From NCBI RefSeq assembly GCF_001982615.1, contig NZ_MLCO01000013.1, forward strand, positions 1 through 64,000: 64,000 nt of DNA, given 5' to 3'. Every line of letters starts with the position of its first letter. The stretch's first letter is position 1. The position numbers and the translations under genes are program-made. Shown here piece by piece: positions 1 to 64,000 of the stretch. Source of the stretch: Teichococcus deserti (GTDB lineage: Bacteria; Pseudomonadota; Alphaproteobacteria; Acetobacterales; Acetobacteraceae). The notes under the pieces were generated by a model. It was not told the DNA's origin, made no database searches, and worked only from the letters and a program-made list of their open reading frames with translations.

Positions 1-593
1 ACCATGAGGTCGATATCCGACGAATAGTTCAGCTCGCCGCCGCCGAGCTTGCCCATCCCGAGCACCACCAGGCCGGAACCACGCGCAACACCGCGGGGGT
101 CGCGGGCGCCGCCGCGCGGCAGCCGCAGCTCGCCGCGCGCCGCTGCCTCGCGCAGCAAATGCGCACAGGCATAGTCGATCGCGGCCTCGGCCAGCGTCGA
201 CAGTGCGCCGGTGACGCGGTCCAGCGGCCATTGCCCGGACAGGTCGGCGGCTGCGATCAGCAGTGCCGCCTGCCGCTTGGCCTGGCGCAGCAGGGCAGCC
301 ACCGCGGTCCGCGCCGCATCGGGATCGGCACGTCCGAGCGGGTCGAGGGCGAGCGCGAAAGCCTCGTCCGGCCCTCGCTCGGCGAAACGCAGCAGGGTGG
401 CGCTTTCCCGCTCGGCGAGCTCCGCCAGATAGGGGCTGTGGCCGCCCAGCGCGCCGAGCAGCGCGCTTCCGGCTGTGCTCTCGGCATAGGCCCGCTCGGC
501 AGCACCGCGCTGGGCGAAGGCCTCGATCAGCCGGCTGGCGGCGTCGCGGTCGAAGGGGACGGGCAGAGCGGCGGGCGCGGTGCTGGCGGACAT
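1..593 (-). CDS. glnE: Bifunctional glutamine synthetase adenylyltransferase/deadenylase, N-terminal part (cut by window edge)
   Basis: Reading the minus strand from an ATG at 591-593 gives about 197 codons open to the window edge. The residues GMGKLGGGELNYSSDIDLM at the edge are the nucleotidyltransferase signature of GlnE, in which the two Asp residues bind metal. GlnE adds and removes AMP on glutamine synthetase in response to PII, so it sets nitrogen assimilation. The visible part is the helical N-terminus plus the start of the first (deadenylylating) catalytic domain; full-length proteins are near 950 residues. The ATG is only 17 bases from the divergent start of the AsmA-like gene. Identification is firm from the motif; the rest of the gene is not visible. 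Confidence 0.93.
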   Translation of the reverse strand, partial: MSASTAPAALPVPFDRDAASRLIEAFAQRGAAERAYAESTAGSALLGALGGHSPYLAELAERESATLLRFAERGPDEAFALALDPLGRADPDAARTAVAALLRQAKRQAALLIAAADLSGQWPLDRVTGALSTLAEAAIDYACAHLLREAAARGELRLPRGGARDPRGVARGSGLVVLGMGKLGGGELNYSSDIDLM

Positions 594-610
594 GACGCGG
601 AAGCCAAGCC

Positions 611-3600
611 GTGCAGGGGGTGAGCGGTCAAGCCCTGCGTTTCTGCGGCTGGCTGACCCGGCTGCTGATCGCGCTGGCCATCATCGCCGGGCTGGGTGCC
701 GGGGCGCTGGCCTGGCGGCTGTCGCAAGGACCACTGCACCTTCCCGTGCTGGCCCGGGCGGTGGAAAGGCTGGGTCTGGAGCCGGGTCTGAGCGTGGGCG
801 ATGTTGCCGTCGCCTGGGCCGGGTTCCGCCAAGGCACCGGCTCGCCGCTTGAGCTGCGTCTTTCCGACGTCCGGCTGCGCGACGAGGCCGGCCTGCTTCG
901 CCAGGTCCTGCCCGATGCCAGCGTCAGCCTGGCGCCCGGCCGGCTGCTGCGCGGCCAGGTGACACCGCTGCGCATCGCCGTGCAGCGGCCGAGCATCCTC
1001 CTCGAGCGCGACGCACAGGGCGGCATCAGCCTGGCCATGGGCCGCATCGCCAATCCGGCGCCGTCCAGCGACCCGGATGGGCCGCCGATCGAGGATCCGG
1101 CGGCTGCTCAGGCCGGTGGTGGCGAAATCCTTTCCGATCTCCTAGGCAATGGCGCCGCGGACAATCCGTTCGGCGCGCTGCGCGAGGTGCAGATCTCCGA
1201 CGGCCAGCTGACCGTGCTGGACCGGCAGCTGAACGTTACCTGGCGGCTTGAGCGGGTCTCGCTCACCTTGAACCGGCTGCCGGGCGGGCAGGGCGTGACA
1301 GGCCAGGGCAGCGCCAGCCTGGTGCTGCCGGGCCAGGGCAACGTTCTGCCGGTGCATCTCTCGGGCAGCGCCCAGGGCCAGGGACCCGTCTTCGAAGGCA
1401 AGCTGTCGTTGCCGCAGCTGGAGCCGGCGCGCATCGCCGGCCTGCTGCCGGCGCTGACGCCGCTGCGGCTGATCGACGGGCGGGCCACGCTGGACCTCTC
1501 GGGTCGCTTCGACGGCCGCAGCCCGCAGGCGGCGCCGGAGGTCTCGCTGCGTCTGGCCGCCGGGCCGGGCGGCGTCACCCTCGACAACCACCGTATGGGC
1601 TTCGCCGGGCTGCTGCTGCAGGCGGAGGGCACGCCGACGGGGATGAAGCTGCAGCGGCTGCGGCTGGAGCTGCCGCCGATCGCCCGCGAATCCGGCACCC
1701 AGACCGCGCCGCCGGTGCTGGAGGCGAATGGCCAGGCCGCCCTGCGCGACGGCCGCTGGCGCGCCGGGCTGCAATTCAGCCTGGACCGGGTGGAGGCTGG
1801 CGATCTCGGCGCCTATTGGCCGGCCGAGATCGTGCGCAACGCCCGCCACTGGATCATCGAGAACCTGACCGCCGGCACGCTGCGCGACGGCCGCTTCTCG
1901 CTGCAGGCGGAGGCGGGGGCAGATCTCTCCGGCTTCGCTGTCACCCAGCTGGACGGCACGCTGCGCGCCGAGAACGCCACGGTGCACTGGCTGCGGCCGA
2001 TGGCGCCGCTGGAAGGGGTCAGCGCCACGGCCCGCTTCAGCCTGCCGGAAATCACCATCCAGGTGGAGCAGGCGCGGCAATCCGGCACGGCGCTGACCAC
2101 CCCGGGCGCCACCATCCGCTTCCACGCCCTCGACACGACGCAGGAACTGGCCGAGATCGAGGCGCGGCTGCGCGGTCCGGTGCCCGATGTGGTCACGCTG
2201 ATCCGCCATCCGCGGCTGAAGCTCTTCGAGCGCCGGCCGCTCGACCTGAAGGAGCCGGGCGGCCAGCTGGAGGGCACGCTGCACCTGTCCTTCCCGCTGC
2301 TGGAAGACATTCCTTCCGACGTGCTGAAGGTGGCCGTCCAGGCGCGCATCACCCAGATGCGGCTGGCCGATGTGCTGATGGGCAAGCGGCTGGAGCGCGG
2401 CACCGCCGAGCTCAGCATTGACAACAGCCGGCTGCGCGCCAGTGGCAATGCCCAGCTGGCCGGCATCCCGACCAAGCTGGATCTCGAGATGGATTTCCGC
2501 CAGGGGGCGCCGAACCAGGTGGTCGAGCGCATCCGCGCCGAGGCCCGGCCGGACGCCGCCCGCATCGCCGAGTTCGGGCTCGACCTGGAAGGCTTCGTCG
2601 CCGGACCGGTCGGCGTGCAGGCGGTGATGGAGAAGCGGCGCAACGGCGAGATGCGCGTCGGACTGACCGGCGATCTCAGCGCCAGCCGCATGACCGTTTC
2701 GCCTTTCGCCTGGAGCAAGCCGGCGGGCGTCGCCGCCAGCGCCCAGGCCGAACTTCGCATCGCCGGCGAGGCGCTGCGGGCGGTGGAAAGCTTCCAGGTC
2801 GAGGCGCCTGGGCTTTTCGCCAAGGGCCAGGTTGCCCTCGCCGGCGCCAGCAGGGTGGATCGGATCGACCTGTCCGAGCTACGGCTGCAGCAGAGCCGGT
2901 TGACTGCTGAGGCGCGGCCGCCAGCCACGGCGGGTGGGCCCTGGCGGTTCCGCGCCTCCGGTCCGGTCATGGATCTCGGCCCCAGCATGGCCGAGCCCGA
3001 GCGCCCCGGCGCCGCCGCGGCTGAGGGTCCGCCGGTCACCGTCGAGGGCCATTTCGATCGCGTGCTGCTGGGCGAGGGTCGCGCGCTGACCGCGGTGCAG
3101 GGCCGGGCGGCGGCCGATTCGCGCGGCGTCTGGCGCGAGGCGCGCGTGACCGGCCAGGCCGGCGGCGCCAATGGCGGCTTCGACATCACCGTCACCCCGG
3201 TCGGCAACACGCGGGATCTGCGGCTGAACGCCTCTAATGCCGGCGCCCTGCTGCGGGCTTTCGACGTGCTGCAGACCCTGGAAGGCGGCCGGCTGGCGGT
3301 GACCGGGCGCTGGGCCAGCAACCTTCCCGGCGCCGTGTTGACCGGCAATGCCGAGATGTCCGACTTCGCCGTGCAGGAGGCGCAAGGGGCGGGCAAGCTG
3401 CTGCAGGCGCTGACCGTCTATGGCGTCTTCGATGCGGTGCGCGGCACAGGGCTGAGCTTCTCCCGCATGGTGGCGCCTTTCTCCCTGACGCCGGATGCGC
3501 TGCTGGTGCGCGATGCGCGGGCCTTCTCGCCCTCGCTCGGCGTCACCGCCAAGGGCAGCATTGGGCGCCATGCTGGGCCGATTGACCTGGAGGGCACCAT

Positions 3601-3826
3601 CGTGCCGGCCTATGTGCTGAACTCGCTGCTTGGGCAGATCCCGCTGCTGGGCCGGTTGTTCAGCCCGGAGCAGGGCGGCGGCCTCTTCGCCGCGACCTGG
3701 CGGATGCGCGGGCCATCAGCGGATCCGGCGGTCAGCGTCAATCCTTTGGCGGCACTGACCCCGGGCTTCCTGCGCGGGATCTTCGGCGGCAATCAGAGCA
3801 ACGTACCGCCGGGGCCAGCGCAATAG
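611..3826 (+). CDS. AsmA-like / YhdP-type (DUF3971) large envelope protein
   Basis: A 1071-residue protein with one N-terminal transmembrane helix (about residues 14-36) and a long periplasmic body of alternating beta-strand character. It ends in an AsmA-like C-terminal region (about 850-1040). Family members such as YhdP, TamB and AsmA form long grooved bridges implicated in phospholipid movement to the outer membrane; that role is inferred here. The start is GTG at 611, preceded by GGAAG seven bases upstream; a GTG at 620 in the same frame is an alternative. It stands alone, divergent from glnE. Very long antisense open frames lie across it but look like composition shadows. Confidence 0.85.
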   Translation: MQGVSGQALRFCGWLTRLLIALAIIAGLGAGALAWRLSQGPLHLPVLARAVERLGLEPGLSVGDVAVAWAGFRQGTGSPLELRLSDVRLRDEAGLLRQVLPDASVSLAPGRLLRGQVTPLRIAVQRPSILLERDAQGGISLAMGRIANPAPSSDPDGPPIEDPAAAQAGGGEILSDLLGNGAADNPFGALREVQISDGQLTVLDRQLNVTWRLERVSLTLNRLPGGQGVTGQGSASLVLPGQGNVLPVHLSGSAQGQGPVFEGKLSLPQLEPARIAGLLPALTPLRLIDGRATLDLSGRFDGRSPQAAPEVSLRLAAGPGGVTLDNHRMGFAGLLLQAEGTPTGMKLQRLRLELPPIARESGTQTAPPVLEANGQAALRDGRWRAGLQFSLDRVEAGDLGAYWPAEIVRNARHWIIENLTAGTLRDGRFSLQAEAGADLSGFAVTQLDGTLRAENATVHWLRPMAPLEGVSATARFSLPEITIQVEQARQSGTALTTPGATIRFHALDTTQELAEIEARLRGPVPDVVTLIRHPRLKLFERRPLDLKEPGGQLEGTLHLSFPLLEDIPSDVLKVAVQARITQMRLADVLMGKRLERGTAELSIDNSRLRASGNAQLAGIPTKLDLEMDFRQGAPNQVVERIRAEARPDAARIAEFGLDLEGFVAGPVGVQAVMEKRRNGEMRVGLTGDLSASRMTVSPFAWSKPAGVAASAQAELRIAGEALRAVESFQVEAPGLFAKGQVALAGASRVDRIDLSELRLQQSRLTAEARPPATAGGPWRFRASGPVMDLGPSMAEPERPGAAAAEGPPVTVEGHFDRVLLGEGRALTAVQGRAAADSRGVWREARVTGQAGGANGGFDITVTPVGNTRDLRLNASNAGALLRAFDVLQTLEGGRLAVTGRWASNLPGAVLTGNAEMSDFAVQEAQGAGKLLQALTVYGVFDAVRGTGLSFSRMVAPFSLTPDALLVRDARAFSPSLGVTAKGSIGRHAGPIDLEGTIVPAYVLNSLLGQIPLLGRLFSPEQGGGLFAATWRMRGPSADPAVSVNPLAALTPGFLRGIFGGNQSNVPPGPAQ

Positions 3827-3844
3827 CCGAAGGGGCGCGCCGCC

Positions 3845-4237
3845 TCAGAAGGCGGCGCAGGCCTCACGCACCAGCAGCAGCACCGAGTCCTGCCCGTGAC
3901 GCTGCCGCCAAGCCTGGGCCAGCGGCGCTGCGCGGTGGGCGGCGCCGGCGGCATCGGTGCCGGGCAGCACCAGCATCAGATGCTTGCTGGGCTCGCGGAT
4001 CACCTGGCCATCGGCGTTGCGCCACTGGCCGGCGCTGTCCTCGACCGTCAGCCCGTCGGGGAAAGCCGGGGTGACGACATCCGCCAGGAACTCGTCCCAA
4101 GCGGAGGGCGGCACAAACCCACCGTCAGGCAGGCCGCGGCCGAAGAACAGCTCGGCGACGCTGACCGGCGCCAGGCTGGAGGGGCAGGGGCTGCAGGCCG
4201 CCAGCAGGGGCAGCAGCACCAGGAAGCTGAGCTGCAT
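3845..4237 (-). CDS. DUF3574 domain lipoprotein
   Basis: A 130-residue protein beginning MQLSFLVLLPLLAACSP, a lipoprotein signal with a lipobox (LAAC) and Cys15 as the probable lipidated residue. The mature part has the LFFGRG...VPPSAWDEFLADVVTPAFPDGLTV pattern, with a C-terminal strand holding VLLLVREA. I recognise this as DUF3574, a small periplasmic family of unknown function. It converges with the AsmA-like gene with only 18 bases between the stops and lies downstream of tyrS on the same strand, separated by 78 bases. No function can be assigned from sequence. The domain call rests on memory of the family, so it is moderately sure. Confidence 0.72.
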   Translation of the reverse strand: MQLSFLVLLPLLAACSPCPSSLAPVSVAELFFGRGLPDGGFVPPSAWDEFLADVVTPAFPDGLTVEDSAGQWRNADGQVIREPSKHLMLVLPGTDAAGAAHRAAPLAQAWRQRHGQDSVLLLVREACAAF

Positions 4238-4315
4238 GCCCGACCCCGTTTGTTAAGGCGATCCTCTGGGCTGCCGCGTCCCACCTTCCGGCGTCGCCGC
4301 GGCAGCCCGAAGGTA

Positions 4316-5536
4316 TCAAGGGCGGATCAGGACGTGGCGCTTGCGGCCGGCGGAGAGCTTGGCGGCGCCGTCGCGCAGATCGGCCGCTGTCACCTCCTGC
4401 GCCTCGTCGCTGATCGCGGCGTCGTTCAGCTTCAGCCCGTTCTGCCGGATCAGCCGCCGCGCCTCGCCCTTGCTGGCGGCGAAGCCGGCCTGCACTGCCA
4501 GGTCGATCACCGTCGCCGGCAGGCTGGCGGTGATGCTGGGCAAGGTTTCGGCCGCCTGGCCTTCCTCGAAGGCGCGGCGGGCGGTCTCGGCGGCGAGTTC
4601 CGCGGCCGCGCGGCCATGCAGCATGGCGGTGGCCTCGGTGGCCAACACCTTCTTGGCCTCATTCACCTCCGAGCCGGCCAGCGCGCCCAGGCGGCGCACC
4701 TCGTCCATCGGCAGCTCGGTGAACAGCGCCAGGAAGCGGCCGACATCGGCATCCTCGGTGTTGCGCCAGAATTGCCAGTAGTCATAGGCCGCCAGCCGGT
4801 CGGGGTTGAGCCAGACCGCGCCGCCGGCGGTCTTGCCCATCTTGGTGCCGGAGGCGGTGGTCAGCAGCGGGGTGGTCAGGCCGAAGACCTCGGCGCTGTC
4901 GCAACGCCTGTTCAGCTCGACGCCCATGATGATGTTGCCCCACTGGTCGGAGCCGCCCATCTGCAGCCCGACCCCGTGCCGGCGCTGCAGCTCGAGGAAG
5001 TCGTAGGACTGCAGCAGCATGTAGTTGAATTCGAGGAAGGAGAGCGGCTGCTCGCGGTCCAGGCGCAGCTTGACGCTGTCCATGGTCAGCATGCGGTTGA
5101 CGCTGAAATGCCGGCCGATGTCGCGCAGGAAGGGGATGTAGAGCAGCTTGTCGAGCCACTCGGCATTGTCGAGCATCATCGCGCCGCTGCCGGGCGCGAA
5201 GTCGAGGAAGGCGTCGAAGGTGCGGCGGATGCCGGCCTTGTTGACCTCGATCTGCTCGTCGCTCAGCAGCGGCCGGGCGTCGTCGCGGAAGGAAGGGTCG
5301 CCAATTTTGGTGGTGCCGCCGCCGAGAAGGGCCACCGGGCGATGGCCGGTCTTCTGCAGCAGCCGCAGCAGCATGATCGACAGCAGGTGGCCGACATGCA
5401 GGCTGTCCGCCGTGCAGTCGAAGCCGACATAAGCGGGAAGCGGGCCCTGCTTCATCCGGGCGGCCATGGCCGCCTCGTCCGTCACCTGGTGGATATAGCC
5501 ACGCTCGCGCGCGACATGCAGAAACTCGTCGGTCAT
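4316..5536 (-). CDS. tyrS: Tyrosyl-tRNA synthetase
   Basis: A 406-residue class I aminoacyl-tRNA synthetase that charges tRNA-Tyr. The HIGH motif is HVGH at residues 47-50 in [10 protein letters not shown]. The KMSKS equivalent is KMGKT near residue 235, in [10 protein letters not shown]. An S4-like RNA-binding domain closes the protein ([18 protein letters not shown]). The ATG at 5534-5536 was chosen because the family N-terminus begins there; the open frame continues upstream for another 120 codons without homology and over the anmK start. It is divergent from anmK, leaving 66 bases that must hold both promoters. Length and motifs match the bacterial TyrS type that shares the KMxK(S/T) variant. 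Confidence 0.96.
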
Positions 5537-5602
5537 CGCCAATGCCCAGTTGTGGCCCTGGGGGGACTTCCCCCGGGACTGCGGCCCTAGCACAGTAGGA
5601 GG

Positions 5603-6700
5603 ATGCTGCGAACCATCGGGCTGATGAGTGGCACCTCGCTGGATGGCGTGGATGCCGCATGGGTTGAGACAGACGGGGAGAGGATCGGGCGGATCGGGCC
5701 AAGCCTGACCATGCCCTACGACCCGGCGCTGCGCCGCGACCTGCGCAAGCTGCTGGACCTGGCCGAGGCCATGCTGCCCGACGACCCCTTCCTGCAGGAT
5801 TGCGAGCGCAGGGTCACCGAGCGCCATGCCGAGGCGGTGCTGAAGCTGGGTCTGGATGCCGATCTGCTCGGCTTCCACGGCCAGACCATCCTGCACCGGC
5901 CGGTGGCGGGAAAGCCCGGCGAGGGCCGTACCTGGCAGATCGGCGACGCGGCGCTGCTAGCGCGGCTGACTGGCAGCCCGGTCGCGCATGACTTCCGCAG
6001 CGCCGATGTGGCCGCCGGCGGGCAGGGCGCGCCGCTGGTGCCCGTGGTGCATGCGGTGCTGGCCGCCGCACTGCCGAAGCCGCTGGCGATCCTGAACCTG
6101 GGCGGGGTTGGCAATGTCACCTGGATCGGCCGCGACGGCCGGCTGATCGCCTTCGACACCGGTCCGGCCAATGGCCCGCTGGACGATTGGGCACGGCGGG
6201 CGACGGGGGCCGACTATGACAAGGACGGCCGGCTGGCCCTGGCCGGCCAGGCGGATGGCGCCATGCTGGGCCATCTGCTGGCGCATCCCTATCTGAAGGC
6301 GGCGCCGCCGAAATCGCTCGACCGGCTGGATTTCGACCGGGCGTTGCGCGATGCGGGCGCCTCGGGCCTGTCCCCGGCCGATGGCGCGGCGACCCTGGTG
6401 GCCTTCTGCGCCTGCGCCGTCGCTGCTGCCGGGCGGCATTTCCCCGAGCCACCGCTGCAGTGGCTGGTCGCCGGCGGCGGGCGGCGCAACCCGGCGCTGA
6501 TGCGCGCCCTGGCTGGCGCCCTGCCGGAGCCGGTCCGCCCGGTGGAGGTGGCCGGGTGGGACGGCGATGCGCTGGAGGCCCAGGCCTTTGGTGTGCTCGC
6601 CGCCCGCGTCGCCAACGGCTTGCCGTTGACCTTCCCCGGCACCACCGGCGCGCCGCAGCCGCTGACCGGCGGCCGGCTGGTGACGCTGAGCAACGCTTAA
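5603..6700 (+). CDS. anmK: Anhydro-N-acetylmuramic acid kinase
   Basis: A 365-residue sugar kinase that opens and phosphorylates 1,6-anhydro-MurNAc released during cell-wall turnover, giving MurNAc-6-phosphate for recycling. The N-terminal phosphate-binding loop is [15 protein letters not shown] (residues 6-20). Further marks are [29 protein letters not shown] and the late [10 protein letters not shown], all in AnmK order. The ATG at 5603 follows an AGGAGG-like ribosome site (gtaggagg). It is divergent from tyrS, as in many alphaproteobacteria, and is closed by a strong hairpin at 6705-6742. Confidence 0.96.
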
Positions 6701-6704
6701 AAAC

Positions 6705-6742
6705 GAAAGGGGCCGGGAGGCGATTGCCCCCCGGCCCCTTTC
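6705..6742. terminator. Bidirectional hairpin terminator between anmK and alpha/beta hydrolase
   Basis: Perfect 13-base arms GAAAGGGGCCGGG (6705-6717) and CCCGGCCCCTTTC (6730-6742), flanked by A-rich sequence on the left. It sits between two convergent stop codons at 6700 and 6764, so it can serve both genes. Confidence 0.85.
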
Positions 6743-6763
6743 GACAGGTTTGCCGACGGAGGG

Positions 6764-7432
6764 TCAGTCCGCCGCCATCGCCATCCGCGCGCGGTTCAGC
6801 ATCGTCCGCACATGGTCTTCCGCGGCCGCGGCCACGCGCTCGGTCTGCTCGGCCGTGAAGACATGGCCTGCGCTTTCCTGCACGCGATAGTCGATCTTGA
6901 TGCCGCGCTGGGTGTTCAGCTTGTCGACCAGCTTCCGCACCGAGGCCTCGGGCACCAGCTCGTCCTCGGCGCCATGCAGGATCAGCCCCGAGCAGGGGCA
7001 GGGCGCCAGGAAGCCGAAGTCGTAATGGCTGGCGGGCGCCGCGATGCTGACGAAGCCGCCGATCTCCGGGCGACGCATCAGCAGCTGCATGCCGACATAG
7101 GAGCCGAAGGAATAGCCTGCCACCCACAGCATCGAGGCGTTCGGATTGACCGCCTGCAGGAAGTCGAGCGCCGCGGCGGCGTCCGAGATCTCGCCGATGC
7201 CGCCGTCATAGCGACCCTGGCTGCGGCCGACCCCGCGGAAATTGAAGCGCAGGGTAGAAAAGCCCATGTCCTCGAAGCGCTTGTACAGCGCGTGGACCAC
7301 CCGGTTGTTCATCGTCCCGCCATGCAGCGGGTGCGGATGCAGGACCAGCGCCACAGGGGCATTGGGCTGCTTCGCGTGATGGTAACGACCCTCCAGCCGG
7401 CCATCCGGCCCGGCAAACATCACCTCAGGCAT
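6764..7432 (-). CDS. Alpha/beta hydrolase
   Basis: A 222-residue cytosolic hydrolase of the compact CocE/dienelactone-like group. The nucleophile elbow is GYSFG, the acid is likely the Asp in HGAEDELVPE, and the His is in SAGHVF. An early HPHPLHGG motif and FNFRGVGRSQG are typical of this conserved single-gene family in alphaproteobacteria. The substrate is unknown. The start at 7430-7432 is preferred over the longer upstream frame because AGGGGA lies just before it and the family begins with MPEVMF. It converges on anmK across the shared terminator. Confidence 0.85.
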   Translation of the reverse strand: MPEVMFAGPDGRLEGRYHHAKQPNAPVALVLHPHPLHGGTMNNRVVHALYKRFEDMGFSTLRFNFRGVGRSQGRYDGGIGEISDAAAALDFLQAVNPNASMLWVAGYSFGSYVGMQLLMRRPEIGGFVSIAAPASHYDFGFLAPCPCSGLILHGAEDELVPEASVRKLVDKLNTQRGIKIDYRVQESAGHVFTAEQTERVAAAAEDHVRTMLNRARMAMAAD

Positions 7433-7821
7433 CGTCCCCTTGCATCCAGTGCGGTGGGCGCGGCAGCGCCCGGTTGGGAAACCGTGAAGCCCAGGCGACC
7501 GCGTCAGCGGCATCCGGGCCGGTCAAGGCATGTCCCCGGCGGGGAAAGGGGCGGCCAGGGGAGGGGGCTGGTCTCGGCCGAATGGTTGACGCAATCGGTC
7601 GGGATCAATAGCCTCATCCCTCGCGACACGATGTCGCGGCAGTCCGGCTCCCATCATGCCTTTGACGTCTCGGGACAGGCTTCCGCTTCCCGCGACCGGG
7701 TTAATATAGGCAAGCGCGCGCCGCTTTCATAACGGATTATGGCATGGCCCCCCCGTCGGCGTGGTTACGCCCTCTTGAGCGCAGGTATCGCTCTGCGCCT
7801 GCACTTTCGAAAATTTGAGCC
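7433..7821. promoter_or_regulatory. 389-base intergenic region upstream of iscR and the hydrolase
   Basis: This gap separates two divergent genes. No credible small gene was found. A TTGACG at 7586-7591 with TAGCCT 17 bases later is a possible plus-strand promoter, and TATAGG at 7705-7710 is a possible -10 element nearer iscR. The stretch 7700-7745 is AT-richer than its surroundings. I could not find a clear IscR or Irr operator by eye. Regulation of the sulfur cluster is most likely located here. Confidence 0.4.
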
Positions 7822-8331
7822 ATGCGCCTGTCTACACGGGGGCGTTACGCCGTCATGGCCCTGGTCGAGCTGGCAGCTCGGATGCGAGATCGTCAAAATA
7901 GTGATGACTGCCATGCGCTTTGCGCGCCATCGCGCGAGCGCCCGGTCAGCTTGACGGAGATTGCCCAGGCTCAGATTCTGTCCGTGGCCTATCTGGAGCA
8001 ACTTTTTGCAAGGCTCCGGCGGTCCGGACTTGTCGATTCGGCTCGCGGGCCTGGCGGCGGCTATCGTCTGGCCCGCCCCGCCGACGCCATCACCATCGGC
8101 GAGATCATCGAGGCGGTGGACGAGCCGATCACCGCCACCCGCTGTTCCGACGGTACGCCGGGTTGCCTGTCCGGCAATCGCTGCCTGACCCACGACCTGT
8201 GGCATGAACTCGGCGAGCAGATCCGGCTGTTCCTGCTTCACACCTCGCTGGCCGATGTGGTGGAGGGGCGGGTCTGCGGCCGCGCCGTGCCGCCAGCAGA
8301 CTACCGCTGCCGCGACGAAGACAGCGCATGA
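7822..8331 (+). CDS. iscR: Rrf2-family Fe-S sensing regulator, IscR type
   Basis: A 169-residue winged-helix regulator that senses Fe-S status through a bound [2Fe-2S] cluster. The N-terminus MRLSTRGRYAVMALVELA and GLVDSARGPGGGYRLARP (69-86) are the Rrf2 DNA-binding domain. The cluster ligands are C108, C115 and C121, with H124 in RCLTHDLW. The spacing between the first two Cys is six residues, against five in E. coli IscR. There is also an insertion of about 16 residues at 23-39 in the helix-turn-helix region carrying C30 and C34 (CHALC), absent from the E. coli protein. It heads the sulfur cluster and overlaps the next gene by four bases. Confidence 0.9.
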   Translation: MRLSTRGRYAVMALVELAARMRDRQNSDDCHALCAPSRERPVSLTEIAQAQILSVAYLEQLFARLRRSGLVDSARGPGGGYRLARPADAITIGEIIEAVDEPITATRCSDGTPGCLSGNRCLTHDLWHELGEQIRLFLLHTSLADVVEGRVCGRAVPPADYRCRDEDSA

Positions 8332-9413
8332 CCCTCTATCTGGACGCGAATGCCACCGAGCCGCTGCGCCCCGCCGCGCGGCAGGCGGTGCTGGAGGCGC
8401 TCGACCTGGTCGGCAATCCCTCCTCCATCCATGCCGAGGGCCGAGCTGCCCGCGCCTTGCTGGAAGGCGCCCGTGGCCGGATCGCTGCCCGCTTCGGCGG
8501 CAGGGCGCGCGACCTGGTCTTCACCGCGGGAGCCACGGAAGCCAATGCCCTGGCGCTGCTTGGCCTCGGCGCCCGGCGCCGCTTGCTGGCCGGGGCCACC
8601 GAGCACCCGGCCATTCTGCGCGCCGCCCCAAGCGTCGAGACCCTGCCGGTGCTGCCCGATGGCCAGCTCGACCTGGCCAGGCTGGAGGCCACGCTGGCCG
8701 GTGGCTCGCCGGCCCTGGTCGCGGTGATGGCCGCCAACAACGAGACCGGCGTGCTGCACCCGCTGGCCGAGATTTCTGCCCTTTGCCGGCATCACGGCGC
8801 GCTGCTGCATGTCGATGCGGTGCAGAGGGCCGGGCGGTTGCCGCTGTCGCTGGCCGAACTCGGTGCCGATTCCATGGCGCTCTCGGCGCATAAGCTGGGT
8901 GGGCCCAAAGGCGTGGGCGCGTTGTTGCTGCGCCCCGGGCTGGACGTCGCGGCCCAGTTTCCCGGCGGTGGGCAGGAACGCGGCCGCCGCGGCGGCACCG
9001 AGGCGCTGCCGGCTATCGCCGGCTTCGCCGCTGCGGTGGAGGCGGTCGACCCGGACGAGGCGCCTCGCCTCGCCGCGCTGCGTGATGCCATCGAGCAGGG
9101 CGCCGGCCTGCCGATCGCTGGCGGCAGCGCTCCGCGCCTGCCCAACACCAGCTGCCTGATCCTGCCTGGCGTCATGGCCGAGACTCAGGTGATCGCGCTG
9201 GACCTCGCCGGCATCCGGGTTTCGTCCGGCTCGGCCTGCTCCTCCGGCAAGGTCGGACCCAGCGGCGTGCTGCTGGCCATGGGGCTGGGTGACGCGGCGG
9301 GCTGCGCCATCCGCGTCTCGCTGCCCTGGAACGCGCCGGCCGATGCCGCCGAGCGCTTTCTCGCCGCCCATGTCGCCATGCGGCAGCGTATGGCGGCACG
9401 CCGGGCCGGCTAA
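8328..9413 (+). CDS. Cysteine desulfurase, NifS/IscS class V aminotransferase (first copy)
   Basis: A 361-residue PLP enzyme that removes sulfur from cysteine to form a protein persulfide. Seen are LDANATEPLRP at the N-terminus, NNETGVLHP, the PLP lysine in LSAHKLGGPKG, and the persulfide Cys in SSGSACSSGK. Its start overlaps the iscR stop as ATGA, so the two are translationally coupled. It is more divergent than the second desulfurase at 11012 (for example NATEPLRP in place of the usual HATTPLDP), so it is probably a specialised paralogue. Which acceptor it serves cannot be told from sequence. Confidence 0.9.
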   Translation: MTLYLDANATEPLRPAARQAVLEALDLVGNPSSIHAEGRAARALLEGARGRIAARFGGRARDLVFTAGATEANALALLGLGARRRLLAGATEHPAILRAAPSVETLPVLPDGQLDLARLEATLAGGSPALVAVMAANNETGVLHPLAEISALCRHHGALLHVDAVQRAGRLPLSLAELGADSMALSAHKLGGPKGVGALLLRPGLDVAAQFPGGGQERGRRGGTEALPAIAGFAAAVEAVDPDEAPRLAALRDAIEQGAGLPIAGGSAPRLPNTSCLILPGVMAETQVIALDLAGIRVSSGSACSSGKVGPSGVLLAMGLGDAAGCAIRVSLPWNAPADAAERFLAAHVAMRQRMAARRAG

Positions 9414-9609
9414 GGTCGCCCGTATCGGAGGGCGATGGCCGGCACTGGGCGGATGCCCTGGGCCGGGGAACTTCGCCGTTATCGCCAGACAAAATGGCCA
9501 GGGCCGGGGTGGGGCTGGTGGCCGCCGGGGCGCGTGCTAGCGTCGTGGCCGAGACGAGTCCGGGCCCACCGGACCGCACGGCGCTCCCTTCCTGCGAGGA
9601 TTCTTCCCG

Positions 9610-10905
9610 ATGCCTGATCCCACCCTGCTGGCGCGGCTGCGCCAGGCCGTGGATGCGAATTTCGACGCCGAGATCGGCTTCCTGCAGGAGCTGGTGCGCT
9701 TCCCCAGCCTGCGCGGCCAGGAGGCCCCCCTGCAGGACTGGATGGCGCGCCAGATGGCCCAGCGCGGCTATTCGGTGGACCGCTTCACCATGGCCGAGTC
9801 GCCGCTGGCCGACCATGCCAAGGCCAGCCCGATGGTCGATGTCGACCCCGCCGGCTCGGTTCAGGTGGTCGCCACCCACCGCGCCAAGGACCCGACCGGC
9901 CGCAGCCTGATCCTGCAGGGCCATATCGACGTGGTGCCGGAAGGCCCGCACGAGATGTGGACCTACCCGCCCTATTCCGCGACCATCCGCGACGGCTGGA
10001 TGTATGGTCGCGGCGCGCATGACATGAAGTCGGGCGTCGCCTGCATGGTCTGGGCGCTGGAGGCGCTGCGCAGCGCCGGGCTCGAGCCCGCCGCCGACGT
10101 CCATGTCCAGACGGTGACCGAGGAGGAGAGCACTGGCAACGGCGCGCTCTCGACGCTGGCCCGTGGTTACCGCGCCGAGGCCTGCCTGATCCCCGAGCCC
10201 ACCGGCCATACCCTGACCCGCGCCCATACCGGCGCCGTCTGGTTCCGCATCCGGGTGCGCGGCGTGCCGGTCCATGTCATGCATGCCCAGACCGGCAGCA
10301 ACGCCATCCTCTCGGCGCTGCACCTGATCCAGGCGCTGCAGGTCCATACCAAGGCGCTGAACCAGGCCGCCAAGGACCATCCGGTCTTCGGCGTCATCCC
10401 GGACCCGATCAAGTTCAACCCGGGCATCATCCGCGGCGGCGACTGGGCCAGCTCCACCCCCGCCTGGTGCGACGTGGATTGCCGCATCGGCCTGCTGCCC
10501 GGCACGGAGGTCTCGGAGGCCATGGCCGGCGTCGAGCGCTGCATCGCCGAGGCCCGCGCCGGCGACGCCTTCCTGGCCAACAACCAGCCGGAGATCACCT
10601 GGCACGGCTTCAAGGCCGATGGCTTCGTCCTGCCTGAAGGCAGCGACGCTGAGAAGGTTCTTGCCAGCGTTCACGGCCAGGTCTTCGACGAGGAAATGCC
10701 GGAGCGCCGCAGCACGGCGGTGAACGACACCCGCTTCTACGGCCTGTATTACGACATGCCGGCGCTCTGCTACGGCCCCTCGGGCGAGGGCGCGCATGCC
10801 TTCGACGAGCGCACCAACCTGGAGAGCATCCGCCAGACCACCCTGGCGATCGCCGCCTTCGTCGCCGACTGGTGCGGCGTGCGCGAGATCCAGAAGAAGG
10901 CCTGA
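9610..10905 (+). CDS. M20 family metallopeptidase (ArgE/DapE-type deacylase)
   Basis: A 431-residue di-zinc amidohydrolase. Metal-site motifs are LQGHIDVVPEG, GRGAHDMKSG, the catalytic Glu pair in VTEEESTGNGA, and IPEPTG. The dimerisation domain spans about residues 200-320, and a late His ligand lies in GEGAHAFDE. It resembles deacylases annotated as acetylornithine deacetylase or succinyl-DAP desuccinylase, but a genuine dapE lies elsewhere in this window at 36000, so a peptide or N-acyl-amino-acid substrate is more likely. It sits between two cysteine desulfurase genes, 196 bases after the first, and looks inserted into the sulfur cluster. Confidence 0.85.
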   Translation: MPDPTLLARLRQAVDANFDAEIGFLQELVRFPSLRGQEAPLQDWMARQMAQRGYSVDRFTMAESPLADHAKASPMVDVDPAGSVQVVATHRAKDPTGRSLILQGHIDVVPEGPHEMWTYPPYSATIRDGWMYGRGAHDMKSGVACMVWALEALRSAGLEPAADVHVQTVTEEESTGNGALSTLARGYRAEACLIPEPTGHTLTRAHTGAVWFRIRVRGVPVHVMHAQTGSNAILSALHLIQALQVHTKALNQAAKDHPVFGVIPDPIKFNPGIIRGGDWASSTPAWCDVDCRIGLLPGTEVSEAMAGVERCIAEARAGDAFLANNQPEITWHGFKADGFVLPEGSDAEKVLASVHGQVFDEEMPERRSTAVNDTRFYGLYYDMPALCYGPSGEGAHAFDERTNLESIRQTTLAIAAFVADWCGVREIQKKA

Positions 10906-11011
10906 CCTCGGCGGGGATGCGCCGGGCCGGGAAACCGCCCGGCGCTTGCTGCCTTGCTGCCCCGAGGCCTCCGCACTTCCCCAGCCGCGGCCCGCGGCCC
11001 ATATTCACGCC

Positions 11012-12199
11012 ATGGCCGCCGCAAACCGCCCTGTCTACCTGGATAACCACGCCACCACGCCGTTGGATCCGCGCGTGCTGGCGGCCATGCGACCCTGGTG
11101 GGAAGAGAACTTCGCCAATCCGCACAGCGTCGAGCATGCGCTGGGCCGCGCCGCCGAGGAGGCGGTCGAGGAAGCCCGCCGCCATGTCGCCGCCCTGATC
11201 GGCGCCGATCCGCGCGAGATCGTCTTCACCTCCGGCGCGACGGAGTCGAACAACCTGGCCATCAAGGGCGCGGCGCGCTTCGCCTGCGACCATGGCGACC
11301 CACGCCGCCGGCTGATTGCCCCGGTCACCGAGCATAAATGCGTCCTGGAAAGCCTGCGCGACCTCGAGGCCGAGGGCTTCGAGCCTGTCCTGCTGCCGGT
11401 CGGCCCCGATGGGCTGCTGGCGCCGGAGATGCTGCGCGCGGCGCTGGAAGTGCCGACCCTGCTGGTCTCGGTCATGGCGGTGAACAACGAGATCGGCGTC
11501 GCCCAGGACCTGGCCGGGCTCGCCGCCATCGCCAAGGAGGCCGGCGCCCTGTTCCATTGCGACGCGGCACAGGGGGCAGGGCGGGTGCCGCTCGATGTCC
11601 AGGCGCTGCCGATCGATTTGCTGTCGCTCTCCGGCCATAAGATCTACGGCCCCAAGGGCATCGGCGCGCTCTATCTCCGCCGCCGTCCCCGGGTGCGGAT
11701 CGCTCCCTTGTTCTCCGGCGGCGGGCAGGAGCGGGGGCTGCGCTCCGGCACCCTGCCGGCGCCGCTGCTGGTCGGCCTGGGAGAAGCTGCGCGCCTGGCC
11801 GCCGCCGAGGCGGCGACCGACGAGGCCCGCATCGCCGGCCTGCGCGACCGCCTGCTGGCGCGGCTACAGAAAGAAGTCCCGGAGATGAAGGTCAATGCCG
11901 CCGCCGCGCCGCGCGTCGCCGGCAACCTGAATCTGACATTTCCCGGCGGTGTTTCGGCCCAGGCCATGCTCGCGGCCATGCCCGAGCTTTGCGTCTCCAC
12001 CGGCTCGGCCTGCTCCTCGGCCGAGATCGAGCCTTCCTATGTGCTGCGGGCCATCGGGCTGGATGCGGCGGCGGCTGGGGCGACCTTGCGGATTGGCATT
12101 GGGCGCTTTACTTCGCCGGGCGATGTGGATAACGCGGCCTCCCTGCTGGCGCGCGCCTGGACCCACGCGCTTTCCATAACCCGAGATGCGGCGGAGTAG
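11012..12199 (+). CDS. iscS: Cysteine desulfurase IscS-like (second copy)
   Basis: A 395-residue PLP-dependent desulfurase, the closer match to IscS. Motifs are YLDNHATTPLDPRVL at the start, FTSGATESNNLAIKG, NNEIGVAQDL, the PLP lysine in LSGHKIYGPKGIGALY, and the persulfide loop STGSACSSAEIEPS. The ATG at 11012 is chosen because the family begins there; the frame stays open upstream into the M20 gene. The ferredoxin gene follows after nine bases and mnmA, a known IscS sulfur acceptor, lies downstream. No Shine-Dalgarno sequence is obvious, so translation may depend on upstream coupling. Confidence 0.92.
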   Translation: MAAANRPVYLDNHATTPLDPRVLAAMRPWWEENFANPHSVEHALGRAAEEAVEEARRHVAALIGADPREIVFTSGATESNNLAIKGAARFACDHGDPRRRLIAPVTEHKCVLESLRDLEAEGFEPVLLPVGPDGLLAPEMLRAALEVPTLLVSVMAVNNEIGVAQDLAGLAAIAKEAGALFHCDAAQGAGRVPLDVQALPIDLLSLSGHKIYGPKGIGALYLRRRPRVRIAPLFSGGGQERGLRSGTLPAPLLVGLGEAARLAAAEAATDEARIAGLRDRLLARLQKEVPEMKVNAAAAPRVAGNLNLTFPGGVSAQAMLAAMPELCVSTGSACSSAEIEPSYVLRAIGLDAAAAGATLRIGIGRFTSPGDVDNAASLLARAWTHALSITRDAAE

Positions 12200-12208
12200 A
12201 CGACGGCG

Positions 12209-12532
12209 ATGCCGAAGATGACCTTCATCGAGCGCGACGGATCGCGCCGCGAAGTCGAGGCCCCGCTCGGCCTCTCCGTGCTCGAGATCGCGCACAAGCA
12301 TGACGTCGACATCGAGGGCGCCTGCGAGGGCAGCCTGGCCTGCTCGACCTGCCATGTCATCGTCGACGCCGAGTGGTTCGAGAAGCTGAAGGACCCGTCC
12401 GAGGATGAGGAGGACATGCTTGATCTCGCCTTCGACCTGCAGGAGACCTCGCGCCTCGGCTGCCAGCTCATCATGACCGAGGAGCTCGACGGCCTGGTCG
12501 TCAAGCTGCCCGCCGGCACCCGCGCGGCCTGA
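12209..12532 (+). CDS. fdx: [2Fe-2S] ferredoxin, adrenodoxin/ISC type
   Basis: A 107-residue ferredoxin of the vertebrate/ISC type that donates electrons in Fe-S cluster assembly. Ligands are C39, C45 and C48 in [13 protein letters not shown] and C85 in SRLGCQL. The acidic patch [11 protein letters not shown] follows the cluster loop as in Isc ferredoxins. It starts nine bases after the iscS-like stop and ends two bases before tenA, so these are one transcription unit. Length and spacing are exactly those of the family. Confidence 0.94.
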
Positions 12533-12534
12533 CC

Positions 12535-13227
12535 ATGACCTTCGCCCCGCCCTACGGCGCCCCCGACGGGCTGCTGCACCGTCTGCGCGATGCCGCGGCG
12601 GGGCGCTGGGATGCCTATTGCTGGCACCCCTTCGTGCAGCAGCTGGCCGAGGGCAGCCTGCCGCTCCCCGCCTTCCGCCGCTACCTCACGCAGGACTGGC
12701 TGTTCCTGATCCAGTTCGCCCGCGCTAAGGCGCTGGCCGCCTTCAAGGCCGAGAGCCTGGAGGCGTTGCGCAGCAAGGCGAGCTCGCTGAACGCGCTGCT
12801 CTCCGAGATGCAGATGCATCTGAACTTCTGCGCGGAATGGGGCCTGTCCGAGGCCGACGTCCTGGCCGAGCTCGAGGCGCCGCAGACCGTCGCCTATACC
12901 CGGTGGGTGATCGACCGGGGCCTGGCCGGCGATATCCTGGACCTCGAGGTGGCGCTCGCCCCGTGCACCATCGGCTATGGCGAGATCGCACTCCGCATCG
13001 CCGCCCATCCCGGCCGCAAGCGGGTCGGCAACCCCTATGAGGCCTGGATCGAGACCTATGCCTCGCTTGGCTACCAGGCGCTGGCCAGCGGTGCCGCGAC
13101 GCGGTTGGACCGGCTGGGCGAGACGCATGGCGGCGCTGCCCGTTTCGCCTCGCTGTCTGCTACCTTCTCCGAGGCCGCCCGCCTGGAGGCGGATTTCTGG
13201 CAGATGGGGTTGGACGCGAAGTCATGA
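12535..13227 (+). CDS. tenA: TenA family protein (thiaminase II / aminopyrimidine aminohydrolase-like)
   Basis: A 230-residue all-helical TENA/THI-4 protein. In the family it hydrolyses aminopyrimidine breakdown products of thiamin so they can be salvaged. Seen are WHPFVQQLAEGSLP, FRRYLTQDWLFLIQFARA near the N-terminus, and the catalytic-cysteine segment LAPCTIGYGEIA at about residue 143. The C-terminal helix holds the expected acidic residue in FSEAARLEADFW. It lies between the ferredoxin and mnmA, overlapping mnmA by four bases. Its place in a sulfur operon fits thiamin biology loosely, but no other thiamin gene is nearby. Activity is inferred. Confidence 0.88.
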   Translation: MTFAPPYGAPDGLLHRLRDAAAGRWDAYCWHPFVQQLAEGSLPLPAFRRYLTQDWLFLIQFARAKALAAFKAESLEALRSKASSLNALLSEMQMHLNFCAEWGLSEADVLAELEAPQTVAYTRWVIDRGLAGDILDLEVALAPCTIGYGEIALRIAAHPGRKRVGNPYEAWIETYASLGYQALASGAATRLDRLGETHGGAARFASLSATFSEAARLEADFWQMGLDAKS

Positions 13228-14330
13228 GGATCCTGGTCGCCATGTCGGGCGGCGTCGACTCCTCGGTCGTGGCCGGGCTGCTGAAGGAGCAGGGGCACGA
13301 GGTCATCGGCGCCACGCTGCAGCTCTACGACCATGGCGCTGCCATCGAGAAAAAGGGCGCCTGCTGCGCCGGCCAGGACATCCATGACGCGCGCGACGTC
13401 GCCGAGCGCCTGGGCATCCCGCATTACGTCCTCGACCGCGAGCGCCGCTTCCGCGACGCGGTGATCGAGGATTTCGCCGAATCCTACGCCCGCGGCGAGA
13501 CGCCGATCCCCTGCGTCCGCTGCAACCAGACGGTCAAGTTTAAGGACCTGGTGCTGCTGGCGCGCGACCTCGGCTGCGACGCCATGGCGACCGGCCATTA
13601 CGTCCGCCGCGTCGACGGCACCGACGGGCCGGAGCTGCACCGCGCCGCCGATCCTGCGCGTGACCAGTCCTATTTCCTCTTCGCCACGACGCGCGAGCAG
13701 TTGGCCTTCAGCTATTTCCCGCTGGGCGGCTACGCCTCCAAGGCGGAGGTGCGGGCGGAAGCCGTGCGGCTCGGCTTGGCGGTGGCGGAGAAGCCGGACA
13801 GTCAGGATATCTGCTTCGTGCCGCAGGGCAGCTATGCCGAGCTCGTCTCCAAGCTGCGCCCTGAGGCCAGCGAGCCCGGCACCATCGAGCATGCCGATGG
13901 TCGCGTGCTCGGCACGCATCGCGGCATTGCGCGCTACACCGTCGGGCAGGGGCGCGGCCTCGGCCAAGCCTCCCGCGATGGCGAGGAGGCGCTCTATGTC
14001 ACTGCCCTCGACGCCACGCGCCGACGCGTGGTGGTGGCACCACGCGGGGCTTTGGCCTCGGTCGAAGTGCAGGTGGGCGAGGTGAATTGGCTGATCGCCC
14101 CCCCGATCGCGCCGGTGTCCTGCCAGGTGAAGCTGCGCGCGCGCGAAGTTCCGCAACCCTCCGTCGCTGTCTGGGACGCGGTTGCCGGCATCCTGCGCGT
14201 GCAGCTTGAGCAGCCGGCCATCGCGGCGCCCGGCCAGGGCTGCGTGCTTTACGACGGCGACCGCGTTTTGGGTGGCGGATTCATTCGTCGTGCCGCTCAG
14301 GCGGTTGACAGCGCAGGCCGGGCCGCCTAA
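13224..14330 (+). CDS. mnmA: tRNA-specific 2-thiouridylase MnmA
   Basis: A 368-residue ATP-pyrophosphatase that puts sulfur on U34 of tRNA-Lys, -Glu and -Gln, taking persulfide sulfur that originates from IscS. The PP-loop is AMSGGVDSSVV (residues 6-16). The two catalytic cysteines are in the CVRCNQTVKFKDL segment and in SQDICFVPQG. TGHYVRR and RDQSYFLF are also conserved. It overlaps tenA as ATGA. Its stop codon TAA is part of the likely -10 element of the downstream tRNA-Met promoter. The location in an IscR/IscS operon makes the sulfur supply route direct. Confidence 0.96.
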   Translation: MRILVAMSGGVDSSVVAGLLKEQGHEVIGATLQLYDHGAAIEKKGACCAGQDIHDARDVAERLGIPHYVLDRERRFRDAVIEDFAESYARGETPIPCVRCNQTVKFKDLVLLARDLGCDAMATGHYVRRVDGTDGPELHRAADPARDQSYFLFATTREQLAFSYFPLGGYASKAEVRAEAVRLGLAVAEKPDSQDICFVPQGSYAELVSKLRPEASEPGTIEHADGRVLGTHRGIARYTVGQGRGLGQASRDGEEALYVTALDATRRRVVVAPRGALASVEVQVGEVNWLIAPPIAPVSCQVKLRAREVPQPSVAVWDAVAGILRVQLEQPAIAAPGQGCVLYDGDRVLGGGFIRRAAQAVDSAGRAA

Positions 14331-14333
14331 ACG
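14305..14333 (+). promoter_or_regulatory. Putative sigma-70 promoter for tRNA-Met
   Basis: A perfect TTGACA at 14305-14310, a 17-base spacer and TAAACG at 14328-14333. The -10 contains the mnmA stop codon. Initiation would fall near 14340, about 30 bases before the tRNA. Confidence 0.6.
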
Positions 14334-14369
14334 GCGCCACCCGGTTGGAACGCCCGATCGGAAGCTTCT

Positions 14370-14446
14370 GGCGGTGTAGCTCAGCTGGTTAGAGCACGGC
14401 ACTCATAATGCCGGGGTCGGCGGTTCAAGTCCGCCCGCCGCTACCA
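14370..14446 (+). tRNA. tRNA-Met (CAT), elongator
   Basis: A 77-base cloverleaf with acceptor arms GGCGGTG and CGCCGCT, TAGCTCAG D-arm, anticodon loop CTCATAA with anticodon CAT, variable GGGTC, and T-arm GGCGG-TTCAAGT-CCGCC, then A73 and encoded CCA. The anticodon stem lacks the three G-C pairs of initiator tRNA and position 1 is paired, so it is not fMet. It resembles E. coli elongator Met more than tRNA-Ile2, though the CAT anticodon alone does not exclude Ile2. Confidence 0.93.
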
Positions 14447-14493
14447 AACGACAAAGGCTGCGTTCCCTGACGGGATCGCAGCCTTTGTCGTTT
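14447..14493 (+). terminator. Rho-independent terminator of tRNA-Met
   Basis: Perfect 15-base arms ACGACAAAGGCTGCG (14448-14462) and CGCAGCCTTTGTCGT (14477-14491), followed by TT. The hairpin begins directly after the tRNA CCA. Confidence 0.88.
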
Positions 14494-14511
14494 CAGGACT
14501 TTTTCCCGCCG

Positions 14512-14853
14512 TCAACGGCGGCGGTAGCGCAGCACGCTGGCGCGCGCCGCCAGATGCGGCAAGAGCGTGCCATGCCGGTGGCGATAGGCCTCGGCATAGG
14601 CAGCGCGTTCCAGCGCCTCGCATTCGTCGAGATAGCGCAGCAGGCTGCGCAATGCCCGGTCGGAGCTGGCATGTTTGCGGCGGAAGCGGCGCCACAGCGT
14701 CAGCGCGTTCACCGCCCAAGCATCGTAAGCATGTTCCTGCAGACGCTGGCGGATCGTTGGCGGCAAGGCTTCGAAGGCCGCCCAGTCGTCACCGGACAGG
14801 CGGGTCCAGATCTGCGGGCGTTCGGTGACATCGTTGGTCAAAGCGGGGTGCAT
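14512..14853 (-). CDS. Hypothetical protein, possibly DUF6525-like
   Basis: A 113-residue soluble, Arg-rich protein. The centre reads DWAAFEALPPTIRQRLQEHA, followed by YDAWAVNALTLWRRFRRKH and a long helical tail. The phrase 'LPP.IR..L...A.D.W' recalls small alphaproteobacterial proteins annotated DUF6525, but I am unsure of this link. The start at 14853 was chosen because the sequence upstream (14855-14880) is AT-rich and promoter-like, while the longer frame runs into radC on the other strand. No function can be assigned. It converges with the tRNA-Met unit and is divergent from radC. Confidence 0.6.
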   Translation of the reverse strand: MHPALTNDVTERPQIWTRLSGDDWAAFEALPPTIRQRLQEHAYDAWAVNALTLWRRFRRKHASSDRALRSLLRYLDECEALERAAYAEAYRHRHGTLLPHLAARASVLRYRRR

Positions 14854-15013
14854 GGCAGAAACATTATAACATTCTATCTTCTCTGGCCAGTGACGATGGC
14901 TTCTGAACTCACGCCTCCGTGATTTCGGTCTTGAGAAACCAGAAAGTTGAATGATAGGAATCGGTGCGTAAGAGGCCCCGGGGGGGGCGGGGCGATGCAA
15001 GAGGGCGAAAGCC

Positions 15014-15934
15014 ATGTGGTTGCAGCGCTTCTTCGGCTCCCGGCCGTCGGCCGCGGCTGGCCTTCCGATGGGACACGCGGCGAACCGGCGTCTTGACCGG
15101 GGCGTCCGTCCCGGCTTTGCCGAGGAGCTGCGGGTCTTCGACCCCGTGCGGCTCGACCCGATGCGGCCGCCCGCTGAGCTCGCCTCGGCCCGCGGCAGCC
15201 TGCCACGCGGCTTCGTCGCCGGCGAGCCCCGGATGCGTGGCGCCGGGCCGATGCCCTTCCCGACCACCGGGCCGCAGGGCCATCGCGGCCGCATGCGCAG
15301 CCGCCTGCTGGAGCGCGGCCCCGGCGGCCTGGCGGATTATGAGGTGCTGGAAATGCTGCTCTTCCTCGCCTTCAAGCAGGGCGACACCAAGCCTCTCGCC
15401 AAGTCGCTGATCAACCGCTACGGCAGCTTCGCCCGTGTGATGACCGCGCCGCAGCAGGAGCTGCTCGACACCCCGGGCCTGGGGGAGCACAGCGTCACCG
15501 CCATCAAGCTGGTGCAGGACGCCGCGATCCGCCTGAGCCGTGCCGAGCTGGCCGAGCAGCCGGTGCTGAACAATTGGGACCGGCTGATGGACTACCTGAC
15601 CGCCGCCCTGTCGCGCGAGACGGTGGAGCAGTTCCGCGTCCTGTTCCTCGACAGCCGCAACCGCCTGCTGGCCGACGAGGCGCAGGCGCGCGGCACGGTC
15701 AACCACACCCCCGTCTATCCGCGTGAGGTGATCAAGCGCGCGCTGGAATTGCATGCGACGGCGCTGATCTTGGTGCACAACCACCCGAGCGGCGACCCGG
15801 CTCCCAGCCGCGCCGACATCGCCATGACCGCTGAAATCCGCAGCGCCGGCGAGCTGTTGGCCGTGGTCGTGCACGACCACATCATCGTTGGCAATGGCCG
15901 CCAGTTGTCCTTTCGCCGCGAGGGACTGCTGTGA
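15014..15934 (+). CDS. radC: RadC-family JAB-domain protein
   Basis: A 306-residue member of the RadC family. The C-terminal half holds the JAMM metalloprotease-like motif in LVHNHPSGDPAPSRAD, plus RGTVNHTPVYPREVIKRAL. A helix-hairpin-helix stretch lies around residues 140-170 (LLDTPGLGEHSV). RadC was once linked to repair, but its biochemical role is unsettled. Compared with the usual 220-230 residues, this protein has an N-terminal extension of about 80 residues rich in Arg, Pro and Gly and without a recognisable fold. The ATG at 15014 may therefore be too early; an internal start near the MRGAGPMPF segment would give a standard length. Confidence 0.88.
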   Translation: MWLQRFFGSRPSAAAGLPMGHAANRRLDRGVRPGFAEELRVFDPVRLDPMRPPAELASARGSLPRGFVAGEPRMRGAGPMPFPTTGPQGHRGRMRSRLLERGPGGLADYEVLEMLLFLAFKQGDTKPLAKSLINRYGSFARVMTAPQQELLDTPGLGEHSVTAIKLVQDAAIRLSRAELAEQPVLNNWDRLMDYLTAALSRETVEQFRVLFLDSRNRLLADEAQARGTVNHTPVYPREVIKRALELHATALILVHNHPSGDPAPSRADIAMTAEIRSAGELLAVVVHDHIIVGNGRQLSFRREGLL

Positions 15935-16028
15935 CCTGGCGGTTCGGCGATCGCCCTGCGCTACCCGCCCGTTGCATTCGGGCGGCCGCGGGTGTTCTTC
16001 CGCTCCAGTCCTTGGGGGAGACATCCGC

Positions 16029-17654
16029 ATGCCCGGCTTCCGCGCCACCCTTGCCTGCCTGGCCTTGGTGCCGGCGCTGGCCTTGCCCGCAGCGGGCTCC
16101 GCCGTCGCGCAGACGCTGCGCATCGGGCTGTCGGCGGAGACCACCTCGGCCGATCCGCACAACTATGCGCTGACGCCGAACAACACGCTGCGCCAGCATG
16201 TCTTCGAGGCGCTGACCGACATCGACGCCGATTTCGAGGTGCAGCCGTCGCTCGCCGTCAGCTGGCGGCGTGAAGACGACATGAGCTGGGTCTTCAAGCT
16301 GCGGCCCGGCGTGCGCTTCCACAACGGCCAGGCGCTGACCGCCCGCGACGTGGTCTTCAGCTACTGCCGCATCCTCAACAACGAGGCGGAGGTGGTGCAG
16401 TCCTATTCCCGCCTGGTGCGGCGCCTCGCCAAGGTCGAGGCGGTCGACGAGCTGACGGTGCGGATCGTCACCCGCGAGGCCGAGCCCCTGCTGCTGAACG
16501 ACCTGAGCAGCCTGCCGCTGCTGCCGCACAGCCTGATCGGCGAGGCGAAGCTGGATTTCGCCGCCGGTGAGAAATGCGGCTATGCCGGCGCCTGGCCGAC
16601 GGCTGCGCAGTTCAATGACACCAGCGCCGCCATCGGCACTGGCCCCTATCGTCTGCGCGCCTATAGCCGCAGCGCGGCGACGGAGCTGGAGCGCTTCGAT
16701 CGCTATTGGGGTCCGAAGCCGCATTGGCAGCAGGTGCGCCTGACCCCGGTGACCGCCGCCGGGCCGCGCCTGGCCGGGCTGCTGGCCGGCGACCAGGACC
16801 TGATCGAAAGCCCGGCCACCGGCGACCTGCCGCGACTGCGCGGCAATTCCTCTTTCACGGTCTCGGCCAAGCCGACCACCCGGCTGATCTTCCTGCAGCT
16901 GGACACCGCCCGCGCGCCCAGCCCCTTCGTCACCGCGCCCGACGGCAAGAACCCGCTGCAGGACGCCCGCGTCCGCCAGGCGCTGTCGCTCGCCATCGAC
17001 CGCAAGGCGGTGCAGGAGCGGGTGATGGACGGCATCGCCACGCCCGCCACGCAGTTCCTGCCCGACGGCATGGTCGGCACCATCCCCAGCCTGCCGGTGC
17101 TGCCCTATGACCCGGCCCGCGCCCGCACCCTGCTGCGCGAGGCCGGCTATCCGGACGGCTTCAGCCTGACCTTCCATGCCACCAACAACCGCTACATCAA
17201 CGACGCCCGCCTGGCGCAGGTGCTGGCGCAGTTCTGGCAGCGCATCGGCGTCAAGGTCGAGCTGGACGCCATGCCGAGCTCGGTCTTCTTCGGCCGCCGC
17301 GGCAAGCGCGAATTCAGCGTCGCCATGGGCGGCTGGTCGGCCGATGCGGCGGAGACGCTGATGTTCTTCCGCAGCTGGCTGATGTCGACCGACCGCGCCC
17401 GCGGTCTCGGCACCAGCAATTACGGCGGCTGGTCGGAGGCCCGCTTCGACACCCTGTCGAACCAGGCCATGGCGACCATGGACCAGCCGGCCCGCGCAGC
17501 GCTGCTGCGCCAGGCGAGCGAGGTGGCCCTCGAGCAGATGCCGGTCATCCCGGTGCATTTCGAGAACGCCGTCTGGGCCTTCCGCAAGGGGCTGCGCTTC
17601 GCCGGCCGAGTCGACCAGACCACGAACGCGGCCGAGGTGATGCCCGCCGAATGA
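16029..17654 (+). CDS. ABC transporter substrate-binding protein, peptide/nickel family 5
   Basis: A 541-residue periplasmic solute-binding protein of the DppA/OppA type. The signal peptide is about residues 1-28, ending ...AGSAVAQ. Then come LRIGLSAETTSADPHNY, WVFKLRPGVRFHNGQALTARD and RVRQALSLAIDRKAV, which are standard for SBP_bac_5. The start at 16029 follows a GGGGGAG ribosome site; the longer open frame overlaps radC. No permease or ATPase gene is adjacent, so the partner transporter must be encoded elsewhere. It overlaps the following hydrolase by four bases, suggesting the hydrolase acts on the same or a related substrate. Confidence 0.9.
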   Translation: MPGFRATLACLALVPALALPAAGSAVAQTLRIGLSAETTSADPHNYALTPNNTLRQHVFEALTDIDADFEVQPSLAVSWRREDDMSWVFKLRPGVRFHNGQALTARDVVFSYCRILNNEAEVVQSYSRLVRRLAKVEAVDELTVRIVTREAEPLLLNDLSSLPLLPHSLIGEAKLDFAAGEKCGYAGAWPTAAQFNDTSAAIGTGPYRLRAYSRSAATELERFDRYWGPKPHWQQVRLTPVTAAGPRLAGLLAGDQDLIESPATGDLPRLRGNSSFTVSAKPTTRLIFLQLDTARAPSPFVTAPDGKNPLQDARVRQALSLAIDRKAVQERVMDGIATPATQFLPDGMVGTIPSLPVLPYDPARARTLLREAGYPDGFSLTFHATNNRYINDARLAQVLAQFWQRIGVKVELDAMPSSVFFGRRGKREFSVAMGGWSADAAETLMFFRSWLMSTDRARGLGTSNYGGWSEARFDTLSNQAMATMDQPARAALLRQASEVALEQMPVIPVHFENAVWAFRKGLRFAGRVDQTTNAAEVMPAE

Positions 17655-18685
17655 CGCCGCCGCGGCGCCGCGCCCTGCTGCGGCGGGCGCCGCTCGCTGC
17701 CCTGGCCGCCTGCCTGTCCCTGGCAGGAAGGCCGGGAGCAGCGCGACCGATTCCCCGTCAGCGCAGGCTGACCGTCCAACAGGATCCGTCCATGTCCTTC
17801 TCCGAGACCCTGGCCCAGGCGCTGGCCGGGCCCGGCCGCCAGGCCATTCCCTTCACCGACGAAGCCGGCGAGGCCGGCCGGCCGCTGGTGCTGCACACCT
17901 ATCGCGCGCCGGGCTTCACGCCGGACAGCCCAGTGGTGCTGGTGCAGCACGGCATGGGCCGCAACGGCGACGAGTACCGCGATTTCTGGATCGAGGCCGC
18001 TGACCGCCACAACCTGCTGATCGTCGCCACCACCTTCAGCAATGCCGACTACCCGGGCGCCGAGCTCTACAACAACGGCCATGTGCTGGACTCGACCGGC
18101 GCGGTGCGGCCGCGCGGCGAATGGGGCTATGCGGTGCCGGCCCGGGTCTTCGGCTGGCTGCGCCAGGCTGGCGTCACCCGCCGCGGGCAGGCGCATTTCT
18201 TCGGCCATTCCGCTGGCGGCCAGTTCGGCCATCGCCTGGCCTCGACCCAGGACCTGTCGCCCTATGCCGCGATCGCCGTCGGCAATCCGGGCTGGTACAC
18301 CCTGCCGGATCTGGCGAAGGCTTTCCCGGCGGGCATGGATGGCATCGGGCTGGGCGAGGCTGAGCTGACCGCGCTGCTGGCCTATCCGCTGCTGATCCTG
18401 GCCGGCGAGCAGGATATCGAGACCTCCGGCCCCAGCCTGCCGGCCCAGCCGGAGGCGGTGGCCCAGGGCCCGCACCGCTACGCCCGCGCTCACAACTACC
18501 TGGCCGCCGGCCAGGCCGAGGCCTCCCGCCGAGGCATCGCCTGCAACTGGCGCCTGGTGAGCGTGCCGCATATCGGCCATGACGGCGCCGCCATGTCGCG
18601 CGTCTGCGCCAGCCTGTGGTTCGAGGACCGGCTGCCGGCCGAGGCGACCCTGGCCTCCTGGGGCAAGGGCAGCGGCGCGCTGTAA
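17651..18685 (+). CDS. Exported alpha/beta hydrolase
   Basis: A 344-residue protein with an Arg-rich N-terminus, hydrophobic stretch and lipobox-like LAAC (residues 17-20), so probably exported or lipid-anchored. The fold shows VLVQHGMGRNGDEY (oxyanion strand), the nucleophile elbow FGHSAGG, AGEQDIE, and the His in VPHIGHDGAAM. It resembles depolymerase/dienelactone-type esterases. The ATG overlaps the stop of the peptide-binding protein (ATGA). An internal ATG at 17792 (MSFSETL) would yield a cytosolic form, so localisation is uncertain. Substrate unknown. Confidence 0.8.
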   Translation: MTPPRRRALLRRAPLAALAACLSLAGRPGAARPIPRQRRLTVQQDPSMSFSETLAQALAGPGRQAIPFTDEAGEAGRPLVLHTYRAPGFTPDSPVVLVQHGMGRNGDEYRDFWIEAADRHNLLIVATTFSNADYPGAELYNNGHVLDSTGAVRPRGEWGYAVPARVFGWLRQAGVTRRGQAHFFGHSAGGQFGHRLASTQDLSPYAAIAVGNPGWYTLPDLAKAFPAGMDGIGLGEAELTALLAYPLLILAGEQDIETSGPSLPAQPEAVAQGPHRYARAHNYLAAGQAEASRRGIACNWRLVSVPHIGHDGAAMSRVCASLWFEDRLPAEATLASWGKGSGAL

Positions 18686-18714
18686 TCCACGCGCACGCCT
18701 GACCGGCGGCAAAT

Positions 18715-18779
18715 CGATGGGACGTTGATTGACAATTATTACCGAACTTGGTGGTGTATTCGTCAATCAACGTCCATCG
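18715..18779. repeat. Large near-perfect inverted repeat upstream of the ATP-grasp gene
   Basis: Left arm 18716-18733 (GATGGGACGTTGATTGAC) and right arm 18762-18778 (GTCAATCAACGTCCATC) are complementary except for one extra G. A 28-base AT-rich loop lies between them. The outer C18715-G18779 pair extends it. It lies 31 bases after one stop codon and 14 bases before the next ATG, and has no U-run, so an operator or an RNA structure is more likely than a simple terminator. Confidence 0.8.
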
Positions 18780-18792
18780 GGACCTGCCGGCC

Positions 18793-19776
18793 ATGACCAA
18801 GATCTTCGTTATCCACGAGAACCCGCAGTGGCTGCCGCCGCTGGCCGAGGCCTTCGACCGCATCGGCCTGCCCTGGGCGGAGCTGGACCTGTCGCGCGGC
18901 GTCTTCGACCTGAGCTCCGCCCCGCCCGAAGGCGTGTTCTACAACCGGATGAGCGCCTCCTCGCATACCCGTGGCCATCGCTATGCCGCCGAGCTGACGG
19001 CGGGCGTGCTGGCCTGGCTGACCCGACATGGCCGCCGCGTGATCAATGGCCCGGCGGCGCTGGATCTGGAGATCAGCAAGGCCCGGCAATATGCCGCGTT
19101 GGAGCGCGCCGGCCTGCGGATTCCACGCACGATCCTGGTGCAGGACGACAATGCCGCGCTGATCGAAGCGGCGCGCCGCCATTTCGCCCCCGGCCCGGTG
19201 ATCCTGAAGCCGAACCGCGGCGGCAAGGGGCTGGGCGTGCGGCTTTTCGCCTCGGTCGAGGCGCTGGAGGCGCATCTGGAGAACGCCCCCGCCGAGGAGG
19301 CGCCGGTCGACGGCATCTGGCTGCTGCAGGACTATATCCGCGCCCAGCGCCCGGTGATCACCCGCGCCGAATTCGTCGGCGGCCGCTTCGTCTATGCGGT
19401 CGAGGTCGACACGACCTCGGGCTTCGAGCTCTGCCCCGCCGATGTCTGCGCAACCGGTGACGCTTTCTGCCCGGTCGGCACGGCGCCGGCAGTGCCCGCC
19501 GCGCCGCGCTTCACGGTGCTGAAGGAAGGCATCGAGGCGCCGCTGCGCCACAAGCTGGAGGCCTTCCTGGCGGCGAGCGGCGTCGATGTCGCCGGCATCG
19601 AGTTCATCCGCGACGCTGAGGGCCAGCCGCTGGTCTACGACGTCAACACCAACACCAACTACAATGCCGGCGCCGAGGAAGTGGCAGGCATCGCTGGCAC
19701 CCCGCGCTCCGGCCCGGGCGCCCTGGCGGAATTCCTGGCCAACGAGCTCGGCCACCGGCAGCGGCAGGCGGCCTGA
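18793..19776 (+). CDS. ATP-grasp ligase, RimK/LysX-like
   Basis: A 327-residue ATP-grasp enzyme. Such enzymes join a carboxylate to an amine or thiol through an acyl-phosphate. Seen are the N-terminal pre-grasp domain (MTKIFVIHENPQWL), NGPAALDLEISKARQYAAL, the ATP lysine region ILKPNRGGKGLGVRLF, and the metal-binding end EFIRDAEGQPLVYDVNTNTN. This closing 'YDVN.N.N' is typical of RimK/LysX-type alpha-L-glutamate ligases. The substrate is unknown and no carrier protein gene is adjacent. The ATG at 18793 was chosen because upstream sequence is the inverted repeat. A strong hairpin at 19789-19810 terminates it. Confidence 0.83.
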   Translation: MTKIFVIHENPQWLPPLAEAFDRIGLPWAELDLSRGVFDLSSAPPEGVFYNRMSASSHTRGHRYAAELTAGVLAWLTRHGRRVINGPAALDLEISKARQYAALERAGLRIPRTILVQDDNAALIEAARRHFAPGPVILKPNRGGKGLGVRLFASVEALEAHLENAPAEEAPVDGIWLLQDYIRAQRPVITRAEFVGGRFVYAVEVDTTSGFELCPADVCATGDAFCPVGTAPAVPAAPRFTVLKEGIEAPLRHKLEAFLAASGVDVAGIEFIRDAEGQPLVYDVNTNTNYNAGAEEVAGIAGTPRSGPGALAEFLANELGHRQRQAA

Positions 19777-19788
19777 TCTCACGACAAG

Positions 19789-19810
19789 CGGCCGGGGACC
19801 TCCCCGGCCG
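19789..19810. terminator. Bidirectional terminator between ATP-grasp and EAL genes
   Basis: Perfect arms CGGCCGGGG (19789-19797) and CCCCGGCCG (19802-19810) with loop ACCT, preceded by AAG and followed by TTT. It lies between convergent stop codons. Confidence 0.85.
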
Positions 19811-19819
19811 TTTCGCCGT

Positions 19820-22306
19820 TCAGGCCAGCACTTCCTGGGCCCCGCCATCCAGGCAGAGCGACAGAAATTCTTCCGGCGCCATGGGGCGGCCCCAGAGCCA
19901 GCCCTGCACCTCGTGGCAGCCGATGCGGCGGGCCTGGTCCAGCTCTTCCACGGTCTCCACGCCCTCGGCCACCAGGCGCAGGTTCAGCGCATTGGCCATG
20001 GCGCCGATCGCCTGCAGGAAGGCGGTGCCGGCGGCATCCCGTGCGGCGTCGCGGATGAAGACGCGGTCGATCTTCAGCTCGTCGATCGGCAGGTGGCGCA
20101 GCCGCGACAGCGAGGAATAGCCGGTGCCGAAATCGTCGATGGCGACGGCGCAGCCCAGCCGCTGCAACTCGCGCAGGTTTTCGTCCAGCAGGCCGGGGCC
20201 GCCGATCAGCGCGCTTTCGGTCAGCTCGATGCCCAGGCGATCACCGGGCACGCCCTGCCGCGCCAGCCGGGCGGCGATCATGGCGGTCAGGTTGTGCCGG
20301 GCCAGCTGGGCGGGCGGGAAGTTCATCGACACCCGCTGCCCGGGGCGCAGCCGGGCCAGCAGCGGCATCACCTGGTCGAAGACGAACTCTGTCAGCGGCT
20401 GGATCAGCCCCGTCTCCTCCGCCAGGGGAACGAAGTCGTCGGGCGGGATCAGGCAGCCATCCTCGCGGCGCCAGCGCACCAGGGCTTCGCCGCCGGTCAG
20501 CTGGCGCTGGTCGGCGGTGAAGCGCGGCTGCACCTCGATGAACAGCCCGCCATTGTCCAGCGCCCGGCGCAGCCCCTGGGCCGTCGAGAAGCGGCGGGCG
20601 GCGGTGTTGCGCATGGTGCTGGCGAAGCCGCGGATGCTGCCGGGGGCGCGGCCCTTGGCGTCCAGCAGCGCGATCTCGGCGGCTTCCAGCAGCCCGTCGG
20701 GCCGGGTGTCGTCGGTCGGCGCCATGGCGATGCCGATGGTCACCGGCGGCAGGCGGAAGCCGCTCTCGCCATGTCCCTCCGGCACCGCGCCCTCGACCGA
20801 GACGGCGATGCGGCCGGCCAGCACCTGGGCGCGCTCGGCCTCGGCCAGGTCGCGCATCAGCACGGCGAAGCGGTCATTGCCGAAGCGCGCCAGCAGGCAG
20901 TCATGCGGCAGGACATCGGCGATGCGGCGGGCGGCGGTGCGCAGCACCCGGTCGCCCGCGGCAAAACCGATCGTGCCGTTCAGCGCGCTAAAATCCACCA
21001 GGTCGACCAGCAGCAGCGTGGCGCGCGCGCCGGGGCGCTCCAGCAGCCGGGCCAGCTCCTCCTTCAGGCGGCGCTGGTTGGGCAGGCCGGTCAGCTCGTC
21101 GTTATAGGCCAGCCGCTCGATGCGCTGCTGCGCCTCGTGGATGGCGGTGTTGTCGCGCAGCACGCCGATGAAGTGGCGCACCCCGTCGAGCTCGACCTCG
21201 CTCAGGCTGAAATGGATCCGCAGCATGCGGCCGTCGCGGTGGCGGGCGAAGCTTTCCTGGGCGCTGCTCCCGACCGGGATCGGGCTGATGCGCAGGTAGC
21301 GCTCCAGATAAGCGGCGTGCTCGCTGGCCTCCTGCGGGTTGCCCAGCTGCGCGACATGGCGGCCCTGCAGCTCCTCCGCCGTCCAGCCCAGGATCTCCAC
21401 CACCTTGCGGTTGGCATAGACGATATGGCCGTGCTCGTCGGCCAGCACGATGCCCTCGGCGATGTTCTCGACCACCGTCCGGAACCGGTGCTCGCTTTCC
21501 GAAACGCGCAGCATGGCGTCCTGCAGCTCGGTGATGTCGCGGCCGATGCCGTGGATCTCGACCATCCGGCCATGCGCGTCGAAGGCGGCGATATTGACCC
21601 AGTGGCGCCAGCCGGGCCGGCCGTCCGGCCCCTGGTGGCGCAGGATATGGGCGAGCAGCGGCTCGGCCGGGGTCAGGCGCGCGAATTGTGCCAGCAGCGC
21701 CGGGCGCTCGGCGGCGGGGACCAGGTCGCAGAGCCGCCGGCCCAGCAGGTGCTGCGGTCCGCGGCCACCGGCGCGGGCATAGGCGGCGTTGACGAAGGTC
21801 AGCGCGGTGTCCGGCCGGCAGCGGTAGATCAGCGCCTCCTGGGCCAGGAAGGCATCGAGGACCAATTGCCCGCCGGTCTGGTGCGCCATCCGGCGCCGCG
21901 CCATCTCCCCCGGGTCGATGCCGTAGCCGACCAGTAGCCGGGTGCCGCCGGCGGGGTCGGGCAGGGGCACCAGCGCCATGTCCCAGTCGCGCGGGCCGTC
22001 GGCATGCGGCAGGCAGGCGGTCAGGTCGACGACGCAGCCGCCATTCCAGGCGAAGCGCAGCTGCTCGACCAGTTGGCCGGCCAGGTCGGGTGGGAACAAC
22101 TCCTCCGGGCGGCGGCCGGCCAGCGCCTCGATGGGACGGCCGGTGGCGGCGGCCAGGGCCGGGTTGATCTGCAGGAAGCGGAAGCCAGCGTCATCCCGCA
22201 CGGCCAGGAAGGCTGGCAGGGGGCATCGGGCCAGGAAGTGATGCAGGTCCCCTGGGGACATAACGGTCGTTCGCTCGGTCAGGACAGGAAGGCAGGCGCC
22301 CCGCAT
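19820..22306 (-). CDS. PAS-PAS-PAS-GGDEF-EAL c-di-GMP phosphodiesterase (GGDEF degenerate)
   Basis: An 828-residue cytosolic signalling protein: three PAS-like modules in the first 390 residues (a clear one at FRTVVENIAEGIVLADEHG), a GGDEF domain about 400-550, and an EAL domain about 565-820. The GGDEF signature is replaced by RFGNDRF, so cyclase activity is unlikely. The EAL part keeps GGEALVRW, the Asn of SMNFPP, ELTES, IDDFGTGYSS, the Lys of ELKIDR, VAEGVET and QGWLWG, so c-di-GMP hydrolysis is expected. The start is uncertain: 22306 or the ATG at 22261 (MSPGDLHH). A promoter-like element lies at 22383-22412. Confidence 0.9.
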   Translation of the reverse strand: MRGACLPVLTERTTVMSPGDLHHFLARCPLPAFLAVRDDAGFRFLQINPALAAATGRPIEALAGRRPEELFPPDLAGQLVEQLRFAWNGGCVVDLTACLPHADGPRDWDMALVPLPDPAGGTRLLVGYGIDPGEMARRRMAHQTGGQLVLDAFLAQEALIYRCRPDTALTFVNAAYARAGGRGPQHLLGRRLCDLVPAAERPALLAQFARLTPAEPLLAHILRHQGPDGRPGWRHWVNIAAFDAHGRMVEIHGIGRDITELQDAMLRVSESEHRFRTVVENIAEGIVLADEHGHIVYANRKVVEILGWTAEELQGRHVAQLGNPQEASEHAAYLERYLRISPIPVGSSAQESFARHRDGRMLRIHFSLSEVELDGVRHFIGVLRDNTAIHEAQQRIERLAYNDELTGLPNQRRLKEELARLLERPGARATLLLVDLVDFSALNGTIGFAAGDRVLRTAARRIADVLPHDCLLARFGNDRFAVLMRDLAEAERAQVLAGRIAVSVEGAVPEGHGESGFRLPPVTIGIAMAPTDDTRPDGLLEAAEIALLDAKGRAPGSIRGFASTMRNTAARRFSTAQGLRRALDNGGLFIEVQPRFTADQRQLTGGEALVRWRREDGCLIPPDDFVPLAEETGLIQPLTEFVFDQVMPLLARLRPGQRVSMNFPPAQLARHNLTAMIAARLARQGVPGDRLGIELTESALIGGPGLLDENLRELQRLGCAVAIDDFGTGYSSLSRLRHLPIDELKIDRVFIRDAARDAAGTAFLQAIGAMANALNLRLVAEGVETVEELDQARRIGCHEVQGWLWGRPMAPEEFLSLCLDGGAQEVLA

Positions 22307-22613
22307 GCCGGCCAGGAGAGCAGCTCCTGCAGGCCGGCCAGGGCTTGAACGACAACCACGCGAGGTGGCGTGGAACGTCTCTATTCTGTCAATTTTGCGT
22401 CAGCTTTGACAAGCGACGGCAAGCCTTGTCGGATCAAACCTTGAAGCGCTGCGCAAGGGCACGCTGATAAAGTATAGGAAACAAAGACAAACCAGCTTCA
22501 AATTCCGCATACGAAATATCTCCGTCTGGTTGCCGGAGGGTGAATTTCTGCGCCCTTCGGTTGCTGGCCTGCCGCTTGTACCGAAATCCGCAATCCTGGG
22601 TTGCGGCGCGGCG
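22307..22613. promoter_or_regulatory. AT-richer intergenic region with putative promoter for the EAL gene
   Basis: This 307-base gap lies between the start of the EAL gene and the stop of the amidohydrolase, both on the minus strand. About 22370-22560 is clearly AT-richer than the neighbours. On the minus strand TTGTCA (22412-22407) and CAGAAT (22388-22383) are 18 bases apart, a possible sigma-70 promoter for the EAL gene. I saw no convincing open frame or terminator hairpin in the rest. Confidence 0.5.
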
Positions 22614-23858
22614 TCATAGGGTTCGATTCGCCCGGGCCAGGACGGCCTCGAACAACACCTGGCAGCCGGCGGCGGCCTCCTCCGGCAGGATGCTCTCGGC
22701 CTCGTTGTGTGACAGCCCGTCCTTGCAGGGGGTGAAGATCATCGCGGTCGGCACGCTGCGCGCCACATAGACCGCGTCATGACCGGCGCCGGAGACGATC
22801 TCCCGCGCCGAATAGCCCAGCCGGGCCGCGCCCTGCCGCACCAGCTCGACGCAGCCGGCGTCGAAGGGCTGCATCGGGATGCGGAACAGCTCCGTTAGCT
22901 CCAGCGCGCAGCCATTGGTGGCAACCAGGGCGGCCGCCTCGGCGGGGAAGCTTCCGGCCAGGTGCTCGATCACCGCATTGTCCGGATGGCGGAACTCGAT
23001 GGAGAAGCGCACCTCGCCGGGGATGACGTTGCGGCTGTTGGGCAGGACATGCAGCTGGCCAACGGTGCCGCGGCCATCCTCGCCGCGCTCGCGCATCAGC
23101 GCATCGACCCGCTCGATCAGCCGCGCCGCCGCGAGCAGCGCATCGCGCCGGGCGGAGGGCGGCGTGGTGCCGGCATGGGCGTCCTGGCCAGTGATCACCG
23201 CGTCGTACCAGACCTGGGCCTGGGCGCCGGTGACGATGCCGATCTGCTTGCTCTCGCGCTCCAGGATTGGACCCTGCTCGATATGCAACTCGAAATAGGC
23301 GTCGGCCGGGAAGGGGCGGGCCGGGTGCTCGCCCTTGTAGCCGATCGCCTCCAGCGCCTCGCCGACGGTGACGCCCTCGACATCGGCCAGGCCATAGACC
23401 TTCTCCAGCGTGTAGATGCCGGCCCAGGCGCCGCTGCCCATCAGCGAATGGCCGAAGCGGCTGCCTTCCTCGTCGGTCCAGTTGACGAGCTCGATCGGCG
23501 CCTCGGTCTGGATGTTCAGGCCATGCAGGGTGCGCATCACCTCCAGCCCGGCGATAACGCCAAGGGCGCCGTCGAACTTGCCGCCCGAGGGTTGGCTGTC
23601 CAGGTGGCTGCCCAGCAGCACGGGCTTGCGCGCCGGGTCGCGGCCCTCGCGGCGGGCAAACATATTGCCGATGGCGTCCACCCGGACCGTCAACCCGACC
23701 GCCTGGCACCATTCGGAAAAGCGCTGGCGGCCGGCCTTGTCGACCTCGGTCAGGGTCAACCGCTTCACGCCGCCCTTGGGCGTGGCGCCGATCTCGGCCA
23801 TGGCCATCAGGCTGTCCCAGAGGCGCTGCGCGTCGATCCGCTGATTGGTGCCGGACAT
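22614..23858 (-). CDS. Zn-dependent amidohydrolase, N-carbamoyl-L-amino acid hydrolase / allantoate amidohydrolase family
   Basis: A 414-residue M20-type enzyme of the hydantoinase/carbamoylase family, which releases ammonia and CO2 from carbamoyl or ureido compounds. Metal-site motifs are LGSHLDSQPSGGKFDGALGV, NWTDEEGSRF, ELHIEQGPILE, and the late His in KDGLSHNEAES. The dimerisation domain holds QDAHAGTTPPSARRDAL. No hydantoinase or allantoin gene is adjacent, so the exact substrate is open (beta-ureidopropionate, carbamoyl-amino acid or allantoate). It is divergent from the class II aldolase with 90 bases between starts. Confidence 0.88.
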   Translation of the reverse strand: MSGTNQRIDAQRLWDSLMAMAEIGATPKGGVKRLTLTEVDKAGRQRFSEWCQAVGLTVRVDAIGNMFARREGRDPARKPVLLGSHLDSQPSGGKFDGALGVIAGLEVMRTLHGLNIQTEAPIELVNWTDEEGSRFGHSLMGSGAWAGIYTLEKVYGLADVEGVTVGEALEAIGYKGEHPARPFPADAYFELHIEQGPILERESKQIGIVTGAQAQVWYDAVITGQDAHAGTTPPSARRDALLAAARLIERVDALMRERGEDGRGTVGQLHVLPNSRNVIPGEVRFSIEFRHPDNAVIEHLAGSFPAEAAALVATNGCALELTELFRIPMQPFDAGCVELVRQGAARLGYSAREIVSGAGHDAVYVARSVPTAMIFTPCKDGLSHNEAESILPEEAAAGCQVLFEAVLARANRTL

Positions 23859-23948
23859 CAGATTTCCCTTGCGAGTTCAGCCGAGCATCTTGCCGCCAGG
23901 GCGTGGCTCTGCAAGCCTGCCCGGCCTGTTCCTCCGGGAGAACTCGTC

Positions 23949-24737
23949 ATGGCCCATGCCCTGGGCGCGCCGCGCGCCGCCGCCATCCTGCGCAATTCCG
24001 ACCTGGATGCCGATGCGGTCCGCCAGGCGCGCATCGACCTCGCCGCCTGCTTCCGCATGGCCGCGCGGCTCGGCCTGCACGAGGGCATCTGCAACCACCT
24101 CTCGGCCATGGTGCCGGGACGGGACGACCTGTTCCTGGTCAACCCCTATGGCTGGGCCTTCGCCGAGGTGACGGCGTCGCGCCTGTTGGTCTGCGACTTC
24201 CACGGCAACGTGGTCGCAGGCGAGGGCGAACCGGAGGCGACCGCCTTCTACATCCATGGCCGGCTGCACATGAAGAACCCGCGCGCCCGGGCCGCCTTCC
24301 ACACCCACATGCCGAACGCGACCGCGCTGTCGATGCTGGAGGGCCCGCCGCTGGTCTGGGCCGGGCAGACCGCGCTGAAGTTCTATGGCCGTACCGTGGT
24401 CGACGAGGACTACAACGGCCTTGCGCTGGACGAGGCCGAAGGCGACCGCATCGCCGCCTCGATGGGCGAGGCCGACATCGTCTTCATGAAGAACCACGGC
24501 GTCATGGTGGTCGGGCCCTCGATCGCCGAGGCTTGGGATGACCTCTACTATCTGGAGCGCGCCTGCGAGGTGCAACGCCTGGCCCTGGCCACCAACCGTC
24601 CGCTGAAGCCGGTGCCGGCCGAGCTGGCGCAGCGCACCTATGACCAGATGCGCGCCGGCGACAGCGAGAGCGCCCGGCTGCATCTGGAGAGCGTCAAGCG
24701 CATCCTGGCGCGCGAGGAGCCCGACTATCTCGATTGA
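23949..24737 (+). CDS. Class II aldolase/adducin family protein
   Basis: A 262-residue member of the class II aldolase/adducin family, Zn-dependent enzymes that act on phosphorylated or simple sugars. Metal and active-site segments are GICNHLSAMVPG, the HTHMPNATAL pair of histidines near residue 118, and MKNHGVMVVG with the third His. The family includes many members without assigned substrate, and nothing nearby supplies one. The ATG at 23949 is chosen over the longer frame because upstream sequence belongs to the divergent amidohydrolase start. Its 3' end overlaps the likely start of the EamA transporter. Confidence 0.87.
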   Translation: MAHALGAPRAAAILRNSDLDADAVRQARIDLAACFRMAARLGLHEGICNHLSAMVPGRDDLFLVNPYGWAFAEVTASRLLVCDFHGNVVAGEGEPEATAFYIHGRLHMKNPRARAAFHTHMPNATALSMLEGPPLVWAGQTALKFYGRTVVDEDYNGLALDEAEGDRIAASMGEADIVFMKNHGVMVVGPSIAEAWDDLYYLERACEVQRLALATNRPLKPVPAELAQRTYDQMRAGDSESARLHLESVKRILAREEPDYLD

Positions 24738-25614
24738 CGCCGCGGCGGCTGGGCGCCGTATTGGCATCGCCTGCCTTGTCTTCACCGCGACCGGCTGGGG
24801 CATGACCTGGCCGGTGCTGAAGACGGTGATGCAGGAACTGCCGGCGCTGACCGCGCGCGGCCTGGGCGGGGTGATCGCGACGCTTGGCCTGGCATTGGCG
24901 GCGCTGGCACTGCGCCAGCCGCTTTCGGTGCCGCGCAGCGAGCGGCCGGCGCTGCTGCTCGCCGCCTTGCTGAATTACGCCGCCTGGATGGGTTTCTCGA
25001 CGCTCGGCCTGCGCATCCTTTCGGCCGGGGAGGGCGCTCTGGTCGCCTATACCATGCCGGTCTGGGCGGCGCTGCTGGCCTGGCCGGTGCTGGGGGAGCG
25101 GCCGACGCTGGCCCGGCTGGCGGCGCTCGGCATGGGCATGGCCGGGGTCGCGGTGCTGATGAGCGGCCAATCGCTTTCGGCGGGGCTCGAGAAGCTGCCG
25201 GGCGTGCTGCTGGTGCTGGCCGCCGCGCTGTGCTTTGCGCTGGGCGCGGTGCTGAGCAAGCGGCGGCCACTGGTGCTGCATCCGCTGACCTCGGTGGTCT
25301 GGCAGGTGGGAATTGGCAGCCTGCCGATCCTGGCCGGCGCCGCGTTGCTGGAACGGCCGGACTGGGGCCAGGTCAGTGCGCTGAGCTGGAGCGGCGTGGC
25401 CTATATGGGCGCGGTGCCGCTGTCGCTCTGCTACCTGACCTGGTTCGCCGCGCTGCGGCGGCTGCCGGCCGGCACGGCGGCGATGGGCACGCTGCTGACG
25501 CCGATCGTCGGCATGCTGGCCAGCGCCGCGCTGCTGGGCGAGCCGCTGGGCTGGCGCCAGGCGACGGCGCTGACGCTGACGCTCGGCGGGGTGGTGCTGG
25601 CATTGCGCGGCTGA
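24640..25614 (+). CDS. EamA/DMT-family transporter
   Basis: A ten-helix drug/metabolite transporter with two EamA repeats. Hydrophobic segments begin at about residue 42 (IGIACLVFTATGWG) and run to the C-terminus (ALTLTLGGVVLALRG); the second repeat opens near GVLLVLAAALCFALGAVLSKRR. Members export amino acids or other small metabolites. The start is a problem: the only ATG before the first helix in this frame is at 24640, which overlaps the aldolase by 98 bases and gives about 40 non-hydrophobic residues. No GTG or TTG lies between, so a rare start (ATT near 24733) or the long overlap must be true. Confidence 0.78.
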   Translation: MTRCAPATARAPGCIWRASSASWRARSPTISIDAAAAGRRIGIACLVFTATGWGMTWPVLKTVMQELPALTARGLGGVIATLGLALAALALRQPLSVPRSERPALLLAALLNYAAWMGFSTLGLRILSAGEGALVAYTMPVWAALLAWPVLGERPTLARLAALGMGMAGVAVLMSGQSLSAGLEKLPGVLLVLAAALCFALGAVLSKRRPLVLHPLTSVVWQVGIGSLPILAGAALLERPDWGQVSALSWSGVAYMGAVPLSLCYLTWFAALRRLPAGTAAMGTLLTPIVGMLASAALLGEPLGWRQATALTLTLGGVVLALRG

Positions 25615-25660
25615 TGCGCCAGGCTGGCATTGCCTGCCCGAAGCGCCTAAGCCCCGCCGC

Positions 25661-26878
25661 ATGACCGACAGCCCCGACGCCCTGGACCACGCCCCCGACC
25701 GCCCGCTGCTGCGCCTGCTGCCCGGGCGGGACCGCCGGGTGAAGGGCGGTCACCCCTGGGCCTATTCCAACGAGATCGCCATGACGCCGGCGGCGCGCGC
25801 CCTGCCGGCCGGCACGCCGATCCGGCTGGAGGGTGATGACGGCGCCAAATACGGCACCTGGCTGTTCAACCCGCACAGCCTGATCGCCGCGCGCTTCCTG
25901 TCGCCGCATCCGGGCATTGTGCTGGACAAGCGCTTCTTCCGCGGGCGCCTGGCCGACTGCATGGCGCTGCGCGACCGGCTGGTCGGCGCGCCCTATTACC
26001 GCCTGGTGCATGCCGAGGCTGACCGGCTGCCCGGGCTGGTGATCGACCGCTATGACGACGTGCTGGCGCTGCAGGCGAACAGCGCAGGGATGGAGCTGGC
26101 GACGCCGCTGCTGGTTGAGGCGCTGCGCGACCTGATCGGGCCGCGCGCCATCGTCGCCCGCAACGATGCCGGCACACGCAAGCTGGAAGGCCTGCCCGAG
26201 GAAAGCCGGCTGCTTCTGGGCGACGACGCCACGGCGCGGGTCCAGGAAGGCGGGCTGGATTTCTCCATCGACCTGCTGTCGGGCCAGAAGACCGGCTGGT
26301 TCTTCGACCAGCGCGACAACCGGCTGCGGGTGGCGGCGCTGAGCCGCGGCACAACGGTGCTGGACGCCTTCTGCCACACCGGCGGCTTCGGGCTGTTGGC
26401 GGCGGCGGCGGGTGCAGCCAAGGTGACCCTGCTGGACCGCAGCGAGCATGCACTGGCGCTGGCCATGGACACGGCGCAGCGGCATGGCTTCGGCGACCGG
26501 GTCTCGGCCGTGAAGGGCGAGGCGATGGAGACGCTGGAGCGGATGCTGAGCGAGGGGCAGCGCTTCGAGGTGGTGGTGGCCGACCCGCCGGCCTTCGCCA
26601 AGGCGCGCAAGGACCAGCCGGTGGCGATGAAGGCCTATGCGCGGTTGGCACGGATGGCCGCCGGGCTGGTGGCGCCAGGCGGCATTCTGTTTATCGCCTC
26701 CTGCTCGCATCACGTGTCGCCGGGCGACTTCACCGATGCGGTGGCGCATGGGATCAGCCGAACGCGGCGTCCTGCGCGACTGCTGGCAACGACCGGCGCC
26801 GGCCCCGATCATCCGGTGCATCCGCTGCTGCCGGAAAGCGCCTACCTCAAGGGCCTGCTGTTCCACCTGCCTGAATAA
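25661..26878 (+). CDS. rlmI: Class I SAM-dependent rRNA cytosine-C5 methyltransferase, RlmI-like
   Basis: A 405-residue protein with an N-terminal PUA-like domain (about residues 15-90), an EEHEE-like middle part, and a Rossmann methyltransferase domain. Motif I is LDAFCHTGGFGLLAA. Motif IV is VVADPPAFAKARKD. The Cys in FIASCSHHV lies at the motif VI position used by m5C methylases. RlmI methylates C1962 of 23S rRNA, near the intersubunit bridge. The QKTGWFFDQRDNR segment is diagnostic of the RlmI/RlmO group. A hairpin at 26892-26913 follows. The symbol is given by family resemblance. Confidence 0.86.
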   Translation: MTDSPDALDHAPDRPLLRLLPGRDRRVKGGHPWAYSNEIAMTPAARALPAGTPIRLEGDDGAKYGTWLFNPHSLIAARFLSPHPGIVLDKRFFRGRLADCMALRDRLVGAPYYRLVHAEADRLPGLVIDRYDDVLALQANSAGMELATPLLVEALRDLIGPRAIVARNDAGTRKLEGLPEESRLLLGDDATARVQEGGLDFSIDLLSGQKTGWFFDQRDNRLRVAALSRGTTVLDAFCHTGGFGLLAAAAGAAKVTLLDRSEHALALAMDTAQRHGFGDRVSAVKGEAMETLERMLSEGQRFEVVVADPPAFAKARKDQPVAMKAYARLARMAAGLVAPGGILFIASCSHHVSPGDFTDAVAHGISRTRRPARLLATTGAGPDHPVHPLLPESAYLKGLLFHLPE

Positions 26879-26891
26879 AAATAGAAGGGGG

Positions 26892-26913
26892 GCGGGGGAA
26901 TACTTTCCCCCGC
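26892..26913. terminator. Hairpin terminator between rlmI and tam
   Basis: Arms GCGGGGGAA (26892-26900) and TTCCCCCGC (26905-26913) with loop TACT, flanked by AAAAATAGAAG on the left and CTTTCTTG on the right. It lies between convergent stop codons. A related but imperfect palindrome occurs at 58081-58110. Confidence 0.8.
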
Positions 26914-26927
26914 GCTTTCTTGCTGTC

Positions 26928-27698
26928 TTACCTCGACGCCAGGATGAACAGCCGCCGGAAGGGCAGCAGCACGGTGCCGTCCGCCTGCACCGGGTAGTGC
27001 GGTCGCAGCTTATCAGCATAGTCCTGGAAAAAGTCTGGCCGCGCCGCTTCCGGTAAGGCGTCGAGATACGGCCGCAGGCTGGTGCCCATGGCCCATTGCA
27101 CGACGGGGTCCGGCCCCTTCAGCTGGTGGACGTATTCGGTGAACCAGAGCTCCAGCCGGGCAACGCGCGGCCGCAGCAGGTCGTAGTAGTCGCCGGCGCC
27201 CAGGATCGGCGGCGCCGATCGGATACCGGCGAGCCGGTCCGACCAGGCTGGGCTGGCGGCGAGCTCGTCCTGCAGGGCGCGCAGCGGTGCGGCGTGCATG
27301 GCAGGCATCTGCACCGCAAGCGCCCCGCCAGGCGCCAGGGCGCCGAGCAGCCGCGAAAAGAGCGCCGCATGGTCCGGCAGCCAATGCAGCGCGGCATTGG
27401 TGAAGATGACATCGACCGGCGCGGCGGGGGACCAGCTGGCGATGTCGGCCTGCTCGGTCGGGAAGCCGGCGGCTTCGGCCTTGGCCAGCATGGCGGCCGA
27501 GCCGTCGATGCCGCGGATCTCGGCGCCAGGGAAGCGGGCGGCGAGCAGCGGCAGGGCATTGCCGGCGCCGCAGCCGAGATCGACGACGCGGCCGGGGCCC
27601 GGATGCTCGATGCGGGCGATCAGGTCAATCGCCGGGCGCAGACGCTCATCGGCGAAGCGCAGGTATTGCTCGGGGTTCCAGCTGGGATTGGCGCTCAT
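26928..27698 (-). CDS. tam: Trans-aconitate 2-methyltransferase
   Basis: A 256-residue SAM methyltransferase that esterifies trans-aconitate, a spontaneous by-product of the citrate cycle that inhibits aconitase. The N-terminus WNPEQYLRFADERLRPAIDL, motif I VVDLGCGAGNALPLLAARFP, and FTNAALHWLPDH match Tam closely. The ATG at 27696-27698 overlaps the stop of the upstream 61-residue membrane protein gene, so the two are coupled. The much longer upstream frame is not used. Confidence 0.92.
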   Translation of the reverse strand: MSANPSWNPEQYLRFADERLRPAIDLIARIEHPGPGRVVDLGCGAGNALPLLAARFPGAEIRGIDGSAAMLAKAEAAGFPTEQADIASWSPAAPVDVIFTNAALHWLPDHAALFSRLLGALAPGGALAVQMPAMHAAPLRALQDELAASPAWSDRLAGIRSAPPILGAGDYYDLLRPRVARLELWFTEYVHQLKGPDPVVQWAMGTSLRPYLDALPEAARPDFFQDYADKLRPHYPVQADGTVLLPFRRLFILASR

Positions 27699-27880
27699 CG
27701 AGGCAGGGTCCGGTCGAAATGCCGCTTCACCAGCAGCAGGCCATAGCCGACGGCGACCACGAAGAGGCCGAAGCCGAGATCCTGGGTGGTGACCAGGGTG
27801 ATGTCGTCGCGCGCCAGCAGCAGGCCCATCACGGCCAGGATGCCGGCGCCGACCAGGCGCAGGACGTCGATCAGGGGCAT
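27695..27880 (-). CDS. Small two-helix membrane protein
   Basis: A 61-residue protein with two predicted membrane helices, LRLVGAGILAVMGLLLA and LGFGLFVVAVGYGLLLV, joined by a short polar loop with DDITLVTTQD. The C-terminus is basic. I do not recognise a family. Its stop codon overlaps the tam ATG (four bases), which argues that it is a real translated gene in the tam unit. Confidence 0.7.
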   Translation of the reverse strand: MPLIDVLRLVGAGILAVMGLLLARDDITLVTTQDLGFGLFVVAVGYGLLLVKRHFDRTLPR

Positions 27881-27998
27881 GGTCCATCTCCCTCATGCGG
27901 CCCGGGCCAGGGGCGGCCGGCCTGGGCGGATGGCGCCGCCGCGGGCAGGCCGCGGCGGCGGGGCAGGGAGCGGCAGCTGTGCTCCCCTGGAAAGAAAA

Positions 27999-28790
27999 TC
28001 AGGCGGCGACCCAGCCACCGTCGATCGACAGGGCAGAGCCGTTCACGCCGCCGCTGCCCGGGCCGCAGAGATAGAGCGCCATATGGGCGACCTCGTCCAC
28101 CTCGACCCAGCGCTTGCTCGGCTGCTTGGCCAGCAGGAAGTCCTTCAGCGCCACCTCCTCGCTGACGCCATGCTTCTCGGCGAGCGCCGCGACCTGCTTC
28201 TCGGCCAGCGGGGTGCGGACGAAGCCTGGGCAGATGGCGTTGCAGGTGACGTCGGTCTGGGCGATCTCGAGCGCGATCACCTTGGTCATGCCGACCACGC
28301 CATGCTTGGCGGCAACATAGGCAACCTTCTCCGGCGAGCCGACCAGTCCATGCGCCGAGGCGATGTTGATGATCCGCCCCCAGCCACGCGCCTGCATCCC
28401 CTTCAGCACCGCCTTGCTGGCATGGAAGTTTGAGGAAAGGTTGATGGCGATGATGGCGTCCCACTTGGCGTCCGGGAACTCCTCCACCCGGCTGGTGAAC
28501 TGGATGCCGGCATTGTTCACCAGGATGTCGACCTGGCCGAGCGCAGTCTCCGCTTCGGCGACCATGGCGCGCACCTGGGCCGGGTCCGAGAGGTCCGCGG
28601 CGGAATGCGGCGGCTCGGCGGCACCCACCTCGGCCACGGCACGGCGGGCGGCGGCGATCTCCTCGGGCGAGCCGAAGCCGTTCAGCATCACCTTCGCCCC
28701 GGCCGCGGCCAGCAGCCGGGCGATGCCAAGCCCGATGCCGCTGGTGGAGCCGGTGACCAGGGCGGTGCGGCCCTTCAGACTCTGTTCCAT
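27999..28790 (-). CDS. bdhA: 3-hydroxybutyrate dehydrogenase
   Basis: A 263-residue short-chain dehydrogenase that interconverts 3-hydroxybutyrate and acetoacetate with NAD, linked to polyhydroxybutyrate turnover. Seen are the cofactor loop TGSTSGIGLGIA (residues 14-25), NNAGIQFTSRVEEFP, and the catalytic Ser, Tyr and Lys in IASAHGLVGSPEKVAYVAAKHG. The AEKQVAALAEKHGVSEE lid and NGSALSIDGGW end are typical of the hydroxybutyrate group rather than generic SDRs. It lies 32 bases after the flavoprotein gene's stop on the same strand. Confidence 0.93.
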   Translation of the reverse strand: MEQSLKGRTALVTGSTSGIGLGIARLLAAAGAKVMLNGFGSPEEIAAARRAVAEVGAAEPPHSAADLSDPAQVRAMVAEAETALGQVDILVNNAGIQFTSRVEEFPDAKWDAIIAINLSSNFHASKAVLKGMQARGWGRIINIASAHGLVGSPEKVAYVAAKHGVVGMTKVIALEIAQTDVTCNAICPGFVRTPLAEKQVAALAEKHGVSEEVALKDFLLAKQPSKRWVEVDEVAHMALYLCGPGSGGVNGSALSIDGGWVAA

Positions 28791-28822
28791 GCGCAGTTTC
28801 CCTTGCTGAAAGCGATCGGATG

Positions 28823-30268
28823 TCAGGGCAGCAGGCGCAGCCAGCCGGCGAGCGTCCTGGCCCAGGGGGGGGCGAGCTTCCCGCCGAAGGGCGTGGCTGG
28901 ATAGATCGATCCGGCGCTGGACTGGGCTGCGTGCACCGCTGCCTCAGCGCGGCTCGGCGCCGGCAGGGAAAGGTTGGCCAGGGCGTCGAGCGGCAGGCGG
29001 CGGCCGATCATCAGGCTGAGCAGGCCGGCAAGCTCCGGCGCGCCCTGGCCCAGGATGCCGGCGCCGAGCAGGGTGCCGCGGCCATCCACCACAAGCCGGA
29101 CCAGCCCCTCGGTCGCGCCTTCGGCGATGGCCTGGTCATTGCCGGCAAAGGGCTGGCGCAGGATGCGAGGGTCGTGGCCGGCGGCGCGGGCCTCGGCCTC
29201 GGTCAGGCCGATCTGCGCCAGGGCGGGCGCGGTGGCGATGGCGCGTGGGCTGGCGCGCCCGTCCAGCCGGACGGGCAGGCGGAACAGCATGCTGTGGGCG
29301 ATCACCGCGGCATGCGCGCCGGCAGCCTGGCCGGGCCGCAGTCCTTCGGGATCGGCGATGTCACCGGCTGCCCAGATGCGGCGGTTGGTCAGGCTGCGCA
29401 GGTCGGCGCCGGTGGCGACGCCCCGGGAGGTGGCGCGGATGCCGCCGGCGGCGAGGTCGAGCGGCGCCAGCCGCGGCGCCTGGCCGAGCGCGAAGAGGAG
29501 GTGCGAGCCAGCGATGCGGGCGCCGCCCTCGAGCACCGCGGCGAGGCCGGCTTCGGCCGGCTCCAGCGCCGCGACCGGGCTGTTCTCCAGGATCTCGATG
29601 CCATCCGCCCGCAGCGCCTCCCGCAGCGGCTGGCGCAGTTCGGGCTCTTCCGTCTCCAGGAGGTTGGGGCTCGGCACGACCAGGGTGACGCGGCAGCCGA
29701 GCCGCGCGAAGGCCTGGGCCAGCTCGACGCCGCGCGCCGTGCCACCCAGCACCAGCAGATGCGCCGGCGGCGCTTGCAGGCCGAGTAGCGAATCCTCCGT
29801 CAGCCAGGGCAGGCCGACCATGCCGGGCAGGTCAGGCAGCACCGGGGCGGTGCCGGCGGCGATGACGGCGCGCCGGAAGCTGTGCACGCGACCGGCGGCC
29901 TCAAGGCGGTCAGGGCCGGTGAAATGCGCCGACGCCTGGATCAGCGTCACGCCATGCCGCTGCAGCGCGGCGGCGGAGGCAGGCGGCGCCGCCTCGGCGA
30001 CGGCGCGGCGCAGATGCGCCTGCACGGCGGCCCAATCGACGGCGACCGGCCCGATGGACAGGCCGAAGCGCGTCGCGTTGCGCAGGTCTGCGGCACGGTG
30101 CGCAGCGGCGAGCAGGGCGGCGACGGCGACAGTGCCGCCTTGAGGAGAGGAATCGGCCGAGGCCTCGCGCTCGAACAGCGCCACCTTGAGGCCAAGGGCG
30201 GCGGCCTGGGCTGCCACCGAGAGCCCGGCCGCGCCGGCCCCGATGATCGCCAGGTCGTGGTCAGGCAT
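28823..30268 (-). CDS. FAD-dependent pyridine nucleotide oxidoreductase, disulfide reductase fold without redox cysteines
   Basis: A 481-residue flavoprotein with the class I disulfide reductase architecture: an FAD loop IIGAGAAGLSVAAQA at the N-terminus, an NAD loop LLVLGGTARGVELAQAF in the middle, the second FAD motif IWAAGDIADPEGL, and a C-terminal dimerisation domain. The CxxxxC redox pair expected after the GG near residue 43 is missing (GGTVAVAALLAAAHRAA), with an apparent short deletion. The C-terminal HPT His is also absent (LPAPSRAEA). It cannot work as a dihydrolipoamide, mercuric or glutathione reductase. The start at 30266-30268 follows GAGGAA. Function unknown; it lies directly before bdhA. 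Confidence 0.82.
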   Translation of the reverse strand: MPDHDLAIIGAGAAGLSVAAQAAALGLKVALFEREASADSSPQGGTVAVAALLAAAHRAADLRNATRFGLSIGPVAVDWAAVQAHLRRAVAEAAPPASAAALQRHGVTLIQASAHFTGPDRLEAAGRVHSFRRAVIAAGTAPVLPDLPGMVGLPWLTEDSLLGLQAPPAHLLVLGGTARGVELAQAFARLGCRVTLVVPSPNLLETEEPELRQPLREALRADGIEILENSPVAALEPAEAGLAAVLEGGARIAGSHLLFALGQAPRLAPLDLAAGGIRATSRGVATGADLRSLTNRRIWAAGDIADPEGLRPGQAAGAHAAVIAHSMLFRLPVRLDGRASPRAIATAPALAQIGLTEAEARAAGHDPRILRQPFAGNDQAIAEGATEGLVRLVVDGRGTLLGAGILGQGAPELAGLLSLMIGRRLPLDALANLSLPAPSRAEAAVHAAQSSAGSIYPATPFGGKLAPPWARTLAGWLRLLP

Positions 30269-30663
30269 CGGCTCGCATTCCTCTTCCGCGCGGGAGGGCA
30301 GGAAGCCGGGGTCAGCGCCCCGCGCCAGCGCGCCGCCCCGCCGGTCCCTGCGATTCGAGGCGCCGCCGGCTGGCGCGGGGTCCGGCAGGCGGCGGGCAGG
30401 GGGCTGGCGCGCCAGAGATGGGGCGGCATGAGCGCGGCTGGAAGGGCGAAAACAGTCTCTCGCGGCAGGTTTTCTGCTCGAAATGGGCATCGGCCGCTGC
30501 GACGGGGCCAGGCCATGCCGTCTGCGGTTGACGGGGGGGGAGGCGGCTCCCTATACGTCGCCACCTTCGCCGGACCTGCTTGCAGGCAGTCCGGTCTGTG
30601 CCGTGGCGGTTCCTCGATCGGAGGCGGCGCGGTCCCGATCTCGATCTTACGGAGTAGCGCGTC
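30269..30663. promoter_or_regulatory. 395-base intergenic region with rpmH promoter
   Basis: This gap separates the divergent flavoprotein and rpmH. A promoter for rpmH is visible: TTGACG at 30528-30533 and TATACG at 30552-30557, 18 bases apart. The leader of about 100 bases includes an imperfect hairpin from CCGGAC (near 30579) to GTCCGG (near 30598). No DnaA-box cluster was seen, although rpmH often lies near oriC in other bacteria. The remaining sequence is GC-rich and without a convincing gene. Confidence 0.6.
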
Positions 30664-30798
30664 GTGAAGCGTACTTATCAGCCGTCCAAGCTCGTCCGGA
30701 AGCGCCGGCATGGTTTCCGCGCCCGCATGGCGACGGTGGGTGGCCGCAATGTCCTGGCCAACCGTCGCTCCAAGGGCCGCAAGAAGCTCTCCGCCTGA
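30664..30798 (+). CDS. rpmH: 50S ribosomal protein L34
   Basis: A 44-residue basic protein, with [20 protein letters not shown] at the start and [13 protein letters not shown] at the end, the full L34 sequence. The start codon is GTG at 30664, preceded by GGAG nine bases upstream. It opens the conserved run rpmH-rnpA-yidD-yidC. rnpA begins 31 bases after the stop. Confidence 0.98.
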
Positions 30799-30829
30799 GC
30801 TCAGGCCGCATTCCGGCATCGCGTGCTGC

Positions 30830-31270
30830 ATGGCCTCGCCGCCTCGCCTGAAGCGGCGGCGCGAATTCCTTCGCGTCGCCGGCAAGGGTAGCCGCGCCGC
30901 AAGGCCGAGCCTGGTGTTGCAGGCCCTGCCGGGAACGGCGGGGCCGCTGCGCGTTGGCTTCACCGCGACCAAGAAGCTGGGCAATGCCGTGGTGCGCAAC
31001 CGCACCAAGCGGCGCCTGCGCGAAGCCGCCCGGCTGCTGCTGGGCGAGGGCGCGCCGGAAGGCTGGGACCTGGTCCTGGTTGGCCGCGAAGGCACCGCCG
31101 GCCGCCCCTTCGAGTTGCTGCAGGCCGATCTGCGCGGTGCGCTGCGCCAGGCGGGCGTGTTGCCTGGCGGCAAGCCGCGGCGCGAGGCAGGCCCGACCCC
31201 GCCGGCCGAGGATGGACCTCAGCCCCTGCCTGGGCCCCTGGCTGCTGCCGACGGCCCCTTGGGGCCATGA
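30830..31270 (+). CDS. rnpA: Ribonuclease P protein component
   Basis: A 146-residue protein that binds RNase P RNA and helps trim tRNA 5' ends. The signature is [25 protein letters not shown], with the RNR-type basic helix. An N-terminal [14 protein letters not shown] and a Pro-rich tail of about 35 residues flank it. The start at 30830 is chosen because the longer frame overlaps rpmH. Its end overlaps yidD by four bases, the usual arrangement. Confidence 0.95.
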
Positions 31271-31614
31271 ACCGGCTGCGGCGTGACTTTCGTACTGATC
31301 CGGCGGCCTGGCTGCTGAAGGGTGCGGTGCGTGGCTACCAGCTGACCCTGCGGGGGGTGATCGGCAGCCATTGCCGCTTCTACCCGCATTGCAGCGCCTA
31401 TGCGATCGAGGCGCTGGACGAGCATGGCGCGGCCGGGGGTTCCTGGCTCGCCGCGCGGCGCATCCTGCGCTGCCACCCCTGGCATCCCGGCGGCTACGAT
31501 CCCGTGCCCGCCGCGAAGCCTGGCGTGGCGGCGCCGCATGATTCCTCCGAGGCGCCCCCCGCGGCGTCCTCCCCCTGCCCGCCGCCTCGCGCGGTGGCCC
31601 ACACCAAGGCCTGA
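31267..31614 (+). CDS. yidD: Membrane protein insertion efficiency factor YidD
   Basis: A 115-residue protein that assists YidC/Sec-dependent membrane insertion. The family core is complete: [20 protein letters not shown], then [20 protein letters not shown] and [17 protein letters not shown], with the conserved Cys residues. The C-terminal 40 residues are a Pro/Ala-rich tail beyond the usual length. It starts inside the rnpA stop (ATGA) and is followed after 13 bases by yidC, so the genes are coupled. Confidence 0.95.
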
Positions 31615-31627
31615 CGGCACGGATCCG

Positions 31628-33400
31628 ATGGACCAGAAGCGACTTCTCGCCGCGATTGCGATTTCGATCGGCATCCTGCTGGCTTTCGACCTTTGGAAGC
31701 GGGAGACCACCCCGCCGGCGCCAACCCCTGCGGCTGTCAGCCAGCAGGCGCCTGCCGCCCCGGCGGCGCCCAACGCGGCGGTGACGCCGGCCAATCCGGG
31801 TGGCACCGATGCGACGGTGGCCGCCCAGGCCAACCGACCCGCGCCGCAGCGCCTGCAGATCGACAGCCCGCGCCTGTCCGGCAGCCTGCTGCTGCGCGGC
31901 GCCCGGCTGGACGACCTGATCCTGAAGGACTACCGCGAGACGGTGGCCCCGGGCTCGCCGCAGGTGCGCCTGTTGGCGCCGCGCGAGGAACTGCAGCCCT
32001 ATTTCGCGCAGTGGGGCTGGTCCTCGGCCGATGGCCGCACCCGCGTCCCCGACAGCGAGACCGACTGGACCGCCAGCGGCGGCCCCCTGGGTCCCGACAG
32101 CCCGGTGACGCTGTCCTGGGACAACGGCCAGGGCCAGACCTTCCAGATCCTCGTCAGCCTCGACCGCAACTACATGTTCCAGGTCGAGCAGAAGGTGGTG
32201 AACAACGGCGCCGAGCCGGTTCAGGTGCTGCCCTGGACCCGCGTCCGCCGCGAGCGCACGCCCCAGGTCGCCGGCTTCTACATCCTGCATGAGGGCTTCG
32301 TCGGCGTGCTGAACGGCCGCCTGAACGAGCAGACCTATAGCCATGCCAAGGACGAGGCCGCCAAGGCGGCCGGCGTCGCGCTGAACCAGGAGACCAGCGG
32401 CGGCTGGGCCGGCTTCACCGACAAGTACTGGCTGACGGCGATCAGCCCGGTCGACGCGGCGCAGCCGCTGAAGACCGCCTGGCGGCATGTCTCGGAGAGC
32501 GGGCAGGATCGGTGGCAGGTCGACTTCACCACCCCGGCCCCGCAGTCGATTGGCGCCGGCGGCAATGGCGTGATGTCCACGCGGCTCTTTGCCGGCGCCA
32601 AGGAAGTGCACCTGCTGGATGCCTACCGCGACAACCTGGGCATCACCGACTTCGATAAGGCGATTGACTTCGGCTGGTTCTATTTCCTGACCAAGCCGTT
32701 CTTCTATGCGCTCGACTACCTGTTCAAGCTGCTCGGCAATTTCGGCCTAGCCATCCTCCTGTTCACGGTGGCGCTGAAGCTCGCCTTCTTCCCGCTGGCC
32801 AACAAGGCCTACAAGTCGATGGCGCGGATGAAGGTCCTGACGCCGAAGATGACCGAGATCCGGGAGCGCTATAAGGACGACCCGGCCAAGGCGCAGGCCG
32901 AGATGATGGCGCTGTACCGGACCGAGAAGGTCAATCCGGCCTCGGGCTGCCTGCCCATGCTGATCCAGATCCCGGTGTTCTTCGCGCTCTACAAGGTGCT
33001 GTTCGTCACCATCGAGATGCGGCATGCGCCCTTCTTCGGCTGGATCCGCGACCTGTCGGCGCCCGATCCGACCAACCTGTTCAACCTCTTCGGCCTGATC
33101 CCCTGGGATCCGCCGGCGATGCTGCACATGCCGGTCTGGGCGCTGATTATGGGCCTGACCATGTTCTTCCAGCAGAAGCTGAACCCGGCGCCGGCCGACC
33201 CGATCCAGGCCAAGCTGTTCACCTTCATGCCGATCATCTTCACCTTCATGCTGGCGAGCTTCCCGGCCGGCCTGGTGATCTACTGGTCCTGGAACAACCT
33301 GCTGTCGATCGCGCAGCAGGCCTATATCATGCGCCACGAGCGAGAGGCCCGTAAGCGCGAGAAGGCGGCCGGCAAGCTGCCGGCGAAGGCCAAGGGATGA
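31628..33400 (+). CDS. yidC: Membrane protein insertase YidC
   Basis: A 590-residue inner-membrane insertase. The first helix is residues 6-22 (LLAAIAISIGILLAFDL). A large periplasmic beta domain of about 330 residues follows, after a Pro/Ala-rich linker. The conserved five-helix core holds LFTVALKLAFFPLANKAYKS, the cytoplasmic hairpin MKVLTPKMTEIRERYKDD, GCLPMLIQIPVFFALYKVL, and the final YWSWNNLLSIAQQ. The basic tail ends KLPAKAKG. Its last codon overlaps yihA by four bases. Confidence 0.97.
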   Translation: MDQKRLLAAIAISIGILLAFDLWKRETTPPAPTPAAVSQQAPAAPAAPNAAVTPANPGGTDATVAAQANRPAPQRLQIDSPRLSGSLLLRGARLDDLILKDYRETVAPGSPQVRLLAPREELQPYFAQWGWSSADGRTRVPDSETDWTASGGPLGPDSPVTLSWDNGQGQTFQILVSLDRNYMFQVEQKVVNNGAEPVQVLPWTRVRRERTPQVAGFYILHEGFVGVLNGRLNEQTYSHAKDEAAKAAGVALNQETSGGWAGFTDKYWLTAISPVDAAQPLKTAWRHVSESGQDRWQVDFTTPAPQSIGAGGNGVMSTRLFAGAKEVHLLDAYRDNLGITDFDKAIDFGWFYFLTKPFFYALDYLFKLLGNFGLAILLFTVALKLAFFPLANKAYKSMARMKVLTPKMTEIRERYKDDPAKAQAEMMALYRTEKVNPASGCLPMLIQIPVFFALYKVLFVTIEMRHAPFFGWIRDLSAPDPTNLFNLFGLIPWDPPAMLHMPVWALIMGLTMFFQQKLNPAPADPIQAKLFTFMPIIFTFMLASFPAGLVIYWSWNNLLSIAQQAYIMRHEREARKREKAAGKLPAKAKG

Positions 33401-34077
33401 GCGGGGGCCTGCTCGACGCGCGCGACGAGGGCGAGCGCGCGGCGCTGATCGAGGAGGGGCGGCTGCTGTTCTGCCGCCCCTGCGACTTCTACTTCGCCGC
33501 GCAGAAGCTGGAGCAGCTGCCGCCCTCTGAGCTGCCGGAGGTGGCCTTCTGCGGCCGCTCCAACGTGGGCAAGTCGTCGCTGGTCAATGCGCTGACCGGA
33601 CAGACCGCGCTGGCCCGCGTCTCCAGCACGCCGGGCCGCACCAAGCAGCTGAACTTCTTCAACCTGGGTGGCCGCCTGGCGCTGGTCGACATGCCCGGCT
33701 ACGGCTACGCCCAGGCCGCGAAGAGCGTGAAGGAGGACTGGCAGGGGCTGATGTTCGACTTCCTGCGCGGCCGGCCGAACCTGCGCCGCGTGGTGCTGCT
33801 GATGGATGCCCGGATCGAGACCAAGGCCAGCGACCTGGCCGCGATGAAGCTGCTGAGCGACGCCGCGGTGATCTTCCAGATCGTGCTGACCAAGGCCGAT
33901 GACGTGAAGCCCGGACCTCTGGCGCGCCGCCAGGAAGAGGTGCAGGGGCTGATCCGCAAGAACACCGCCGCCCATCCGCTGCTGATCACCACCAGCAGCC
34001 GCAGCGGCGACGGCATGGCCGAGCTCCGCGCCGAGCTCGCCGCCCTGGCCGAGCCGGCGGCGCCCCCGGCCGGCTGA
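33397..34077 (+). CDS. engB: Ribosome biogenesis GTP-binding protein YihA/YsxC
   Basis: A 226-residue small GTPase needed for large-subunit maturation. G1 is [16 protein letters not shown], the switch region is [13 protein letters not shown]3 is [10 protein letters not shown]4 is TKADDVK, and G5 is TSSRSGDG. The N-terminal [20 protein letters not shown] is typical. It begins within the yidC stop and closes the rpmH-led unit. argB follows after 97 bases. Confidence 0.96.
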
Positions 34078-34174
34078 GCCGACCGGGCGGGCCGTCATCG
34101 GCCCGCCCCTTGACCCTTTCGCCTGGCTTCCCGTAAGGCGGAGCGCCACACGGGACCGGACGAGAGCCAGGGTC

Positions 34175-35059
34175 ATGACCGACGACGCGCGTAACCAGAT
34201 GGAAATTCTCGCCGGCGCGCTGCCCTTCCTGAAGCGATATGATGACCAGATCATCGTCGTGAAGTATGGCGGCCATGCCATGGGCGAGGAGGCCGCGGCC
34301 GCCCGTTTCGGCCGCGACATGGCGCTGCTCGAGCAGATGGGCGTGAATCCCGTCGTGGTGCATGGCGGCGGGCCGCAGATCAACGCGATGCTGAAGCGCC
34401 TGAACGTGCAGTCGACCTTCGTCAACGGGTTGCGCGTCACCGATGCCGCCGTGGTCGACGTGGTCGAGATGGTGCTCTCTGGCACCGTCAACAAGCAGGT
34501 CGCCGACTGCATCACCCGGGCCGGCGCCATCTCGGTCGGCATCTCCGGCAAGGATGGCGGGCTGATTCGCGCCCGCAAGCTGACCCGCACCTACCGCGAC
34601 CCGGACAGCAACATCGAGAAGGTGCTCGACCTCGGCTTCGTCGGCGAACCCGAGCATGTTGACCCGCAGGTGCTGGAGCTGCTGATCGCCGCCGACATCG
34701 TGCCGGTCGTCGCACCGGTGGGGGTCGGCGCCGACGGGCAGACCTACAACATCAATGCCGACACGGCGGCCGGCGCCATCGCCGGCGCGCTGAACGCCTC
34801 GCGCCTGCTGATGCTGACCGACGTGCCCGGCGTGCTGGATGCCGAGAAGAAGCTGATCCCGGAGATGACGGTCGCCGAGGCCCGCGCCGGCATCGCCGCC
34901 GGCTGGATCTCGGGCGGCATGATCCCGAAGATCGAGACCTGCATCTACGCCATCGAGCAGGGGGTGAAGGGCGCCGTCATCGTCGACGGCCGTGTTCCCC
35001 ATGCAGTGCTGATCGAGCTCTTCACCGATGGCGGCGCCGGCACGCTGATCCGGCCCTGA
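34175..35059 (+). CDS. argB: Acetylglutamate kinase
   Basis: A 294-residue amino-acid kinase for the second step of arginine synthesis. Seen are [10 protein letters not shown] at the N-terminus, [15 protein letters not shown], the NAD/ATP segment KLTRTYRD region, [10 protein letters not shown], and [18 protein letters not shown]. The N-terminal helix (residues 1-25) is the kind present in arginine-inhibited hexameric enzymes, so feedback by arginine is plausible. It lies between engB and dapD on the same strand. Confidence 0.97.
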
Positions 35060-35104
35060 CCGGCGGGACCGGGGGGCATGGCTTCCGGTCCGTGCCGCAC
35101 GGCG

Positions 35105-35133
35105 TTGACAGGACTTTTGGCGACCCCGATACC
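35105..35133 (+). promoter_or_regulatory. Putative sigma-70 promoter for dapD-dapE
   Basis: TTGACA at 35105-35110 is a perfect -35. GATACC at 35128-35133 follows a 17-base spacer. It lies 37 bases before the dapD ATG. Confidence 0.5.
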
Positions 35134-35169
35134 GGCGCGACGGATTTCGTGCTGATCGGGGTTTCTGCC

Positions 35170-35991
35170 ATGACGCTTGCCGCCACCATTGAGGCTCTCT
35201 GGGAGCGCCGCGCCGAGCTCTCCGCCGCCACCCAGGGCGCCGACCGGGAGGCGGTGGAGACCGCCCTCGAGCTGCTGGATTCGGGCCAGGCGCGCGTCGC
35301 CGAGCCTGACGGGCAGGGCGGCTGGAAGGTCAACCAGTGGCTGAAGCAGGCCGTCCTGCTGTCCTTCCGCCTGGAGGACAGCGCCGTCATGGAAGGCGGC
35401 TATTACGACAAGGTGCCGCTGAAGTTCGCTGGCTGGGGTGAGAACCGCTTCAAGGAAGCCGGCTTCCGCGCTGTCCCGGGCGCCGTGGTGCGCCGCTCGG
35501 CCTATATCGCGCCGGGCGTGGTGCTGATGCCCTCTTTCGTCAATCTGGGCGCCCGCGTCGACGCCAACACCATGATTGACACCTGGGCCACCGTCGGCTC
35601 CTGCGCCCAGATCGGCAAGAACTGCCATATCTCGGGCGGCGCCGGCATTGGCGGCGTGCTCGAGCCGCTGCAGGCCAATCCGGTGGTGATCGGCGACAAC
35701 TGCTTCATCGGCGCCCGTTCGGAAGTGGCCGAGGGCGTCATCGTCGGCGACGGCGCGGTGCTGGCCATGGGCGTCTTCCTCGGTGCCTCGACCAAGATCA
35801 TCGACCGCGCGACCGGCGAGGTCTTCGTCGGCCAGGTGCCGGCCTATTCCGTCGTGGTGCCGGGCAGCCTGCCGGGCAAGACGCTGCCGGACGGCACCCC
35901 GGGTCCCAGCCTCTACTGCGCCGTCATCGTCAAGCGGGTGGACGCGCAGACCCGCAGCAAGACCTCGATCAACGAGCTGCTGCGGGACTGA
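35170..35991 (+). CDS. dapD: 2,3,4,5-tetrahydropyridine-2,6-dicarboxylate N-succinyltransferase
   Basis: A 273-residue left-handed beta-helix acyltransferase of the succinylase branch of lysine and meso-DAP synthesis. Seen are [12 protein letters not shown] at the start, [50 protein letters not shown] and [18 protein letters not shown]. The ATG at 35170 fits the family start; the longer frame from 35092 overlaps the promoter. dapE follows after eight bases, so substrate passes to a co-transcribed partner after the aminotransferase step encoded elsewhere. Confidence 0.97.
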
Positions 35992-35999
35992 GCGCCGCC

Positions 36000-37127
36000 A
36001 TGGACCCCGTGCCGCTGCTGCAGGCGCTGATCCGCTGCCCGAGCGTCACCCCGGCCGATGCCGGGGCGCTGTCGGTGCTGGAGGCGGCGCTGCAGCCGCT
36101 GGGCTTCGCCTGCACCCGGCTGCGCTTTGGCCCGGAGGGGGAGGAGGTAGAGAACCTCTTCGCCCGCCGCGGCACGGGATCGCCACATCTCTGCTTCGCC
36201 GGGCATACCGACGTGGTGCCGCCTGGTGACCTGGCCAGCTGGACCGCCGATCCCTTCGCCGCGGAGATCCGCGACGGGCTGGTGATGGGCCGCGGGGCCA
36301 CCGACATGAAGGGCGGCATCGCCGCCTGGATCGCCGCCATCGCCAGCCTGCCGCGCGACCTGCCGGGCAGCCTGTCGCTGCTGATCACCGGCGACGAGGA
36401 AGGCCCCTCGGTCGACGGCACGGTGAAGGTGCTGAGCTGGATGGCCGAGAACGGCCAGATCCCCGACGTCTGCGTGGTCGGCGAGCCGACCAGCAGGGCC
36501 GTCCTCGGCGACACCATCAAGATCGGCCGCCGTGGCAGCCTGAACGCTGCCATCACCCTGCACGGGGTACAGGGCCATGCTGCCTATCCCCAGCGGGCCG
36601 ACAATCCGGTGCACCGGCTGGTGCGGGTGCTGCATCGGCTGACCGCCCAGCCGCTGGATTCCGGCAGCGAATGGTTCGAGCCCTCGACCCTGCAGGTGAC
36701 CAGCGTCGATGTCGGCAATCCGGCGACCAATGTCATCCCGGGCACGGCGCGCGCGAAGCTGAACATCCGCTTCAACGACCTGCATTCCTCGACCTCGCTG
36801 ATCGCCCTGCTGCGCGCCGCCCTGGACGCGGAGGAGGCGCGCTACGAGCTCGACACCGTCTGCTCCGGCGAAAGCTTCCTGACCTCGCCTGGACCTTTCG
36901 TGGATGCGCTGGTTGCGGCGACCCGGGCGGAGGCGGGGGTGACGCCGAAGCTGGATACCGGCGGCGGCACCTCGGATGCGCGCTTCATCACCCGCTACTG
37001 CCCGGTGGCCGAGCTCGGCGCCGTGGGAGCCACCATGCACAAGGCCGATGAATCGACGCCGGTCGAGGAGCTGCGGGCGCTGGCCCGTCTTTATGCCGGC
37101 GTCATCCGCCGCCTGACCGCCGGCTGA
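36000..37127 (+). CDS. dapE: Succinyl-diaminopimelate desuccinylase
   Basis: A 375-residue M20 di-zinc hydrolase that removes succinate to give LL-DAP. Metal and catalytic motifs are CFAGHTDVVPPGDL, GRGATDMKGGIAAW, TGDEEGPSVDG and VGEPTS. The dimerisation domain includes RRGSLNAAITLHGVQGHAAY. The C-terminal VGATMHKADESTPVEEL carries the last His. Its coupling to dapD supports the specific assignment over other M20 deacylases. Confidence 0.96.
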   Translation: MDPVPLLQALIRCPSVTPADAGALSVLEAALQPLGFACTRLRFGPEGEEVENLFARRGTGSPHLCFAGHTDVVPPGDLASWTADPFAAEIRDGLVMGRGATDMKGGIAAWIAAIASLPRDLPGSLSLLITGDEEGPSVDGTVKVLSWMAENGQIPDVCVVGEPTSRAVLGDTIKIGRRGSLNAAITLHGVQGHAAYPQRADNPVHRLVRVLHRLTAQPLDSGSEWFEPSTLQVTSVDVGNPATNVIPGTARAKLNIRFNDLHSSTSLIALLRAALDAEEARYELDTVCSGESFLTSPGPFVDALVAATRAEAGVTPKLDTGGGTSDARFITRYCPVAELGAVGATMHKADESTPVEELRALARLYAGVIRRLTAG

Positions 37128-37134
37128 CGGCGGC

Positions 37135-37740
37135 ATGCCGCCTGTGCCCGTCGGAGAGATCTATGCCGGCCTGCGCGGTGCGCTGCTGCTGGCCCGCGGC
37201 AAGGCCGAGGGCCTGGCCTGGATGCCCTCCCATGCCGAGGGGGCGGGTCGCTCCTTCTGGGCCGCCGCGCTGTGCCTGCCGATCTTCCTGATCATGCGGC
37301 TGCTGCTGGACGGCGCGCCCGGCGATGCCTCGGCCGAGGCGGCCGCGGTCGGCGGCACCCTGGCGACGCCGCGCGCCGTGCTGGCGCAGCTCACCGGCTA
37401 TGTCGTCGGCTGGGTGGCCTTTGCCCTGGCGGCCCTGCCGATGGCCGAGCGGATGGGACGCGGCGCACTCTGGCCGCGGCTGGTGGCGACCTGGAACTGG
37501 GTCAACCTGCTGCAATACGCCATCCTGCTGGTCTTCACCCTGCTGTCGCGCTGGCTGCTGCCGGCGGCGCTGCAGCCGGCGGCGAGCCTGGCCGGCATCG
37601 CCTATGCGCTCTGGCTGCAATGGTACGCGGCGCAGCTGGCGCTCGGTGTTGCCGGCATCCAGGCGGTCGGGCTGGTGCTGCTCGACCTGGCACTCAGCCT
37701 GTTCCTGGCCGGCCTGGTGGCGCAGCTTTCCATCGGCTGA
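37135..37740 (+). CDS. Hypothetical multi-pass inner membrane protein
   Basis: A 201-residue integral membrane protein with about five hydrophobic helices: WAAALCLPIFLIMRLLL, LTGYVVGWVAFALAALP, LLQYAILLVFTLLSRWLL, LAGIAYALWLQWYAAQLAL and VLLDLALSLFLAGLVAQL. The N-terminal 35 residues are polar. It starts seven bases after dapE and is probably co-transcribed. I do not recognise the family, and nothing in the sequence shows a catalytic or transport motif. Confidence 0.75.
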   Translation: MPPVPVGEIYAGLRGALLLARGKAEGLAWMPSHAEGAGRSFWAAALCLPIFLIMRLLLDGAPGDASAEAAAVGGTLATPRAVLAQLTGYVVGWVAFALAALPMAERMGRGALWPRLVATWNWVNLLQYAILLVFTLLSRWLLPAALQPAASLAGIAYALWLQWYAAQLALGVAGIQAVGLVLLDLALSLFLAGLVAQLSIG

Positions 37741-37973
37741 GCCGCCGTCGGAGCGCGCGGCGGACGGTCGTGGAGCCTCGCTCCGGCTGCGCAATCTTGC
37801 TAGGATCGACACGGTCGCAGGGCAGCCAGGCTTCAGCCAGCCTCCCCCGGCTTCGATGGGAAGATCCCGTCGGCAAGCTCCGGCAAGCAGCGGGAAACGA
37901 CACGGATGGCTGGCAGGGATAAACGCGTGGCGCGGCGACGGGCAGGGGCAGCCCCTGGCGGGAGATTTGCGGC

Positions 37974-39356
37974 ATGACCGCCCGCGTCCTGGTGGTCGAT
38001 GACATCGCCGCCAATCTGCGCCTGCTCGAGGCGCGGCTGAACGCCGAATATTACGAGGTCACCCTGGCTTCCTCCGGGCCCGAGGCGCTGCAGCGTGCCG
38101 AGGAGTGGATGCCGGACGTCATCCTGCTCGACGTCATGATGCCCGGCATGGACGGCTACGAGGTCTGCCGCCGGCTGAAGGCCAATCCGCTGACCGCGCA
38201 GATCCCGGTCGTCATGGTCACCGCTTTGGTCGACCCGGCGGAGCGGGTGCGCGGGCTCGAGGCCGGCGCCGACGACTTCCTCTCGAAGCCCGTGGACCAT
38301 CCGACGCTCTTCGCCCGGTTGCGCGCCCTGCTGCGCATGAAGCAGGTGCTGGACGCCTTCCGGTTGCGCGCCGAGACCGCCCTCGACCTCGGCTTCGAGC
38401 CGCAGGAGCGGCCCTCCGAGAGCATCGCCGGCGCGGCCGTGCTGCTGGCCACCGAGGATGTCAACGAAGCCGAGCTGCTGGGCAGCGTGCTGGCCGCCGA
38501 AGGCGTCACCCTGCAGCTCGCTGGCAGCCTGACGGAAGCCTGGGCGGCGCTGTCCCAGGGCCGCCACGACCTGGCGATGCTCAGCCTGTCGTTGGAAGGC
38601 GGCGAGGGGCTCCGCTTGGCGTCGCGGCTGCGCGCCCAGGCGGCAACGCGCGATCTGCCGCTGCTGCTGATCGCCGATGCCGACCAGCGTGCGCAGGTGC
38701 TGCGCGGCTTCGACCTCGGCGCCAACGACCATGTGCTGCGCCCGGTGGATCCGAACGAGCTGCGCGCCCGCATCCGCAACCAGATCCGCCGGAAGCGCTA
38801 TCAGGAGCGGCTGCGCGCCGACCTGGACCGCTCGCTGGAGCTGGCGGTAACCGACAGCCTGACTGGGCTGCGCAACCGCCGCTACGTCACCCGCCATCTG
38901 GAGGGGCTGCTGCGCGCCGGCGCGGTCGCCGTGCTGCTTCTGGATGTCGACCGCTTCAAGGCGGTGAACGACACTTATGGACATGCCGTCGGCGACCAGG
39001 TGCTGCGCGAGGTCGCCGGCCGGATGAAGGAGCATCTGCGTGCCGTCGACGTGGTGGCGCGCTTCGGCGGCGAGGAATTCATCGTCGCCATGGCCGAGAC
39101 CCAGCAGGAGGAGGCGCTTCAGGTCGCCAACCGCCTGCGCCAGGCCATGGCCGAGCAGCCCGTGGTGATCGGCCAGGCGCAGTCGCTGTCGATTACTGCC
39201 AGCATCGGCGTGGCGCTGACCGGGCAGGGGCAAAATCTGGCGACGCTGGTGGCGGCGGCCGATTCGGCGCTCTACCGGGCCAAGGCCAATGGCCGCAACC
39301 GGGTCGAGCTGGCCGGCCCCGAGGACTGGAAGAAGAAGGACGCCGATGTCGCCTGA
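37974..39356 (+). CDS. pleD: PleD-type response regulator, REC-REC-GGDEF diguanylate cyclase
   Basis: A 460-residue c-di-GMP synthase. The first receiver keeps the acidic pair VVDDIAANLRL, the phospho-acceptor Asp in ILLDVMMPGMDGYE (near 53) and the Lys in FLSKPVD. The second receiver lacks the acceptor (AMLSLSLEGGEG), as in Caulobacter PleD, where it is a dimerisation adaptor. The GGDEF domain has DSLTGLRNRR, an intact RFGGEEF active site, and the inhibitory site RAVD five residues before it, so feedback inhibition is expected. It stands alone with a hairpin terminator at 39383-39410. Confidence 0.95.
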   Translation: MTARVLVVDDIAANLRLLEARLNAEYYEVTLASSGPEALQRAEEWMPDVILLDVMMPGMDGYEVCRRLKANPLTAQIPVVMVTALVDPAERVRGLEAGADDFLSKPVDHPTLFARLRALLRMKQVLDAFRLRAETALDLGFEPQERPSESIAGAAVLLATEDVNEAELLGSVLAAEGVTLQLAGSLTEAWAALSQGRHDLAMLSLSLEGGEGLRLASRLRAQAATRDLPLLLIADADQRAQVLRGFDLGANDHVLRPVDPNELRARIRNQIRRKRYQERLRADLDRSLELAVTDSLTGLRNRRYVTRHLEGLLRAGAVAVLLLDVDRFKAVNDTYGHAVGDQVLREVAGRMKEHLRAVDVVARFGGEEFIVAMAETQQEEALQVANRLRQAMAEQPVVIGQAQSLSITASIGVALTGQGQNLATLVAAADSALYRAKANGRNRVELAGPEDWKKKDADVA

Positions 39357-39382
39357 AGAGGGCGCAGGGCGCTAGGCATGAA

Positions 39383-39410
39383 AAAGGCCGCATCCGAAGA
39401 TGCGGCCTTT
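39383..39410. terminator. Hairpin terminator after pleD
   Basis: Perfect arms AAAGGCCGCATC (39383-39394) and GATGCGGCCTTT (39399-39410) around a CGAA tetraloop. It lies between convergent pleD and rpmG and can serve both. Confidence 0.9.
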
Positions 39411-39460
39411 GTCGTGTCTGGACCGGGCAATCCCGACCGCGGCGAGGCCGCGGCAGCGGA

Positions 39461-39628
39461 TCACTTGATCTTCGACTCGCGGAACGCGACGTGCTTCCGG
39501 GCGACCGGATCGTACTTGCGCATTTCCATCTTCCCGGTGGTGTTCCGGGTGTTCTTCTTGGTCACATAGAAGTAACCGGTGTCAGCGGTGCTGACGAGCT
39601 TGATCAGGATGGTGTTCGACTTGGCCAT
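39461..39628 (-). CDS. rpmG: 50S ribosomal protein L33
   Basis: A 55-residue protein, [20 protein letters not shown] at the start, with [18 protein letters not shown] following. It is the zinc-free form: the CxxC pairs of zinc-binding L33 are absent. The start at 39626-39628 is the family start; the open frame upstream is shadow. It is monocistronic by position, 188 bases downstream of the S41 protease gene. Confidence 0.97.
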
Positions 39629-39816
39629 GACGTTGTTCCGTGGGCGCCGTTGGGGCACCACAAGCCGGGCGACGCAAGGCCGCGCACCCGGGTGCGACGC
39701 GAGATGGCGCAACCTAGCCATCTGCGCCCGGCAGTCAAGGGGAAGCTGCGTCCGGGGGGAGTTTTGCCGCTGCTAGTCCGCTGTTTTGCTGCGAATCGGG
39801 CCGCGGGAGAGCAGGC

Positions 39817-41388
39817 TCAGCGCGGCAAGGCGGCGCGGTAGGTCGCCGGGCTGTTCAGCAGGGTGCGCGCAGCCTGGACGTCCAGGTCGCGCCCCTCGGC
39901 CGGCGGACAGCTGGCGCGCAGCGCGGTAACTTCGCTGGCCGGCACCGGCGGGCGTGCTAGCCGGGCACGGGCCAGCACCGGGCCCATCGGCGGCTGGCCT
40001 TGGCCCAGCATCTGCAGCCCGTTGCGCAGCGCCTCGGCGCCCAGGCTGGTGCAGACCGCCGGCAGCACGCCCAGGCCCTGCACCGGCCAGCCCTGCGGCG
40101 CCAGGACGCGCGACCAGGAGATCAGCACCTCCGCCCCATTGGACAGCGGGATGACGATCTGGATCAGCCCTTTTCCCAGGGTGGCGCTGCCGACCACCAC
40201 CGCGCGGCCGCGATCGCCCAGCGCCGCCGCGACGATCTCGGCGGCCGAGGCGGTGCGGCCATCGACCATGACCACCACCGGCGCGCCCTGGGCCAGGTCG
40301 CTGCCGGCGGCGTTCCAGACGCGCTGCGCCTCCGGGTGCCGTCCCAGGCTCTGCGCCACGGGGCCTGCGGACAGGAAGGCGTCGGCGACGGTCATCGCCT
40401 GGGTCAGGATGCCGCCGCGATTGCCGCGCAGGTCCAGCACGATGCCGCGCGGCGGGGTGCCTTGGGAGAAGGCCGCATTCAGCGCCGCCGAGACCTGCTC
40501 GGTGGTGGTGGCCGAGAAGGCGGCGATGCGCATCCACAGGATGCCGTCCTGCGTCTCGGTCTGCAGCGGCTGCAGCAGCTGGCTGGCGCGGCGCAGGACG
40601 ACGGAGAGCCGCTGGCCGCCGCGGCGCAGCTCCAGCGCCACCTCGCTGCCCGGCGGGCCCTCCAGCATCTCCGCGGCCATGATGATGCGGCGGGCCGAGA
40701 TGGCGACGCCGTCGATGCTGCGCAGCACGTCGCCCTCGCGCAGGCCGGCGCGCGCAGCCTCGCCATCGGGCACCAGCGTCGCGATCACCAGCGTGTCGCG
40801 CGGCCCGGCGGCGACGCGCAGGCCCAGGCCTGACTGACCGACCCGGCGCTGCCGCGCCTGCCAGGCCTCTTCGGCGGTGATGTAACGGCTATAGGGGTCG
40901 AGATGGTTGAAGACCTCGTCGAAGCCGGCCTGCAGCAGCCCTTCCAAGCCGGCGCGGCGCAGCGCCGCCGAGGCCTGCCAGGCCTCGGCGTAGAATTGCG
41001 ACAGGCTGTCGGCCAGCAGGTCGGGCATGGCGGAGGCTGGCAGCACGACCGGCGCGGCCGGCGGGCGGCCGCGCGTCGCGGCCTCGGGCACCACGCTGAC
41101 CGGGCGGCCGGGCAGCGGCGCCTCGCGCAGCACGGCCGGACCTTGGCGCAGCCGCAAGTTGCCGTCTTGCACCTCCGCCACCAGGCTGGTGTCGAGCGCG
41201 CCCAGGCCGCGGAGCGACCAGAGCGCCAGGTCGCCGGGAGCGGCCGCCTCCAGATGGCGGTCGATGATGGCGGTGAAAGCCTCGCGTAGCACGCTGCGCA
41301 GCTGGGCGCGGGAGAAGGTCGATTCGCCCTGCGCCGCGGCCGGTGTCAGCAGGCTCGCCAGCAGCAGCACGAGAAGGAGCGCGGCCAT
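39817..41388 (-). CDS. S41 family C-terminal-processing-like protease
   Basis: A 523-residue exported protease. The signal peptide is MAALLLVLLLASLLTPAAAQ. A long N-terminal region follows, then a PDZ domain (about residues 170-250, with GEAARAGLREGDVLRSIDGV). The S41 catalytic domain has LDLRGNRGGILTQAM, the Ser in DGRTASAAEIVAAAL and the Lys in GSATLGKGLIQIV. Such enzymes trim envelope proteins. The ATG at 41386-41388 is the only one giving a good signal peptide; it lies 62 bases downstream of the rnr stop and no Shine-Dalgarno is obvious. It is the last gene of the pyrB-to-rnr unit. Confidence 0.85.
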   Translation of the reverse strand: MAALLLVLLLASLLTPAAAQGESTFSRAQLRSVLREAFTAIIDRHLEAAAPGDLALWSLRGLGALDTSLVAEVQDGNLRLRQGPAVLREAPLPGRPVSVVPEAATRGRPPAAPVVLPASAMPDLLADSLSQFYAEAWQASAALRRAGLEGLLQAGFDEVFNHLDPYSRYITAEEAWQARQRRVGQSGLGLRVAAGPRDTLVIATLVPDGEAARAGLREGDVLRSIDGVAISARRIIMAAEMLEGPPGSEVALELRRGGQRLSVVLRRASQLLQPLQTETQDGILWMRIAAFSATTTEQVSAALNAAFSQGTPPRGIVLDLRGNRGGILTQAMTVADAFLSAGPVAQSLGRHPEAQRVWNAAGSDLAQGAPVVVMVDGRTASAAEIVAAALGDRGRAVVVGSATLGKGLIQIVIPLSNGAEVLISWSRVLAPQGWPVQGLGVLPAVCTSLGAEALRNGLQMLGQGQPPMGPVLARARLARPPVPASEVTALRASCPPAEGRDLDVQAARTLLNSPATYRAALPR

Positions 41389-41450
41389 GCCGCGCAGCAG
41401 GGCTGGCAGACGGGGACGCGCGAGGCGCGCCGGGAAACGCGCGGCCGCGC

Positions 41451-43712
41451 CTAGCGCCGTTCCGGGCCGCGCCCGGCGGCTCCCTGCTTGGACTTCGAGG
41501 CGGTCTTCTTCGGCGGCGCCCGCCGCACCCGGCTGCGCCGCGCGCCCGGCGCAGGGGCCAGCCCCTCCAGCAATTGGAAGCGCAATCCGCCGGTCAGCGG
41601 CACGGCCTCGGCCAGGCGCACCTCCACGGCCTGCCCCAGGGTGAAGGCAAGACGCGTAGAGCGGCCGGAAAGCCGGTGCTCGGCTTCCTCGTAAGTCCAT
41701 TGATCGTCCGGCAGGGATGAGGATGGCACGAGTCCGCCCGCGCCATTCTCCTCAACCGTGACGAAGAGACCGAAGCGTGTCACCCCTGAAATCCGCGCGG
41801 CGAATATGCTGCCGACGCGGGACGCCATGTGGCGCGTCAGATAGCGCTCCAGCGCCTCGCGCTCGGCCGCCGCGGCGCGGCGCTCGGTGCGGGTGATGTG
41901 CTCGGCGGTGTCGGGCAGGCGCTCGATCTCGGCATCCTGCAGCCCGTCCTCGCCGAGCTTTAACCCGCGCACCAGGGCGCGGTGCACGACAAGATCGGCA
42001 TAGCGCCGGATCGGGCTGGTGAAATGGGCATAGCGCGACAGGGCCAGGCCGAAATGGCCGACATTCTCGGGGCTGTAGGCGGCCTGGGATTGCGCGCGCA
42101 GCACCGTCTCGTGCAGCAGCCGCGCCTCGGGGCGCTCGCGCATGCGGTCGAGCAGGGCGGCGAAGTGACGCGGCCGCAGCTCGCCGGCGGCGGGCAGGTC
42201 GAGCTCCAGCGAGTCGAGGAACTGCCGCAGCGCCTCCAGCTTCTCGTCGGAGGGCCGGTCATGCACACGGTAGAGGCAAGGCTGGCGCAGCCGCTCGAGC
42301 TCCTCCGCCGCGCAGACATTGGCGGCGACCATGAACTCCTCGATCAGCCGGTGCGAGTCCAGGCGGGCGCGCGGCAGCACGTCGCGCACCTCGCCCTCGG
42401 CATCCATCACCACGCGGCGTTCCGGCAAATCGAGGTCGAGCGTGCCGCGCCGCTCGCGCGCCGCCTGCAGCACGGCGAAGGCGCCATAGAGATGCTCGAT
42501 CTGCGCGGCGACCGCGGTCTGCGGCGCGCCGGGAGTGCGGGTCGCCTGCACCTCCTCATAGGTCAGCCGCGCCGCCGAGCGCATCAGCCCGCGGCCGAAG
42601 CGATGCGCCTGCTTCTGGCCCTGGGCGTCGAAGCGCATCTCGACGAAGAGGCAACCGCGCTCTTCGCCCGGGCGCAGGCTGCAGAGGCCGTTGGACAGCG
42701 CCTCGGGCAGCATCGGCACGACGCGGTCGGGGAAATAGACGCTGTTGCCGCGGCCCCAGGCGGCGCGGTCCAGCGCGCTGCCGGGGCGGACATAATGCGC
42801 GACATCGGCGATGGCGACGACCAGTTTCCAGCCCTGACCCTCGGGCTCGGCCCAGACAGCGTCATCGAAGTCGCGGGCATCCTCGCCGTCGATGGTGACC
42901 AGCGGCAGGTCACGCAGGTCGGTGCGGCCGGTGAGGTCGACGGGCTGCGCGGCGGCAGCCTCGTCCAGCGCCGCCTGATCGAAGCTGTCGGGGATGCGAT
43001 GCGCGTGGATGCAGAGCAGGGAAACGGCGCGCGGCGCGTCCATCGGGCCCAGCCGCTCGGTGATGCGGGCCGGGCTCAATCCGAAGGGGCGGCCGGGCAG
43101 CGGCTCGGCCAGCACCAGCTCGCCATCGACAGCGTCGAGCGAATCCTCCGGCGCCACGCTCCATTCGGCGCGGGCGCGCTTGTCGGTTGGCTGCAGCCGG
43201 CCGTCGCGATAGACGCCCAGGAGGCGGGCCGCCGCCCCCATGCCCAGCCGCTTGAAGGTGCGGCCCTCGTAGCGGCCCGGACCGATGGGTTTCAGCCGCG
43301 CCACCACCCGCTCGCCCGGCGCCAGCGCCGGCTGTCCGGGGCGCTCCGGCCGCATATAGACCAGCGGCGCGCGGCCACCCCCTTCCCAGGCCAGCGGGCG
43401 CGCCAGGGGCTCGCCATCCGCATCGGTGCCGAAGACTTCCACCGGCGCCATCTCGGGCAGGCGCCCAGCGGGCTGCGGCTTGCGGCCGGCCTGGAACAGG
43501 GCGCCTTCCCGCTCCAGCGCCTTCAGCAATTCGCGAAGCGCCGGGCGTTGCTCGCTGGTCAGGCCGAAATGCCGGGCAATCTCGCTCTTGCCCGGGCGTC
43601 CTTGTGCCTCGCGCAGGTAGCGCCGCAGCGCCTCGCGCGAGGGCAGGGCGGGGGCCGCCGTTTCGAGATCGGCAGCCCGCGCTTCCCGGGGCGTTTCCCC
43701 GGACCCGGTCAA
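41451..43712 (-). CDS. rnr: Ribonuclease R
   Basis: A 753-residue 3'-5' exoribonuclease that degrades structured RNA. Domains in order are an N-terminal winged helix (about 20-85), cold-shock domains (about 90-230), the RNB catalytic domain (about 265-590) and S1 (about 635-715). The catalytic aspartates lie in TIDGEDARDFDDAVWAE. SPIRRYADLVVHRAL closes the RNB part. The C-terminal tail is basic with RSRVRRAPPKK. Its ATG overlaps the topA stop by four bases. Confidence 0.95.
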   Translation of the reverse strand: MTGSGETPREARAADLETAAPALPSREALRRYLREAQGRPGKSEIARHFGLTSEQRPALRELLKALEREGALFQAGRKPQPAGRLPEMAPVEVFGTDADGEPLARPLAWEGGGRAPLVYMRPERPGQPALAPGERVVARLKPIGPGRYEGRTFKRLGMGAAARLLGVYRDGRLQPTDKRARAEWSVAPEDSLDAVDGELVLAEPLPGRPFGLSPARITERLGPMDAPRAVSLLCIHAHRIPDSFDQAALDEAAAAQPVDLTGRTDLRDLPLVTIDGEDARDFDDAVWAEPEGQGWKLVVAIADVAHYVRPGSALDRAAWGRGNSVYFPDRVVPMLPEALSNGLCSLRPGEERGCLFVEMRFDAQGQKQAHRFGRGLMRSAARLTYEEVQATRTPGAPQTAVAAQIEHLYGAFAVLQAARERRGTLDLDLPERRVVMDAEGEVRDVLPRARLDSHRLIEEFMVAANVCAAEELERLRQPCLYRVHDRPSDEKLEALRQFLDSLELDLPAAGELRPRHFAALLDRMRERPEARLLHETVLRAQSQAAYSPENVGHFGLALSRYAHFTSPIRRYADLVVHRALVRGLKLGEDGLQDAEIERLPDTAEHITRTERRAAAAEREALERYLTRHMASRVGSIFAARISGVTRFGLFVTVEENGAGGLVPSSSLPDDQWTYEEAEHRLSGRSTRLAFTLGQAVEVRLAEAVPLTGGLRFQLLEGLAPAPGARRSRVRRAPPKKTASKSKQGAAGRGPERR

Positions 43713-46462
43713 GCCTTGGCCTTCGCCGCGCTCTTGGCCTTGGCCGGCGGCTTGGCGGCCGCCGTCTTCGCGCGGGCAGCCGGCGCCTTCGCCGCGCTGC
43801 CCTTGGCGGCCGCAGCCTTGGGGGCCGCCTTGCGCGCCGGCTTCGGCTTCGGCGCTGCCTCATCCGCGGCCTCGGCGGCCGGCTTCGCCTTACCCTTGGC
43901 CTTGCTGGCGGCACCCTTCTTGCCGAGCGGCGGCAGCTTCTTGCCCTTCTCGGCCAGCAGCAGGACGGCCTGCTCGAGGGTGACGTCTTCCATCTGGGTG
44001 CCGCGCGGCAGGCTGGCCACCATGCCGCCATGCTGGGCATAGGGGCCGAAGCGGCCGCGCTTCACCTCCACCGGCTCGCCATCCTTCGGATGCGGCCCCA
44101 GCCCGCGCACCTTCGCCTTGGCATCGGCCAGCAGGGCAACGGCACGGTTGATGCCGATGCTGAGGACGTCGTCATCCTTGTCGATCGACTTGAAGATGCT
44201 GCCCATCTTCACGTAGGGGCCGAAGCGGCCGATCGCCGTGGTGATCTCGTCGCCGGTCTCGGGATGCAGGCCGATGATGCGGGGCAGGGAGAGTAGCGCC
44301 AGGCCCCGCTCCAGGTCGATCGAATCCGGGTCCATGCCGCGCGCCAGGCTGGTGCGCTTGGGCTTCACCGCCTTGCCCTTGGCGTCGGTGCTGCCCTCGC
44401 CAAGCTGGACATAGATGCCGTAGGGGCCGCGGCGCATGGTGACCTGGGCGCCAGTCACCGGATCGGTGCCTAGCTCCTTGATGCCGCCGTTCAGCGCGCC
44501 TTCGCCCTCGGCCTCGGCGCCGGCCACCGAGAGCGGCCGGGTGTGGCGGCATTCCGGATAGTTGGAACAGCCGATGAAGGCGCCGTTGCGGCCGAGCCGC
44601 AGGCCGAGCCGGCCCTGGCCGCAGGCCGGGCAGGCGCGCGGGTCGCCGCCACCATCGGCCGGCTGCGGGAAGAAATGCGGGCCGAGCTCCTCATCCAGCG
44701 CGTCGATGACGGCGCTGATGGTCAGGTCCTTGGTGGCGACGATGGCAGCGTTGAAGTCCTGCCAGAAGGCGCGCATCACCGCGCGCCAGTCGGCCCGGCC
44801 GTCGGAAATCTCGTCGAGCTGCTCTTCCAGCGTCGCGGTGAAGCCGGTGTCGACATAGCGCTCGAAGAAGTTCACCAGGAAGGCGGTGACCAGCCGGCCG
44901 CGGTCCTCGGGCACGAAGCGCCGCTTGTCGATCTTGACGTAGTCGCGGTCCTGCAGGGTCTGCAGGATGGAGGCGTAGGTAGAGGGGCGGCCGATGCCGA
45001 GCTCCTCCATCTTCTTCACCAGGCTGGCCTCGGAATAGCGCGGCGGCGGCTGGGTGAAGTGCTGGTCGGCCTGGGCCGCGGTCAGCTTCGCCGGGTCCTT
45101 CTCGCGCATCGGCGGCAGGGTGCGGCTGTCCTCGTCCTCGCTGCCGGCGGCGCCCGCGGGGGCGTCGTCGACATCCTCGCGGTACAGCTTCAGGAAGCCG
45201 TCGAAGGCGATGACGCTGCCGGTGGCGCGCAGCTTGGTCTTGCCCGAGGGCTCGACCAGCTCGACCGCGGTCTGGTCCAGCTCGGCCGACTGCATCTGGC
45301 TGGCAACGGCGCGCTTCCAGACCAGCTCGTAGAGGCGGCGCTGCTCCGGCGTCAGGAAGCGGGCGACCTGCTCCGGCGTTCGGGTCACGTCGGTCGGGCG
45401 GATCGCCTCATGCGCTTCCTGGGCGTTTTTCGCCTTGGAGGAGTATTCACGCGGGGCGGCCGGCACGTAGTCGGGACCAAAGGCGGATTTCACATGGTCG
45501 CGGATGGCGAACATCGCCTCCCGCGCCATCTGCACGCCGTCGGTCCGCATATAGGTGATCAGACCGACCGTCTCGCCCTGGATATCGACGCCCTCGTAGA
45601 GCTGCTGCGCCTGGCGCATGGTCTGCTGCGCGCCGAAGCCGAGCTTGCGCGAGGCCTCCTGCTGCAGGGTCGAGGTGGTGAAGGGCGGCGGCGGGTTGCG
45701 CCGGGTGCGCTTCTTCTCGACGCTGGCAATGGAGAAGCTGCCGGCCTCGACGGCGGCCTTGGCGCGGTTGGCGCTGGCCTCGTCGTTGAGGTCGAACTGC
45801 TCGAGCCGCTTGCCGTCCAGATGGGTCAGCCGGGCGGAGAAGGGGGCGCCGGCGGGCGTCAGGAAGCGTCCCTCGACCGTCCAGTACTCGCGCGCCCGGA
45901 ACACCTCGATCTCGGCCTCGCGCTCGCAGATCAGGCGGAGGGCCACCGACTGCACGCGGCCGGCCGAGCGGCTGCCCGGCAGCTTGCGCCACAGCACGGG
46001 CGAGAGGGTGAAGCCCACCAGATAGTCCAGCGCGCGGCGCGCCAGATAGGCGTCGATCAGCGGCGTGTCGAGCTCGCGCGGGTGGGCGACCGCATGCTGG
46101 ATGGCGCGCTTGGTGATCTCGTTGAAGGTGATCCGGTGGACGGTCACGCCCTTCAGCGCGCCCTTCTGCCGCAGCATCTCCTGCACATGCCAGGAGATCG
46201 CCTCGCCCTCGCGATCCGGGTCGGTGGCCAGATAGAGGTTGCGCGCACCCTTGACCGCCTTGGCAATGGCCGAGACCTGCTTCTCGCCGCGATCCTCCGC
46301 CGTCCAGTCCATGGCGAAGTCCTCGTCCGGGCGGACGCTGCCATCCTTGGCGGGCAGGTCGCGCACATGGCCGAAGCTGGCCAGGACGGTGAAGTCCTGC
46401 CCGAGATACTTGTTGATGGTCTTCGCCTTGGCCGGCGATTCGACGACGACGACGTCGGTCAT
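43709..46462 (-). CDS. topA: DNA topoisomerase I
   Basis: A 917-residue type IA topoisomerase that relaxes negative supercoils. The Toprim domain has VVVESPAKAKTINKYL and the metal site LATDPDREGEAISWH. The active-site Tyr is in GLITYMRTDGVQM. One C4 zinc ribbon appears as CPACGQGRLGLRLGR followed by CSNYPEC near residue 645, then repeated basic topo-C domains (RRGPYGIYVQLGEG, GRFGPYVKMG, GRFGPYAQHGG). The last 90 residues are an Ala/Lys/Pro-rich disordered tail. It starts 81 bases after the dprA stop and couples to rnr. Confidence 0.97.
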   Translation of the reverse strand: MTDVVVVESPAKAKTINKYLGQDFTVLASFGHVRDLPAKDGSVRPDEDFAMDWTAEDRGEKQVSAIAKAVKGARNLYLATDPDREGEAISWHVQEMLRQKGALKGVTVHRITFNEITKRAIQHAVAHPRELDTPLIDAYLARRALDYLVGFTLSPVLWRKLPGSRSAGRVQSVALRLICEREAEIEVFRAREYWTVEGRFLTPAGAPFSARLTHLDGKRLEQFDLNDEASANRAKAAVEAGSFSIASVEKKRTRRNPPPPFTTSTLQQEASRKLGFGAQQTMRQAQQLYEGVDIQGETVGLITYMRTDGVQMAREAMFAIRDHVKSAFGPDYVPAAPREYSSKAKNAQEAHEAIRPTDVTRTPEQVARFLTPEQRRLYELVWKRAVASQMQSAELDQTAVELVEPSGKTKLRATGSVIAFDGFLKLYREDVDDAPAGAAGSEDEDSRTLPPMREKDPAKLTAAQADQHFTQPPPRYSEASLVKKMEELGIGRPSTYASILQTLQDRDYVKIDKRRFVPEDRGRLVTAFLVNFFERYVDTGFTATLEEQLDEISDGRADWRAVMRAFWQDFNAAIVATKDLTISAVIDALDEELGPHFFPQPADGGGDPRACPACGQGRLGLRLGRNGAFIGCSNYPECRHTRPLSVAGAEAEGEGALNGGIKELGTDPVTGAQVTMRRGPYGIYVQLGEGSTDAKGKAVKPKRTSLARGMDPDSIDLERGLALLSLPRIIGLHPETGDEITTAIGRFGPYVKMGSIFKSIDKDDDVLSIGINRAVALLADAKAKVRGLGPHPKDGEPVEVKRGRFGPYAQHGGMVASLPRGTQMEDVTLEQAVLLLAEKGKKLPPLGKKGAASKAKGKAKPAAEAADEAAPKPKPARKAAPKAAAAKGSAAKAPAARAKTAAAKPPAKAKSAAKAKA

Positions 46463-46543
46463 GGCGGGTGCGGTGCGCTTTCTCTGCTCGCCCAGGGGCG
46501 GAACTGCCCGGGGCCAGGCTGCTGAACGGCTCAGTTGATGCTT

Positions 46544-47650
46544 CTAGCCTAATCCGCTGCGGACCACCCGGTTTCCCGGCAGGACCTCGATCCGTCCCTC
46601 CAGTTCGAGCTCGAACAGCAGGGCCTGCACCGCAGCGGCAGAGAGGTGGCAGCGTCGCATCAACTCGTCAACCACAACCGGCGAAGCCCCTATCAGATCA
46701 AGCAGTTGCGCGTCCGGCTCGGCGCCGCCGGGCGGCAAGGGCGGGGTTTCGGGCAGGTTTTTCGCTGCCGGGCGCGGGGCGAGCAGCGGCATCTCACGGG
46801 GCGCCGAGGGCAAATTCGCGAGAACGTCATCGACGCGCTCGGTCAGCCAGGCACCCTGCCGCAGCAGGTCGTTGGCGCCGGCCGAGCGCGGATCCAGCGG
46901 ATGTCCCGGCACCGCGAAGATCTCCCGCCCGGCATCAAGAGCGAGGCGCGCGGTCATCAGCGTGCCCGAATTCAGCGCTGCCTCGACCACCACCACGCCA
47001 AGGCTGAGGCCAGCGATGATGCGGTTGCGGCGCGGGAAGTGGCGGGCGATGGGGGCGGTGCCAAGCGGCGCCTCGGCGACCACGGCACCATGCTCGGCGA
47101 TCAGCCCCTGCAGCTCGGCATGCTCGGGCGGATAGGCGCGGTCCAGCCCGCCGGGGATGACGGCGATGGTGCGGCCGCCGCGCAGGGCGCCGACATGCGC
47201 GGCGCCGTCGATGCCGCGGGCCAGGCCCGAGGTGACGACGACACCGGCCCGCGCCAGCGCCTCGGCCAGCTCGCCGGCGAAGCGGCGGCCGAGGGCGGTG
47301 GCATGGCGGGCACCGACCAGCGCGACCTGCCGCTGCCGCAGCAGGCCGGCATCGCCAATGACGGCAAGCGCCGGCGGCGCGTCGGACAGCTGCGCCAGCA
47401 GCGGTGGATAGTCCGGGTCGTCGATGAAGATGAAGCGGCCACCCAGGCCAGCGACGGCCTCCAGCTCGCGCTGAATGCGGGCCGGCGGCGGTGGACGGTA
47501 GGTGAGGCCGCGGCCGGCGCCGGGCAGCGCGTCGAGGACGGCGGCGGCGCTGCCGTGGCGCGTCAGCAGGCGGCGGAAGGTCAGCGGGCCGACGCCCTCG
47601 GTGCGGGCCAGACGCAGACGGGCCAGCACGCTGCCTTCCGCAGATGTCAT
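46544..47650 (-). CDS. dprA: DNA-processing protein DprA
   Basis: A 368-residue protein that loads RecA on incoming single-stranded DNA during transformation. The Rossmann core has VALVGARHATALGRRFA, TSGLARGIDGAAHVGAL and VIPGGLDRAYPPEH. HFPRRNRIIAGLS and SGTLMTARLALDAGRE are also diagnostic. A C-terminal winged-helix domain (DLIGASPVVVDELMRRC) is present. The ATG at 47648-47650 overlaps the plsY stop by four bases; the longer frame upstream is not used. Confidence 0.94.
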   Translation of the reverse strand: MTSAEGSVLARLRLARTEGVGPLTFRRLLTRHGSAAAVLDALPGAGRGLTYRPPPPARIQRELEAVAGLGGRFIFIDDPDYPPLLAQLSDAPPALAVIGDAGLLRQRQVALVGARHATALGRRFAGELAEALARAGVVVTSGLARGIDGAAHVGALRGGRTIAVIPGGLDRAYPPEHAELQGLIAEHGAVVAEAPLGTAPIARHFPRRNRIIAGLSLGVVVVEAALNSGTLMTARLALDAGREIFAVPGHPLDPRSAGANDLLRQGAWLTERVDDVLANLPSAPREMPLLAPRPAAKNLPETPPLPPGGAEPDAQLLDLIGASPVVVDELMRRCHLSAAAVQALLFELELEGRIEVLPGNRVVRSGLG

Positions 47651-48231
47651 GTCTTGCGGCCGATCCGCGGCTCGGTGCCGGCCAGCAGGCGGCGGATATT
47701 CTCGTGGTGGCGGGCGATGATGATGGCGGCCAGCACGAAGGCGAAGCCCGCCAGCATCCAGTCCCCGGTCAGCAGCGCGATCACCGGCGCCGCGGCGCAG
47801 GCGGTCAGCGCCGAGGCCGAGGAGATCCTGGTCACCCTGGCCATGACCACCCAGATCACCGCGCAGACCAGGCCGAGCCACCAGGCGGCGGCCAGCAGCA
47901 CGCCGGCGCCGGTGGCGACGCCCTTGCCGCCCTTGAAGCCCAGCCAGACCGGGAAGACATGGCCGATCAGCGCGGCGAGGCCGGCCAGGAGCCCGGCCTC
48001 CCGGCCCCAGAGCGCGGTCAGCAGCAGCACCGGCACCACGCCCTTCAGCGCGTCCAGCAGCAGCGTCGCCGCCGCCACCTTCTTGTTGCCGGTGCGCAGC
48101 ACGTTGGTGGCGCCGATATTGCCGCTGCCGATCTGGCGAATGTCGCCCAGACCGGCGGCGCGGGTCAGCAGCAGCCCATAGGGCACCGACCCCGAGAGAT
48201 AGCCGATGACGGCCGCTGCCAGCAGCAGCAT
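47647..48231 (-). CDS. plsY: Acyl-phosphate glycerol-3-phosphate acyltransferase
   Basis: A 194-residue five-helix membrane enzyme that makes lysophosphatidic acid from acyl-phosphate. The three active-site loops are present: GSVPYGLLLTR with IGSGNIGATNVLR, GHVFPVWLGFKGGKGVATG, and RHHENIRRLLAGTE. It sits between pyrC' (one-base overlap) and dprA (four-base overlap). Confidence 0.96.
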   Translation of the reverse strand: MLLLAAAVIGYLSGSVPYGLLLTRAAGLGDIRQIGSGNIGATNVLRTGNKKVAAATLLLDALKGVVPVLLLTALWGREAGLLAGLAALIGHVFPVWLGFKGGKGVATGAGVLLAAAWWLGLVCAVIWVVMARVTRISSASALTACAAAPVIALLTGDWMLAGFAFVLAAIIIARHHENIRRLLAGTEPRIGRKT

Positions 48232-49532
48232 CAGCCGAACACCCGGCGGCCGGCCTTCCAGGTGCCCAGCACCCGGCCTTCCAGGGCGCGCCCGTCGAAA
48301 GGCGAGTTCTGCGCTTTGCCTGGCAGCTTGCCGGCCTCGACCTTCCAGGCGCGCTCCAGGTCGAAGAGCACCAGGTCGGCCGGAGCGCCGCGCTCCAGCC
48401 GGCCGGCCTCGATGCCCAGCAGGGCGGCGGGACGGCTGGTCAGCAGTGCCAGCGCGGTGCCGAGCTGCAGGTCGCCGGCATGGACGCGGGCGAGGGTGAT
48501 GCCCAGCAGCGTCGCCAGCCCGGTGCCGCCGGCCGAGGCCTGGGCAAAGGGCAGGCGCTTGTCGTCGGGATCGGCCGGCTGGTGGTCGGAAGCAATGGCG
48601 TCCACCGTGCCGTCGGCCAGGGCTGCCACCACCGCCAGCCGGTCCTCCTCCCGCCGCAGCGGGGGGGAGAGCTTGGCATAGGTGCGGAAGTCGCCGATCG
48701 CCGTTTCATTCAGGTCGAAATAGGGCGGCGCGGTGTCGCAAGTGACCTTCAGCCCCTCGGCCTTGGCGCCGCGGATCAGCTCGAGCGCGGCAGCCGTCGA
48801 GACATGGGCGAAATGCACATGGCCGCCGGTCAGCCGGGCGAGGGCGATATCGCGCATCACCATCATGGCTTCCGCCGCCGGCGGGATGCCGGGCAGGCCC
48901 ATGCGGGTCGCCTGCTCGCCCTCGGTGGCAGCGCCGCCCTTGGCCAGCGCCGGCTCCTCCGGATGCTGCACGACGAAGGCACCGAAGGCCCGGGCATAGG
49001 ACAGCGCCAGCCGCATGGTGCGGGCATTGGCGATGGCCTTGCCGCCATCGGTGAAGGCGATGGCGCCGGCCTCCTTCAGCAGGCCGAACTCGGAAAGCTC
49101 CTGGCCGGCGCAGCCCTTGGTGGCGGCCCCATAGGGCAGCACGCTCAGGCTGCCGGTGGCCTCGCCCTTGCGCAGCAGGAACTGCACCAGGGCCGGATCG
49201 TCCAGCGCCGGCTGGGTGTCGGGCAGGGCGCAGACCGTGGTGATGCCGCCGGCCGCGGCGGCGATGGCGGCCGATTCGATGGTCTCGCGGTATTCGGCGC
49301 CGGGCTCGCCCAGCGCCGCGCGCAGGTCGACCAGGCCGGGGGCCAGGACCGCGCCACCGCAATCGATGACGGTGGCGCCGTCCGGCTGGCCGAGCGAGCC
49401 GCCATGGTCGGCGATGCGCCCGCCGCTGACCAGCAGGCTGCCCGGGGCATCGAGGCCGCTCGCCGGATCGACCAGCCGCGCATTGACGAACAGGGTGTCG
49501 GGGATGGTGGTCAGGGACATCGGAAGGGTCAC
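48231..49532 (-). CDS. pyrC': Dihydroorotase-like protein, probable non-catalytic PyrC' subunit of aspartate carbamoyltransferase
   Basis: A 433-residue amidohydrolase-fold protein of the type I dihydroorotase family. The expected HxH metal motif after PGLVDL is replaced by RAALGEPG (residues 71-78), and the Arg that normally precedes EPG is Gly. Later His positions survive in QHPEE and HFAHVST, but the DHAPH motif reads DHQPA. Hydrolase activity is therefore unlikely. In Pseudomonas an inactive PyrC' encoded directly after pyrB is needed to assemble ATCase, and the same overlap (GTGA at 49529-49532) is seen here. An ATG at 49520 is the alternative start. An active pyrC must lie elsewhere. 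Confidence 0.9.
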
Positions 49533-50470
49533 CGCGCGTTGCGACGCTGGTTGCGCGAGAGGATGTCGAGCACCGCCATGCGGACCGCGACCCCCATCTC
49601 CACCTGCTCGCCGATCACGCTGCGCACCGGGTCGTCGGCGATGGCGCTGTCGATCTCGACGCCGCGATTCATCGGGCCGGGATGCATGACGATGGCATCC
49701 GGCTTGGCCAGGGCCAGCTTGGCGGCGTCCAGCCCGTAGAAGCGGAAGAACTCGCGGGCGGAGGGCACCAGGCCGCCCGCCATGCGCTCCTTCTGCAGGC
49801 GCAGCATCATGACGACGTCGACGTCCTTCAGCCCGGCCTTCATGTCGTGGAAGACCTCGACGCCCAGCCGCCCGGCCTCGGCGGGGATCAGCGTCGGCGG
49901 GCCGACCAGCCGGACCCGGCAGTTCATCGCCAGCAGCAGGTGGATGTTGCTGCGCGCCACCCGGCTGTGCAGCACGTCGCCGCAGATGGCGACGGTCAGG
50001 TTCTCCAGCTGGCCTTTGCGGCGGCGGATGGTCAGTGCGTCGAGCAGCGCCTGGGTCGGGTGCTCATGCGTGCCGTCGCCGGCATTGATCACCGCGGCGT
50101 CAACCTTCTGGCTCAGCAGCGCCGGCGCGCCGGACTGGGCGTGGCGCACCACCAGCAGGTCGCAATGCATGGCGTTCAGGGTGGAGGCGGTGTCGAGCAG
50201 CGTCTCGCCCTTGTTCACGCTGCTGTTCGAGACCGACATGTTGATCACATCGGCGCCCAGCCGCTTGCCGGCCAGCTCGAAGCTGGTGCGGGTGCGGGTG
50301 CTGTCCTCGAAGAACAGGTTGATCAGCGTGCGGCCCTTGAGCAGGTCGCGCTGAGTCTTCCCGCTGCGGTTCAGCAGCGCGTAGGATTCCGCCAGATCCA
50401 GCAGATCGGCGATATAGGGCGGCTCCAGACCCTGCAGGGCGAGGAGGTGCCGGTGAGGATATGGCAGCAT
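49529..50470 (-). CDS. pyrB: Aspartate carbamoyltransferase catalytic subunit
   Basis: A 313-residue enzyme for the first committed pyrimidine step. The carbamoyl-phosphate site is [27 protein letters not shown], the aspartate-side [11 protein letters not shown] and [12 protein letters not shown] are intact. The ATG at 50468-50470 gives the family length; the longer frame begins in sequence without homology. No regulatory pyrI is present, which fits the class with PyrC' as partner. It begins the tightly packed run pyrB-pyrC'-plsY-dprA. Confidence 0.96.
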
Positions 50471-50605
50471 GAGGACCAGTCCGGCTAGAGGCGGGGGACC
50501 ATAGCCAGAGGCGACGCCGGCCGGAAGGGGCGGGCTGCGGGGCGGCCGGTCATGCCTGCGGTCAGGGCAGGGCTGTGGCGCGCGCGACGGCCCGACCGGC
50601 ATGTC

Positions 50606-51778
50606 CTACCCTTCGGGTCCGGCCAGGCGGGGCAGCGAGAGCAGCAGCCGCAGCAGCTCGCCCTGGCGGTTGGTGCCGGTCTTGGCCAGCAGCGACTGAA
50701 CCTGGCTGCGCAGCGTGGTCAGGCGGACGCCGCGCTGGGTCGCCACCTCCTCGACACTGAGGCCGGTGGCCAGGCTGGCCGCGACCTCGGCCTCGGCCCG
50801 GGTCACGCCGAACATGGTGATCACCTGGTCGGCCAGCTGATTCGGCCGGGCATTGGGGTCGGTCACCATCATCAGCGCCAGCGGCCCGGGCAGGATCGGC
50901 AGCTCGCCGAGGCCGAGCGGCGCGCCGGTCGCCTCGGGGCGGAAGGGCACCATCATCAGCGCCATGGCCAGCCGGCCATCGGCCCGGCCGCAGCGCATCG
51001 AGCCGCCGCTGCGCAGCGCGCCGGCGCTGGTGGTGGCCTGGGCGAGGAGCGTTGCAAACATCGCGTCGCCGCCGGGCTGCAGCATGCGCAGCCGGCCCTC
51101 GGTGGTCTGCAGCATCGGCCCGCCGCGGTCGAGCAGCATGCGCCGCGCCGACCGGTTCATGAAGAGCGGCCGGCGGTCCGGCTTCAGGATGGCGAGGCCG
51201 ATCGCCAGCGCGTCCACAGCGGCGAAGCCGATGCCGGCCACCGCTTGGCTGCTGCGCAGCCGGTCCTCGACCCGGATGGCGCGCAGCAGATGTGGCCAGA
51301 CCTGGCGGATCAGCTGCGACTGGCCAGCGGTGAAGGGTCCCATCTCGCGCGGCCTAGCCAAGCCCAGCACCAGCATCTTGTCGTCCAGCTCGCCCCGGCT
51401 ATGCGCGGCGTAGAAGGCGTTGCCCATGCGGTGGCGCAGCAGGTCATTATAGAATTCCGAGCCTTCGACCTCGACCTCGCTCAGATAGTCCTGGCTAAGA
51501 TGGGTGTGGCCGTCCAGCGCCGGGCCCTGCCGCTGCAGGAACAGGTCGCGGCTGAAGAAATGGCTCTCGTAATCGGCGGCGACATCAGCAGGCAGGTTGC
51601 GGGCAGCCAGCACGGCGGTGCGCTGCTGCCGCGTGTCGCTCAGATGCAGCGCCGCCGTCTGCGCGCCCACCATCTCGGCGACATCGTCGATGATATCCGG
51701 CCAGCCACGCTCCCCGGTCGGGCCGGTGGCCAGAGCGTAGATATCCCCGATCAGCGATGCCAGGCGATCCTCTGCCAT
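50606..51778 (-). CDS. LuxR-type helix-turn-helix transcriptional regulator
   Basis: A 390-residue regulator. The C-terminal 60 residues are a LuxR-type DNA-binding domain: LTRAEAEVAASL-like opening (VTRAEAEVAASLATGLSVEE), VATQRGVRLTTLRSQVQSLL, and KTGTNRQGELLRLL. The first 180 residues have a sensory-like alpha/beta pattern, and a second PAS-like part follows (AAVDALAIGLAILKPDRRPLFMNRSARR). The ligand is unknown. The ATG at 51776-51778 is preferred to an earlier start. It lies between ruvX and pyrB, a place where other members of the order usually have nothing (from memory). Confidence 0.83.
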   Translation of the reverse strand: MAEDRLASLIGDIYALATGPTGERGWPDIIDDVAEMVGAQTAALHLSDTRQQRTAVLAARNLPADVAADYESHFFSRDLFLQRQGPALDGHTHLSQDYLSEVEVEGSEFYNDLLRHRMGNAFYAAHSRGELDDKMLVLGLARPREMGPFTAGQSQLIRQVWPHLLRAIRVEDRLRSSQAVAGIGFAAVDALAIGLAILKPDRRPLFMNRSARRMLLDRGGPMLQTTEGRLRMLQPGGDAMFATLLAQATTSAGALRSGGSMRCGRADGRLAMALMMVPFRPEATGAPLGLGELPILPGPLALMMVTDPNARPNQLADQVITMFGVTRAEAEVAASLATGLSVEEVATQRGVRLTTLRSQVQSLLAKTGTNRQGELLRLLLSLPRLAGPEG

Positions 51779-51868
51779 GCCGGACCTTGTGCTACCGCGC
51801 TGATGCAATGTGACCGATCAGCCGCGGTTGCGCCAGTGTCACGTTAACGGAAGCGTGAAGTCTCCCTG

Positions 51869-52351
51869 TCACAGTGGCAATGCTGCCGCACCGGACGAGG
51901 CGTCCAGCGCTGCCTGCAGCATATAGGCCGCTGCCGCGGCATCCACCGCCTTCGCCCGCTTGGCACGCGTCAGATCGGCCTCCTGGATCAGCATGCGATT
52001 GACCGCCGCCGAGGACAGCCGCTCGTCCCACAGCGCCGCCGGCAGGCCGGTCGCGGCGGAGAGGGCAATGGCCCAGTCCTTGGCCGCCTGGGCCGCCGGG
52101 CCGAAGCTGCCGTCGAGGCCGAGCGGCAGGCCGACCACCAGACCGCCGGCGCCCTCCCGGCTGGCGATGGCGGCGATCTCCGCGGCATTGACGCCGAGCT
52201 TGGCCCGGGCCAGGCCGCGATAGGGGCTGGCCAGCATCAGCGACACGTCGGACAGCGCGACGCCAACGATCTTCTTCCCCGGATCGAGGCCGATCAGCCT
52301 CTGGCCGGGGGAAAGGGTGGCGCGAAGCTCGCTCAGGTTGATGATAGGCAT
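51869..52351 (-). CDS. ruvX: YqgF/RuvX family putative pre-16S rRNA nuclease
   Basis: A 160-residue RNase H-fold nuclease, linked to 16S rRNA 5' maturation and formerly to Holliday junction resolution. Catalytic carboxylates lie in LIGLDPGKKIVGVALSD, in LVVGLPLGLDGSFGP, and in the WDERLSSAAVNRML and DAAAAAYMLQ segments. It is divergent from gatC with 67 bases between start codons. Confidence 0.92.
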   Translation of the reverse strand: MPIINLSELRATLSPGQRLIGLDPGKKIVGVALSDVSLMLASPYRGLARAKLGVNAAEIAAIASREGAGGLVVGLPLGLDGSFGPAAQAAKDWAIALSAATGLPAALWDERLSSAAVNRMLIQEADLTRAKRAKAVDAAAAAYMLQAALDASSGAAALPL

Positions 52352-52418
52352 GCCGGTGTTTATGGTCCGGCCCCGTTTGCGCGCAAACCCGACCTGTCAC
52401 TTCCGGAAGAAAAACAGA

Positions 52419-52706
52419 ATGTCGCTCGACACCGCCACAGTCAGGCGCGTCGCCTCGCTTGCCCGCCTCAGGGTGGAGGAGGCCGAACTGCCCCGCCTCG
52501 AGGCCGAACTCAATGGCATCCTGGGCTGGATCGAGCAGCTCCAGGCGGTCGACACCACGGGCGTCGAGCCGATGGCCGGCGGCGGCGCCGAGCAGCTGCG
52601 CCTGCGCGAGGACCGGGTGACCGACGGCGGCATCCAGCAGCAGGTGCTGGCCAATGCGCCGGACCGCGCCGATGTCTTCTTCTCGGTCCCCAAGGTGGTG
52701 GAGTAA
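52419..52706 (+). CDS. gatC: Aspartyl/glutamyl-tRNA amidotransferase subunit C
   Basis: A 95-residue subunit that wraps around GatA and GatB. The family sequence MSLDTATVRRVASLARLRVE and WIEQLQAVDTTGVEPMA are clear, and the end ANAPDRADVFFSVPKVVE is standard. The ATG at 52419 is chosen against the longer upstream frame. gatA follows after six bases. Confidence 0.96.
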   Translation: MSLDTATVRRVASLARLRVEEAELPRLEAELNGILGWIEQLQAVDTTGVEPMAGGGAEQLRLREDRVTDGGIQQQVLANAPDRADVFFSVPKVVE

Positions 52707-52712
52707 GCCACG

Positions 52713-54194
52713 ATGACCGCAGCCACCGATTTCACCATCGCCGGCGCCCGGGCCGCGCTGGCCCGCCGCGAGATCAGCGCGACCGAGCTGGCCACCGCCC
52801 ATCTGGACGCTATCGCCGCGCTCAATCCGCGGGTGAACGCCTATATCACCGTGACGCCCGAGGTGGCGCTGGCCCAGGCCGCCGCTGCCGACGCCGCGCT
52901 GTCCAAGGGCGAGGCCGGGCCGCTGACCGGCATCCCGCTGGCGGTCAAGGACCTGTTCTGCACCGCCGGCACCCGCACCACGGCGGCCAGCAAGATCCTG
53001 GGCGACTTCAAGCCACCCTATGAGAGCACGGTGACCTCGCAGCTGCTGCGCGACGGCGCGGTCTTCCTGGGCAAGGCCAATCTCGACGAATTTGCCATGG
53101 GCTCCTCCAACGAGAGCTCGGCCTTCGGCGGCGTCGAGAACCCCTGGAAGCGGCAGGGTGACGATGCCGTGCTGGTGCCCGGCGGCTCCTCCGGCGGCTC
53201 GGCCGCAGCGGTCGCGGCGCGGCTGGCGCTGGGGGCCACGGCCACCGACACCGGCGGCTCGATCCGCCAGCCGGCGGCCTTCTGCGGCATCGTCGGCATC
53301 AAGCCGACCTATGGCCGCTGCTCGCGTTTCGGCATTGTGGCTTACGCCTCCAGCCTCGACCAGGCCGGACCGGTGGCGCGCACCGTCGAGGATTGCGCCA
53401 TCCTGCTGAACTCGATGGCCGGCTTCGACCCGAAGGATTCGACCAGCGCCGACCGCGCCGTGCCGGACTTCGCTGCCGCCGTGGCGCGTGGCGTGAAGGG
53501 CCTGCGCATCGGCATCCCGCGCGAATACCGGGTCGAGGGCCTGTCGCCCGAGATCGACGCGCTGTGGCGCAAGGGCATGGAGTGGCTGAAGGCCGAGGGC
53601 GCGACCCTGGTCGACATCAGCTTGCCGCACACGAAATACGCACTGCCGACTTATTATATCGTGGCGCCGGCCGAGGCCTCCTCCAACCTCGCCCGCTATG
53701 ACGGCGTGCGCTTCGGCATCCGAGAGGAAGGCGCCGACCTCAAGGATCTCTACGAGCGCAGCCGCGCCGCCGGCTTCGGGGCCGAGGTGAAGCGCCGCAT
53801 CCTGATCGGCACCTATGTGCTCTCGGCCGGCTATTACGACGCCTATTACGTCAAGGCGCAGCAGGTGCGGGCGCTGATCAAGCGCGACTTCGACCAGGCC
53901 TGGGGTCAGGTCGACGCCATCCTGACCCCCGCCACGCCCACCGCCGCCTTCGGCCGGGACGAGACGCAGGACGACCCTGTGGCCATGTATCTGAACGACG
54001 TCTTCACCATCACCGCCAATCTGGCGGGCATCCCGGGCATGTCGGTTCCCGCCGGGCTCGACGCCCGCGGCCTGCCGCTCGGCTTGCAGATCCTCGGCCG
54101 TCCCTTCGACGAGGAGACGGTCTTCGCCGTCGGCGGCGCCATCGAGCGCGTCGCCGGCTTCACCGCCACCCCGTCGGTGAGGGCCGCGGCATGA
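52713..54194 (+). CDS. gatA: Aspartyl/glutamyl-tRNA amidotransferase subunit A
   Basis: A 493-residue amidase that releases ammonia from glutamine for transamidation of misacylated tRNA-Gln or tRNA-Asn. The Ser-cisSer-Lys triad is visible: Lys in [12 protein letters not shown], the Gly/Ser loop [14 protein letters not shown], and the nucleophile region [14 protein letters not shown]. It overlaps gatB by four bases. The operon shows that this organism makes Gln-tRNA (and possibly Asn-tRNA) by the indirect route. Confidence 0.97.
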
Positions 54195-55642
54195 GCTACA
54201 CCATCGAAGGCAGCACCGGCACCTGGGAGGTCGTCATCGGCCTTGAGGTGCATGCGCAGGTGACCTCGGAGGCGAAGCTGTTCAGCGGCGCGGCCACCAC
54301 CTTCGGCGCCGAGCCGAACAGCCAGGTCAGCTTCATCGATGCCGGCTTCCCCGGCATGCTGCCGGTGATCAACGGCGAATGCGTGGCGCAGGCGGTGCGC
54401 ACCGGCCTCGGGCTGAACGCCCAGGTCAATCTGTGGTCGCGCTTCGATCGCAAGAACTATTTCTACGCCGATCTGCCGCAGGGCTATCAGATCAGCCAGT
54501 TCGCCTATCCTATCATCGGCACCGGCCAGATCGAGATCCAGCTGGCCGACGGCAGCACCAAGCAGATCGGCATCACCCGCCTGCATCTGGAGCAGGATGC
54601 CGGCAAGTCGTTGCATGACCAGCATCCAACCAAGAGCTACATCGACCTGAACCGGTCGGGCGTGGCGCTGATGGAAATCGTCTCGGAACCCGATCTTCGT
54701 TCGCCTGAGGAGGCGGGTGCCTATCTGACGAAACTGAGACAGATCCTGCGCTACCTCGGCACCTGCGACGGCAATATGGAGCAGGGGTCGCTGCGCGCCG
54801 ACGTCAACGTCTCCGTGCGCCGGCCGGGCGAGGGGTTCCGCACCCGCTGCGAGGTCAAGAACGTCAACTCGATCCGCTTCGTCATGCAGGCGGTCGAGGC
54901 CGAGGCGCGGCGCCAGGTCGAGCTCTGGGAAGGCGGCGAGGAGGTGGTGCAGGAGACCCGCCTGTTCGACACCACCCGCGGCGTGACGCGGTCGATGCGC
55001 TCCAAGGAGGATGCGCATGACTACCGCTACTTCCCCGATCCCGACCTGCCGCCGCTGGTCATCGAGCAGGCCTGGGTCGACCAGCTGAAGGCCGCCTTGC
55101 CGGAGCTGCCGGATGCCCGCCGCGCCCGCTATGTCGGCGATTTCGGCCTGACGCCCTATGACGCGCATGTGCTGACGCTGGAGAAGGAGACGGCCGCCTT
55201 CTACGAGACCGTCGCCAAGGGCCGCGACCCCAAGGTCGCCGCCAACTGGCTGACCGGCGACTTCTTCGCCGGCCTGAACCGCACCGGCCATTCCATCGGC
55301 GACAGCCCGGTGACGGCGGCGCATCTGGGCGAGCTGCTCGACCTGATTGCCGACAGCACTCTCTCCGGCAAGCTGGCCAAGGAGGTGCTGGAGGTCATGT
55401 TCGAGACCGGCAAGGCCCCGGGCGTGGTGGTCGAGGAGCGGGGCCTGAAGCAGGTCACCGACACCGGCGCGATCGAGGCGGTGATCGACCAGGTGATGGC
55501 CGCCAATGCCGGCAAGGTCGAGGAATACCGCAGCGGCAAGGACAAGCTGTTCGGCTTCTTTGTCGGCCAGACGATGAAGGCCATGCAGGGCAAGGGCAAT
55601 CCGGCCCTGGTCAACGAGCTGCTGAAGACCAAGCTGGGCTGA
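54191..55642 (+). CDS. gatB: Aspartyl/glutamyl-tRNA amidotransferase subunit B
   Basis: A 483-residue kinase-transamidase that activates the Glu- or Asp-tRNA and uses ammonia channelled from GatA. Seen are [58 protein letters not shown] and [20 protein letters not shown]. The C-terminal YqeY-like tail ([20 protein letters not shown]) that contacts tRNA is present. A GC-rich hairpin follows at 55662-55689. Confidence 0.97.
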
Positions 55643-55661
55643 CCGCGCGGCTTCCGTGACG

Positions 55662-55689
55662 GCGCCGGGGCTGACGCAGGCCCCGGCGC
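55662..55689. terminator. GC-rich hairpin after gatB
   Basis: Perfect arms GCGCCGGGGC (55662-55671) and GCCCCGGCGC (55680-55689), loop of eight. There is no U-run, so it may be a weak or Rho-aided terminator. Confidence 0.55.
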
Positions 55690-55731
55690 GTGCTTCCCTG
55701 GCTGCAACATCGGCAAAGGAAGCGCCAGGCC

Positions 55732-56361
55732 ATGATCACCCTCTACAGCTGGAACACCCCCAATGGCCGCAAGATCAGCGTGGCCCTGGAGGAGATGGGG
55801 CTGCCCTATAAGGTCGAGGTCATCGACATCACCAAGGGCCAGCAGTTCCAACCCGATTTCCTGGCCATCTCCCCGAACAACCGCATCCCGGCGATCGTCG
55901 ACGAGGAAGGGCCTGACGGAAAGCCGGTCAGCGTCTTTGAGTCCGGCGCCATCCTGCTCTACCTCGCCGAGAAGACCGGGCGCTTCCTGCCGGCCGATCC
56001 GCGTGGCCGGATCGCCGTCTGGGAATGGCTGATGTGGCAGATGGGCGGCTTCGGCCCGATGCCCGGCCAGGTGCACCATTTCCTGGGCCGCCCCGAGGGG
56101 GCCGCGCGCGACTATGGGCTGGAGCGCTACGGTGCCGAGACGCGCCGCCTCTACGGCGTGCTGGACCGCCGCCTGACCGGGCGCGACTTCGTGGCGAGCG
56201 AGGGCGAGCCCAGCATCGCCGACTTCGCCATTCTTGGCTGGGCCTGGCGGCATGAACGGCACAAGGTCAATCTCGCCGACTTCCCGGCGGTCGGCGCCTG
56301 GTATGCGCGGATGATGGCGCGGCCGGCGGTGGCACGTGGTATGTCGGCGCATCTGGGCTGA
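55732..56361 (+). CDS. Glutathione S-transferase family protein, YfcG-like
   Basis: A 209-residue GST. The thioredoxin-like N-domain begins ITLYSWNTPNGRKISVALEE, with TPNGRK typical of the Nu-class YfcG/YghU group that acts as a disulfide-bond reductase with glutathione. ISPNNRIPAIVD and SVFESGAILLYLAEKTG bind glutathione. The C-domain has PSIADFAILGWAWRH. The ATG at 55732 has AAAGGAAG upstream. It is unlinked to the tRNA-Ser downstream. Substrate not predictable. Confidence 0.9.
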   Translation: MITLYSWNTPNGRKISVALEEMGLPYKVEVIDITKGQQFQPDFLAISPNNRIPAIVDEEGPDGKPVSVFESGAILLYLAEKTGRFLPADPRGRIAVWEWLMWQMGGFGPMPGQVHHFLGRPEGAARDYGLERYGAETRRLYGVLDRRLTGRDFVASEGEPSIADFAILGWAWRHERHKVNLADFPAVGAWYARMMARPAVARGMSAHLG

Positions 56362-56440
56362 AAGCCGCGGCCCGGGGCAGGGCGGCGAAACCTTCGCCGT
56401 TCTATCCCCAGGTTTTTCGCCCGAAAGTGCCCCGCATGGT

Positions 56441-56469
56441 TTGACGGCGGGAGGCCAGGACGCTAGAAG
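56441..56469 (+). promoter_or_regulatory. Putative sigma-70 promoter for tRNA-Ser
   Basis: TTGACG (56441-56446), 17-base spacer, TAGAAG (56464-56469). Initiation would fall near 56476, 30 bases before the tRNA. Confidence 0.55.
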
Positions 56470-56505
56470 CAGCCTCGCATACGCCGTGTAACTTCAATAC
56501 CCTGC

Positions 56506-56598
56506 GGAGGGGTGGCCGAGTGGCCGAAGGCGGCGGTTTGCTAAACCGTTAAAGGGGGATAACCCCTTTCGTGGGTTCGAATCCCATCCCCTCCGCCA
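56506..56598 (+). tRNA. tRNA-Ser (GCT)
   Basis: A 93-base class II tRNA. Acceptor arms are GGAGGGG and CCCCTCC, the anticodon loop TTGCTAA holds anticodon GCT, a long variable arm carries AAGGGGG and CCCCTTT, and the T-loop is TTCGAAT. G73 and encoded CCA end it. The long variable arm confirms serine. Confidence 0.97.
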
Positions 56599-56624
56599 TC
56601 CTCTCTCCCCACTCTGACGATACG

Positions 56625-56649
56625 AGGTCATCCCCAAAATGGATGACCT
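56625..56649 (+). terminator. Hairpin terminator of tRNA-Ser
   Basis: Perfect arms AGGTCATCC (56625-56633) and GGATGACCT (56641-56649) with loop CCAAAAT, followed by TTAAAC. It lies 26 bases after the tRNA CCA. Confidence 0.7.
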
Positions 56650-56799
56650 TTAAACATATGGCGCGTGGCTACTTCGTCGCGCCTCGCCATAGTGCGGCCT
56701 TGACCTTGGCGAGAAGCCGAAATCCTCATTGGTCCAAGTCAGTTAGCGTTCCGCGTGCCTTGGCTCGGCCATCGGGCAATGGCGCCGCGACCCCGGCTG

Positions 56800-56976
56800 T
56801 CAGGCGGGCTGATGCAGAATGCTGTCGTAGATGGCATTTAGAATGTCGACGTGGCCCTGGATCAGCTGCGCCAGCTGGTCGGCCAACTGCGCATGATCCC
56901 CGGCGGCGACGTCGTGCAGATCGACATCGGCCAGCTCGCCAGAGGCCTTGTGCTGGGACGGTCGATGGTCGGTCAT
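56800..56976 (-). CDS. Small hypothetical protein (58 residues)
   Basis: Reading the minus strand from ATG at 56974-56976 gives 58 residues to a TGA at 56800. The start is preceded by GAGGA with a seven-base gap, a strong ribosome site. The N-terminal third is polar (MTDHRPSQHKASGELADVD). The C-terminal half is an amphipathic helix (HAQLADQLAQLIQGHVDILN, then AIYDSILHQPA). No family is recognised. It lies in a lower-GC pocket beside tRNA-Ser and is on the same strand as the next small gene. Confidence 0.6.
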   Translation of the reverse strand: MTDHRPSQHKASGELADVDLHDVAAGDHAQLADQLAQLIQGHVDILNAIYDSILHQPA

Positions 56977-57087
56977 CGAACGATCCTCGGTTGATGCCCG
57001 GAGGCTATCAGCCAGGACGCGGGCCGACCCATACAGGAGGCCTATGGACCCGATAGCCGACTTTGCCCATCGGGACCTTCCGCAGCC

Positions 57088-57318
57088 TCAGGCCAGGGCG
57101 TGGGCGCCGGGCGGGGAGAGGAAAGCGTCGATCTCGGCGCGGGCGCGCTGGATGACCTCGGTCAAGCCGTTAGGCTCAGAGTTGGTCACCACGGCCAGCT
57201 TCTGCCGGGCGGCGGCGAGACCGGCCGGGACGTAAACATGCACCGCCCATCCCGTGTCGCCGAACTCCTTGACTTCCATCGGGAAGGAACGGTGGTACCG
57301 GAGCTCGATGTAGGCCAT
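57088..57318 (-). CDS. Small hypothetical protein (76 residues)
   Basis: A 76-residue protein starting MAYIELRYHRSFPMEVKEFG at ATG 57316-57318, preceded by GGGGAGG six bases upstream. A beta-rich first half (WAVHVYVPAG) is followed by a helix (GLTEVIQRARAEIDAFLSPP). The open frame continues upstream, but the ribosome site decides this start. No family is recognised. It is 111 bases upstream of the 58-residue gene in the same orientation, so the two may form a unit. Confidence 0.62.
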   Translation of the reverse strand: MAYIELRYHRSFPMEVKEFGDTGWAVHVYVPAGLAAARQKLAVVTNSEPNGLTEVIQRARAEIDAFLSPPGAHALA

Positions 57319-57490
57319 GCCCTGCCTCCCCTGGATAGCCGGCTGCTGGTCTAGGACAGGCCAGCAGCCTGCACCACCGCGGAGTGCGGGTGGTTGTGCG
57401 GACGCCTTCAATCCAGGGTTGGAAGTTTCGGCGAGACTTCGGACGCAGCGCCGCCTGTGCTAGGGCGAGGCATCAAGGGAGAGGGCGCCG

Positions 57491-58045
57491 ATGGCCGAGG
57501 TGATGCGCTGCCGCTGGGCCACCAGCGATGTCGTGATGCAGAAGTACCACGACGAGGAATGGGGCAGGCCCGTGCGCGACAGCCGCATGCTGTGGGAAAT
57601 GCTGATGCTGGAGGGGTTCCAGGCCGGCCTCTCCTGGCTGACCATCCTGCGCCGGCGGGAGGGCTTTCGGGCTGCCTTCCGCGACTTCGATCCGGTGGCG
57701 GTGGCCGCTTTCGGGTCCGAGGATGTCGAGCGTCTGATGGGCGATGCCGGCATCATCCGGGCGCGGGCGAAGATCGAGGCGACCATCGGCAATGCCCGCG
57801 CCTATCTGGCGATGCAGGCCGCCGGCGAGGAGTTCGCCGAGTTCGCCTGGCAGTTCGTCGATGGCGCGCCGATCGTCGGCGACGGCGTGGCGCTGCCGGC
57901 GAAGACGCCGCTGTCGGAGCAGATTTCGGCGGCGCTGAAGAAGCGCGGCTTCAAGTTCGTCGGCCCGGTGATCGTCTATGCCTGGATGCAGGCGGTGGGC
58001 CTGGTCGACGACCATGCCAGCAGCTGCTTCTGCCGCCAGCGCTGA
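57491..58045 (+). CDS. tag: DNA-3-methyladenine glycosylase I
   Basis: A 184-residue base-excision glycosylase that removes 3-methyladenine. The zinc ligands fit Tag: Cys and His in MRCRWATSDVVMQKYHDEEW, and His and Cys in DDHASSCFC near the end. MLEGFQAGLSWLTILRRREGFR and FGSEDVERLMGDAGIIRAR are the family core. It lies alone between the small genes and a palindrome. Confidence 0.95.
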   Translation: MAEVMRCRWATSDVVMQKYHDEEWGRPVRDSRMLWEMLMLEGFQAGLSWLTILRRREGFRAAFRDFDPVAVAAFGSEDVERLMGDAGIIRARAKIEATIGNARAYLAMQAAGEEFAEFAWQFVDGAPIVGDGVALPAKTPLSEQISAALKKRGFKFVGPVIVYAWMQAVGLVDDHASSCFCRQR

Positions 58046-58080
58046 GTTGCCCCGGTCGATCCAGGAAGCAGAAACAGAAG

Positions 58081-58110
58081 GGGGCGCGGGGGGATATCCT
58101 CCCACCGCCC
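58081..58110. terminator. Imperfect GC-rich palindrome between tag and Nudix gene
   Basis: GGGGCGCGGGGGGA (58081-58094) can pair imperfectly with TCCTCCCACCGCCC. It is flanked by AACAGAAG and CTTGCTCG. The whole resembles the terminator at 26892-26913. It lies between convergent stop codons. Confidence 0.4.
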
Positions 58111-58124
58111 TTGCTCGCTGCCGA

Positions 58125-58679
58125 TCAGACGCTGGTCGCCGTTCCCGGCAGCGGTGTCATGCCGCGTTGATCTTCCGGAGGATTGGTGGCCGGAGCCCCC
58201 AGCGGCGTGTGGCGCGTGGCCTGCCAGTGATGCAGCGCCCAATGCACCGAGGGAAAGGCGATCTCGGCCCAGGGGATGTCTTCCCAGGCGAAAAAACGCG
58301 TCTCCAGGCTTTCCGGCCCAGGGGCAATGCCTGGCTCGGCCAGGCTGGCGCGGAACAGGATCTGCACCTGGCCAATGCGGGCGATCGAATAGACCGCCAG
58401 GATGCCCTCTATGGCGATGCGGGCGCTGGCTTCCTCGAAGGCCTCGCGGGCGGCGCCTTCGGCCACGGTCTCGCCCAGCTCCATGAAGCCGGCAGGCAGG
58501 GTCCAGAAGCCGCTGCGCGGCGGGATGGCGCGGCGGCAGAGCAGCACGCGCCCGCCATCGACGACCACGGCGCCGGCGACGATCTTGGGATTCTCGTAGT
58601 TGATGAAGCCGCAGTCGGCGCAGGTCAGGCGCTCGCGGTCTTCACCTTCGGGGATCACGCGGTGGAAATGCCCGGCCAT
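58125..58679 (-). CDS. Nudix hydrolase
   Basis: A 184-residue Nudix protein with a short N-terminal zinc-ribbon half (LTCADCGFINYENPK) and the Nudix box GFMELGETVAEGAAREAFEE, followed by ASARI. The usual Gly after EE is Ala here, a mild change. The pattern resembles ADP-ribose or NADH pyrophosphatase-like Nudix proteins, but the substrate cannot be set. The C-terminal 25 residues are disordered. It lies 39 bases downstream of truA on the same strand. Confidence 0.88.
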   Translation of the reverse strand: MAGHFHRVIPEGEDRERLTCADCGFINYENPKIVAGAVVVDGGRVLLCRRAIPPRSGFWTLPAGFMELGETVAEGAAREAFEEASARIAIEGILAVYSIARIGQVQILFRASLAEPGIAPGPESLETRFFAWEDIPWAEIAFPSVHWALHHWQATRHTPLGAPATNPPEDQRGMTPLPGTATSV

Positions 58680-58718
58680 GCCGCCAGCCTGCCGCTCCCG
58701 GCGGCCGGCCGCAAGCCG

Positions 58719-59480
58719 TCAGCACCAGTCGAGCGGCGCCGGATAGCGGGCGGTGAGGAAGGTCAGGCCCTCGGCGGGGGCGTTCTGGCCGGCGAGCGTG
58801 CGATCGCGCCCATCAAGCAATTGGCGCACCCAGGGCACCGGGCGGCGGCCGAGCCCGACCTGCATCAGGCTGCCCACCATGTTGCGCACCTGGTGGTGCA
58901 GGAAGCTGCGGGCGGCGGTGTGGACCAGGATTTCGTCGCCCTCGCGGCGCACGTCGAGCTGGTTGAGGGTGCGCAGCGCGTCCTTGGCCTGGCAGGCGGC
59001 GGCGCGGAAGGCGGAGAAGTCGTGGCGGCCCAGGATGGTCTGGGCGGCCGCGTGCATGGCCTCAGCATCGACGGCCTGGGGCACGTGCCAGACCCGCCCG
59101 GCCAGCAGCGCCGGCCGCGCCCGGCGGTTGAGGATGCGGTAGCGGTAGCTGCGGCCGATGCAGGAGAAGCGGGCCGACCAGTCCTCCGGCGCCCGGGCGG
59201 CGGCGATGACTGAGACCGGGTGGGGGCGGCTATAGGCGTTCAGCGCCTCGCGCAGGCGCAGCGGCGGCAGATCGGCGGCGACGTCGATCTGCACCACCTG
59301 GCCCTCGGCATGGACGCCGGCATCGGTGCGGCCGGAGGCCTGGGTGGCGGCGGGGACGCCGCCGTTCAGCGGGGCGGCGCAGTCCTCCAGCACCTGCTGC
59401 ACGGAAAGGCCTGTGGTCTGGCGCTGCCAGCCGACGAAGGGCGCGCCGTCATACTCGACCAGCAGGGCGTAGCGCGGCAT
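58719..59480 (-). CDS. truA: tRNA pseudouridine(38-40) synthase
   Basis: A 253-residue enzyme that makes pseudouridine in the tRNA anticodon stem. Seen are ALLVEYDGAPFVGWQRQ, the catalytic Asp in QASGRTDAGVHAEGQVV, SARFSCIGRSYRYRI and RSFLHHQVRNMVGSLMQVG. The start at 59478-59480 lies one base after the fmt stop, so it is the third gene of def-fmt-truA. Confidence 0.96.
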   Translation of the reverse strand: MPRYALLVEYDGAPFVGWQRQTTGLSVQQVLEDCAAPLNGGVPAATQASGRTDAGVHAEGQVVQIDVAADLPPLRLREALNAYSRPHPVSVIAAARAPEDWSARFSCIGRSYRYRILNRRARPALLAGRVWHVPQAVDAEAMHAAAQTILGRHDFSAFRAAACQAKDALRTLNQLDVRREGDEILVHTAARSFLHHQVRNMVGSLMQVGLGRRPVPWVRQLLDGRDRTLAGQNAPAEGLTFLTARYPAPLDWC

Positions 59481-59481
59481 G

Positions 59482-60402
59482 TCAGCCCAGCCGGCTGCCG
59501 GGCGGCAGGGCGTAGCCGCGCAGGAAAGCCTCTGCCGGCATGGTGCCGCGGCCGGCGCGCTGCAGCCGCAGCAGGCGCAGCGCGCCCTGGCCGCAGGCGA
59601 TGCGCGGGCCGGCGTCGAGCACGGTGCCCGGTGGGACAGGGGCGTCGAGCGGCTCGGGCTCGGCCTCCAGCACACGCAGGACCTCGCCGCCATGCTGGAA
59701 ATAGGTGCCGGGCCAGGGGTTGAGCGCGCGGATGCGGCGGTCGAGGGCGGCGGCGTCCTGGCTCCAGTCAAGCGCGCCGTCGGGCTTGCTCAGCTTGGGG
59801 GCATAGGTGACGCCCGCCTCGGGCTGCGGCACGGCGGCCGGGTTCTCATCCAGCGCCTGCAGGATCAGCTGGCCGCCGAGCTCGGCCAGGGCGTCGTGGA
59901 CCGCCGGCGTCCCGTCGCGCGGGCCGATCGGCACGCTGCCCTTCAGCAGCATCGGGCCGGTGTCGAGGCCTTCGTCCATCTGCATGATGGTGATGCCGGT
60001 CTCGGCGTCGCCGGCCAGGATGGCGGCCTGGATCGGCCCGGCGCCGCGCCAGCGCGGCAGCAGCGAGGCATGGATGTTCAGGCAGCCGCGGCGCGGCGCG
60101 TCCAGCATCTCGCGCGGCAGGATCAGGCCATAGGCGGCAACCACGGCGACATCAAGGTCGAGGGCACGGAAGGCCTCGTGCTCGGCCGTGTCGCGGCGGA
60201 CGCGGACCGGGTGACGCACCGGCAAAGTGAGCTCCAGCGCCGCGCGATGCACCGGGCAGGGGGTTTCTTTCTGGCCTCGCCCGGCGGGACGCGGCGGCTG
60301 GGTGTAGACGGCCGCGATCTCATGCCCCGCCGCGTGCAGGGCACGCAGGGCGGGCACCGAGAAATCGGGGCTGCCCATGAAGGCGAGGCGGAGCTTCTTC
60401 AT
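59482..60402 (-). CDS. fmt: Methionyl-tRNA formyltransferase
   Basis: A 306-residue enzyme that formylates initiator Met-tRNA. Seen are [17 protein letters not shown], the catalytic [20 protein letters not shown], and [20 protein letters not shown]. The C-terminal OB-like domain is short but present. It overlaps def by four bases; Fmt adds the formyl group that Def later removes. Confidence 0.97.
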
Positions 60403-60929
60403 TCGTCGCGGCCTTTGGCCTTCAGCTCCTTGGCCAGCTTGCGCAGCATCATGTTGCGCTTCAGCGCCGAAAGATGGTCGACGAAGAGCACGCCGTTCAG
60501 GTGGTCGATCTCGTGCTGCAGGCAGGTGGCCATCAGCCCGTCGGCGGTCATCTCGCGCTTGGCGCCGTCGAGGTCGAGCCAGCGCACCTTCACCTCGGCC
60601 GGGCGGACGACCTCGGCATACTGGTTCGGCAGCGAGAGGCAGCCTTCCTCGCGTGCCGCGAGCTGCTCGCTGGCGGCGACGATCTCGGGATTGACCATGA
60701 CATAGGGCTGCGGCTGGTCGTCAGGCTGCAGGTCGATGACCACCAGCCGCAGCAACTCGCCGATCTGCGGCGCGGCCAAGCCGATGCCGGGCGCCTTGTA
60801 CATGGTCGCGAGCATGCGGGGGGCCAGGGCGCGCACCGCTTCGGTGTCGCCGGGGCCGACGGGGCGGGCCTTGGCGCGCAGCTTCGCGTCAGGGACCAGC
60901 AGGATGGGCAGCAGGGCAGGGTCGGACAT
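60399..60929 (-). CDS. def: Peptide deformylase
   Basis: A 176-residue metal enzyme that removes formyl from nascent peptides. The three motifs are [24 protein letters not shown] and [14 protein letters not shown]. It is divergent from hsp20 with 186 bases between starts and leads the def-fmt-truA unit. Confidence 0.97.
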
Positions 60930-61115
60930 GGAACGGGTGCTCTAGCTTCTGGGCGGCGCGGCTTCAACTGCCGAGGCCAGAGGGCGGCCCTGCGCTCAGG
61001 GGCCGCGAGGGGCGGGGCCTCTTGCATCCGGCGGCGGAGCGCACAAACTGTTGTGGCGTGGCGGGGTGCTTCGGGCCCCGCCGCGGCTCGCTCATCGGAG
61101 GAGTTCCTGACTGCC

Positions 61116-61619
61116 ATGTCTCGTTCGTCGCTTTTCGGCTCGCCGCTGTTTCTCGGCTTCGACCATCTGGAGCAGATGCTCGACCGGGTGGCGAAGAATG
61201 CCGACGGCTATCCCCCGTACAATATCGAGCAGACCGCCGAGAACAGGCTGCGCATCACGCTGGCCGTCGCCGGCTTCAGCATGGACGACCTGCAGATCAC
61301 GCAGGAGGACAATCAGCTGGTGGTGCGCGGCAAGCAGAGGGACGAGAGTGAAGGCCGGGTCTTCCTGCATCGCGGCATCGCTGCCAGGCAGTTCCACCGC
61401 GCCTTCGTCCTGGCCGAGGGGATCGATGTCGAGGGCGCCTGGCTGGATAACGGGCTGCTGCATATCGACCTGAAGCGGCCGCAGCCGGCGGTGCGGGTCA
61501 AGGCGATCCAGATCGGCATGCGCGGCAGCCAGGGTGGCCGGGCCGTGGTGCAGGGCTCCCCGCAGGAGGAGGGCCAGGTCGCCGTTGGCCAGGTGCCGGT
61601 GGGTCAGATCACCGGCTGA
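61116..61619 (+). CDS. Hsp20 family small heat-shock protein
   Basis: A 167-residue alpha-crystallin-type chaperone. The crystallin domain has PPYNIEQTAENRLRITLAVA, FSMDDLQITQEDNQLVVRGK, FLHRGIAARQFHRAF and GAWLDNGLLHIDL. It begins MSRSSLFGSPLFLGFDHLEQ, as in the alphaproteobacterial IbpA-like group. A C-terminal extension of about 30 residues is Gly/Gln-rich. The ATG at 61116 follows CGGAGGAG. A DUF1150 gene follows, the usual partner in this class. No heat-shock promoter was clear by eye. Confidence 0.94.
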   Translation: MSRSSLFGSPLFLGFDHLEQMLDRVAKNADGYPPYNIEQTAENRLRITLAVAGFSMDDLQITQEDNQLVVRGKQRDESEGRVFLHRGIAARQFHRAFVLAEGIDVEGAWLDNGLLHIDLKRPQPAVRVKAIQIGMRGSQGGRAVVQGSPQEEGQVAVGQVPVGQITG

Positions 61620-61634
61620 GGCCCTGAGCCAGAC

Positions 61635-61664
61635 TCTGGCGCCTGCCGATGCGCCGGCGCCAGA
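61635..61664. terminator. Inverted repeat after hsp20
   Basis: Arms TCTGGCGCC (61635-61643) and GGCGCCAGA (61656-61664) with a loop of 12 and no U-run. It may attenuate transcription between hsp20 and the DUF1150 gene. Confidence 0.5.
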
Positions 61665-61856
61665 AGCCTGCGAATTATGACGCTTCGGCACAAAATGGCC
61701 GCAAAACCTTCAGGCTTCCCGGGCATTGTCCTTGGTGATCCGCTCCCGAGGAGGGGCGGAGACACGGGCAGGGAAGACCAAGTACGTTCACCGCGGTGCG
61801 TCCATGAGCGCCGCAGCGCCGGGCCCAGACCGGGACGGCAGAAGGAGATTCCCACG

Positions 61857-62099
61857 ATGAACAAGGAAGGTCCTACACGCCCCTTCGCCGCCGCAGATGC
61901 GCTGCGGCAGCTCGCGCCCGCCGACTGGGCGCGCTTCGGGGCGGAGCAGATCGCCTATATCCGCCCGATCGTCATGGACGGCGCGCCGGCGGTGGCCATC
62001 CATGCCGCCGATGGCACGCAGATCGGCGCGGCGCCCGATACCAGCCTGGCCACGGCCGCCATTTTGCAGCACGAGATGTTGCCGGTCCTGGTCCATTAG
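61857..62099 (+). CDS. DUF1150 family protein
   Basis: An 80-residue protein. The core WARFGAEQIAYIRPIVMDGA and FAIHAADG-like AVAIHAADGTQIG match DUF1150, a small alphaproteobacterial family that usually follows an hsp20 gene. The end is LATAAILQHEMLPVLVH. The ATG at 61857 is preceded by AGAAGGAGA, a strong ribosome site; the longer frame upstream is not used. Function is unknown; the pairing suggests a role linked to stress or protein quality. Confidence 0.88.
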   Translation: MNKEGPTRPFAAADALRQLAPADWARFGAEQIAYIRPIVMDGAPAVAIHAADGTQIGAAPDTSLATAAILQHEMLPVLVH

Positions 62100-62248
62100 G
62101 GCCCTCTGGCTGTCCTCACGCGCACCGACCTGGGTGCGACAGGCTTTGGCGCCGCGCTCCTTCCGGGCGCGGCGCGGTTGTTTCCCAGAGGTTTTTCCGC
62201 GACGCCGCGGGATCCTGGCCTCCGCGTCAGGAAAGCTGCGGAAGGTGG

Positions 62249-62277
62249 TTGCCCTGCCGCCGCAACCCCGCTAGATA
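62249..62277 (+). promoter_or_regulatory. Putative promoter for tRNA-Thr
   Basis: TTGCCC (62249-62254), 17-base spacer, TAGATA (62272-62277), 12 bases before the tRNA. Weaker match than the other tRNA promoters. Confidence 0.4.
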
Positions 62278-62289
62278 GCGGCCCGCGGC

Positions 62290-62364
<75 letters not shown>

Positions 62365-62476
62365 GCCCCTCCAGAACATCGCCTTCACCAGCACGGCAGC
62401 CGGACGATCGGCGTGTCGTCGTTCGGCGTTCTTGCGCCGCTTGCCCGGCGTGGGCCGCAAGACTGTTTCCGCGACT

Positions 62477-62498
62477 GATTATTGAGAGTCATTCGCAT
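62477..62498. promoter_or_regulatory. Fur-box-like operator upstream of the exbB locus
   Basis: The stretch from GATTATTGAGAGTCATTCG (62477-62495) matches about 12 of 17 core positions of the classical Fur consensus built on ATAATGATAATCATTAT. It is AT-rich in a GC-rich setting and 38 bases before the first possible start of the operon. Confidence 0.6.
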
Positions 62499-62535
62499 TG
62501 CAACCACCTCTCATTAGCGGCATAAGCCATCGCAG

Positions 62536-63009
62536 ATGCGAAAGGGTAATGCCGAGATGCCGCTCCGCCGGATCCTCTCCGCCTTCGGGCTGATCGCCGC
62601 GCTCGCCGTGATGGGGGCCGTGGGCCTCGCTGGCCAGGCCCAGGCGCAGGGCCAGACGGCGAAGATCGGGCTGGAGCTGAACCGGCTGGAAAGCCGTCCG
62701 GAAGGTTGCCGGGTGTGGCTGCTGCTGCGCAACCCGGCGCCCGAGGCGGTCGATCCCTTGCGCCTGGACCTGCTGATCTTCGGCAAGGACGGGGTGATCG
62801 CCCGCCGGCTGGCGCTGGATGTCGGCCCCCTGCCGCAGGAAAAGACCATGGCCCGTATCTTCGACCTGGCCAGCCAGCCGTGTGACGGGATCGGCGCGGT
62901 GCTGCTGAACGACCTTCTGGCCTGCGGCGGCACCCCCGAGAGCCGGGCCGCCTGCCTGCCGCGTCTAGCGCTCGCCTCGCGCGTCGATGGCGTCACTTTC
63001 GAGAAGTAA
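62536..63009 (+). CDS. Hypothetical exported protein upstream of exbB
   Basis: A 157-residue protein with a signal peptide (about residues 8-37, PLRRILSAFGLIAALAVMGA, ending AQAQ). The mature part of about 115 residues has KIGLELNRLESRPEGCRVWL, LDLLIFGKDGVIARRLALDV, and a C-terminal DLASQPCDGIGAVLLNDLLA. Three or four Cys suggest a disulfide. I recall such proteins beside exbB/tolQ in Acetobacteraceae but know no function. The ATG at 62536 lacks a ribosome site; the ATG at 62557 has AAAGGG upstream and may be the true start. It shares the Fur-like promoter. Confidence 0.75.
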   Translation: MRKGNAEMPLRRILSAFGLIAALAVMGAVGLAGQAQAQGQTAKIGLELNRLESRPEGCRVWLLLRNPAPEAVDPLRLDLLIFGKDGVIARRLALDVGPLPQEKTMARIFDLASQPCDGIGAVLLNDLLACGGTPESRAACLPRLALASRVDGVTFEK

Positions 63010-63019
63010 GGAGGTCGCG

Positions 63020-63787
63020 ATGAACCCGACCGAGACCGTGACCGCCGTCCCCGGCGTCGTTCCTGGCGTCGACGCCGCCATCGCCGCTGCGGGCCATGGC
63101 CCGGACATGTCGATGCTCGGCCTGTTCATGCAGGCCGACTGGGTGGTCAAGGCGGTGATGATCGCGCTTGCGCTGGCCTCCATCATCTGCTGGGCGATCA
63201 TCGTCGAGAAGTCGCTGCTGCTCGGTCGGCTGAAGCGGGAGATCCGCGGCCTGCTGGCCGCCGCCGCGCCGGGCGCCGGGCAAGGCCTGCCTTCGCCGCA
63301 GGGCGAGGGGCTGGCTGCCCGCGTGCTGCGCGCCGGCACCCGCGAGTGGCGCGACGGCCGCGAGCAGGGCGAGAGCCGCTTCGAGTACCGGCACCGCATG
63401 GAGCATGCGATGCGCCACGCCCTGTCCGGCGAGTTGCGCCGGGTCGAGCCGGGGCTGCCTTTCCTGGCCACCACCGGCGCTGTCGCCCCCTTCATCGGGC
63501 TGTTCGGCACCGTCTGGGGCATCATGAACAGCTTCGCCGGCATCGCGCAGAGCAACGACACCAGCCTGGCGGTGGTCGCCCCCGGCATCGCCGAGGCGCT
63601 GTTCGCGACCGCGATCGGCCTGATCGCTGCCATCCCGGCCGTCATGGCCTATAACCGGCTGCTGGTGCGGCTCGGCCGGCTGCGCGCCGACGGGCAGTCC
63701 GCCGCCGCCGACCTGGCCGCCAGCCTGTCGCGCCGCCCGCCCAGCCTGGCCGCCGCCAGTGCCAGCCGCAGCGCGGCGGCGGAGTAA
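63020..63787 (+). CDS. exbB: TonB-system proton channel ExbB (MotA/TolQ/ExbB family)
   Basis: A 255-residue inner-membrane protein with three helices: [20 protein letters not shown] (about 50-69), [20 protein letters not shown] (near 155), and [18 protein letters not shown] (near 205). The TVWGIMNSF and [12 protein letters not shown] segments form the proton path with ExbD. The ATG at 63020 has a perfect AAGGAGGT site. ExbB and TolQ are hard to separate; the Fur-like operator and absence of tol genes in view favour ExbB. Confidence 0.88.
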
Positions 63788-63792
63788 GCCGG

Positions 63793-64000
63793 ATGGCCTT
63801 CGCTGGCCCGAGCCACAGCGGCGGGGATGACGACGCCCCGCTGCCGATGGCGGACATGAACGTCACCCCGCTGGTCGACGTCATGCTGGTGCTGCTGATC
63901 GTCTTCATGGTGGCGGCACCGATGATGGTCGTTGGCGTGCCGGTGAACCTGCCGAAGACCGCCGCCCCCCGCGCCGCCGCACCGCGGCCGCCGGTGGTGC
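63793..64000 (+). CDS. exbD: Biopolymer transport protein ExbD, N-terminal part (cut by window end)
   Basis: The first 69 residues of an ExbD/TolR protein. [20 protein letters not shown] carries the essential Asp in the single membrane helix that works with ExbB. The gene runs off the window. It begins five bases after the exbB stop, so it is the same operon. As with exbB, TolR is the alternative name. Confidence 0.9.

Follow-up and report, generated by a model that had tools for sequence, protein, structure and literature searches.

The window, a 64,000-nucleotide stretch of Teichococcus deserti DNA, carries on its minus strand (28823..30268, stop codon included) a 481-aa Cys-less, MerA-like flavoprotein of the disulfide-reductase fold, identified from its ORF, Pfam matches and alignments and referred to here as OX. 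The first-pass annotation had recognized an ORF of this fold with a dimerisation domain, and the Pfam searches agree: OX lies above the gathering cut-offs for Pyr_redox_2 (PF07992, 136.6 bits, cut-off 26.1), Pyr_redox, and Pyr_redox_dim (PF02852, 64.1 bits, cut-off 25.3), so that the pair of domains used to test for the flavoprotein disulfide reductase fold (Pyr_redox_2 and Pyr_redox_dim) is present. Plus-strand ORFs over the same region were taken as high-GC artefacts, and a plus-strand reading as unrelated to OX. Directly downstream, as had been stated, and 32 nt away on the same strand, lies bdhA (27999..28790, minus strand), encoding 3-hydroxybutyrate dehydrogenase (TIGR01963, 340 bits, cut-off 307.05). 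After bdhA on the same strand comes a SAM methyltransferase (Pfam Methyltransf_23/25; window positions 26928-27716), which also follows bdhA in 13 of 15 syntenic regions of the genus (L073-L088 set) and may belong to one transcription unit with OX-bdhA. On the other side of OX stands a divergent series of genes that we take to be rpmH-rnpA-yidD-yidC-engB-argB-dapD-dapE, the names being assigned by recognition rather than by family search; its first member, rpmH (30664..30798, plus strand; recognized from its sequence), marks the syntenic locus together with the rest of the series.

OX retains its FAD motifs, namely the GxGxxG motif (GAGAAG, residues 10-15; 30224..30241, minus strand), the FAD-ribose Glu, and the Asp of the second FAD motif (Gly-Asp, residues 302-303; 29360..29365, minus strand). 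The active-site loop (residues 35-55; 30104..30166, minus strand) is different. Its sequence, EASADSSPQGGTVAVAALLAA, aligns without gaps to the corresponding GGDCLNxGCVPSKALL segment in intact relatives and in PDB homologues, with Ser41 and Thr46 in place of the two cysteines and Ala50 in place of the next Lys, so that CxxxxCxPSK has become SxxxxTxAVA. A loop deletion as the cause of the missing CxxxxC, which is what the first-pass annotation had suspected, is ruled out by this ungapped alignment with relatives and solved homologues; the apparent deletion arose because a different GG had been aligned. A compensated frameshift masking CxxxxC was likewise ruled out, given that CxxxxC appears in neither alternative minus-strand frame of the loop and that the loop of the G015 relative is similarly replaced.

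Other motifs are altered as well. Column comparison shows the NAD(P) Rossmann motif, GGTARG (residues 175-180; 29729..29746, minus strand), to be partly changed, the OX segment reading GGTARGVE where many orthologues have GGGPIGLE, and Val198 occupies the end of the second NAD strand, where 102 of 117 intact rows (those with CxxxxC in the census described below) have Glu. The earlier statement that both the FAD and the NAD motifs are intact thus holds for FAD and fails for NAD. The flavin-side F-T-H loop of OX has a 3-residue gap, absent from the first-pass annotation, which in the alignments falls between codons 312 and 313 (29330..29335, minus strand). Near the C-terminus, LPAPSRAEA (residues 435-443; 28940..28966, minus strand) stands at the position of LPYPTxxEA in intact orthologues. 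The alignments confirm that OX has neither CxxxxC nor HPT, but the C-terminal motif is PYPT in 112 of the 117 intact rows, with its Tyr aligning with the MerA Tyr (PYLT) and the lipoamide dehydrogenase His (HPT). The HPT His was therefore already gone before the cysteines were lost, and the sequence comparison suggests that LPAPS most likely derives from LPYPT. This leaves without support both the proposal that the His was lost along with the cysteines and the suggestion that joint loss of the two half-sites signals a new reaction.

OX stays far below the cut-offs of its best NCBIfam models, PRK06370 and MerA. Its top NCBIfam match is PRK06370 "FAD-containing oxidoreductase" (NF004991; 275.6 bits against a cut-off of 620), a model that also tops the NCBIfam results for two Cys-less relatives and two intact orthologues; all five proteins fall below the cut-off, the best intact one reaching 411.7 bits. 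OX scores 231.7 bits against the 454.45 required by TIGR02053 (MerA), 213.5 against 408.8 for TIGR01350 (dihydrolipoyl dehydrogenase), 144.0 against 465 for NF003585 (Si-specific NAD(P)+ transhydrogenase, STH) and 152.7 against 479 for NF005883 (NAD(P)H-quinone dehydrogenase, PRK07845). With respect to dihydrolipoyl dehydrogenase it also lacks CxxxxC and has LPAPS at the HPT position, and the ungapped alignment places it outside the flavoprotein disulfide reductases as defined by CxxxxC. MerA carries a C-terminal vicinal Cys pair; no Cys was found in the C-terminal part of OX. The intact orthologues share CxxxxC and the Tyr (PYPT/PYLT) with the MerA core (TIGR02053; PDB 5x1y, 1zk7), while OX differs from MerA in having no CxxxxC and in scoring far under the TIGR02053 cut-off.

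An AlphaFold model of OX, built with 21 sequences, had a pLDDT of 79.6, with values below 50 at residues 37-43, 309-312 and 436-438, which are the altered active-site pieces, and at 451-466 and 478-481 in the C-terminal tail. An intact Caldovatus orthologue reached 85.6 with no segment below 50. MerA 5x1y was the best Foldseek match of both models (TM 0.82 for OX and 0.87 for the intact orthologue), lipoamide dehydrogenases following closely, and TMq for the OX model was 0.79-0.85 across the 50 structures listed. By its title, PDB entry 4k7z holds MerA with NADP and with two Cys changed to Ala, and the MerA fold therefore appears to tolerate the absence of the Cys pair.

Judged by sequence and gene order (rpmH-rnpA-yidD-yidC | OX-bdhA), OX is the syntenic orthologue of a MerA-like Acetobacteraceae flavoprotein. 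A first search for relatives gave 24 loci: three distant ones and 21 close ones bearing Acetobacteraceae or Rhodospirillales names. Of 17 genomes searched in the genus, 16 had a match at E<=1e-60; of 249 searched in the family, 117 had one. Linkage to bdhA, which the first-pass annotation had proposed checking, persists: bdhA is directly downstream in 16/16 genus loci measured, at a gap of 10-170 nt, and yidC and engB lie on the other side in 15 of these, the last ending at a contig end. Three measured relatives outside the genus have the same arrangement with gaps of 35-67 nt. Among 16 of the 21 close relatives examined, a same-strand downstream bdhA was found within the stretch examined in 13, up to ~4 kb off, and not in L013, L014 and L024. 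Five Cys-less loci from a second genus (code g4) occupy the same place, with bdhA, and two further Cys-less copies (G074, G113) lie near yidC/rnpA with no bdhA within the stretch examined. No intact close copy of OX was found elsewhere in its own genome (G000): the other four matches there are 27-33% identical and have both CxxxxC and HPT. Of the 17 genus genomes, only G002 and G006 contain a further match at E<=1e-60. G006 has a heavily deleted syntenic copy beside bdhA and a separate copy with CxxxxC and PYPT in a stretch without marker genes (L046/L079; also L039/L078), and it is possible that the second copy has taken over the function in these cases.

Within the genus, the syntenic copy carries CxxxxC in three of 17 genomes (G005, G009, G014), has one Cys in one (G002), is unreadable because of N in one (G003), and lacks the pair in 12 (G000, G001, G004, G006, G007, G008, G010-G013, G015, G016), G007 being a contig-end fragment that was counted in this tally and left out of the census. 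Among the stages that the loops represent are GGACLNTGCVPTQ, GGACLNTGGVPAQ and GGRRQNSGAIPSQ, loops replaced throughout with no change in length, and loops with deletions. In a census of 139 rows, CxxxxC was present in 117 and absent from 22, the latter comprising one N-masked row, three with a single Cys (L024, L036, L072) and 18 with neither Cys, drawn from the window's genus (11), genus g4 (5), G074 and G113. The census omitted duplicates (L001, L006-L009, L011, L026), distant matches (L027-L029), the genome's own paralogues (L002-L005) and the 10 weakest matches of the family search; its 139 rows retain at least three duplicates between collections (L023/L096, L021/L093, L017/L098; identity 1.00, all intact) and some paralogues. 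In genus g4, all five genomes for which the family search listed a match are Cys-less (L134, L145, L147, L165, L169), with two loop versions, GGRRLRQR and GGEAPDPE. L024 (Neoroseomonas terrae; SGLNAGC) and L072 (G181; THLNAGC) have lost the first Cys alone and keep the second Cys, the Lys and PYPT; such forms may represent either early steps of the loss or enzymes working with a single Cys.

On an 84-row tree inferred with the active-site columns removed, presence or absence of the pair required six changes, single-Cys losses included, and well supported branches made five of these unavoidable. When the three single-Cys rows were set aside, loss of both cysteines required four changes, only two of which were forced by supported branches, and three changes remained when L163, L150 and L038 were also left out; L163 (G113) and L038 (G011) are long branches of unsure placement.

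Erosion in the Cys-less proteins is uneven. The comparison used the 113 columns with 95% conservation or more among the intact rows, 117 in number (15 active-site columns from the Cys loop, the F-T-H loop and the Tyr; seven FAD columns; 91 others). Here the 18 Cys-less proteins kept 45/270 active-site cells (17%), 109/126 FAD cells (87%) and 1253/1638 other cells (76%). This contrast is partly built in, because the rows were chosen for absence of the cysteines; the F-T-H loop and the Tyr, which lie elsewhere in the chain, are eroded as well. The three Gly of GxGxxG are kept in 18, 17 and 18 of the 18 proteins and the NAD-domain Glu E182 in 16, while FAD Asp303 survives in only three, OX among them. 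With this Asp gone in 15 of 18 members, FAD binding may therefore be failing in relatives of OX. At seven columns, no fewer than 10 of the 11 Cys-less genus members share a residue that is rare in intact rows; at only two of these, A321 and P367, is the residue missing from all three intact genus members.

The first-pass annotation had argued against random decay, and this was borne out. In a pairwise codon model (own implementation, F3x4), OX and its G015 counterpart gave an omega of 0.128, with a likelihood ratio of 147 against omega = 1. Eight pairs of Cys-less proteins gave 0.04-0.15 (not all independent: three pairs fall within one trio and L041 is used twice), and L032/L037, in which L037 is N-masked in the loop, gave 0.10. 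Twelve intact pairs gave 0.023-0.093, the L035/L036 pair, in which one member lacks one Cys, gave 0.121, and five neighbour genes in the OX-G015 genome pair gave 0.027-0.083. Pooled omega was 0.092 for six pairs versus 0.054 for ten intact pairs. These values are model-dependent, Nei-Gojobori giving ~0.32 for the OX-G015 pair. In a substitution shuffle, six pairs (among them L032/L037) had ratios of observed to expected amino-acid changes of 0.45-0.59, in every case lower than any of 1000 shuffles; the ratio was 0.58 for L035/L036 and 0.23-0.48 for ten intact pairs, the ranges overlapping at the edge. OX is under real but relaxed constraint. By both the codon model and the shuffle test it departs from the omega near 1 of a neutral pseudogene, and with purifying selection after Cys loss and no CxxxxC, it is therefore not evolving as a neutral pseudogene and not functioning as a disulfide reductase. 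Cysteines retained in sister species had been proposed as the mark of a decaying pseudogene; they are indeed retained in three of 17 genomes, but selection still acts on OX, unlike on a neutral pseudogene.

A slower form of decay has to be weighed, in which several lineages lost the function and erosion of the gene continues. The sister species that keep the cysteines (G005, G009, G014), an omega about twice that of intact pairs, and the large loop deletions (L046) and lost FAD Asp of the most eroded members all accord with such a relic, and the absence of stops from the OX-G015 pair is weak evidence against decay, as only 0.8 would be expected by random placement. Across the six pairs together, however, ~9 stops would be expected and the aligned frames contain none; the two stops of G010 (L042) fall beyond the ORF end (match to 2823, ORF to 2799). 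Furthermore, neutrality is rejected in nine pairs (L032/L037 included; likelihood ratios 124-348), the Cys-less pair L147/L134 (ratio 0.45) falls within the intact shuffle range with the others just above it, and 12 Cys-less genomes of the genus carry the gene at the locus, one of them readable as a fragment only. We consider a slowly dying relic improbable. Far less probable still is that the protein is idle and the frame is kept open solely because breakage would be polar on bdhA: the OX-bdhA adjacency is conserved in the genus with the 10-170 nt gaps given above, but polarity would bar stops and frameshifts and not amino-acid changes, which are strongly under-represented here.

Precedents exist for family members with an incomplete or absent pair, described as scattered cases (PMC6296175). 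According to that paper, Irc15p, a yeast lipoamide dehydrogenase paralogue, has lost both redox cysteines and holds one FAD per protomer, which NADH reduces; quinones and ferricyanide are reduced and disulfides are not (PMC6296175). In STH at least one Cys is missing, as is a His, and M. tuberculosis LpdA lacks one Cys and the His-Glu dyad (PMC6296175). OX resembles Irc15p in the loss of both cysteines and retention of the FAD fold. It differs in that Irc15p, as described there, is a duplicate that kept the catalytic His-Glu dyad, whereas OX is a syntenic orthologue, without a close second copy in its genome, in which the Lys, the Tyr and a portion of the flavin-side loop are missing as well. 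STH/UdhA and LpdA likewise combine the disulfide-reductase fold with an incomplete Cys pair (PMC6296175), but OX has neither Cys and does not reach the family models.

Chemistry through a CxxxxC dithiol must be impossible in the OX lineage, and any activity must be Cys-independent, in agreement with the earlier expectation of a reaction other than disulfide chemistry. Whether that means a Cys-independent NAD(P)H enzyme (a diaphorase, quinone or oxygen reductase, or transhydrogenase), with FAD handing electrons directly to an acceptor, is doubtful, although we hold it more probable than the relic. Such chemistry is known in STH, LpdA and Irc15p (PMC6296175), the FAD motifs of OX are intact, E182 is widely kept, and the gene is under purifying selection. 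On the other hand, the NAD motif is altered, the strand-end Glu and active-site Lys are lost, the flavin-side loop is shortened, and the STH and NAD(P)H-quinone dehydrogenase models are far from their cut-offs. Nothing found favours the transhydrogenase, quinone or oxygen reduction proposed by the first-pass annotation over a non-catalytic role, because the NAD-site residues, the Lys, the flavin-side loop and, in most Cys-less members, the FAD Asp are eroded too.

The reading we rank highest, at an even chance, is that OX is a pseudo-disulfide-reductase kept for a Cys-independent role, with a FAD scaffold favoured. The ancestor at this locus was a MerA-like disulfide-type flavoprotein, with CxxxxC and PYPT, at a fixed place upstream of bdhA in much of the Acetobacteraceae. 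In the OX lineage the redox site (both cysteines, the following Lys, the F-T-H loop and the C-terminal Tyr) has been replaced, while purifying selection has held the fold, the GxGxxG motif, the FAD-ribose Glu and, in the OX copy, the FAD Asp. OX would then still fold as the family dimer and, to judge by its retained motifs, likely binds FAD, without shuttling electrons through a dithiol. Its role would most likely be that of a FAD-holding scaffold or NAD(P)H-sensing partner, and by analogy with Irc15p it might have at most a slow Cys-independent diaphorase activity. Synteny with Cys-bearing orthologues, the graded series in the genus, the census, the selective loss, the purifying selection, the kept fold of the model, the MerA double mutant 4k7z and the Irc15p precedent speak for a pseudoenzyme. 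Against it, the looser constraint compared with intact pairs would also suit a gene that is being lost, relatives may be losing their hold on FAD, the columns specific to Cys-less members give little sign of a new function, and the active-site loop and tail rank with the least reliable regions of the predicted structure.

More speculatively, and we would put it as an unlikely extension, the ancestral protein may always have had a second, Cys-independent role, so that the redox site was discarded in parallel in at least two, probably at least four, lineages of one family. The second role would be that of a FAD-loaded dimer acting on or signalling to something else, perhaps within ketone-body metabolism alongside bdhA, and the redox site would have been discarded repeatedly because that role suffices.

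Cys-less or Cys-poor proteins of this kind are already known from Irc15p, STH and LpdA; what seems new is that, at a single syntenic locus and with selection still acting, the loss is graded and has happened repeatedly, of which no report was found in the literature searched, which was limited and mostly not on these organisms. The orthologous gene, its place fixed by synteny, ranges from intact to fully Cys-less stages among close relatives, and the losses recur in other genera. Such a natural series lets one ask what remains possible for a disulfide reductase without its disulfide, and whether a second job existed throughout.
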